Source of the DNA: a virus
Reading direction: 5' to 3' (one strand)
Length of the DNA: 25,808 nucleotides
Virus record (IMG/VR): IMGVR_UViG_3300045996_001022
Coordinates: 1 to 25,808 of that record
Shown here: one piece after another, positions 1-25,808 of the stretch
Position numbering within the stretch: the stretch's first letter is position 1
How the letters are laid out: every line of letters begins with the position of its first letter
Translations under genes and position numbers: made by a program
Notes under the pieces: generated by a model
What the model was told of the DNA's origin: nothing
Seen by the model: the letters and a program-made list of their open reading frames with translations, nothing else
Databases searched by the model: none

Positions 1-1
1 G

Positions 2-493
2 CTGCCGGTGCGGGTGGAGGATTTCGACTTCGTGTGGGCTTCACCGCCCTGCCAGTTCTACTCGGTCGGCTCCCAGCGCTGGATCGCCGCCGGCCGCACC
101 TACCCAGACCTGATCGAGCCTACCCGCCGGCTGCTGGAAACCGGCGGCGTCCCTTACGTGATCGAGAACGTCCCGAACGCGCCGGTCCGGCCCGACTTGG
201 TGCTGCGCGGCGAGATGTTCGGTCTCAAGGTCTGTCGCCAGCGGCATTTCGAGCTTGGCGGCTGGTGGGCCATGCAGCCGGGTCTGCCGTTCCGCGGGCG
301 CGTGAAGAACGGCGGCGGCTTCGTGACGTGCGCCGGACACGGCGGACACGGCAGCAACAGCTTGCGGGTCTGGCGTGAGGCAATCGGCATCGACTGGATG
401 ACCAAGGAGGAGACAGCCGAGGCTATTCCTCCGGCATACAGCGAATACATCGGCCGCGCCTTCCTCGCCCAACAGCAGCGGGAGGCCGCATGA
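2..493 (+). CDS. C5 cytosine-specific DNA methyltransferase, 5'-truncated by the window edge
   Basis: Likely transfers a methyl group from S-adenosylmethionine to C5 of cytosine. Counting from the GTG at 8, the catalytic motif IV is visible as ASPPCQ with the nucleophile at Cys15. Motif VI is ENV at 54-56, the motif VIII-like stretch is RQRHFE near 77-82, and a motif X-like end is PPAYSEYIGR near 141-150. The motif I SAM-binding loop (DLFxGxGG in this family) is absent. The frame is open to base 2, so the N-terminus almost certainly lies left of the window and the GTG at 8 is not trusted as the start. The target-recognition region between motifs VIII and X is very short, as in small phage enzymes, so specificity cannot be guessed. 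The stop overlaps the next start (ATGA). Probable role: protection of phage DNA from host restriction. Confidence 0.8.
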   Translation: MPVRVEDFDFVWASPPCQFYSVGSQRWIAAGRTYPDLIEPTRRLLETGGVPYVIENVPNAPVRPDLVLRGEMFGLKVCRQRHFELGGWWAMQPGLPFRGRVKNGGGFVTCAGHGGHGSNSLRVWREAIGIDWMTKEETAEAIPPAYSEYIGRAFLAQQQREAA

Positions 494-1008
494 CCGAGCG
501 TCTTCGCATCGACTTCGAGGGCGAGCCAGACGGCATGCGCCGCGCGGTCAGCAATGCCCTGCGGCTCCGGGAGCGCGAGGCTGGCCCGGAGCCGGTCACC
601 GCCATCGTGAAGCTCATCGTGAGCGACCAACCCGGCAGTAGCCGGACAGCCAGGAGACAGGAAATGGCCGAAGTCGAACTGCGCTCGGACCAGCGCGTGC
701 TAATCGACCCGGATTTTCAGGGCCGGCTCAGCGGCAAGGACGTGGACTTGCAGGTGGGCTTTGAGCTGAACGACCCGGACAGCATCGGGACGCTGGAGAT
801 GGCCAGCGAGGATGGTGACGCCTCGCAGGCGTACTTCGTGCCGACGCCCGGCGAGGCCGGGACCGCCACCGTCACATGGACGGCGCAGAACGGCGACGAG
901 GTCATCACCGACACCGTGGTCTGCAAGGTGGTCGGTGAAGGAGTCGTGTTCGCCGGCACCAGGGTCGAGGTCTCCGACCAGCCGGCCCCCGAGACGCCGG
1001 CCGCCTGA
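490..1008 (+). CDS. Hypothetical protein with a beta-rich, Ig-like C-terminal half
   Basis: 172 residues; I do not recognise the family. The ATG at 490 overlaps the previous stop by four bases. The first 57 residues are charged and helical-looking. Another in-frame ATG at 664 has a better upstream purine stretch (caggagacaggaa), so a shorter 114-residue product is possible. From about residue 58 the sequence alternates hydrophobic and polar residues, with turns such as NDPDSIG and EDGDAS and a VTWTAQNGD-type strand-turn pattern. This resembles the beta-sandwich domains found on phage proteins. There are no cysteines useful for metal binding, no signal peptide and no membrane segment. A terminator-like hairpin lies 105 bases downstream, so this is probably the last gene of its transcript. 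Confidence 0.6.
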   Translation: MTERLRIDFEGEPDGMRRAVSNALRLREREAGPEPVTAIVKLIVSDQPGSSRTARRQEMAEVELRSDQRVLIDPDFQGRLSGKDVDLQVGFELNDPDSIGTLEMASEDGDASQAYFVPTPGEAGTATVTWTAQNGDEVITDTVVCKVVGEGVVFAGTRVEVSDQPAPETPAA

Positions 1009-1113
1009 CAGTGAGCTTCAGCCTGCCGCAGCGGGCTGGATACCGGCGCCGACTGGATGCCGGTTTGCGTTGCGGCGCCCTCTCCCTTGGGGCGAGATCG
1101 TGTCATGACAATT

Positions 1114-1142
1114 GCGGGGGCCTCGTGTGCCCCCGCCTTTCT
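1114..1142 (+). terminator. Intrinsic terminator
   Basis: GCGGGGGC (1114-1121) pairs perfectly with GCCCCCGC (1129-1136) across a 7-base loop and is followed by CTTTCT. The strong G/C stem and short pyrimidine/T tract fit Rho-independent termination of the transcript carrying the methyltransferase and the gene at 490. Confidence 0.65.
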
Positions 1143-1153
1143 CACGTCGCCAA

Positions 1154-1199
1154 CGGTGAGCAGCCGGCTGCCCGGTCCGACACGGTCGGCTGCTCACCG
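1154..1199. repeat. Perfect 13-bp inverted repeat
   Basis: CGGTGAGCAGCCG at 1154-1166 is the exact reverse complement of 1187-1199, with 20 bases between the arms; part of those (CCG...CGG) can pair further. No T tract follows, so it is not an ordinary terminator. It could be a protein-binding operator or a stable RNA hairpin. The next hairpin (1199-1213) starts on its last base. Confidence 0.6.
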
Positions 1200-1274
1200 C
1201 TGGCGATGCCAGCATTTGCCTCCCTGATCCGACTTGGCGGCCGGGCTCCGGCTCGGCCGCACTTTCTCCCCTCC

Positions 1275-1328
1275 GCTCAGGGCCGTGGTGGTCCTCCATC
1301 AAGGGCTCCCGCCACTGCGGCCCTGAGC
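1275..1328 (+). promoter_or_regulatory. 11-bp stem abutting the ribosome binding site of the gene at 1347
   Basis: GCTCAGGGCCG (1275-1285) is the exact reverse complement of 1318-1328. The Shine-Dalgarno sequence (aagggagag) begins within three bases of the right arm and the ATG follows at 1347. A stem at this position could set translation efficiency or protect the 5' end of the message. This is a structural reading only. Confidence 0.45.
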
Positions 1329-1346
1329 CGAAGGGAGAGACGAACA

Positions 1347-1583
1347 ATGAGACAGAATACTCAGCCGCCAGCGGCCACCATCTACCAGGCCGAGAGGATG
1401 GGCCACGAAGCAGCCGTGCTCGGTGTGTCGGCAAGCCGGAACCCGTTCGATTCCTGGTTCCTCGCGGTAGCGTGGGCCTACGGCCACGCCGCGGCCATGG
1501 ATGACCTTTGCGAGGAGATGGTCGAGCAGGCGCAGCTCGCGGGCGTGCCTCGGTCGTTTCGGCACGGGCAGGAGGCTGGCTGA
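1347..1583 (+). CDS. Small hypothetical protein, first gene after the structured leader
   Basis: 78 residues. The ATG at 1347 has a strong Shine-Dalgarno sequence (gggagag, about 8 bases upstream), and the stop overlaps the next ATG (TGATG). The middle part (WFLAVAWAYGHAAAMDDLCEEMVEQAQ) is helical and moderately hydrophobic but too polar for a membrane anchor. I do not recognise the family. It opens a run of overlapping genes that continues through 5476 and is probably co-transcribed from somewhere in the preceding non-coding region. Confidence 0.65.
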   Translation: MRQNTQPPAATIYQAERMGHEAAVLGVSASRNPFDSWFLAVAWAYGHAAAMDDLCEEMVEQAQLAGVPRSFRHGQEAG

Positions 1584-2272
1584 TGCGGTCGAAGCCGTGC
1601 GGCAATTCTCTATGCCCGAAACTCATCCACGAGCGCCACGGCCACGGCGCCAAGGAGTTCGAGGCCCGCCGCTACTGCTGCTGGGACTGCTCGGTTGCTG
1701 TGCGCCGAGCTAAACGCGAAGCGCTGGCGGCTAAGTCAAAGCCTTGTGCTCGGCCCAATTGCGACAAGCTCGTAACGGCGCGGCCAGACGAAGGCCCGAA
1801 GTCCTACGCGGCCAAGAAGTTTTGCTCGACCGAGTGCCAGCGATTGGCTGCCGCCGACCAATTGTCGAGAGGATGGCAGGCAAAACCTGCGAGCGAAAGG
1901 CGCCGTAAGCCGTGCAAGCGCTGCAACAGCGAGGTTGTGCAGTATCCGAACGAGGGTATCAAGAAGTGGGAGCAGCGCCAATACTGCTGCAAGGCGTGTA
2001 GCCGGGCGGCCAGAGAGGAGCAGGCGCGGGTCGCCAAGGCCCCGGCCGGCACGCGCCGCAAGGGCAACACGCAGCCTCGCGCGACCACCTTTGCCCGAGC
2101 GTCTGGTGATGCAGAGCGGGCGGCTGACCGGCTGCGATTTCATGGGCCGGTCTGGCCTATGAGCACCGTGCTGCGCCCACACCTGCCGCCGTCCTCCGCC
2201 GATACCCATTGGCATGTCCATGGGCGGGTCATCTCGGTCGAGGAGATGCTGGAAAAGGCGGCCTTGGTATGA
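1583..2272 (+). CDS. Protein with three tandem four-cysteine zinc-binding modules
   Basis: 229 residues from the ATG at 1583, overlapping the previous stop, with an aggagg Shine-Dalgarno sequence 10 bases upstream. It contains three repeats of one design: KPC-x(2-4)-C, about 20 residues, then an aromatic-Cys-x(2-3)-Cys. The cysteines are C6/C11/C33/C36, C55/C60/C81/C85 and C111/C114/C136/C139. Each is followed by a basic helix (for example RRAKREA, RAAREEQ). Residues 140-185 are basic and probably disordered, and the end (190-229) carries HWHVHGRVISVEEML. The pattern suggests zinc-ribbon or treble-clef modules that bind DNA or RNA. No HNH or other nuclease signature is visible. It lies upstream of two HTH proteins and a Holliday junction resolvase, so a nucleic-acid role fits. 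Zinc binding is inferred. Confidence 0.65.
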   Translation: MRSKPCGNSLCPKLIHERHGHGAKEFEARRYCCWDCSVAVRRAKREALAAKSKPCARPNCDKLVTARPDEGPKSYAAKKFCSTECQRLAAADQLSRGWQAKPASERRRKPCKRCNSEVVQYPNEGIKKWEQRQYCCKACSRAAREEQARVAKAPAGTRRKGNTQPRATTFARASGDAERAADRLRFHGPVWPMSTVLRPHLPPSSADTHWHVHGRVISVEEMLEKAALV

Positions 2273-2511
2273 GCGAGCCCCTTCTCAGCCGCGTTCCAGG
2301 CCGCCGTGGCCCCGCCCCGCGACGGCACAACGAAACCCTTTCGGCCCTCAGCCATCCGCAGTGGCGGCACTCCCACGAGGTCGCCCAGACGCTTGGCTAC
2401 AGCCCGAGCCGTGCCCGCGAGTATCTCCGCGACCTGCACGAGATGGGCCTGGTCGAGCGTTGCGGAAACTGGCCGGACCGCGGGTGGCGGTGGCGGAGGG
2501 CGGAAGCATGA
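2269..2511 (+). CDS. Small winged-helix DNA-binding protein
   Basis: 80 residues, ATG at 2269 overlapping the previous stop as ATGA. Residues 30-80 read as a winged helix: a first helix at HPQWRHSHEVAQTLG, a recognition helix at SPSRAREYLRDLHEMGLVER, and a wing ending in GWRWRRAEA. The rhythm of x-x-E-V-A-x-x-L-G-x-S followed by L-x-x-L-x-x-x-G-L-V-E-R is typical of MarR/ArsR-like and replication-associated winged helices. The basic N-terminus (RRGPAPRRH) could contact the DNA backbone. It is probably an early transcriptional regulator or DNA-binding accessory of the recombination block. The target is unknown. Confidence 0.65.
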   Translation: MSEPLLSRVPGRRGPAPRRHNETLSALSHPQWRHSHEVAQTLGYSPSRAREYLRDLHEMGLVERCGNWPDRGWRWRRAEA

Positions 2512-2831
2512 CCCGCTCCCGCGTCTGCCCCATCGTCGAACCCCCGACCCGACCCGTCTCGGCCGAGGAGTTCACAGCCCTCTACCGCTCGGCCGACGCC
2601 GTCGTGGCGGCCGAACTGCTGGGCATCACGGTCTCTGCCGTCAGCGCCCGCGCCATCCGGCTGGGCCTGCGGCGGGGCCGGTGGAACCGCAACTGGAAGG
2701 TGTGGCCGACGCAGCCCTACTGCCGGCGGCTCACGGACGAGCTGCGGCTGGCGGCGCGGTTCGAGGCGTTGAGGTCAGGCGTGCAGACGCTGGAGCTGCG
2801 GGTGGGCAGGCTGGCGGGAGGGGCACCGTGA
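2508..2831 (+). CDS. Helix-turn-helix protein, homeodomain-like
   Basis: 107 residues, ATG at 2508 overlapping the previous stop as ATGA. Residues 20-52 (from EEFTALYRSADAVVAAELLG to ITVSAVSARAIRLGLRRGR) form a clear helix-turn-helix: a helix, a turn at LGIT, and a recognition helix with serines and arginines, then a basic arm. The last 35 residues (LTDELRLAARFEALRSGVQTLELRVGRL) are heptad-like and could make a short coiled coil for dimerisation. The gene ends in a GTGA overlap with the resolvase gene, so the two are likely translationally coupled. Exact function unknown; DNA binding is inferred from the fold. Confidence 0.6.
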   Translation: MTRSRVCPIVEPPTRPVSAEEFTALYRSADAVVAAELLGITVSAVSARAIRLGLRRGRWNRNWKVWPTQPYCRRLTDELRLAARFEALRSGVQTLELRVGRLAGGAP

Positions 2832-3394
2832 GGGGGTGGACCCTGACCCCGGAGCTGCTCGCGCGGGAGAGCAAATCCCCGCTGGAGCGGACGCCGCTGA
2901 CCGTGAATGTGGCGCGAGAGAGAGCTTCGGAGAAGCTGACCGCGCTGCGTGAGGCGTGCGTTCCTAGTGTCGACGTTGAGCAGCCCGGCCTCCGCGTGCT
3001 CGCGGACTTCACGGTCGAGGGACCGCCCCAAGCATGGCAGCGCGCCCAACCGACGCGCGAGGGCCGCATGGTCGTCCCGAAGAAGACCCGCGAGTTCGAG
3101 AAGCGCGTCGCGGCTTACGGAAGGCTCGCGGCAGGCCCTGAACCTTACCGCGGCCCGGTAGCGCTGACCGTCACATTCTACTTGAAGCGCGGCAAGAACT
3201 GCCCGCCGGGACTTTTGATGCCGGCACACCAGAGCTGTGGCGATATTTCAAACTTCATCAAGAGCCTGGAGGATGGGCTCAACGGCGTGCTCTGGTATGA
3301 CGACCGGCAGGTGGTGTCGGTGAGTGCGCGGAAAGTGTTTGCGGACTTGGCGGGCGGTGAGCCTCGCACTCACGTTTCGGTGGAAATGCTATGA
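2828..3394 (+). CDS. RusA-family Holliday junction resolvase
   Basis: Cuts four-way DNA junctions during phage recombination or before packaging. 188 residues from the GTG at 2828 (GTGA overlap). The RusA signature lies at 139-160: GDISNFIKSLEDGLNGVLW followed by YDDRQV, with acidic and basic residues D139, K145, D149, D158 and D159 in the spacing expected of the family (D-x2-N-x2-K-x3-D-x8-DD-x-QV). A basic loop (KKTREFEKRV, 85-94) and strands 110-120 also match. RusA proteins are usually about 120 residues; this one has roughly 55 additional N-terminal residues, either a real extension or a sign that translation starts further downstream. The stop overlaps the next ATG. Confidence 0.85.
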   Translation: MRGWTLTPELLARESKSPLERTPLTVNVARERASEKLTALREACVPSVDVEQPGLRVLADFTVEGPPQAWQRAQPTREGRMVVPKKTREFEKRVAAYGRLAAGPEPYRGPVALTVTFYLKRGKNCPPGLLMPAHQSCGDISNFIKSLEDGLNGVLWYDDRQVVSVSARKVFADLAGGEPRTHVSVEML

Positions 3395-3702
3395 CCACCC
3401 CCGCCGACATCAACGCCATCGTGCCCGGCCTCTACGACGCCTTTGACTGGCTCGTGAAGGGCGAGATTACGCGCGGCAGACGCAGGTGGTCAGTCGACGC
3501 TGCCCTGCATGTGCTCCGGTGGCAGGGGTTCGGCGGCGGGCGCGTTCTCAACAATGACATCACGGCGCTCCTCGCCCGCGTGTGGATCCAGGAGAACCCC
3601 GCCTGGCCTGAGTTCTTCGAGCTGCGGCGGTCGCGATTCGATGAGCCAGAGCCGGACCCGCGGCAGCCGATGTTCCCCGAGTTCTGCGGAGTGCCAGCGT
3701 GA
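3391..3702 (+). CDS. Conserved phage hypothetical protein
   Basis: 103 residues, ATG at 3391 overlapping the resolvase stop (ATGA). The core WSVDAALHVLRWQGF, then NNDITALLARVWIQENPAWPEFFELRRSR, resembles a small protein common in alphaproteobacterial phages next to replication and recombination genes. I know no function for it. It looks soluble and largely helical, with no catalytic motif. The next start (GTG at 3699) overlaps its stop, indicating coupled translation. Confidence 0.65.
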   Translation: MTTPADINAIVPGLYDAFDWLVKGEITRGRRRWSVDAALHVLRWQGFGGGRVLNNDITALLARVWIQENPAWPEFFELRRSRFDEPEPDPRQPMFPEFCGVPA

Positions 3703-4451
3703 ACGAATTGACCGCGCCGAAAGACGTAGCTGACCTGCCGGCTCTCATTGAGAGCGCGATGCGGCATCTCCAGGAAGCTAAGGGCATTGAGGAAGTCCGG
3801 CACATCCGGGACATCATGGAGGCCGCCCGTGTCTACGCGGCCAAGCACCGGGCGGCGGTCGAGGCGCAGAACGAATGCGCCCTCTTGGTAGTCCTGTCTG
3901 AGCGCAAGATCGGCGAGAAGATCGAAGAGGCTCGCGCCAATGGCGATCTTCTAAAGCGCCACGAAACCAGGCAGTGGGTTGATCCAGAAAAACGCGGGAT
4001 CACCCCGGCTACACTCGCCGAGATTGGCGTTAGAACGGACCAATCTCATGACTATGCTCGCCTGAAGGATACTCCGGTGGAGGCCCTTCGCGAGGTGGTC
4101 GACGAGGCGAACGCACGCGGGGAGCAGGTGAAGAAGGTCGACTTCAGGCGTAAGGCTCGGGAGAGCGCGACCAAGGGCGGCGCTAAAAATGTGCGCCAGC
4201 CGACCAAGAAGTCCGATCCGACCAAGCCCCGAGTCGACTATCTCGGCCGTCCTGATTGGCTGAACAACTTCTCGCTCTGGGTCCAGAGCGGGCATAGCTC
4301 CTTGGCAAAGTGGGGTGATGCCGTCGAGATGGCTCGCACCGCGATCCGATGCAACGTCCCCATCAACACGGCTCATGCCGACCAGCTTATCAAGTTCCTG
4401 ACCGCCGTTCGCGATGCGACGGTGGAGGAAGCCGACCGGGCGGCTGCGTGA
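3699..4451 (+). CDS. Conserved phage protein with an IRD-AEAARVYA helical N-terminal domain
   Basis: 250 residues from the GTG at 3699 (GTGA overlap). Residues 10-75 carry the pattern EVRHIRDIMEAARVYAAKHR, followed by ERKIGEKIEEA. This is seen in a large family of phage and plasmid proteins of unknown function that often sit next to ParB-like genes. Residues 95-125 (ATLAEIGVRTDQSHDYARL) look like an HTH. The middle (140-185) is basic and low in complexity, probably a flexible linker; the last 60 residues are helical. The following gene is ParB-like, which supports a DNA-binding partner role. Codons here are slightly richer in A/T than in the neighbours. Confidence 0.6.
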   Translation: MNELTAPKDVADLPALIESAMRHLQEAKGIEEVRHIRDIMEAARVYAAKHRAAVEAQNECALLVVLSERKIGEKIEEARANGDLLKRHETRQWVDPEKRGITPATLAEIGVRTDQSHDYARLKDTPVEALREVVDEANARGEQVKKVDFRRKARESATKGGAKNVRQPTKKSDPTKPRVDYLGRPDWLNNFSLWVQSGHSSLAKWGDAVEMARTAIRCNVPINTAHADQLIKFLTAVRDATVEEADRAAA

Positions 4452-5476
4452 TGTATGGCCGGCGCCCGGAACGCCGGCCGCCACACACACGGTGGTTAGC
4501 TAAAGCAATGACCAGTATCCTGCAATCACTTGGCGTCGGTCACGGATCGTCTGCCTCTCTCCCGCCGGACATGGGGCCTGAGCTTGCCCGCTCGAATGGG
4601 CAGCTCCGGGCGGAGCAAATCCTCCGCGTCCCCATTCAGGCGTCGATGTGGACGGCGTTCGTGACGATAACGTCCGATCAGGCGCGCGATCTGCTCACGT
4701 TCATGAAGCCGCAGCGCACGCTCTACAAGAACACAGTGGCGCTTTTCGTCGACCTCATCCGCAATGGCGAGTTCGCTCTGACCCATCAGGGCATCGCCTT
4801 CGACGAAGAGGGCCGCCTGATGGACGGGCAGCACCGGCTGACCGCCTGCGTGGAGACGGGCATCCCGATCCACGTCATGGTCACCTTCAACATGCCGTGG
4901 GCAGTCTTTGAGGCGCTGGATAACGGCCGCATCCGCAGCGTCGCCGACCATCTGTTCACCGCCCACATCGTCGATGACACCCGCGCGGGCACGGGCCTCT
5001 CAGCCGCGGGCCGCATCCTCCACTCGTGGGACAAGGGGCTCGACCCGACCGTCAAGGACCCCGGCCGCGGCGCGCGCGCCAAGCAGATCAGGCTCGCTCT
5101 GTCGCATCACCCGAAGCTCAAGGAAACCGTCGAGTGGTGCGACGCCAACGTCGGCGACCGTCGCATCCAGCATCGGGCAGCGTTCGCCGCAATGCTGACG
5201 CTGTTTCGCGAGGTTGATGACGACAAGGCCATGGCCTTCGCCCGGCAGATCATCAACAGCGAGGGTATCTACGAGGGCGATCCGGCGCACACCCTGCGGA
5301 AGACGCTCCAGCCGGAAGCGCGGAACGCCAAGAACCGCTCGGCCTTCATGCACCGGATCGTCTGGGCCTGGAACGCCTTCTACGAGCGGCGGAAGATCAC
5401 GAAGCTCTACTCGACGCCTGTCGCAGGGGGCGGCTTCCCGAAGATCGCCGGACATCCCAGCGCGAAGGCGAAGTAG
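4451..5476 (+). CDS. ParB/sulfiredoxin-fold protein with a DGQHR motif
   Basis: 341 residues from the ATG at 4451, which overlaps the previous stop (TGATG); the next in-frame ATG at 4508 is an alternative. Residues 67-160 match phage ParB-like domains: VTITSDQARDLL, LFVDLIRNGEFALTHQGIAF, and the signature GRLMDGQHRLTACVETG with DGQHR at 125-129, then PIHVMVTFNMP. In ParB/Srx-fold proteins this loop binds nucleotide. Here the family-typical DGQHRL variant occurs, as in DndB-like and many phage proteins. The C-terminal half (about 200-341) is all-helical and of unknown role. A role in DNA binding, partition or protection of phage DNA is possible but not shown. Confidence 0.65.
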   Translation: MYGRRPERRPPHTRWLAKAMTSILQSLGVGHGSSASLPPDMGPELARSNGQLRAEQILRVPIQASMWTAFVTITSDQARDLLTFMKPQRTLYKNTVALFVDLIRNGEFALTHQGIAFDEEGRLMDGQHRLTACVETGIPIHVMVTFNMPWAVFEALDNGRIRSVADHLFTAHIVDDTRAGTGLSAAGRILHSWDKGLDPTVKDPGRGARAKQIRLALSHHPKLKETVEWCDANVGDRRIQHRAAFAAMLTLFREVDDDKAMAFARQIINSEGIYEGDPAHTLRKTLQPEARNAKNRSAFMHRIVWAWNAFYERRKITKLYSTPVAGGGFPKIAGHPSAKAK

Positions 5477-5485
5477 GGCCATGCG

Positions 5486-5521
5486 GGCGCGAGTCATGCA
5501 CGAGATGAGCGGGCTCGCGCC
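5486..5521 (+). repeat. 8-bp inverted repeat between the ParB-like gene and the gene at 5561
   Basis: GGCGCGAG (5486-5493) pairs with CTCGCGCC (5514-5521) over a 20-base loop in the 84-base gap 5477-5560. It is followed by tgccagtttcc, a poor T tract, so termination is at best partial. No gene is seen in the gap. Confidence 0.3.
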
Positions 5522-5560
5522 TGCCAGTTTCCTAGGTTACGGGCCTGCACGAGGCGTGAC

Positions 5561-5764
5561 ATGACCCCCGACCCCCGCGCCATCCCCCTGACCCGCCACG
5601 CCCGCGCTTCGTGGCTCTGCGAGAAGGCCGAGGATTGCGTCCGCCAGGCGGATGAGGCCAAGGCTGTCGGCAAGGAAGGCGAGGCGATGGCGTTCCTGGC
5701 GCTGGCCCAGGAGTACCGCAGGACGGCCAACCTTCGGGCCGTCGAGGAGGCCGCGGATGGCTGA
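5561..5764 (+). CDS. Small hypothetical helical protein
   Basis: 67 residues, ATG at 5561. It is almost wholly helical and charged (ASWLCEKAEDCVRQADEAKAVG). The middle resembles the small TPR-like or Y-x-x-L repeat-like helices of many phage accessory proteins. The first 25 bases from the base before the start (MTPDPRAI) are nearly identical to the start of the gene at 11770, although the proteins then diverge. The next gene begins eight bases before its stop. Function unknown. Confidence 0.6.
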   Translation: MTPDPRAIPLTRHARASWLCEKAEDCVRQADEAKAVGKEGEAMAFLALAQEYRRTANLRAVEEAADG

Positions 5765-6056
5765 GCCCGACATCGTGGAGAGGCTGCGATGGGGCACCCA
5801 TTGCGACACCTTCAGCCCGGCCTTTACGCGAGCGATGCTTGCCGAAGCCGCAGCCGAAATCGAGCGCCTGCGGGGCCGCATCTCTGAGGAGGCGCTGGCC
5901 AAGGCCCTCTACGATGGCGGGATGGCCGTCCTTCTCGGTGCTGAGCATGGCCACCGTCGGCCATGGCATGAAGCACCGGCGCGCTTGCGCACCGACTATA
6001 AGCGGCATGCGCGACACGTTCTGCGGCTGCTGCCGGGCGGGGAGCCGCCGACGTGA
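5757..6056 (+). CDS. Conserved phage hypothetical protein
   Basis: 99 residues, ATG at 5757 overlapping the previous gene by eight bases. The N-terminus DIVERLRWGTHCD followed by FTRAMLAEAAAEIERLRG is a common two-helix motif in alphaproteobacterial phage proteins (DIVERLR ... EAAxEIERLR). The second half, YDGGMAVLLGAEHGHRRPWHEAPARLRTDYKRHARHV, has two histidine-rich turns and a basic end. No known enzymatic motif. GTGA overlap with the next small gene indicates coupling. Confidence 0.6.
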   Translation: MAEPDIVERLRWGTHCDTFSPAFTRAMLAEAAAEIERLRGRISEEALAKALYDGGMAVLLGAEHGHRRPWHEAPARLRTDYKRHARHVLRLLPGGEPPT

Positions 6057-6190
6057 GCGAGCTTGTCATGTACGCGCCCCGCGACGGCTGGCTCGTGTGG
6101 CTGTGCCAGGGCTGGCGGCTGAGCCCGGCGGAGTTGGGGCATCACGGACGGTGGTCGGTTCTCCTTTACCGCGAGGTGCCCGATGCGTGA
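6053..6190 (+). CDS. 45-residue phage protein
   Basis: GTG at 6053 (GTGA overlap with the gene before) to TGA at 6190; its last eight bases overlap the methyltransferase start at 6183. The product begins MSELVMYAPRDGWLVWLCQG and continues WRLSPAELGHHGRWSVLLYRE. The GWLVWLCQGWRL ... GHHGRWSVLL pattern matches a family of very short proteins in proteobacterial phages. It exactly fills the gap between its neighbours, which is good evidence that it is real. Aromatic- and Trp-rich; no transmembrane segment. Function unknown. Confidence 0.65.
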   Translation: MSELVMYAPRDGWLVWLCQGWRLSPAELGHHGRWSVLLYREVPDA

Positions 6191-6944
6191 GGAGCAGATC
6201 GGTGACTGCCGGTTGATACTCGGGGACTGCCGGGAGATTTTGCCGACACTTGGGCGGGTGGATGCGGTTGTTACGGACCCGCCTTATGTCGGCCTAAAGG
6301 GCGGGGTCCAGCATCTCCACGGCGGTGTTGGCCCGCATCGTGTCCAGACACGCACGGTTGGAGACCCATGGGGGGCATCCCACGAGTGGCTTGATCTCGC
6401 CAAGCCGTTGGCGGGCCGCGCCATCATCTCATTCTGCGGCTATGCCGACGTTGCTTCGTTGAAGCAGCAGGCCGGGCTGGACGGATGGCTCATCACTTGG
6501 TTCATCCGCAATAGCTCGGCCTCGGTCAACAATGCGCCGTGGTTCAAGAATGAGTTTGTTTGGGTATTGAAGACAGGTCCGGCAAGCTGGCGGCGGCTTC
6601 AGACCGTCTATGATATCCCGAAGATTAACGCCGGGTGCGCAGGCTCACCGGAGCGCGAACGCAACCGGGACGGCACGGCCGCGCATCCGACCCAAAAGCC
6701 GCTAGCGTTGATAAGCGAGTTTCTTCTCCCCGAGTTCGGCAGCCTGGCGGACCCCTTCATGGGTAGCGGCACGACTGGAGTTGCCTGCGCCAGAATGGGC
6801 AGGAACTTCACAGGCATCGAGATCGAGCCCCGCTACTTCGACCTCGCCTGCAAGCGAATTGAGGCCGCCTACCGCGAGCCCCGTCTCGACCTTCCCGAGC
6901 CCGTGAAGCGCGAGCAAGCCACCTTGTGGGAGACAGCGGCGTGA
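6183..6944 (+). CDS. Beta-class DNA methyltransferase (N6-adenine or N4-cytosine)
   Basis: 253 residues, ATG at 6183. It methylates an exocyclic amino group of adenine or cytosine using SAM. Motif IV is TDPPY at 31-35, near the N-terminus. The SAM-binding motif I, DPFMGSGTTG, is at 191-200 and is preceded by AHPTQKP (168-174) and followed by GIEIEPRYFDLA (motif II/III region). This order (DPPY before FMGSGTT) defines the beta class. The DPPY form is most common for adenine methylation. The target-recognition segment is residues 40-165. It lies close to a PD-(D/E)XK protein (7445), but no classic restriction-modification pairing can be shown. Likely protective DNA modification. Slightly lower G/C than its neighbours. 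Confidence 0.85.
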   Translation: MREEQIGDCRLILGDCREILPTLGRVDAVVTDPPYVGLKGGVQHLHGGVGPHRVQTRTVGDPWGASHEWLDLAKPLAGRAIISFCGYADVASLKQQAGLDGWLITWFIRNSSASVNNAPWFKNEFVWVLKTGPASWRRLQTVYDIPKINAGCAGSPERERNRDGTAAHPTQKPLALISEFLLPEFGSLADPFMGSGTTGVACARMGRNFTGIEIEPRYFDLACKRIEAAYREPRLDLPEPVKREQATLWETAA

Positions 6945-7072
6945 GCGCGGATTCGCTTGCATTGACCCACGATAAGCGTAACGTGGAGTGGCCCTTTATA
7001 GGGCGCCCCCTGCCGCCGCGGCAAACGACGACAGGGGACTTGGCCGCCGACTGTGCTAGCAGGAGCGACCCG
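6945..7072 (+). other. 128-base probable leader before the gene at 7073
   Basis: An open frame from a GTG at 6941 runs through this stretch into the gene at 7073. However, its protein is unconvincing and the DNA holds palindromes: GCCCT-TTAT-AGGGC around 6992-7005 and CCCCTG...CAGGGG after it. A good Shine-Dalgarno sequence (aggag) precedes the ATG at 7073. I read it as leader sequence with possible weak terminator or processing structures; no clear promoter is seen. Confidence 0.35.
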
Positions 7073-7279
7073 ATGTCGAGAACTATGCCCGCGGCACCCG
7101 CGGGTCGTCTAGGCATATCAGCGCAACCCCCGAAAGATTCTGCCGCACGCGACGCTGCCACGCGGCGCTACGCGCTCGCCGCCGCACTCTGGGAGTTGTG
7201 GCCGTGCGAGCTGACGCAGAGCTTGCGGCTCGCGGCGCTGGTCGATGTGCTGCGGGCGAGGTGCGCCAATGGCTATTAG
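7073..7279 (+). CDS. Small hypothetical protein
   Basis: 68 residues from the ATG at 7073, chosen because aggag lies 8 bases upstream; the alternative GTG at 6941 would add 44 residues. The C-terminal 45 residues (RRYALAAALWELWPCELTQSLRLAALVDVLRARC) are two amphipathic helices; the N-terminus is Ala/Pro-rich. Codons 6-11 form a perfect 7-bp hairpin in the RNA (7088-7104), which could slow early elongation. The stop lies 11 bases inside the next small frame. Function unknown. Confidence 0.45.
   Translation: MSRTMPAAPAGRLGISAQPPKDSAARDAATRRYALAAALWELWPCELTQSLRLAALVDVLRARCANGY
7088..7104 (+). repeat. 7-bp perfect hairpin at the 5' end of the gene at 7073
   Basis: CCCGCGG (7088-7094), loop CAC, CCGCGGG (7098-7104). 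Outer bases TATGCC (7084-7089) can alternatively pair with GGCATA (7112-7117). It lies inside the first dozen codons, where structure usually lowers translation. Confidence 0.4.
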
Positions 7280-7448
7280 GTGGAAACGCCTGACAGTCAG
7301 CATTCTGATACAGCGGCACAATGTGCGAGCCCTGAAGCAGCGCTGGTGCGTTGGCGGCTATCGTCGCTCGCAACGGCGCAAGCCCAATTACCGGCTCCTG
7401 CCAGTGCTGGTGCGGAGCGGCATGCTGCGGGCGAGGGTCGGGACATGA
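7269..7448 (+). CDS. Possible small basic protein bridging two genes
   Basis: 59 residues, ATG at 7269 to TGA at 7448. It overlaps the previous gene by 11 bases and the next start by four (ATGA), the same coupling pattern used across the window. The product is very basic (many Arg/Lys, e.g. YRRSQRRKPNYR). Against it: the +3 frame from a GTG at 7280, directly after the previous stop, is also open and continuous with the next protein, so this could instead be a 55-residue N-terminal extension of that protein. Third-position G/C favours the 7269 frame slightly. Confidence 0.35.
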   Translation: MAIRWKRLTVSILIQRHNVRALKQRWCVGGYRRSQRRKPNYRLLPVLVRSGMLRARVGT

Positions 7449-8167
7449 AAGCCATCCCGACAACCTACCGCGGCATTCAGTTTCGCTCGCGGCTGGAGGC
7501 GACCTGGGCCGCCTTCTTCGACAACATGAGGTGGGGGTGGGAATACGAGCCGTTCGACCTCTCCGGCTGGATTCCCGACTTCGCGCTCACGTCTGAATTA
7601 ACGGCTCCGAGGCCGGTTCTGGTCGAGGTTAAGCCGATTAGCGCATTCGACTATGACGTGGCCGGGAAAATCGACGGAGCCGACGATGAGCATGAGGTTT
7701 TGCTGGTTGGCGTAGGCCCTATTTTCTCTGCCGACCGCGTCTCGCCTGGATGGTTGCGCGAGGGCGGATGGTGGTCATCAGCGGTATTCGGCCGCTGGAA
7801 GGGCAGCGAGAACGAGAAGAATAACCCGAACTGCGTGATCGGCTTTTGCCATAGTGAGCTGAGTTACATTGACCGAATTACCGGGAGCTACGACGGCGGG
7901 CACTATGGAGATGGACCCTTCTCAGAAGGGGAGGTGAGCGCCCTCTGGGCCGACGCAAAGAACAAGGTCCAGTGGCAGCCGCATGACCGAAACCGCCCCG
8001 AAGCGACCGCCGCCCGGCTCAACGCCGCACTGGATCGGATGGCCGCTCACAATGAGCGTCTAGCTGCTCAGGCGGGTATGGCCAGTAACCCGAGGCTTGT
8101 GGCCGCTCGTGACCGCAGGGCACGCATCTCGCGCGAGCTTAGGCGTACTCGTGCATGGTGGGAGTAG
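7445..8167 (+). CDS. PD-(D/E)XK nuclease-like phage protein
   Basis: 240 residues from the ATG at 7445; the N-terminus MKAIPTTYRGIQFRSRLEATWAA is the usual beginning of this phage family. The pattern Y-R-G-I-x-F-R-S-R-L-E-A-x-W-A-x-F-F-D, then WEYEPF, then IPDFAL with Asp45, and VEVKP with Glu61 and Lys63 is the layout of the PD-(D/E)XK nuclease fold; Glu18 could be the upstream acidic residue. The rest (about 75-240) has WWSSAVFGRW, SYIDRITGSYDGG and a long basic C-terminal helix. Metal-dependent DNA cleavage is plausible. It lies downstream of the beta-class methyltransferase and upstream of the replication genes. Somewhat lower G/C than the surrounding genes. Confidence 0.6.
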   Translation: MKAIPTTYRGIQFRSRLEATWAAFFDNMRWGWEYEPFDLSGWIPDFALTSELTAPRPVLVEVKPISAFDYDVAGKIDGADDEHEVLLVGVGPIFSADRVSPGWLREGGWWSSAVFGRWKGSENEKNNPNCVIGFCHSELSYIDRITGSYDGGHYGDGPFSEGEVSALWADAKNKVQWQPHDRNRPEATAARLNAALDRMAAHNERLAAQAGMASNPRLVAARDRRARISRELRRTRAWWE

Positions 8168-8172
8168 CGGGC

Positions 8173-9126
8173 ATGAGCCAACGCTACGGTACCATCCACG
8201 CCAAGTTTTGGGACGACGAAAAGGTCCAGGCATGGCCGGACAACGTGCTTCGAGGCGCCGTCTACTGGCTGACCTGCAAGCACATGACCATCGCGGGCGT
8301 CGCGAAAATCCCGCTGGCCTACATGGCGGCCGATCTCGGCAAGTCCGAGAAGGAGTGCCGGACCATCATGGACAGGCTCGGACACGATAAATTCGTGTCC
8401 TACGACGAAAAAACCGGCTGGGGCGTGGTCGTGAAGCGCCTTGTGTACGATCCGCCGAAAAATCCGGCCTCGTTCCGGGGCGTGCTGGCCGTCCTTGAGG
8501 ACGTGCCACGGTGGCATGACGGTCTCAAGACCATCTATCCGCTCCTGGAGGAGCTTTCTACCCGTCATGGGACAGTGTTACCATTCTCCCGACAGGATAT
8601 CGAGACTGTCCCGAGACAATCTCGGGATGGTATGCCGCATCCGCATCCGCATCCGCAGCCTAATAATATGTCCACGCCGGACGACGGCGCGGACGAGTCT
8701 GATCCGCCGTTCGATGTCGAAGCTGGTTTCCGTGAGTTCTACGCGGCCTATCCCCGGAAGGTGAAACCGGAGCGGGCCAAGAGGGTCTATCTGCGCGTCG
8801 TCCGCCGGGTGCCGCACGAGCGCATCATGGCCGGGGTCCATCGAAGTCGGCGGAAATGGGACGCGGCCGGGACCGAGCAGCAGTTCATCCCGCATCCGTC
8901 AAGCTGGCTTGAGGCTGGTTCATACGACGACGAGGACGACCTATTCCGGCCTCCCACAGGCAAGGCCCAGACGATGAATGGCCACGGGGTGGACCCCATG
9001 CGAGCGGCCCGCGCGAAAGCTCGCGAGACCCTGAAGGCCGAAGGTCACGACCAATTCGCGGACGGCTTTGGCCTGCTGGTCGAAGCCCGCGCACAGGAAA
9101 TCTACCATGCCCGCTACGCTGCATAG
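8173..9126 (+). CDS. Replication initiator / helicase-loader-like protein
   Basis: 317 residues from the ATG at 8173. The N-terminal part (1-130) reads as a winged-helix domain of phage replication proteins (GTIHAKFWDDEKVQAW, then PLAYMAADLGKSEKECRTIMDRLG, then GVVVKRL). A flexible linker (about 140-180) contains the HPHPHPQP run. The C-terminal domain has the signature FREFYAAYPRKVKPERAKRV followed by FIPHPSSWLEAGSY, typical of helicase-loader or DnaD-like C-terminal domains (F-x-x-x-YPRK ... FIPxPxxWL). It directly precedes, and overlaps by 20 bases, a DnaB-like helicase, as expected for a loader/helicase pair. The linker-coding DNA holds origin-like repeats. Confidence 0.75.
   Translation: MSQRYGTIHAKFWDDEKVQAWPDNVLRGAVYWLTCKHMTIAGVAKIPLAYMAADLGKSEKECRTIMDRLGHDKFVSYDEKTGWGVVVKRLVYDPPKNPASFRGVLAVLEDVPRWHDGLKTIYPLLEELSTRHGTVLPFSRQDIETVPRQSRDGMPHPHPHPQPNNMSTPDDGADESDPPFDVEAGFREFYAAYPRKVKPERAKRVYLRVVRRVPHERIMAGVHRSRRKWDAAGTEQQFIPHPSSWLEAGSYDDEDDLFRPPTGKAQTMNGHGVDPMRAARAKARETLKAEGHDQFADGFGLLVEARAQEIYHARYAA
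8609..8669 (+). repeat. Origin-like repeats inside the initiator gene
   Basis: An 8-bp perfect hairpin (TCCCGAGA 8609-8616, loop CAA, TCTCGGGA 8620-8627) is followed by tandem hexamers GCATCC at 8637, 8643 and 8649 and a variant GCAGCC at 8655. A short A/T-only tract TAATAATAT (8661-8669) comes next, conspicuous in this G/C-rich region. Iterons plus an A/T-rich tract inside the initiator gene is the arrangement of the lambda origin in gene O. The hexamers also encode the HPHPHPQP linker, so coding alone could explain them. Confidence 0.4.
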
Positions 9127-10423
9127 GTTTCCGCCCACTGGGCGCGAACCACCGCTCGTTCCGCTGCACAACGTTGAGGCGGAGCAGGCCATTCTCGGCG
9201 CCACGATGGTGAACAACGCCGTCGTCCGCCGTGCCGAGTTTCTGGACCCGCTCGATTTCTTCGAGCCCATCCATGGCCGCATCTGGGCGCGACTGCGTGC
9301 TGACGCGGAGGCTGGCCGTCGCGCCGACCCCGTGTCGCTCGGCATGTGGTTCGAGACCGAACCCGCGCTCGTGGAGATGGGCGGCCGAAAATATCTGGCC
9401 GAACTGGGCGCGCGTGCCGAGTCGATTGTTAACGCGGTCGAGTATGCCCGCGTGGTCCGGGATGCTGCCCGCCGCCGCAGGCTTGCCGATGCCGCCCGTG
9501 CGCTGGCCGAGCGAGCAGACAGCCGCGCCGACGACGCCGACGCCTCGGTCATTTGGGCCGAGATGAGCGGTGCCATGGAGGCTGCGGCAAAGGACGAGAC
9601 GCGGGCGCTGGGCAAAGACCTATTCCAGATCGCCAGCGACATCACGGACGACATGCTCAACCCGCGGGGCATGTTCTCGACCGGGCTGCCGAAGCTGGAT
9701 GAGTCTATCGGTGGCGGCGTGCCCTACGGCTACGTGGTCGGCTTCGAGGCCCGTCCTGCCGGGTTTAAATCGGGCACGTTGCATACCATCGCGCTCAACG
9801 CGGCGATGTCCGGGGTGACGTGCTGCTACTTCGCTGCTGAGATGGGCGGCAAGCGTCTGACGCAGCGCATCATGGGTCACGTCGGTGAGTTCCAGTCGCA
9901 GAGGTTCCGCTACCCGAAGCCCGCTCTGATCTCGGACGTAGCAGCGCTGACGCCGAAGCTGCCGCGAGAACTAGTCATCGAGGACTGTCCCGGCGTCACG
10001 TTCGCCCAGCTCAAGCATCTGGCGAGCGAGCACCTGACGCGCCGCAAGTGCCAAGTGTTTTTCCTGGACTACTACCAGCTCGTGTCGCCGGTCGGCCGCT
10101 GCGAGAGCCGGAGTCAGCACCTCGAAGACGTGGCCTACTGGATTCAGAGCTTCGCCGCGAAGCACGACACGACGTGGTTCATCGCCAGCCAGCAGAACCG
10201 AGACGGTCACACGCTAGGCAGCGATGGGCTGATGCGCGCATGTGACTGGCTGGGCCGCATCCACAAGGAAGAGACGAAATTCCTCCACCCGCGGCTGGGC
10301 GCGGTGACCACAATCTGGATGGACGTGGCGAAGGCGCGCGACGGCATGGGCGACCCCATAGGGGAGACGGACCAGCCCGCGTTTTTCATCAGTCCACACG
10401 GCCCTCACCTGGCGGAGCTGTAG
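9107..10423 (+). CDS. DnaB-like replicative helicase with an altered Walker A
   Basis: 438 residues from the ATG at 9107. It is expected to unwind DNA at the phage fork. The N-terminal DnaB domain is visible (PLHNVEAEQAILGATM at 19-34, DFFEPIHGRIW at 50-60). The linker helices are at 115-165. The RecA-like domain begins with STGLPKLDESIGGGVPYG. The P-loop reads FEARPAGFKSG (213-223) where DnaB proteins have ARPSMGKT: the glycine before the lysine is Phe220. Walker B is VFFLDYYQLV (317-326) and the sensor loop is ASQQNRDG (360-367). The usual RDGPTG-type end is replaced by RDGMGDP and the protein finishes in the repeated tail GPHLAEL. It follows the loader gene. Confidence 0.8.
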   Translation: MPATLHRFPPTGREPPLVPLHNVEAEQAILGATMVNNAVVRRAEFLDPLDFFEPIHGRIWARLRADAEAGRRADPVSLGMWFETEPALVEMGGRKYLAELGARAESIVNAVEYARVVRDAARRRRLADAARALAERADSRADDADASVIWAEMSGAMEAAAKDETRALGKDLFQIASDITDDMLNPRGMFSTGLPKLDESIGGGVPYGYVVGFEARPAGFKSGTLHTIALNAAMSGVTCCYFAAEMGGKRLTQRIMGHVGEFQSQRFRYPKPALISDVAALTPKLPRELVIEDCPGVTFAQLKHLASEHLTRRKCQVFFLDYYQLVSPVGRCESRSQHLEDVAYWIQSFAAKHDTTWFIASQQNRDGHTLGSDGLMRACDWLGRIHKEETKFLHPRLGAVTTIWMDVAKARDGMGDPIGETDQPAFFISPHGPHLAEL

Positions 10424-10428
10424 ACATG
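10400..10428 (+). repeat. Gene-junction repeat copy 1 (helicase end / HTH gene start)
   Basis: 29 bases in register with four other copies: it encodes GPHLAEL, the TAG stop, an SD (GGAG, 8 bases before the start) and the ATG at 10426. Core CTGGCGGAGCTG. It matches copy 3 at 28 of 29 positions. Confidence 0.85.
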
Positions 10429-10737
10429 GACGAGCCTATCCTGATTGGCGAGCACCTTCGCGATGCGCTTGAGGCGCGGGGCTGGAGCACAGCCGAACTG
10501 GCTCGACGCATGGGCGGCGATGACCCGAAGCTCGACCAGCTAGCCGTCGAACTGCTCATCAACGCACCCAACCCGGCGGTGTTCATGGACACTGATACCG
10601 CGCGCCGGATGGAGAGGGCGTTTGGCCTGTCGGATGGGTTCCTAACCCGCCTCGACCAACTCTGTCGGCATCAAGCCGGGTGGCAAGTGTCTATTGAGGA
10701 CGCCCGGAAAGGCGGCCCACACTTGGCGGAGCTGTAG
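10426..10737 (+). CDS. XRE/HigA-like helix-turn-helix regulator
   Basis: 103 residues, ATG at 10426 given by the junction repeat. LIGEHLRDALEARGWSTAELARRMGGD is a classic XRE helix-turn-helix (positions 6-33). The following DTDTARRMERAFGLSDGFLTRLDQL (about 56-80) matches the second half of the domain in HigA-type antitoxin proteins. There is no toxin gene of recognisable type directly upstream or downstream, so a phage repressor or regulator is more likely than an addiction module. The C-terminus ends in GGPHLAEL, unrelated to the HTH family and shared with the helicase and two later proteins. Likely autoregulation is an inference. Confidence 0.75.
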   Translation: MDEPILIGEHLRDALEARGWSTAELARRMGGDDPKLDQLAVELLINAPNPAVFMDTDTARRMERAFGLSDGFLTRLDQLCRHQAGWQVSIEDARKGGPHLAEL

Positions 10738-10742
10738 CCATG
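10714..10742 (+). repeat. Gene-junction repeat copy 2
   Basis: 29 bases: GPHLAEL codons, TAG, SD GGAG and the ATG at 10740. It differs from copy 1 at three positions, two of them synonymous inside the coding part and one after the stop. Confidence 0.85.
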
Positions 10743-10985
10743 ACTATCGACATCTTCTGCGACTGGGACGATGACGACCGCCTCTATGAGGACCCCCCGC
10801 TGTATCCGCCCGGCAAGCTCGCCAGCATGTCCCTCGCTGAGCTTGAGCGCGAGTTAGACCGCCAGTGCGACCGCCAAGGCTGGCTTGGCGAAGCTGAATA
10901 CATCAACGACCGCGCGGTTGAAGAAACCGAAGCCCGATGCCGGCTCGTTGAGGCGGAAATCAGGTCCAGGAGTGCAGCGGCATGA
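10740..10985 (+). CDS. Small acidic hypothetical protein
   Basis: 81 residues. The start ATG at 10740 is supplied by junction repeat copy 2. The first 20 residues are strongly acidic and aromatic (IDIFCDWDDDDRLYEDPP); the rest is helical with charged heptads (LAELERELDRQCDRQ, VEETEARCRLVEAEIRSR), so a short coiled coil is likely. An acidic start followed by a coiled coil recalls small phage inhibitor or DNA-mimic proteins, but I recognise no family. Its stop overlaps the ATG of a nine-codon frame (10982). Confidence 0.6.
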   Translation: MTIDIFCDWDDDDRLYEDPPLYPPGKLASMSLAELERELDRQCDRQGWLGEAEYINDRAVEETEARCRLVEAEIRSRSAAA

Positions 10986-11011
10986 CCGGCTCTCACCTGG
11001 CGGAGCTGTAG
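10982..11011 (+). CDS. Nine-codon mini-frame MTGSHLAEL carrying the repeated tail
   Basis: ATG at 10982 overlaps the previous stop as ATGA, and the frame reads MTGSHLAEL then TAG at 11009-11011. This keeps the repeat in the same translational frame as the other copies although no full gene precedes it. It could be a leader peptide coupling translation to the gene at 11014, or the scar of a deleted cassette whose start and tail were joined. Whether a peptide accumulates is unknown. Confidence 0.4.
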   Translation: MTGSHLAEL

Positions 11012-11016
11012 ACATG
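10988..11016 (+). repeat. Gene-junction repeat copy 3
   Basis: 29 bases: GSHLAEL codons, TAG, SD GGAG and the ATG at 11014. A single C-to-T difference from copy 1 changes Pro to Ser. It is located in a mini-frame rather than at the end of a full gene. Confidence 0.85.
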
Positions 11017-11256
11017 GGCACTGGTCTGCAACGCGCTTACGCCGCCACTCACGGGCTGGAGCTGGGCGCGACTTATCGGGCCAAGGGCTGGAGGGCTCAG
11101 ACCCGAACCCTGCTGGAGGTCGACCAGACCCGCAGGGGGACGGCGATGGCGCTGTATCAAGCAGCGAACGGCGCGCGGCATTGGCAGAAGCTGGCAACAT
11201 TCGCGAAGTGGGCCAAGGCGGCCGAGCGCGTCGGCCCACACCTGGCGGAGCTGTGA
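11014..11256 (+). CDS. Small hypothetical protein, paralogue of the gene at 11259
   Basis: 80 residues from the ATG at 11014, set by junction repeat copy 3; the same frame is open upstream but the repeat gives the SD. The product has LELGATYRAKG near 16-26, a beta-rich middle (RTLLEVDQTRRGTAMALYQ), an aromatic segment (HWQKLATFAKWAKAAER) and the tail VGPHLAEL. It shares GATYR-x-K, a similar strand plan, a W-A-x-x-x-E-R element and the tail with the next protein, so the two arose by duplication. The size and strand pattern suggest a compact SH3/OB-like fold; this is a guess. Function unknown. Confidence 0.6.
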   Translation: MGTGLQRAYAATHGLELGATYRAKGWRAQTRTLLEVDQTRRGTAMALYQAANGARHWQKLATFAKWAKAAERVGPHLAEL

Positions 11257-11261
11257 GCATG
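11233..11261 (+). repeat. Gene-junction repeat copy 4
   Basis: 29 bases: GPHLAEL codons, a TGA stop instead of TAG, SD GGAG and the ATG at 11259. It differs from copy 1 at four positions, three of them in the stop and spacer. Confidence 0.85.
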
Positions 11262-11516
11262 AGCGAGAAGGTCGAGTGCCGCTTTCGGACGTTCGAGGTC
11301 GGAGCGACTTACCGGCCAAAGAACCCCCGCTCCCGATACGGGGCGAGAATCTTCCTGGGTGTTTCGCGGAGCCAGGGGCGAGGGTGGTTTGACTACCAGC
11401 CGGCCGTCGCTCCCAACGGCTGCCGCTACCCCATTACGGTTCAGTCATGGCTCCGCTGGGCCGGCGAGCGGCTGGAGACGCCGAACCCCAACGGCCCCCA
11501 CCTGACGGAGCTTTAG
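11259..11516 (+). CDS. Small hypothetical protein, paralogue of the gene at 11014
   Basis: 85 residues, start set by junction repeat copy 4. It begins with MSEKVECRFRTFEVGATYRP, then has alternating strands (ARIFLGVSRSQGRGWFDYQP), an aromatic stretch (ITVQSWLRWAGERLE) and the tail NGPHLTEL. The shared GATYR and W-A-x-E-R elements with the previous protein show a tandem duplication followed by divergence. No metal site or catalytic motif. Probably part of a set of small accessory proteins swapped as cassettes. Confidence 0.6.
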   Translation: MSEKVECRFRTFEVGATYRPKNPRSRYGARIFLGVSRSQGRGWFDYQPAVAPNGCRYPITVQSWLRWAGERLETPNPNGPHLTEL

Positions 11517-11521
11517 CTATG
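11493..11521 (+). repeat. Gene-junction repeat copy 5 (most diverged)
   Basis: 29 bases: GPHLTEL codons, TAG, SD GGAG and the ATG at 11519. It differs from copy 1 at five positions: one makes Ala to Thr, two are synonymous, two follow the stop. The GGAG and the frame are kept. Confidence 0.8.
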
Positions 11522-11773
11522 GCCCCCGAAATCCGCACCCACGCCGGCCGCTCGTTCGGCGTCGGCACCGTGGCCGACATGAAGCCGCTCACGCCCGAGC
11601 AGCACGAGGACATGATGCTGTGCTGGCGCGCGATGTGCGCCGCGACTGAGGCCGGGCACAGCTACGCCGATGCGGTGGAAGCGGGCAATCGGGCGACCAA
11701 GCACGGCCTTTGGGTGGGGCGCATGCTCGACGCTGAGACGGCCGAGTTTGAGTTGCGGGAGCGCGAGCCATGA
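11519..11773 (+). CDS. Small hypothetical protein, last gene of the junction-repeat cluster
   Basis: 84 residues, start set by junction repeat copy 5. Residues 26-60 (LTPEQHEDMMLCWRAMCAATEAG, then HSYADAVEAGNRATKHGLWVGRML) are helical. This is the first gene in the series whose own end lacks the HLAEL tail, so the cassette series stops here. Its stop overlaps the next ATG (ATGA). Family and function not recognised. Confidence 0.6.
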   Translation: MAPEIRTHAGRSFGVGTVADMKPLTPEQHEDMMLCWRAMCAATEAGHSYADAVEAGNRATKHGLWVGRMLDAETAEFELREREP

Positions 11774-12018
11774 CCCCCGACCCCACCGCCATCGCACGCC
11801 ACCGCGAGGCTTTGCGCCGCGTGGTCGTGGAGCATCCCGAGCTGACCGTGCAGGACGCCTACCGGCTGGCGGACAAGGTGCTGGAGGCGGAGGAGGAACA
11901 CGACAGCCACGAATGCCGTCACTGCGGGGAGCCGCTGAACGAGGTCGGTCCCGACCAGGAGTTCACGGTCCTCTGCTGGGAGTGCGGCGACATGCTGGCG
12001 AAGGAACTGGACGCATGA
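11770..12018 (+). CDS. Small zinc-ribbon protein
   Basis: 82 residues, ATG at 11770 (ATGA). Residues 1-45 are helical (VQDAYRLADKVLEAEEEHDSH). Residues 49-72 form a zinc ribbon: CRHCGEPL, then LCWECGDML, i.e. C-x2-C, about 17 residues, C-x2-C. The first bases (MTPDPTAI) are nearly the same as the start of the gene at 5561, a second example of a shared start region between unrelated genes. Small zinc ribbons in phages often act as adaptors binding RNA polymerase or nucleic acid, but nothing in the sequence proves it here. The stop overlaps the next ATG. Confidence 0.6.
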   Translation: MTPDPTAIARHREALRRVVVEHPELTVQDAYRLADKVLEAEEEHDSHECRHCGEPLNEVGPDQEFTVLCWECGDMLAKELDA

Positions 12019-12407
12019 GCCGCCAAGACCTTCGTGCCCACGCCGTGTGGCAGCGGGAGAGCGAGAGGGTGGCCGAGGAGCGGGCTCTGCCCCGCCAGTT
12101 CGACCCCGAACGGGAGCTGCGGGTCGAGGTCGCGCGGCTGACGAAGGAGCTGGAGGCGGCGCGGCGGGCGAGTGAGCGGAGGGCTGCCTTCGCGCGGTTC
12201 GCGGCTCTCCACGAAGCAACCACGGTGGTTCTGGGCGAGAAGCTGGGGCTAATTCCCTACAAGGGCATCATGAGCAAGAACGCCAAGGTTCGGGCCGAGG
12301 CCGAGTTTCGCATCCGCTGCATCCAGGACCATGTTGGCCGCATCGCGCGGTCCATTCGAGCCCTCGCCCCACCCGGCGCACGGCAGGGGGAGGACGCGGG
12401 TGGCTGA
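12015..12407 (+). CDS. Coiled-coil hypothetical protein, member of a local mosaic family
   Basis: 130 residues from the ATG at 12015 (ATGA overlap). Residues 20-65 are strongly heptad-like (EELVRE-type, including ELRVEVARLTKELEAARRA), indicating a coiled coil. The middle (about 65-110) is mixed, with VLGEKLGLIPYKG. The end is PPGARQGEDAGG. A 28-base exact DNA match ties residues ELRVEVARLT (12116-12143) to the next gene (12597-12624), and its C-terminal Gly-rich junction DNA is also echoed there. Function unknown; part of a locally duplicated set. Confidence 0.6.
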   Translation: MSRQDLRAHAVWQRESERVAEERALPRQFDPERELRVEVARLTKELEAARRASERRAAFARFAALHEATTVVLGEKLGLIPYKGIMSKNAKVRAEAEFRIRCIQDHVGRIARSIRALAPPGARQGEDAGG

Positions 12408-12867
12408 CGGGGGGCTGCGGGAGCGGGTGGCGCGCATCATTGACCCGGATGCGTGGGAGAGGCGAGCGAGCCTGTTGCGCGAGATGGCAGCCCACGACGA
12501 TCGGCCGGGGCTGGCATGCCTTGCCGACAAGGCGGTGGAGGACAGCCTCGCCAAGGCTGAGGCTGTTATCGCCGCCAGCGATGCTTGGGACGGTGGGCTG
12601 CGGGTCGAGGTCGCGCGGCTGACGGCGGAGAACGAGCGGCTACGGGCGACGCTGTCCAACCTCGTTTGGCTGAAGGACCACAAGGACCGGAACGGCAAGG
12701 ACTCCGTCTACCGGACCGTCCAGCCGGCTGCATGGGCCGCGGCCCTCGCCGTCCTTGCCCAGCCCGGTGCACGGGAGGGGGAGGGCTGGGTCGAGGGTGA
12801 GGACTCGTTTGTCGGCCCGGCTGCGGAGTGGAAGCCGAAGCCGCAGGGGGATGCGGAGGGTGGCTGA
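12400..12867 (+). CDS. Mosaic hypothetical protein combining parts of both neighbours
   Basis: 155 residues. The GTG at 12400 overlaps the previous stop by eight bases. The N-terminus VADGGLRERVARI and the middle AVIAASDAWDG are paralogous to the next protein (VADQELRERVAWAI, AAIAACDAWDG). The following LRVEVARLTAENERLRA is a DNA-identical copy of part of the previous gene. The end (QPGAREGEGW ... GDAEGG) again echoes the previous gene's tail. It therefore looks like a chimera made by recombination between tandem paralogues. Helical, with a short coiled coil in the second half. No enzyme motif. Confidence 0.55.
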   Translation: MADGGLRERVARIIDPDAWERRASLLREMAAHDDRPGLACLADKAVEDSLAKAEAVIAASDAWDGGLRVEVARLTAENERLRATLSNLVWLKDHKDRNGKDSVYRTVQPAAWAAALAVLAQPGAREGEGWVEGEDSFVGPAAEWKPKPQGDAEGG

Positions 12868-13294
12868 CCAGGAACTGCGCGAGCGAGTGGCGTGGGCGAT
12901 TGGGGAGGCGCTAACCGGCGCGTTGGGGGCCGGAGTCGAGGTGCAACTGGTATGGCCTGAGATGGCCGCCTCGCATGGCGAGGAGGGGCGCCCACGCGCC
13001 AACATCTCAACGGCCGCACTGGGCGAGGTCGCGGCCGACGCCGCCATCGCGGCCTGTGACGCCTGGGACGGCGAGCAGCGGCTTGCGGCCCACGAGCACA
13101 TGGTCAGCAACGCCAAGAATGCCCCGCTAGGATGGCGCCAGAGGCTCAAGAACGCGCTGGGATCTCTTGGGCGGTCTTTCGGGCCACCGGAAACGGAATC
13201 GCGCTTGGCGGGGCCTCCGCGGCCCAGCAAAAGCGCACGGCAATCTGCCGTACAGAACGGAACTTTGTCGCGCCCTGTGGATAAGAGGCTATGA
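12860..13294 (+). CDS. Hypothetical protein, paralogue of the gene at 12400
   Basis: 144 residues. The GTG at 12860 overlaps the previous stop by eight bases, at a DNA junction (GAGGGTGGCTGAC) nearly identical to that at 12400. LRERVAWAIGEAL and ADAAIAACDAWDG are the shared elements. The C-terminal 45 residues are basic and Pro/Ser-rich, probably disordered. A perfect DnaA-box 9-mer (TGTGGATAA, 13276-13284) lies in the last codons. The stop overlaps the next ATG. Function unknown. Confidence 0.55.
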   Translation: MADQELRERVAWAIGEALTGALGAGVEVQLVWPEMAASHGEEGRPRANISTAALGEVAADAAIAACDAWDGEQRLAAHEHMVSNAKNAPLGWRQRLKNALGSLGRSFGPPETESRLAGPPRPSKSARQSAVQNGTLSRPVDKRL

Positions 13295-13512
13295 CCCGCT
13301 CCGCCCACGCCCGCACGATGCGCGACCTAGCCCGCGAGTACGGCGCCACGCTCGATGTCACGGGCTCGTGCCACTACAGGCTGCGATTGCCATCGGGGGC
13401 CATCGTGTTCGCGCCGGGGACGCCGAGCGACTGGCGGGCGCTGCGGAATGTGCGGGCGGAGTTAAGGCGGGCGGCTGGAGAGAAGGGGATGGATCATGTT
13501 GCACGCTCGTGA
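13291..13512 (+). CDS. Small protein resembling the HicA / dsRBD-like fold
   Basis: 73 residues, ATG at 13291 (ATGA). The order helix (ARTMRDLAREYGATL), strand-turn-strand (CHYRLRLPSGAIVFAP) and final helix with a TPSDWRALRNVRAELRRAAG motif is the plan of HicA-like proteins. The catalytic His of HicA toxins (usually G-x-S/G-H) would correspond to the SCHY His. No HicB-like partner is adjacent, so a functional toxin-antitoxin pair is not supported. It could be a stand-alone RNA-binding derivative. Confidence 0.45.
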   Translation: MTRSAHARTMRDLAREYGATLDVTGSCHYRLRLPSGAIVFAPGTPSDWRALRNVRAELRRAAGEKGMDHVARS

Positions 13513-13744
13513 GGACTACCAGCGTTTCCAGGACCCGGAGTGCAAAATCGGCGCTGATGAACCCGTGATGTTGTTTCGGGCACAAGACAAGCATTTCTAC
13601 GCGGTCCTGGCCAACTACCGTGACCTGTTGGCCGCTGATCCTGACGCCAAGCCGGACATCCGGAAGGCGGTGCTTGAGCACATGAGGCGGGCGCTGGTCT
13701 GGCAACGCGAACACGGCTGCAAGACGCCGGACCTGCCCGCATGA
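13496..13744 (+). CDS. Conserved phage hypothetical protein (DEPVMLFRAQD family)
   Basis: 82 residues, ATG at 13496, overlapping the previous gene by 17 bases. The core KIGADEPVMLFRAQDKHFYAVLA with a following helical segment (DIRKAVLEHMRRALVWQREHG) is a widespread pattern of small proteins in phages of many bacteria; no function is known to me. No metal-binding cysteines, no membrane segment. The stop overlaps the next ATG. Confidence 0.65.
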   Translation: MLHAREDYQRFQDPECKIGADEPVMLFRAQDKHFYAVLANYRDLLAADPDAKPDIRKAVLEHMRRALVWQREHGCKTPDLPA

Positions 13745-14385
13745 CCGACCACATGGCCGAGGCGGCGCTGGTGGCTCAGGCGCTGGGCGCTGAGCTTGTG
13801 GCCGCCGACCGCATGGTTGAGTTCCGGTGGCCCGCTCAGCATTGCAACAGCCTAATGGTCCCTGACCCTCGTGGCATGTGGCCTGCGCTCGTCGCCCTCG
13901 CCCGCCGCGTCCGGGAGGCCGAGCAGGAGCTTAGTGAACTGAGGCAAGCGGCAGAGGCGTGTACGGCTTGGGTCGATCGGGATGAGCTTCTCCGTCGTCT
14001 GATGGCGCTGGATGACGTGCTCCGCGGGGCCGAGCAGGAGCGGGATGAGCTGCGCGACTGTGTCCGCGGGCTGGAGGAGGCGCTGTTCCTCGCAGTGGGG
14101 CGGGCGCCCGATGGGTCGCCTGCTGTCCGTGGCACAGGTCCCTCCGGTTGTATGGCGGTCGAGCCTGCGGACCACCTGACGAGAGGGTATGCGGAGCAGA
14201 AGGCTGAGCTTGACCGACGCTTCGAGGCGGCCAGAAAATTCGCCATGACGCTGGGCGAACCGCCCGTGCCCGAGCCCGCCTACGACCCGCCAGAACGCTG
14301 CTGCGACGGGGTGGCCAGCGTGCCGGTGCGCGAGTGGTGGGACGAGGCAGGCGAAGGGCTCAGGCGGGCGGAGAGGAGCTTCTGA
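13741..14385 (+). CDS. Coiled-coil hypothetical protein
   Basis: 214 residues, ATG at 13741 (ATGA). Residues 50-120 are long charged helices with heptads (ALARRVREAEQELSELRQA, VLRGAEQERDELRDCVRGLEE). Residues 135-155 are Gly/Pro-rich; 160-180 contain a further helix (GYAEQKAELDRRFEAARKF). The N-terminal 40 residues (ALVAQALGAELVAADRMVEFRWP) may form a small separate domain. The stop overlaps the next start (TGATG). No recognised family; a structural or scaffold-type accessory role is possible. Confidence 0.55.
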   Translation: MTDHMAEAALVAQALGAELVAADRMVEFRWPAQHCNSLMVPDPRGMWPALVALARRVREAEQELSELRQAAEACTAWVDRDELLRRLMALDDVLRGAEQERDELRDCVRGLEEALFLAVGRAPDGSPAVRGTGPSGCMAVEPADHLTRGYAEQKAELDRRFEAARKFAMTLGEPPVPEPAYDPPERCCDGVASVPVREWWDEAGEGLRRAERSF

Positions 14386-14675
14386 TGCGCTACTCGCTGC
14401 AAGAAATGGCCGTGGCGGTTGAGCGACTGACGGCTCCGCAACGCGAGGCCGTTCAGCGAGGCAAGGAGGAGGACCGCATCCGGCTTGAGGAGCGCGAGGC
14501 CATCGTGCGGTGGCTGCGGCAGTACGCGGCTGACGCGCGGGCGGCAGAGGCAATCTTCGGTCCAGGCATGCCGTATCCTCTCGCAGAGGCGCAGGCCATC
14601 GGTTGCGAGAAGGCGGCTGGCGCTATCGAGCGCGGCGAGCACCTGAAGCCGGCCGAGGAAGGACAGGGCACTTGA
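14385..14675 (+). CDS. Small helical hypothetical protein
   Basis: 96 residues, ATG at 14385 with a good SD (agaggagc), overlapping stops on both sides as TGATG. It is mostly helical and charged (LQEMAVAVERLTAPQREAV, REAIVRWLRQYAADARAAEAI), with a C-terminal EKAAGAIERGEHLK helix pair. No metal, membrane or catalytic motif. Family not recognised. Confidence 0.55.
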   Translation: MRYSLQEMAVAVERLTAPQREAVQRGKEEDRIRLEEREAIVRWLRQYAADARAAEAIFGPGMPYPLAEAQAIGCEKAAGAIERGEHLKPAEEGQGT

Positions 14676-15292
14676 TGGCAGCAGCAAGGCAGAAGGGCGA
14701 GGGCAAGCTGTCCACCGTCCGGCAAATCGCGGCCCTGCCCATGCCGGAGGAGCCGGCGAGCGTGAGGCGCCGCCGCCTTAAGGCCGCAGGTCGGACCGTG
14801 GACTGCCTCACGGCTGCCAAGCAGGCGGTCGCCGATGCGGACCGGAGACGGGCAAAAGAGCATGAGCTGGATTACGTCATTCCCAAGCGCGTGGCCGCTA
14901 AGAGCCAAATCGAGCGGCTGTTTGATGACGGGACGGTAGACGAGCAGCAGAAGCGAGCCGCTGACAGGCTGTTGAGCGACTTTGCCACGAGCGGGTTTGA
15001 GCCTGGAGTGATCGCCAGCTACTCTGGAGCTGGAGTTGGCGGCGCCGGCATGATCGGCTCGGGACCGACGGCTAGGGAATACATGATGGCGATGATTGCC
15101 ATTGGGCCGGCGCTCGTGCCGGTCGTGATCGCTGTGCTGTGGTTCGACGTGTCGCCGTCAGTCTGGGCGGGGAAGAACGGGCGGCAGAACGCCAAGGATG
15201 GCGTGCCGATGTTGCGGGCGGCCCTGGACAATCTCGCGATTCACTACGGAATGAAGAGGTCGCCATTTGCGCCGAGGCCGCAATCCGCTTGA
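14675..15292 (+). CDS. DUF6456-like protein, possible late regulator
   Basis: 205 residues, ATG at 14675 (TGATG overlap). Residues 1-60 are basic. Residues 65-100 carry a helix with IERLFDDGTVDEQQKRAADRL. The C-terminal 80 residues (REYMMAMIAIGPALVPVVIAV, then LRAALDNLAIHYGM) follow the plan of the alphaproteobacterial DUF6456 domain. The hydrophobic patch near 140-160 could be mistaken for a membrane helix but fits the buried core of that domain. Homologous proteins often accompany HTH regulators. It is the last gene before a promoter-like sequence, so a role in late-gene control is tempting but not shown. Confidence 0.5.
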   Translation: MAAARQKGEGKLSTVRQIAALPMPEEPASVRRRRLKAAGRTVDCLTAAKQAVADADRRRAKEHELDYVIPKRVAAKSQIERLFDDGTVDEQQKRAADRLLSDFATSGFEPGVIASYSGAGVGGAGMIGSGPTAREYMMAMIAIGPALVPVVIAVLWFDVSPSVWAGKNGRQNAKDGVPMLRAALDNLAIHYGMKRSPFAPRPQSA

Positions 15293-15318
15293 CTCGGCCT
15301 TCGGCTTGGCTGTATGGA
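15289..15318 (+). promoter_or_regulatory. Candidate sigma70-type promoter
   Basis: TTGACT at 15289-15294 and TATGGA at 15313-15318 with 18 bases between them, overlapping the stop of the preceding gene. A 14-base palindrome GCTGAC-GT-GTCAGC (15334-15347) just downstream could be an operator. The -10 match is imperfect, so this is tentative. Confidence 0.35.
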
Positions 15319-15393
15319 AATTTCCCTAAGATGGCTGACGTGTCAGCAACCGGAGCGCGCAAGGCGCTCGGCATCGTTTCAGGACCGGCCCCC

Positions 15394-15765
15394 ATGCGCG
15401 TGATCAGGCTGGCCGGCGCGGAAATCGAACTCCACGACACGCCTCTCACCGTCACCCGCTATCCGGAAGGCGAGGTTCCCGCTTACCCGCAAGCCACGGA
15501 CAGCTACAGCGCTAGGGCTCGCGAACTTGGTTATGGGGCTGACGTGAACCGCATGTCGCGCGAGCATGAACTGGGCCATCACCTGATTTCGCATCTGCTC
15601 GGCTTGCCATGTAGCCCCACGATGATGGGGCTTGCGGTCGGCAAGCATGCGGCGTGCTGGCGCGAGGAAGAGGACGCGGTCCTCTCGCTGCAAAGGCTGG
15701 CTCGGATGGTCGGCGTCGACCTCGTGCAACTAGCGGAGCGGGCGAGTGCAGATGCTGGTCGATAG
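15394..15765 (+). CDS. Phage protein with an HELGH motif
   Basis: 123 residues from the ATG at 15394, preferred over the ATG at 15331 because cAGGA precedes it and the protein then starts like a compact domain (MRVIRLAGAEIELHD). Strands in 1-30 are followed by YPQATDSYSARARELGYGADVNRMSREHELGHHLISHLLGL. HELGH is a perfect HExxH zinc-metalloprotease motif, and an Asp-rich helix follows (EEEDAVLSLQRLARM). The family around it (x-x-M-S-R-E-H-x-L-x-H-x-L-L-x-x-x-LGLPCSPT) is a common small phage protein in which the motif is often not complete. Metal binding is possible; protease activity is unproven. Confidence 0.55.
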   Translation: MRVIRLAGAEIELHDTPLTVTRYPEGEVPAYPQATDSYSARARELGYGADVNRMSREHELGHHLISHLLGLPCSPTMMGLAVGKHAACWREEEDAVLSLQRLARMVGVDLVQLAERASADAGR

Positions 15766-16342
15766 CGTGGAGTTGGGTCAAGGCGGAACACGCGACTTAG
15801 AATATGCCAAGGCATACGAAAGGCTTCGGTATGAGCACGCCTTTATTGCTCAGGTGGCTGAATTGATGGGGTTGGTTGGGGTTATCCAGGCCAACGCCGA
15901 CGGCTGCGTTCATGTCGATGACCTGCCGTCCATGCAGCCGGGCGAGGTTGTGCTGATCCGCAAGAAAGCTCAGTTCTGCAACGTCGAGGTGTGCGCTGGC
16001 GTGTCATCCCATCCTGATGACCAGCCCATCCTTCCCGGTTTCATCACCGCACTGCCGCCTACCAACATCATCGCCACCGGCGGTCCGCACGTCTACGCCC
16101 ACCCCGCGTCCATCTACCCGCTGCCCGTCGTCACGCCCCCGCCCGTGGACTCATGGGTCGGCACCGACGCGGACGGCTACGTGTCGGAGAAGCTCAGCGC
16201 CCGCATCATGCCAGTCGGTGACAAGTGGTGGGTGCAGTTGGGCGGCGAGTGGCTCAGCGAGTACGGCGGCGTCGTCGAGTTCCCCTCCGCCCGCATGGCG
16301 CGGGAGCAGGTCGAGCGGCGGCGGGAAGCGGAGCGGGGCTGA
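15752..16342 (+). CDS. Hypothetical phage protein
   Basis: 196 residues from the ATG at 15752 (a GTG at 15746 is also possible); ggag lies about 15 bases upstream. Residues 15-45 are helical, residues 45-140 are Pro/Val-rich beta-type sequence, and the last 55 (WVGTDADGYVSEKLSARIMP, then WWVQLGGEWLSEYGGVVEF) form an aromatic beta-domain plus a basic helix. No recognised family. The gene ends just before a convergent terminator; it is the last gene of the early block. Confidence 0.55.
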   Translation: MLVDSVELGQGGTRDLEYAKAYERLRYEHAFIAQVAELMGLVGVIQANADGCVHVDDLPSMQPGEVVLIRKKAQFCNVEVCAGVSSHPDDQPILPGFITALPPTNIIATGGPHVYAHPASIYPLPVVTPPPVDSWVGTDADGYVSEKLSARIMPVGDKWWVQLGGEWLSEYGGVVEFPSARMAREQVERRREAERG

Positions 16343-16344
16343 AA

Positions 16345-16370
16345 CGAAAACGGCCCCGGTGAGGGGGCCG
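16345..16370 (-). terminator. Intrinsic terminator for the minus-strand genes
   Basis: CGGCCCC (16351-16357) and GGGGCCG (16364-16370) form a 7-bp stem with a 6-base loop. Read on the minus strand the stem is followed by TTTTCGTTT, a proper T tract, just after the stop of the minus-strand gene at 16379. On the plus strand it would act weakly on the gene ending at 16342. Confidence 0.7.
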
Positions 16371-16378
16371 CTCGTGGT

Positions 16379-16528
16379 CTAAGACATCTCGGCTAACTGC
16401 CGCTTGGCGAGTGCCAGCCAAGCTATCCTCCGGCATTGGCCGGCTGTGTCGGGCGGGCAGTCGTAAGCGCTGCGGTTTATCTGAGCTTCGACCTCGGCGA
16501 TGCGGGCCTGAAGTTGCTCGCGGGTCAT
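16379..16528 (-). CDS. 49-residue minus-strand hypothetical protein
   Basis: The start codon is at 16528-16526 and the stop at 16381-16379. A strong Shine-Dalgarno sequence (agggagg, 6 bases before the ATG) supports it. The product begins MTREQLQARIAEVEAQINRS and ends LAKRQLAEMS: two helices, the first coiled-coil-like, with three cysteines in between. It is the second gene of a two-gene minus-strand unit that ends at the terminator at 16351-16370. Function unknown; a small regulatory or anti-repressor role is possible from its position. Confidence 0.6.
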   Translation of the reverse strand: MTREQLQARIAEVEAQINRSAYDCPPDTAGQCRRIAWLALAKRQLAEMS

Positions 16529-16558
16529 CTCGTCCCTCCCTGTGTGTGTGGGGTGAGG

Positions 16559-16714
16559 CTAGCGCGCCAACGTGTGATCCGGAACCCAAACCGCGCTGCC
16601 GTCGGCACGGCGGACGCGGGTCCAGCCCTCGAAGTCGCCGGCCTTGCCCCGGCGGATGATGGTCACGGTCTCAAAGGCGTTCTTCGCGGGGTTCAGGATC
16701 AGAGTGGCGGCCAT
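16559..16714 (-). CDS. 51-residue minus-strand protein with an SH3-like end
   Basis: The start codon is at 16714-16712 (MAATLILNPAK); a longer start at 16744 lacks an SD. The chosen ATG has aagggaaag upstream. The sequence is a compact beta-type domain: ETVTIIRRGKAGDFEGWTRV followed by RRADGSAVWVPDHTL, matching the W-x-x-V/R ... W-V-P pattern of small SH3-like domains. The leader from the minus-strand promoter at 16769-16740 would be short. It forms an operon with the gene at 16379. No function known; a protein-binding regulator is plausible. Confidence 0.6.
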   Translation of the reverse strand: MAATLILNPAKNAFETVTIIRRGKAGDFEGWTRVRRADGSAVWVPDHTLAR

Positions 16715-16726
16715 CTCGTCTTTCCC

Positions 16727-16769
16727 TTGCTGATGTGCCCTCATACGCTCTATACAGACAGCTAGTCAA
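16727..16769. promoter_or_regulatory. Overlapping divergent promoters
   Basis: Plus strand: TTGCTG (16727-16732), 18 bases, TATACA (16751-16756), aimed at the gene at 16807. Minus strand: TTGACT (16769-16764) with TATGAG (16745-16740) 18 bases away, or TTAACG (16776-16771) with TATAGA (16754-16749) 16 bases away. In the second reading the two -10 boxes share bases, so the two directions would compete. GACAGCTAGTC (16757-16767) is an imperfect palindrome between them and a candidate operator. Confidence 0.45.
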
Positions 16770-16780
16770 GCGTTAAGATG

Positions 16781-16802
16781 CGCCCCATCGCAAAAAGGGG
16801 CG
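16781..16802 (+). promoter_or_regulatory. Hairpin holding the Shine-Dalgarno sequence of the gene at 16807
   Basis: CGCCCC (16781-16786) pairs with GGGGCG (16797-16802) around a 10-base loop. The right arm contains the purine run (aggggc) that would serve as SD 7 bases before the ATG at 16807, so the site would be masked when the stem forms. Confidence 0.4.
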
Positions 16803-16806
16803 TAAG

Positions 16807-16983
16807 ATGGAATCCGAGACCGATTTCGCCAAGCTCTGCAAGGAACTGAGCATTAGCGTAGCCGAGGCAGCCCGGCGCATGGGCGTGCCATACATGACCG
16901 CCTATCGGTGGTTCCAGGGCACGCACAAGCCATCGCGCATGGCGCAGGAGAAGATCGCACAGCTTCGACGTGATGGCGTCTAA
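16807..16983 (+). CDS. 58-residue Cro/XRE-like HTH regulator
   Basis: ATG at 16807 to TAA at 16981-16983. The centre reads SVAEAARRMGVPYMTAYRWFQG, a clean helix-turn-helix with the GVP turn and a recognition helix, preceded by a short first helix (FAKLCKELS) and followed by a basic C-terminal helix (KPSRMAQEKIAQLRRDG). The size and layout resemble Cro-type repressors and plasmid regulators. It lies beside a divergent promoter and two minus-strand genes, the usual context of a phage switch protein. The ATG of the next gene overlaps its stop (TAATG). It may bind the palindrome at 16757-16767. Confidence 0.65.
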   Translation: MESETDFAKLCKELSISVAEAARRMGVPYMTAYRWFQGTHKPSRMAQEKIAQLRRDGV

Positions 16984-17402
16984 TGGCGCCCCTTGGCCCC
17001 GAGGGAATGAGGCGCCGCTTCGACCGGGATGCTGCGTCAGTTAACTACGTCTACATGGTCTATGATGCTGACGGTTGGCCTTGCTACGTCGGGAGAGGTC
17101 GGAACGGCCGACAGGCAGTGAGCTGTAAAACTCATGGGGCGCGCGTTGAGGTCTTGGCATCCGGCCTAACCAAGGATGAGGCCGCCGAGCTTGAATCCAG
17201 GCTGGTCACAATTCTCGGTCGCCGAGATTTGGACCCGTTCGGTATCCTCAAGAACCGCACGCAGCCGATGCAGCGTTACCGGCCAAGCGTAACGGATATT
17301 GTCGGGGCGACGCATGTGAAAGGCGGACTTGGCCGCGTCAGTTGGCATAGTCACCTTCGGTGCTTCATCGTGGGGAAGCGCCGGCTCGCCAACCTCCCAT
17401 GA
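16983..17402 (+). CDS. GIY-YIG nuclease-like protein
   Basis: 139 residues, ATG at 16983 (TAATG overlap). The domain starts at NYVYMVYDADGWPCYVGRGR (21-40): VYM replaces GIY and CYVG replaces YIG, as in the LEM-3/YVGxGR branch. The supporting residues are R10-R12 and the basic cluster 35-43, the acidic helix KDEAAELESRLVTILG with Glu67-Glu71 (a candidate metal ligand), and the GILKNRT end. Such nucleases are common near phage terminases as homing endonucleases or cos cutters. The last 40 residues (SVTDIVGATHVKGGLGRVSWH) are of unknown type. Function inferred. Confidence 0.6.
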   Translation: MAPLGPEGMRRRFDRDAASVNYVYMVYDADGWPCYVGRGRNGRQAVSCKTHGARVEVLASGLTKDEAAELESRLVTILGRRDLDPFGILKNRTQPMQRYRPSVTDIVGATHVKGGLGRVSWHSHLRCFIVGKRRLANLP

Positions 17403-17538
17403 GGTCAACAGATTTCTTCAGCGAGCGCGCAACTTTCTGTCCTGCCGGGCAGGCTTTGGGTCCTTCCCGTGGGAATTCGTATGAGGTAGGGGCAAGCGCC
17501 CGATTTTTCTAGCGTCAGCTAAACCGAATGGTTAACTC
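17403..17538 (+). other. 136-base gap before the terminase genes
   Basis: No gene seen. It contains TTCCC-GT-GGGAA (17464-17475, perfect palindrome), CCTGC-CGG-GCAGG (about 17442-17454) and a terminator-like hairpin (17490-17508). A cos or pac site is usually located next to the small terminase gene, so this gap is the natural place to look; I see no unmistakable cos sequence. Confidence 0.4.
17490..17508 (+). terminator. Short intrinsic terminator
   Basis: GGGC (17490-17493), loop AAGC, GCCC (17498-17501), then GATTTTTCT. The stem is only 4 bp but the T5 tract is good. It would separate the early/regulatory transcripts from the head genes. Confidence 0.45.
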
Positions 17539-18051
17539 ATGGCTATGGCTCCGCAGGAGTGGACCATCCACGCCCTGTCGGTCGAGTTCAACAAGCACCC
17601 GAGGGTCATCGCCCGCCTGCTGCGTGACGTGCAGCCTCACCGCGAGGAAAAGGGCGGCTCTGGGACCACGCGCTACTATCGGCTGACCGAGGCGGCCCCC
17701 GCGATTAGCGGCGTAGCCAAGACTGCCAGCGAAGAGGACGACCAGAAGCTCTTCATCCGCAAGGCTCGGGCAGAGACAGAGATCGTTGAGGCCAAGGCTG
17801 GCGAGATAAAGGGCGAGCTGATCCCGATATCCGAGATCGAGGCCCGGCTGGAGCGCTCCTTCCTTGCCGTCCGCGCCCGTCTCCTCGCGATCCCGCCCAA
17901 ACTGGCTCCGCTCCTCTCTCCCGAGAACCCCGCCAAGGCTCGCGCGCTGCTCGATGCGGCTGTGCTGGAGGCCCTGGCCGAGCTTGAGCAGCACGATGAC
18001 TTTGAAGGCGAGCCCGGAGGCGACGGCGAAACTGAAGCGGGTGATCCGTGA
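17539..18051 (+). CDS. Small terminase subunit (Nu1-like)
   Basis: 170 residues from the ATG at 17539 (17545 is also possible); no strong SD. It binds the packaging start site and hands DNA to the large subunit. The N-terminal 55 residues (WTIHALSVEFNKHPRVIARLLRD, then TTRYYRLTEA) form a winged helix of the Nu1 type. A long helix (residues 70-100) and a C-terminal helical region (EIEARLERSFLAVRARLLAIPPKLAP) follow, as in Nu1/DUF1441 proteins. The C-terminus is acidic. The next gene, the large terminase, overlaps it by 56 bases, the standard order. Confidence 0.8.
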   Translation: MAMAPQEWTIHALSVEFNKHPRVIARLLRDVQPHREEKGGSGTTRYYRLTEAAPAISGVAKTASEEDDQKLFIRKARAETEIVEAKAGEIKGELIPISEIEARLERSFLAVRARLLAIPPKLAPLLSPENPAKARALLDAAVLEALAELEQHDDFEGEPGGDGETEAGDP

Positions 18052-20008
18052 CGCCTTCCGCCGTCATTTCCGCGCACCACCGAAGCTCACCCTCAGTGAG
18101 TGGGCTGACACCTACCGCAAGCTGAGCCCGGAGGCGTCTGCTGAGCCGGGGCAGTGGTACACTGACCGGGTTCCGTATCTCCGCAAGCCGCTCGATGCTG
18201 CCGCCGATCCTGCCTGTGAGCAGGCGGTGTTCATGTTCTCGTCGCAGTCGGCGAAGACAGAAATCATCCTCAACGCGCTGGGTTACTTCTGCCACCAAGA
18301 CCCGGCTCCAATCCTGGCGGTGGAACCGCGCGTTGAGGACTGCAAAGCCCTCTCGAAGGACCGTATCTCGCCGATGCTGCGCGACTCGCCGGTTCTTCGT
18401 GGGCTGGTGAGGGACGCGCGGACCCGCGACAGCGGGAATACGGTACTGCACAAGCAGTTTCCAGGCGGTCACATGACGTTGGCGGGCGCCAACAGTGCTG
18501 CCGGCCTCTCGATGCGACCGATTCGGGTGGTTCTGCTGGATGAGGTGTCCCGCTATCCGGCCAGCGCGGGCACGGAAGGCGACCCGGTCAGCCTCGCCAT
18601 CAAGCGCACGACGACCTTCTGGAACCGGAAGGTCATCATGGCCAGCTCGCCAGCCATCGAGGGCGCCTGCCGGATCACCGCCGCCTACGAAGAGACCGAC
18701 CAGCAGAAGTTTCACATCCCCTGTCCGGCCTGTGGCGAGTTCCAAGTCCTGGATTGGTCGCGGGTTCAATGGGTGAAGGACGAGACGGACGGCCGCCGCC
18801 GCCATCGGACGAGTACCGCACGGTATCACTGCCTGCATTGCCCCGCTCAGTGGACGGACGCTGACCGATGGGGAGCGCTCACCAAGGGCAAGTGGGTCGC
18901 TGACTATCCCGAGCGGACGGCCGAGGGACGCTGGGGCTTCTGGATCAGCCAGTTATACTCGCCCTGGAAGAAGCTGGGCGAGCTGTCGGTCGAGTTTATC
19001 GACAGCCGCGGCAACGCCGAGCGTGAGAAGGCGTTTCAGAACACCGTCCTCGGGCTTCCCTATCGACAAAAGGGTGAGGCCCCCGAGTGGCAGCGTCTTT
19101 ACGACCGCCGCGAGGAATGGCCGGCGGATCGGCTGCCACAGGGCGTTGTCTTCCTCACCGCCTTCACCGACGTGCAGAAGGACCGCCTCGAAACCCGCGT
19201 TTGGGGCTGGGGGCGAGGGAAGTGCTCCTGGCACATTGAGACGCGGATCATGATGGGCGACACGAGCCGTCCGGACGTTTGGAAGGAGCTGGACGAGCTG
19301 GTTGGCCATAGTTGGCGGCATGAGAGCGGCGGCTATCTCTACCTGGCGCGGCACGGCATCGACTCGGGCTATGCGACCAACGAGGTCCACGCCTGGGCGA
19401 AGGGACACACGTACAACCGAGCCATCGTCACGAAAGGCGACAGTCGGCAATCCGGGGCCATCGGCGTTGTCCGGGTCGAGCAGCTCACGTCCATGGGCAA
19501 GCGGGCGAAGGCAGGCAGGAAAGTCCTGCCCTTCAACCCGAACGAGTTCAAAGAGCAATTCTATCGCTGGCTTAAGCTGGACGCGCCGGTTGATGGCGAT
19601 GCCTATCCTCCCGGCTATGTCCATCTCAGCAAGCGCGTCGGTGATGATGAGATCAAGCAACTGACGGCTGAGCAGCGGGTCACCGTCCGCAGCAAGGGCG
19701 GCTTTCCGAAGCAGGAATGGCAACTTGTCTCCGGCCGCCGCAACGAAGCGCTTGATTGCCGCGTCGGTGCCCACGTGATGGCTGTTCTGCATGGGATTGA
19801 CAGCCTCACCGAGGCGGGCTGGGCGAAACTGGAGCAATCCCTGGACCCCAAGCCCGTCGCGAAGGCGGACGATCCTCCCGTGTCCCCCGCACAGTCCCGC
19901 GGACAACCCGCCACGTCCGGCCCCCGCTACCGTTCCTCTACCCGCGATCCCGCGTCTGGTGACCGAAACTGGCTCGCCAACGACCGCAATTGGATGCGAG
20001 ACCGCTGA
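17996..20008 (+). CDS. Large terminase subunit, GpA family
   Basis: 670 residues from the ATG at 17996 (a GTG at 18041 would shorten the overlap with the small subunit). It is the ATP-driven packaging motor and nuclease. Near the start is LTLSEWADTYRKLSPEASAEPG, the GpA hallmark. The Walker A-type loop is SSQSAKTE (82-89), the Walker B is VVLLDEVSR (178-186), the zinc pairs are CPAC (243-246) and CLHC (279-282), and the nuclease part includes AFTDVQKDRLE, GIDSGYATNEV and EALDCRVGAHVMA with the Asp residues. The C-terminus is Pro/Ser-rich, ending DRNWMRDR. Length is normal for the family. The stop overlaps the next ATG. Confidence 0.92.
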   Translation: MTLKASPEATAKLKRVIRDAFRRHFRAPPKLTLSEWADTYRKLSPEASAEPGQWYTDRVPYLRKPLDAAADPACEQAVFMFSSQSAKTEIILNALGYFCHQDPAPILAVEPRVEDCKALSKDRISPMLRDSPVLRGLVRDARTRDSGNTVLHKQFPGGHMTLAGANSAAGLSMRPIRVVLLDEVSRYPASAGTEGDPVSLAIKRTTTFWNRKVIMASSPAIEGACRITAAYEETDQQKFHIPCPACGEFQVLDWSRVQWVKDETDGRRRHRTSTARYHCLHCPAQWTDADRWGALTKGKWVADYPERTAEGRWGFWISQLYSPWKKLGELSVEFIDSRGNAEREKAFQNTVLGLPYRQKGEAPEWQRLYDRREEWPADRLPQGVVFLTAFTDVQKDRLETRVWGWGRGKCSWHIETRIMMGDTSRPDVWKELDELVGHSWRHESGGYLYLARHGIDSGYATNEVHAWAKGHTYNRAIVTKGDSRQSGAIGVVRVEQLTSMGKRAKAGRKVLPFNPNEFKEQFYRWLKLDAPVDGDAYPPGYVHLSKRVGDDEIKQLTAEQRVTVRSKGGFPKQEWQLVSGRRNEALDCRVGAHVMAVLHGIDSLTEAGWAKLEQSLDPKPVAKADDPPVSPAQSRGQPATSGPRYRSSTRDPASGDRNWLANDRNWMRDR

Positions 20009-20214
20009 TGGCTGACCGGCTGACCACTGCGGAGCGAGCGGCACTCAAAGCCATCGTCAATGGCGGCATCCGCACCGTGACCTATGGGAACCGCACCATC
20101 ACGTACTCCATCGAGGAGGCGGCGAAGCGGCTTGCGGAAGATGATGCGGCCAGTGCCAGGGCCGGCGGCACGTCGGTAAAATACACCATCGCCCGCTTCT
20201 GCCGAGCCGGCTAA
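20008..20214 (+). CDS. gpW-family head-tail connector protein
   Basis: 68 residues, ATG at 20008 (TGATG overlap with the terminase). The plan is a helix (TAERAALKAIVNG), a strand pair with RTVTYGNRTITYS, and a helix (EEAAKRLAEDDAA). This is the small alpha+beta fold of gpW, which joins the portal to the tail. Its position between large terminase and portal is the lambda order. Last residues VKYTIARFCRAG. The stop overlaps the portal start (TAATG). Confidence 0.75.
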   Translation: MADRLTTAERAALKAIVNGGIRTVTYGNRTITYSIEEAAKRLAEDDAASARAGGTSVKYTIARFCRAG

Positions 20215-21728
20215 TGAACGTCATTGACCGCGCCATAAGCTGGGTCGCGCCCCGCGCGGCACTAAAGCGCGTGGCGGCGCGGGCTCTGCTGGATGCGGGC
20301 GGCAAGCGCTTCGAGGCTGCCAAGGCGGGCCGGGAGGACGGGTGGATGCCGCTGGGCACCAGCGCTGACCCGACCAGCGAGGTTGTCCAGGCCAATTATG
20401 AGTTGCGCCGCGCGGCACGGCAGCTTGAGCAGGATGATCCGTTCGCAGTCCGTGCGCTCGCGGCGTGGACCTGTAATGCAGCGCCCATTGCCGGCAGGGC
20501 ACAGGTGCCGGGCATCGATCGTGCCGACGCCAAGGAGGTCCACGACCCGATAGACACGCTGTGGTGGCAGCAGTGTCAGCGGCTAGGGGCCGATGGCGAG
20601 ACAACGGCCGACGCCCTCATGGCGCAGGTTGTCCACGCGATGGTGCGGGACGGCGAGATACTGGCGCGGCGCATCGACCGTCCGTCTGACTTCGGTTTGC
20701 CGCTGCCCTTCCAGGTCCAGCTTTTGGAGGCCGAGTTCCTCGATGAGAGCCGCGACCGCGGCATTGAGGGCGGTGGCGCCATCGTTGGCGGCATTCAATT
20801 CAACCGTCGGGGGCAGCGCGAGGGTTACTGGCTGCACCGGGAGCATCCGGGGCAGAACCGGGCGTTTACGCGGCAGGGTCTGGAGTCGGTTTTCGTCTCC
20901 GCCGAGCAGATCGCGCACATCTATGAGCCCCTGACCTACGGCTTGCAGCGCGGGTTCTCGTGGTTCGCCCCGGTCATCATGACCGCCAAAGACCTCGGCG
21001 ACTACAATCGCGCCGAGCGCAAGCGGAAGATGATCCAGGCGTGCTTTGCCGCCTTTGTCCATGGCTTCGAGGGCGAGCCGGATCAAACCATCGGTCCGAC
21101 AGTCACGGACAGTCAAGGCAAGACCATCGAAAGCATCTACCCCGGCATGATCGCCTATGTGCGGGGCCTGGGCGGACAGGTTCAGTTCGGCGACCCGAAG
21201 GCCACGGGTGGATATGCGGAATACATGCGGGTCCATCAGCACGCTTATGCTGCGGGCCTGCATTTGACCTACGAGCTGCTGACCGGCGACCTTTCTCAGG
21301 TGAATTTCAGCAGCGCTCGCGTGGGGCTGCTCGAGTTCAGGCGTCGGGTTCGGCACATCCAGAAGACGGTGCTGATCCCGCGCTACTGCGAACGTATCTG
21401 GTCGTGGTTCCTGATGTACGGCCAGGCGCTCGGCAAGGTTCGGCCGGGCACGGTCTGGGCGCAGTGGTCACCCCCGCGCTGGGAGGCCATCCAGCCGCTT
21501 GAGGACGCGCAGGCGACGGAGCTTCAGCTTGGCACCGGAACTTTGTCGCCGCAGGAGGCTCTCGCTCGCGAGGGCATCGACTGGCTCGAATACCTCGACG
21601 ACATCGAGCAGTGGAACGCAGAGCTGGACAAGCGCGGTATTGCCTTCGGCGTCGAGACCCGAAAGGCGGTGAAGTTTCCGCCCGCGCCGGCAGCACCTGC
21701 GACCCCGCCTGTTCGCCTCGTCGCTTAG
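20214..21728 (+). CDS. Portal protein, lambda type
   Basis: 504 residues, ATG at 20214. It forms the dodecameric ring at the capsid vertex through which DNA is packaged. The family pattern is seen in order: DPTSEVVQANYELRRAARQL, DDPFAVRALAAWTCNA, LLEAEFLDESRDRG, GYWLHREHPGQ, VSAEQIAHIYEPLTYGLQRG, YNRAERKRKMIQACFAAFV, YELLTGDLSQVNFSSARVGL, and TVWAQWSPPRWEAIQPLEDA followed by the closing helices. It fits the lambda gpB family in length and layout. The N-terminus is basic and the C-terminus Pro-rich. Confidence 0.92.
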   Translation: MNVIDRAISWVAPRAALKRVAARALLDAGGKRFEAAKAGREDGWMPLGTSADPTSEVVQANYELRRAARQLEQDDPFAVRALAAWTCNAAPIAGRAQVPGIDRADAKEVHDPIDTLWWQQCQRLGADGETTADALMAQVVHAMVRDGEILARRIDRPSDFGLPLPFQVQLLEAEFLDESRDRGIEGGGAIVGGIQFNRRGQREGYWLHREHPGQNRAFTRQGLESVFVSAEQIAHIYEPLTYGLQRGFSWFAPVIMTAKDLGDYNRAERKRKMIQACFAAFVHGFEGEPDQTIGPTVTDSQGKTIESIYPGMIAYVRGLGGQVQFGDPKATGGYAEYMRVHQHAYAAGLHLTYELLTGDLSQVNFSSARVGLLEFRRRVRHIQKTVLIPRYCERIWSWFLMYGQALGKVRPGTVWAQWSPPRWEAIQPLEDAQATELQLGTGTLSPQEALAREGIDWLEYLDDIEQWNAELDKRGIAFGVETRKAVKFPPAPAAPATPPVRLVA

Positions 21729-21737
21729 GAGCACGCC

Positions 21738-22097
21738 ATGATCATCGACTCCAACAACATGATGATTGGCAAGGCCGACCACATCCGCGAGGTTGGGCCG
21801 CACAGCCACGTCTGGATTGACGTTGGCCGCGACGGCGCCGGTTTCATGTATCGCGAATGCCAGGTGTGCGGCACCCGCACGACCGACTCGCCCGAGTTCA
21901 TTACCGCGCTCCGTCGCGACTGGCTTGCTGGCGGTGAGTGGAAAGTGCCGCAAGAGAAGCAGGTGGTGATTCCGGCCTCGTTCGAGGAGGCCGAGGAAGT
22001 GCATCGCGAGGCGATGGAAGAGCAGGCGGACAATGAGGCGGACAAGGATGAAAATCCTGCCCCCCGTCGCCGCGGTCGTCCGCCTAAGAACAGATAG
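21738..22097 (+). CDS. Small protein with an AT-hook-like C-terminus
   Basis: 119 residues, ATG at 21738 with a good SD (taggagc). Residues 20-60 have HSHVWIDVGRDGAGFMYRECQVCG (a beta-type segment with one C-x2-C). Residues 80-105 are very acidic helices. The end is PRRRGRPPKNR, with the AT-hook core RGRP at 112-115. Most phages have no protein of this kind between portal and protease. Possible roles are DNA contact at the portal or an assembly adaptor. Function unknown. Confidence 0.55.
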   Translation: MIIDSNNMMIGKADHIREVGPHSHVWIDVGRDGAGFMYRECQVCGTRTTDSPEFITALRRDWLAGGEWKVPQEKQVVIPASFEEAEEVHREAMEEQADNEADKDENPAPRRRGRPPKNR

Positions 22098-22109
22098 CTA
22101 GCTAGCTAA
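22095..22109 (+). repeat. TAGC tandem giving stops in all three frames
   Basis: TAG at 22095 (the stop of the gene before), TAG at 22099, TAG at 22103 and TAA at 22107 together close all three plus frames within 15 bases, before the capsid gene's leader. Confidence 0.7.
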
Positions 22110-22140
22110 ATTTCTTTCTATTCTCCCGGAGTTTTCGCCC

Positions 22141-24207
22141 ATGTCCGAGGATCGCGCCGCGCTCCCGATGCTGACTCGTGCGGACTCCGCGCGGTTCGAG
22201 CCCCGCACTCTCGATGCCGACGCCCGCACCGTCGAGGTGACGTGGAGCACGGGCGCCACCGTCCGTCGCGCGGGCATTTTCAGCGAGGGCTGGGACGAAG
22301 AGCTGAGCATGGACGATGAGGCGATTGACCTCGGCCGCCTCAACGGACGCGCTCAGCTCTTGGACAGCCATCGTGGTGTCGGTGTTCGCAGTGTGCTGGG
22401 CGTGGTTGAGAAGGCGTGGGTTCAGGGACCGAAAGGCCGCCGCGAAGGCCGCGCCGTCGTCCGTTTCAGCGAGCGCGAGGATGTCGAGCCGATCTGGCGC
22501 GACGTGAAGAGCGGCATCCTTTCCAACATCTCGGTCGGCTATCGAATCGATCGGGCCGAGAAGATCGAGCGCAAGGGACAAGTCCCCCTTGTCCGCGCTG
22601 TCGCCTGGACCCCGCTCGAATTGAGCCTTGTCAGCGTTCCCGCCGACGCCCGTGCGCAAATCCGGGCCGAAGGGGAAGAGTTTCCCTGCATTTTAACGCG
22701 CATCGAGGAGAATCAGATGCCCGATATCGCCTCCGGGGCCGCCCAGGAGGCGGTCATCAGGAACGAGCCTGAGCCCATCTCCAACCCGCAGCCGGCCCCG
22801 GCTCCTCAGCCGCCCGCGCCGCCTCCGCCGGCCACTTCGCCGGTCGACCCGGCTCCTGTGCAGCGGAGCGAAGAGCCCCGCGGCCTGACCACAGACGAGG
22901 TGGTTCAGGTCTTCCGCTCGGCCTCGGCCCTCGGCGTGAAGCACGATGTCGTGGAAAGCCTCATCAAGCAGCCCGGCATCGACCTCGCCCGTGCGCTGGG
23001 CGCCATCATCGACCAGAACGCTGGTCGGCAGGAGTCCACGCAGGTGCAGAACCTCCAGGTCCGCAACGTGGCGGACGAGGCTGACAAGCGCGCCGAGGGC
23101 ATGACCAATGCCCTGCTCTTCCAGACCAACCCGAGCCGGTTTCCGCTGACCGACCTCGGCCGGCGCTGGATGGGCTACAAGCCCATGGAGCTGGCTCGTG
23201 CGGCCGTCGAGGGCGCCGGCATCGACACCCGCGGCATGTCGCCGATGGACCTCGCCGGCTTGGCGCTTTCGCCCGGCTTTGGCGGCCAGTGGGGCATGCG
23301 TCTCGGTGGTCTGCACACGACCTCGGACTTCGCCAACACGCTCGCGAACGTAACCCAGCAGACGCTGCGCGCGGCCTACGAGGCGCTTCCCCGGACGTAT
23401 ACGGCCTGGGCTCGCCGGGTGGTCGCCCAGAACTTCAAGCCAATCGCCTCGGTCCAGGTGAGCGGTGCGCCGAAGCTCTGGAAGGTCAACGAGCACGGCG
23501 AGTTCCCGCGCGGGACGCTCTCTGAGGGCAAGGAGACCTACCGGATTTACACCCGCGGCGTGGTCGTGGGCGTGACCCGGCAGCTTCTTATCAACGACGA
23601 CTTGGGTGCGATGACTCGCATCCCGCAGTCGTTTGGTGCCAGCGCGGCCAATGCCGAGAACGACGTGGTCTATGCTCTGCTCCTGGCGAACGCCGCCATG
23701 AGCGATGGCACGGCGCTCTTCCACTCCAACCACAACAACCTGGCAACGTCGGCCGGCGCCCCCAGCGTCGCCACTCTCGGCGCTGCTCGTAAGGCGATGT
23801 TTCTCCAGACCGACCCCGACGGCAACGCCATCAATGCCATGGGTCGGTACATGCTGCTTCCGCCCAGCCATGAGATCACGCTGGCGCAGCTCTTCACGAC
23901 CATCACGCCGGCCCAGACCACTAACACAGTGCCGGATTACGTGAAGTTCACGACCCCGATTGTCGAGCCGCGCCTGGAGACGGGCGTCACGTTGGACGGG
24001 GTGACCTACAGCGGTAGCGCCACCGCCTGGTACGTCATTTCCGACACCACGCCGTTCATCGAGTATGCCTTCCTGAACGGGAACGAGGGCGTCTACACCG
24101 AGACCCGCAATGGTTTCGATGTGGACGGCGTCGAGTACAAGTGCCGTATCGACTTCGGCGCAGGTGTCGTTGACCACCGCGGCGGCTACAAGAACGCTGG
24201 CGCCTGA
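22141..24207 (+). CDS. Prohead protease / major capsid protein fusion
   Basis: 688 residues, ATG at 22141, SD ggag. The N-terminal part (about 1-190) is an HK97-type prohead protease: GRAQLLDSHRG with His77, GILSNISVGYRI with Ser131, then WTPLELSLVSVPADARAQIR. A Pro-rich linker spans about 211-240. The C-terminal part (about 245-688) is a Mu gpT-like major capsid protein: GLHTTSDFANTLANVTQQTL, FKPIASVQVSGAPKLWKVNE, GVTRQLLINDDLGAMTRIPQ, ALFHSNHNNLATS and a late TPFIEYAFLNGNEGVYTE. Such fusions are known. An internal ATG at 22717 with SD GAGGAG could also make the capsid part alone (496 residues). Confidence 0.9.
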   Translation: MSEDRAALPMLTRADSARFEPRTLDADARTVEVTWSTGATVRRAGIFSEGWDEELSMDDEAIDLGRLNGRAQLLDSHRGVGVRSVLGVVEKAWVQGPKGRREGRAVVRFSEREDVEPIWRDVKSGILSNISVGYRIDRAEKIERKGQVPLVRAVAWTPLELSLVSVPADARAQIRAEGEEFPCILTRIEENQMPDIASGAAQEAVIRNEPEPISNPQPAPAPQPPAPPPPATSPVDPAPVQRSEEPRGLTTDEVVQVFRSASALGVKHDVVESLIKQPGIDLARALGAIIDQNAGRQESTQVQNLQVRNVADEADKRAEGMTNALLFQTNPSRFPLTDLGRRWMGYKPMELARAAVEGAGIDTRGMSPMDLAGLALSPGFGGQWGMRLGGLHTTSDFANTLANVTQQTLRAAYEALPRTYTAWARRVVAQNFKPIASVQVSGAPKLWKVNEHGEFPRGTLSEGKETYRIYTRGVVVGVTRQLLINDDLGAMTRIPQSFGASAANAENDVVYALLLANAAMSDGTALFHSNHNNLATSAGAPSVATLGAARKAMFLQTDPDGNAINAMGRYMLLPPSHEITLAQLFTTITPAQTTNTVPDYVKFTTPIVEPRLETGVTLDGVTYSGSATAWYVISDTTPFIEYAFLNGNEGVYTETRNGFDVDGVEYKCRIDFGAGVVDHRGGYKNAGA
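22705..22719 (+). promoter_or_regulatory. Internal ribosome binding site and start in the protease-capsid gene
   Basis: GAGGAG (22705-22710), six-base spacer, ATG (22717-22719), in frame with the fusion and placed exactly at the protease/linker boundary (residue Met193). It resembles the nested starts of lambda C/Nu3 and could release an independent capsid or scaffold-capsid product. Confidence 0.5.
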
Positions 24208-24236
24208 TCTCGCAACTTTCGACACACGAGCCAATG

Positions 24237-24260
24237 CTCCGCCGGAATTGTCCGGCGGAG
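24237..24260 (+). repeat. 10-bp perfect hairpin between the capsid and decoration genes
   Basis: CTCCGCCGGA (24237-24246), loop ATTG, TCCGGCGGAG (24251-24260). It is very stable but is followed by tacgcc, not by Ts, so it is not a classic terminator. It could stabilise the capsid message or lower read-through into the next gene. Confidence 0.6.
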
Positions 24261-24286
24261 TACGCCACCGTGTAGGAGTGACTTGA

Positions 24287-24625
24287 ATGGCAAAGAATTT
24301 CCACAAGCCCGGCGAGGTGATGACTGTCACCGCTGCCGCCAACGTCAACAGCGGTCAGCTCGTCGTCATCGGTCAGATGTTCGGCGTTGCGACCTACAGC
24401 GCCAATACCGGCGAGAAGGTCGAGCTTCGGACCGGTGGTGTCTGGAAGTTCAACAAGGCGTCGGCGGCTTCGACCTCGGCTACCGAGGGGGCGAATGCCT
24501 ATCTCGATGCCACGAACGGCAACGTCACCATCTCGGCGACTTCCAACACCCGCGTCGGCGTCTTCGCTTACGCCGTCGCCAACACCGACACCTCTGTCTA
24601 CGTGAGGCTCAACCCGAGCTTCTGA
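24287..24625 (+). CDS. Capsid decoration protein, DUF2190 family
   Basis: 112 residues, ATG at 24287 (SD taggag, somewhat distant). The signature is MAKNFHKPGEVMTVTAAANV, then SGQLVVIGQMFGVATYSA, GEKVELRTGGVWKFNKAS and VGVFAYAVANTDTSVYVRL. These are DUF2190 features, a small all-beta protein that binds the outside of phage heads to stabilise them. Position directly after the capsid gene supports it. Length is normal. Confidence 0.85.
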   Translation: MAKNFHKPGEVMTVTAAANVNSGQLVVIGQMFGVATYSANTGEKVELRTGGVWKFNKASAASTSATEGANAYLDATNGNVTISATSNTRVGVFAYAVANTDTSVYVRLNPSF

Positions 24626-24627
24626 CC

Positions 24628-25437
24628 ATGACAGCGGAAGTCACGCCTCTGCCGCAGCCGCCCCGGCGACGGCGGTCTAGGCGCCTGCCAAAAGCTCCCC
24701 GCTGGCAGGCGGATGCCCAAGTGGGGCGTGTCGTTATCGGCACGCCCTGCTACGGCGGCCAGGTCCGGATCGAGTGGGCCGAATGTTACGCCGAGACACG
24801 GCTGCTGCTGGCGAGTCAGGGGGTGCAGACGGCATTCGTCGGCACGAAGAGCGAGAGCTTGGTGCAGCGTGGCCGTGACCTGATCGCGGCCAACTTCCTC
24901 GCCATCGAGCACGCCACGCACCTCTTCTTCATCGATGCGGACATCGAGTGGGAGCCGAAGGACGTTCTTAAGCTCCTGAGCCACGATGTGGAATGCATCT
25001 GCGCACTCTATCCGAAGAAGACGCTGCCCATTGAATACCCCTTCCACCCGCTCGTAGACGAGAACGGGCACTCCAACCGCGATCCGCGCACGGGCCGCAT
25101 AGAAATCGGCAATGCCGCGACCGGCTTCCTTTGCCTCAAGCGCGCGGCCTTCTTGCGCTACATCGAGGCGTATCCGGAGTCGAAGATCAGGGCGATGCAG
25201 AACGTGCAGGATCACGTCCTCCCCTGGCTCTATGACTTCTTCCCCGCCCAGCTTGAGGACGGCATCCTTTGGTCAGAGGACTACGGCTTCTGCCGTCGTT
25301 TCCGTGCGGCCGGTGGCCAAGTCTGGATGGACCCCTACATCAAGCTGAAGCACATCGGCGCCTACACGTTCGAGGGCGACCCCGCCAAGATCATCCGCAT
25401 GCCGGCCACACTTGAGCCCGTGAGCGCCGCGGCCTGA
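24628..25437 (+). CDS. Glycosyltransferase-like protein (GT-A type) in the head module
   Basis: 269 residues, ATG at 24628. After a Pro/Arg-rich start (1-30) it has VVIGTPCYGG at 35-44, VGTKSESLVQRGRDLIAANF at 71-90 and THLFFIDADIEWEPKDVLKLL, with the Asp-Ala-Asp at 103-105 as the probable metal/nucleotide-sugar site. CALYPKK and NAATGFLCLKRAAF follow, and then LWSEDYGFCRRFRAAGG with an ED pair near the end. This is the plan of GT-A glycosyltransferases of the Anp1/GT2-like type. The substrate is unknown; its place between decoration and connector genes suggests glycosylation of capsid or a head protein, or a cell-surface role. No signal peptide. Confidence 0.75.
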   Translation: MTAEVTPLPQPPRRRRSRRLPKAPRWQADAQVGRVVIGTPCYGGQVRIEWAECYAETRLLLASQGVQTAFVGTKSESLVQRGRDLIAANFLAIEHATHLFFIDADIEWEPKDVLKLLSHDVECICALYPKKTLPIEYPFHPLVDENGHSNRDPRTGRIEIGNAATGFLCLKRAAFLRYIEAYPESKIRAMQNVQDHVLPWLYDFFPAQLEDGILWSEDYGFCRRFRAAGGQVWMDPYIKLKHIGAYTFEGDPAKIIRMPATLEPVSAAA

Positions 25438-25438
25438 T

Positions 25439-25762
25439 ATGCGCGAGCAGATCACGGCTATGCTTGACACGCTGTTCGAGCATAGCGGCGAGGATGTTGA
25501 ATACACGCCCGCTGGTGATACCGAGACGACAACCCTCCGCTGTCTTATCGGCAATCGAGACAGTGTCGCTGAGATGGGGCAGGCCGACATCGAACAGAAC
25601 GTGCTGCGCTTCGAGTTCAGGAAGGCTGATTTTGTGTACGCCGATTTGGCGGACCCGAAGCGCGGGGCCACGATCAGTTATGAGGGCGGCACCTTCACCT
25701 TTTCCGACCCGCCAAAGCAGGATGACCTTGGCATCCTCTGGCAATTCGACGCCTACCGATAG
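25439..25762 (+). CDS. Head-tail joining protein, lambda FII-like
   Basis: 107 residues, ATG at 25439. The N-terminal helix (REQITAMLDTLFEHSGEDVEY) is followed by beta strands (TLRCLIGNRDSV, ADIEQNVLRFEFRKADFV, KRGATISYEGGTFTFSDPP, ILWQFDAYR). This is the plan of the small beta-barrel head completion/head-tail joining proteins of lambda FII and its relatives. The position after capsid and decoration genes fits. The remaining 46 bases of the window hold no clear start of the next gene. Confidence 0.65.
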   Translation: MREQITAMLDTLFEHSGEDVEYTPAGDTETTTLRCLIGNRDSVAEMGQADIEQNVLRFEFRKADFVYADLADPKRGATISYEGGTFTFSDPPKQDDLGILWQFDAYR

Positions 25763-25808
25763 GGGTGCCGTGTCTTCCGCATCGAAGTAACCCGTCCAGG
25801 TGGCGCCG

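Follow-up and report, generated by a model that had tools for sequence, protein, structure and literature searches.

A short sequence at the 3′ end of a phage replicative helicase gene recurs five times in close succession, and the resulting array probably arose by serial insertion of four accessory genes between the helicase and its former next gene, through recombination at this short junction. The window (the whole stretch of DNA analyzed, a 25,808-base IMG/VR virus record) comes from a tailed phage whose terminase is of the GpA type and whose portal belongs to the lambda family. Five copies of a 30-nt core, CGGCCCNCACCTGGCGGAGCTGTAGNCATG, border four small genes between the helicase and g84 (Table 1). 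Every copy carries the last codons of one reading frame, followed by a stop codon, an SD sequence, and the ATG of the next gene.

Table 1. Positions of the junction copies, the genes of the array, and the resolvase gene in the window
Feature	Coordinates	Strand	Basis or remark
RusA-family Holliday junction resolvase	2849..3394	+	Pfam RusA 2e-20
DnaB-like replicative helicase, native C-terminus GPHLAEL	9107..10423	+	Pfam DnaB + DnaB_C; PHROG 19; 78% identical to G001 helicase, same end
Junction copy 1 (helicase / HTH)	10399..10428	+	
Putative inserted gene 1, small HTH-like protein ending GPHLAEL	10426..10737	+	Weak HTH_31; without counterpart in G001
Junction copy 2 (HTH / g81)	10713..10742	+	
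Putative inserted gene 2 (g81), no family assigned	10740..10985	+	ORF list; without counterpart in G001
Nine-codon frame MTGSHLAEL carrying the copy 3 tail	10982..11011	+	Sequence; AGGAG upstream; ATGA overlap with g81
Junction copy 3 (mini-frame / par1)	10987..11016	+	1 difference in 30 from copy 1
Putative inserted gene 3 (par1), small protein ending GPHLAEL	11014..11256	+	par2 paralogue
Junction copy 4 (par1 / par2)	11232..11261	+	
Putative inserted gene 4 (par2), ending GPHLTEL	11259..11516	+	par1 paralogue; without counterpart in G001
Junction copy 5 (par2 / g84)	11492..11521	+	
g84, first gene right of the array	11519..11773	+	ORF list; only weakly resembles the gene after the G001 helicase

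Successive copies are separated by 314, 274, 245, and 260 nucleotides, and all five place GGAG 8 nt before the ATG and share the spacing stop-NN-ATG. Across the core, all five copies or four of them agree at every position except in two columns, which correspond to a synonymous third position and a spacer base after the stop codon. From the first base left of the core, and again right of the ATG, agreement is at background, giving the repeat sharp edges. The 30-nt consensus had no match in 100 shuffles of the sequence, and self-comparison of the whole window returned 11 repeat pairs, compared to 0–1 in 30 shuffles. The original prediction of five copies at stop/SD/start junctions was thereby confirmed; it had given the repeat 29 bases from position 10400 and the equivalent positions, and the core is one base longer at the left. 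That every copy closes the preceding gene holds for the helicase, HTH, par1, and par2 but not for copy 3, whose tail sits in the nine-codon frame MTGSHLAEL and not in g81. The latter stops just before copy 3, at an ATGA overlap and in another frame than the tail; profile searches with g81 gave no Pfam/PHROG-type family match. The nine-codon frame could represent a translated leader or what is left of a deleted gene. The near identity of copies 1 and 3 could also reflect gene conversion or selection.

Relatives were sought in IMG/VR and GTDB with the helicase, HTH, and par1/par2 as queries and with DNA patterns, and a single close relative (G001) was recovered. This 57.9-kb record encodes a helicase 78% identical to that of the window, ending HPHGPHLAEL before its stop codon, and the last nine residues of the two proteins are identical. 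A degenerate search of the whole G001 record located one junction copy, at the helicase end; two further hits were not at gene ends. Counterparts of HTH, g81, par1, and par2 were absent from G001 (0 of 4). The single junction at the G001 helicase end, together with the absence of the four genes, indicates that the repeat combines the 3′ end of the helicase gene with the SD and start codon that serve the following gene, and that it was re-used after each of four additional genes. Left of the junction, the helicase matches in both phages; right of it, HTH follows in the window but a different gene follows in G001, placing one short sequence between different flanking genes. The gene behind the G001 helicase shows only a weak likeness to g84 (shuffle p=0.025). 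Support for insertion thus comes from 30-nt, sharp-edged copies between unrelated genes and from a single-copy relative whose helicase ends in the same way and which lacks all of the intervening genes; this supports the earlier suggestion of a seam for exchanging early-gene cassettes. The direction of change, gains in the lineage of the window rather than losses in that of G001, would follow from parsimony, with the helicase as the shared gene.

The array itself appears only in the window among the sequences screened. Phage and plasmid records yielded remote helicases and an Azospirillum HTH homologue, and nothing else. A degenerate SD/stop pattern gave 24 matches in IMG/VR, all single-copy and mostly away from gene ends. 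No other array with at least three in-frame junction copies was found in 66 sequences (581 kb, including the window and G001) and five phage records of 40–50 kb, where matches outside the window were isolated and two-copy only. Intermediates with two to four copies were not seen in the collections searched, which contain one close relative.

The fixed geometry of the copies means that the junction can serve each downstream gene, and coupled translation at the junctions is plausible from this arrangement. The repeat might accordingly be a selected coupling or initiation element, akin to the start-associated sequences (SAS) of mycobacteriophages discussed below, that co-regulates the downstream genes and whose duplication was itself the point. 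Such a device would suit the constancy of GGAG-8-ATG and stop-NN-ATG in all five copies, as well as the mini-frame at copy 3, which restores a terminating ribosome at that junction. Predicted pairing of the repeats with the anti-SD is, however, average for the genome (−5.8 to −7.7 kcal/mol), and the repeats are not stronger SDs than the other junctions of the window. An RNA structural element was ruled out, since no copy folds better than shuffles, and so was a promoter or terminator element, since neither was matched at the repeats. Conserved bases extend 15 nt upstream of the SD, and in G001 the single junction differs in its spacer and has the weaker SD GGAA. A translation device therefore accounts for the tolerance of the copies but not for the 15 alike bases upstream of the SD, and we consider it improbable as the origin of the array. 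A site recognized by a repressor or a site-specific recombinase is much harder still to credit. Its appeal lies in the sharp 30-nt edges of several near-identical copies and in the presence of an HTH gene inside the array, but the copies lie strictly at stop/start junctions, show no inverted symmetry, hairpin, or promoter, and in G001 the one copy is retained solely as part of the helicase gene.

The reading frame of the shared tail is explained largely by the position of the stop codon. All five copies contain a stop codon in the tail frame. Of the other two frames, one stays open through the ATG of the next gene for 88–111 codons, and one is closed within the repeat in copy 5 only. Because the stop codon lies in the tail frame, a gene joined at the left edge of the repeat needs that frame to end properly, and the frame would be kept without any need of peptide function. 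The frame had been described as always maintained; it is maintained in the helicase, HTH, par1, and par2 but not in g81, and thus in three of the four inserted genes (about 0.11 by chance, by our own calculation). Differences among copies had likewise been described as mostly synonymous. The seven codons contain six changes, four synonymous and two replacement, and against an expected synonymous share of 0.33 this excess falls short of significance (P=0.10); once the G001 sequence is included, the synonymous:replacement ratio becomes 5:2 (P=0.045). The synonymous excess would be, at most, a weak signal of selection on the peptide.

These data bear on the hypothesis that GPHLAEL is a functional C-terminal tag, for example, a common docking peptide for the replisome or a host protein, selected on several phage proteins. 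The in-frame tail in four proteins, a variable coding column that is a synonymous third position, the ratio obtained when G001 is included, and the identical helicase ends are all compatible with a tag. The ratio loses significance when G001 is left out, one of the four inserted genes is out of frame, and the DNA of the SD region and most third positions are conserved along with the peptide. Conservation of the tail in homologues, a check named in the original prediction, was found in the G001 helicase. The tail is missing from distant helicases, at 34% identity or less, and from the HTH homologue of Azospirillum phage Cd, which is 36% identical over 76 residues and ends ALAQKEGE. With the tail missing from these proteins, the synonymous excess not significant, and the frame explained by the stop codon, the claim of a selected peptide tag was not sustained, and we give it little credence. 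On the insertion model, HLAEL on HTH, par1, and par2 would be mostly a by-product, or scar, in that the tail frame alone ends inside every copy and another runs into the next ATG.

The two paralogues provide a further test of how the array was built. par1 and par2 are 35% identical (E 7e-9), and their relationship, together with spacings of similar size (245–314), could point to tandem duplication, in which repeated copying of one small gene and its junction behind the helicase was followed by divergence of the bodies past recognition, with the junctions kept. HTH and g81 are, however, unlike each other and unlike par1/par2, and HTH belongs to a separate family with a homologue in another phage. 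In a codon-guided alignment, the par1 and par2 bodies are 50% identical in DNA, compared to 79% for the last eight codons (p=0.008). The tails are thus much more alike than the bodies and have not simply aged with the gene pair. This excess would fit later acquisition, conversion between copies, or junction selection; it is not predicted by simple ageing after a tandem duplication, and the junctions would still require selection or conversion under that scheme. Tandem duplication is consequently judged unlikely, even if slightly less so than a peptide tag or a translation device.

Under the preferred model of serial insertion, each event would have joined a gene at the 30-nt helicase 3′ end/RBS junction, leaving every inserted gene its own copy. 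Insertion, loss, and exchange could proceed by homologous, annealing-type recombination between the short junctions, with partners located within one genome or in co-infecting phages. The junctions would persist because each brings together everything that a hand-over needs (stop codon, GGAG at 8 nt, and start codon), so that a gene landing there would be expressed in the operon at once. The RusA-family resolvase is the sole clear recombination gene among the window proteins tested. No RecT/Erf annealase was identified among the window proteins scanned, which represent part of the gene set of a fragmentary record.

Other seams in these phages show similar behavior, in keeping with the insertion model. 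A second in-frame junction family consists of the tail PGARQGEDAGG (or PQGDAEGG) and its stop codon, overlapping a GTG start in GTGGCTGA; it occurs at 12360–12432 and, in split form, at 12747–12784 and 12843–12892. The N-terminus of the next gene, MADxxLRERVA, is also common to this family, and the PGARQGEDAGG part occurs once in G001, before an unrelated gene. A 44-bp gene-end block at 16333–16376 is 98% identical in G001 (reverse-complement coordinates 14307–14350), where it instead follows a terminase gene, an arrangement that suggests that a module was gained or lost with its borders precisely at gene ends. Both phages thus seem to recombine repeatedly at gene ends. Three additional repeats were observed. 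The start region ATGACCCCCGACCCC (MTPDPxAI) is common to two genes (5554–5584 and 11763–11793; 87% over 31 nt) and is possibly a start-side seam. A 34-nt repeat (94%) encoding LRVEVARLTxE lies inside two neighboring genes for small proteins (12116–12149 and 12597–12630) and looks like domain shuffling. An imperfect inverted repeat at 1147–1206 (61 nt, 79%) has a 75% similar counterpart in G001 (reverse-complement coordinates 1633–1696) and is a possible structured element.

What is understood of how phages acquire small genes while keeping their operons intact comes largely by inference from individual events. This array appears to preserve legible traces of four successive gains at a single site, and their source, the helicase end, is identifiable, which makes junction-guided gene stacking directly testable. 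In-frame copies of the 3′ end of a core gene behind that gene provide a search pattern for recently gained phage genes. A broader proposal is that the 3′ end of a core replication gene acts as a reusable gene socket, offering a stop codon, ribosome site, and start codon to any incoming gene. Such a socket would be re-created whenever a gene is inserted and would let phages pile up accessory genes behind it through short-homology recombination, much as an integron does but with no integrase. This generalization is speculative, and we hold it with far less confidence than the history proposed for the array itself.

Several known systems resemble the array in part. Integron gene cassettes were compared as well, and no copy contains a significant hairpin of the kind expected for an attC-like folded site. 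In T4-type phages, PeSL cassettes place recurring expression signals between small genes and reportedly mediate the shuffling of modules (Arbiol 2010 and Comeau 2014, cited in PMC4503421). Judging by the titles of those papers, PeSLs are promoter-terminator motifs, and the repeat in the window was rejected as a member because it has no promoter match and folds no better than shuffles. The SAS of cluster K mycobacteriophages is a 13-bp sequence, GGGATAGGAGCCC, present in 11–19 copies across the genome, where it places an SD before the starts of unrelated genes (PMC3203893). It resembles the junction in being an SD-containing repeat ahead of unrelated gene starts that at times includes the upstream stop codon (PMC3203893); unlike the SAS, the repeat in the window is coding, lies in a cluster, and derives from the end of a single gene. 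Membership in the SAS family was also rejected, as GGGATAGGAGCCC does not precede starts in the window and gave one two-mismatch hit, which fell inside a gene on the minus strand and agrees with chance expectation. The boundary or linker sequences of lambdoid phages, as summarized in PMC3029335, are conserved short junction sequences at which phages have been proposed to undergo homologous exchange (Susskind & Botstein 1978; Clark et al. 2001). The helicase junction, and likewise the second seam family, shares with them the property of a short gene-junction sequence whose flanking genes differ between related phages. According to that summary, the lambdoid boundaries are shared between genomes at equivalent junctions, whereas here one partly coding junction is present five times in one genome.

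The closest precedent is mycobacteriophage Island3, in which gp68, a protein of 85 residues without homologues, has its last 18 residues and 60 bp in common with gp67 (PMC3029335, section 13, Fig. 5C). Phage Brujita carries a single recombinant copy in place of the Island3 gp67/gp68 pair (PMC3029335). As in the window, a conserved gene is followed by a small gene that lacks homologues and repeats the 3′ end of its neighbor, both in residues and in DNA. As with G001, a relative is single-copy and lacks the inserted gene, a pattern read as recombination between short repeats. The original prediction knew of no repeat combining a peptide tail with an RBS; Island3 supplies a parallel for the duplicated tail and its DNA, and inclusion of the RBS of the next gene is not noted there. 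The kind of event is therefore known from a one-cassette precedent, and the four-fold stacking is unusual, with none elsewhere among the sequences screened here. Where Island3 has one cassette and a shared segment of about 60 bp, the window has four cassettes bounded by 30 bp, and the copied segment takes in the SD and start codon belonging to the gene that follows.
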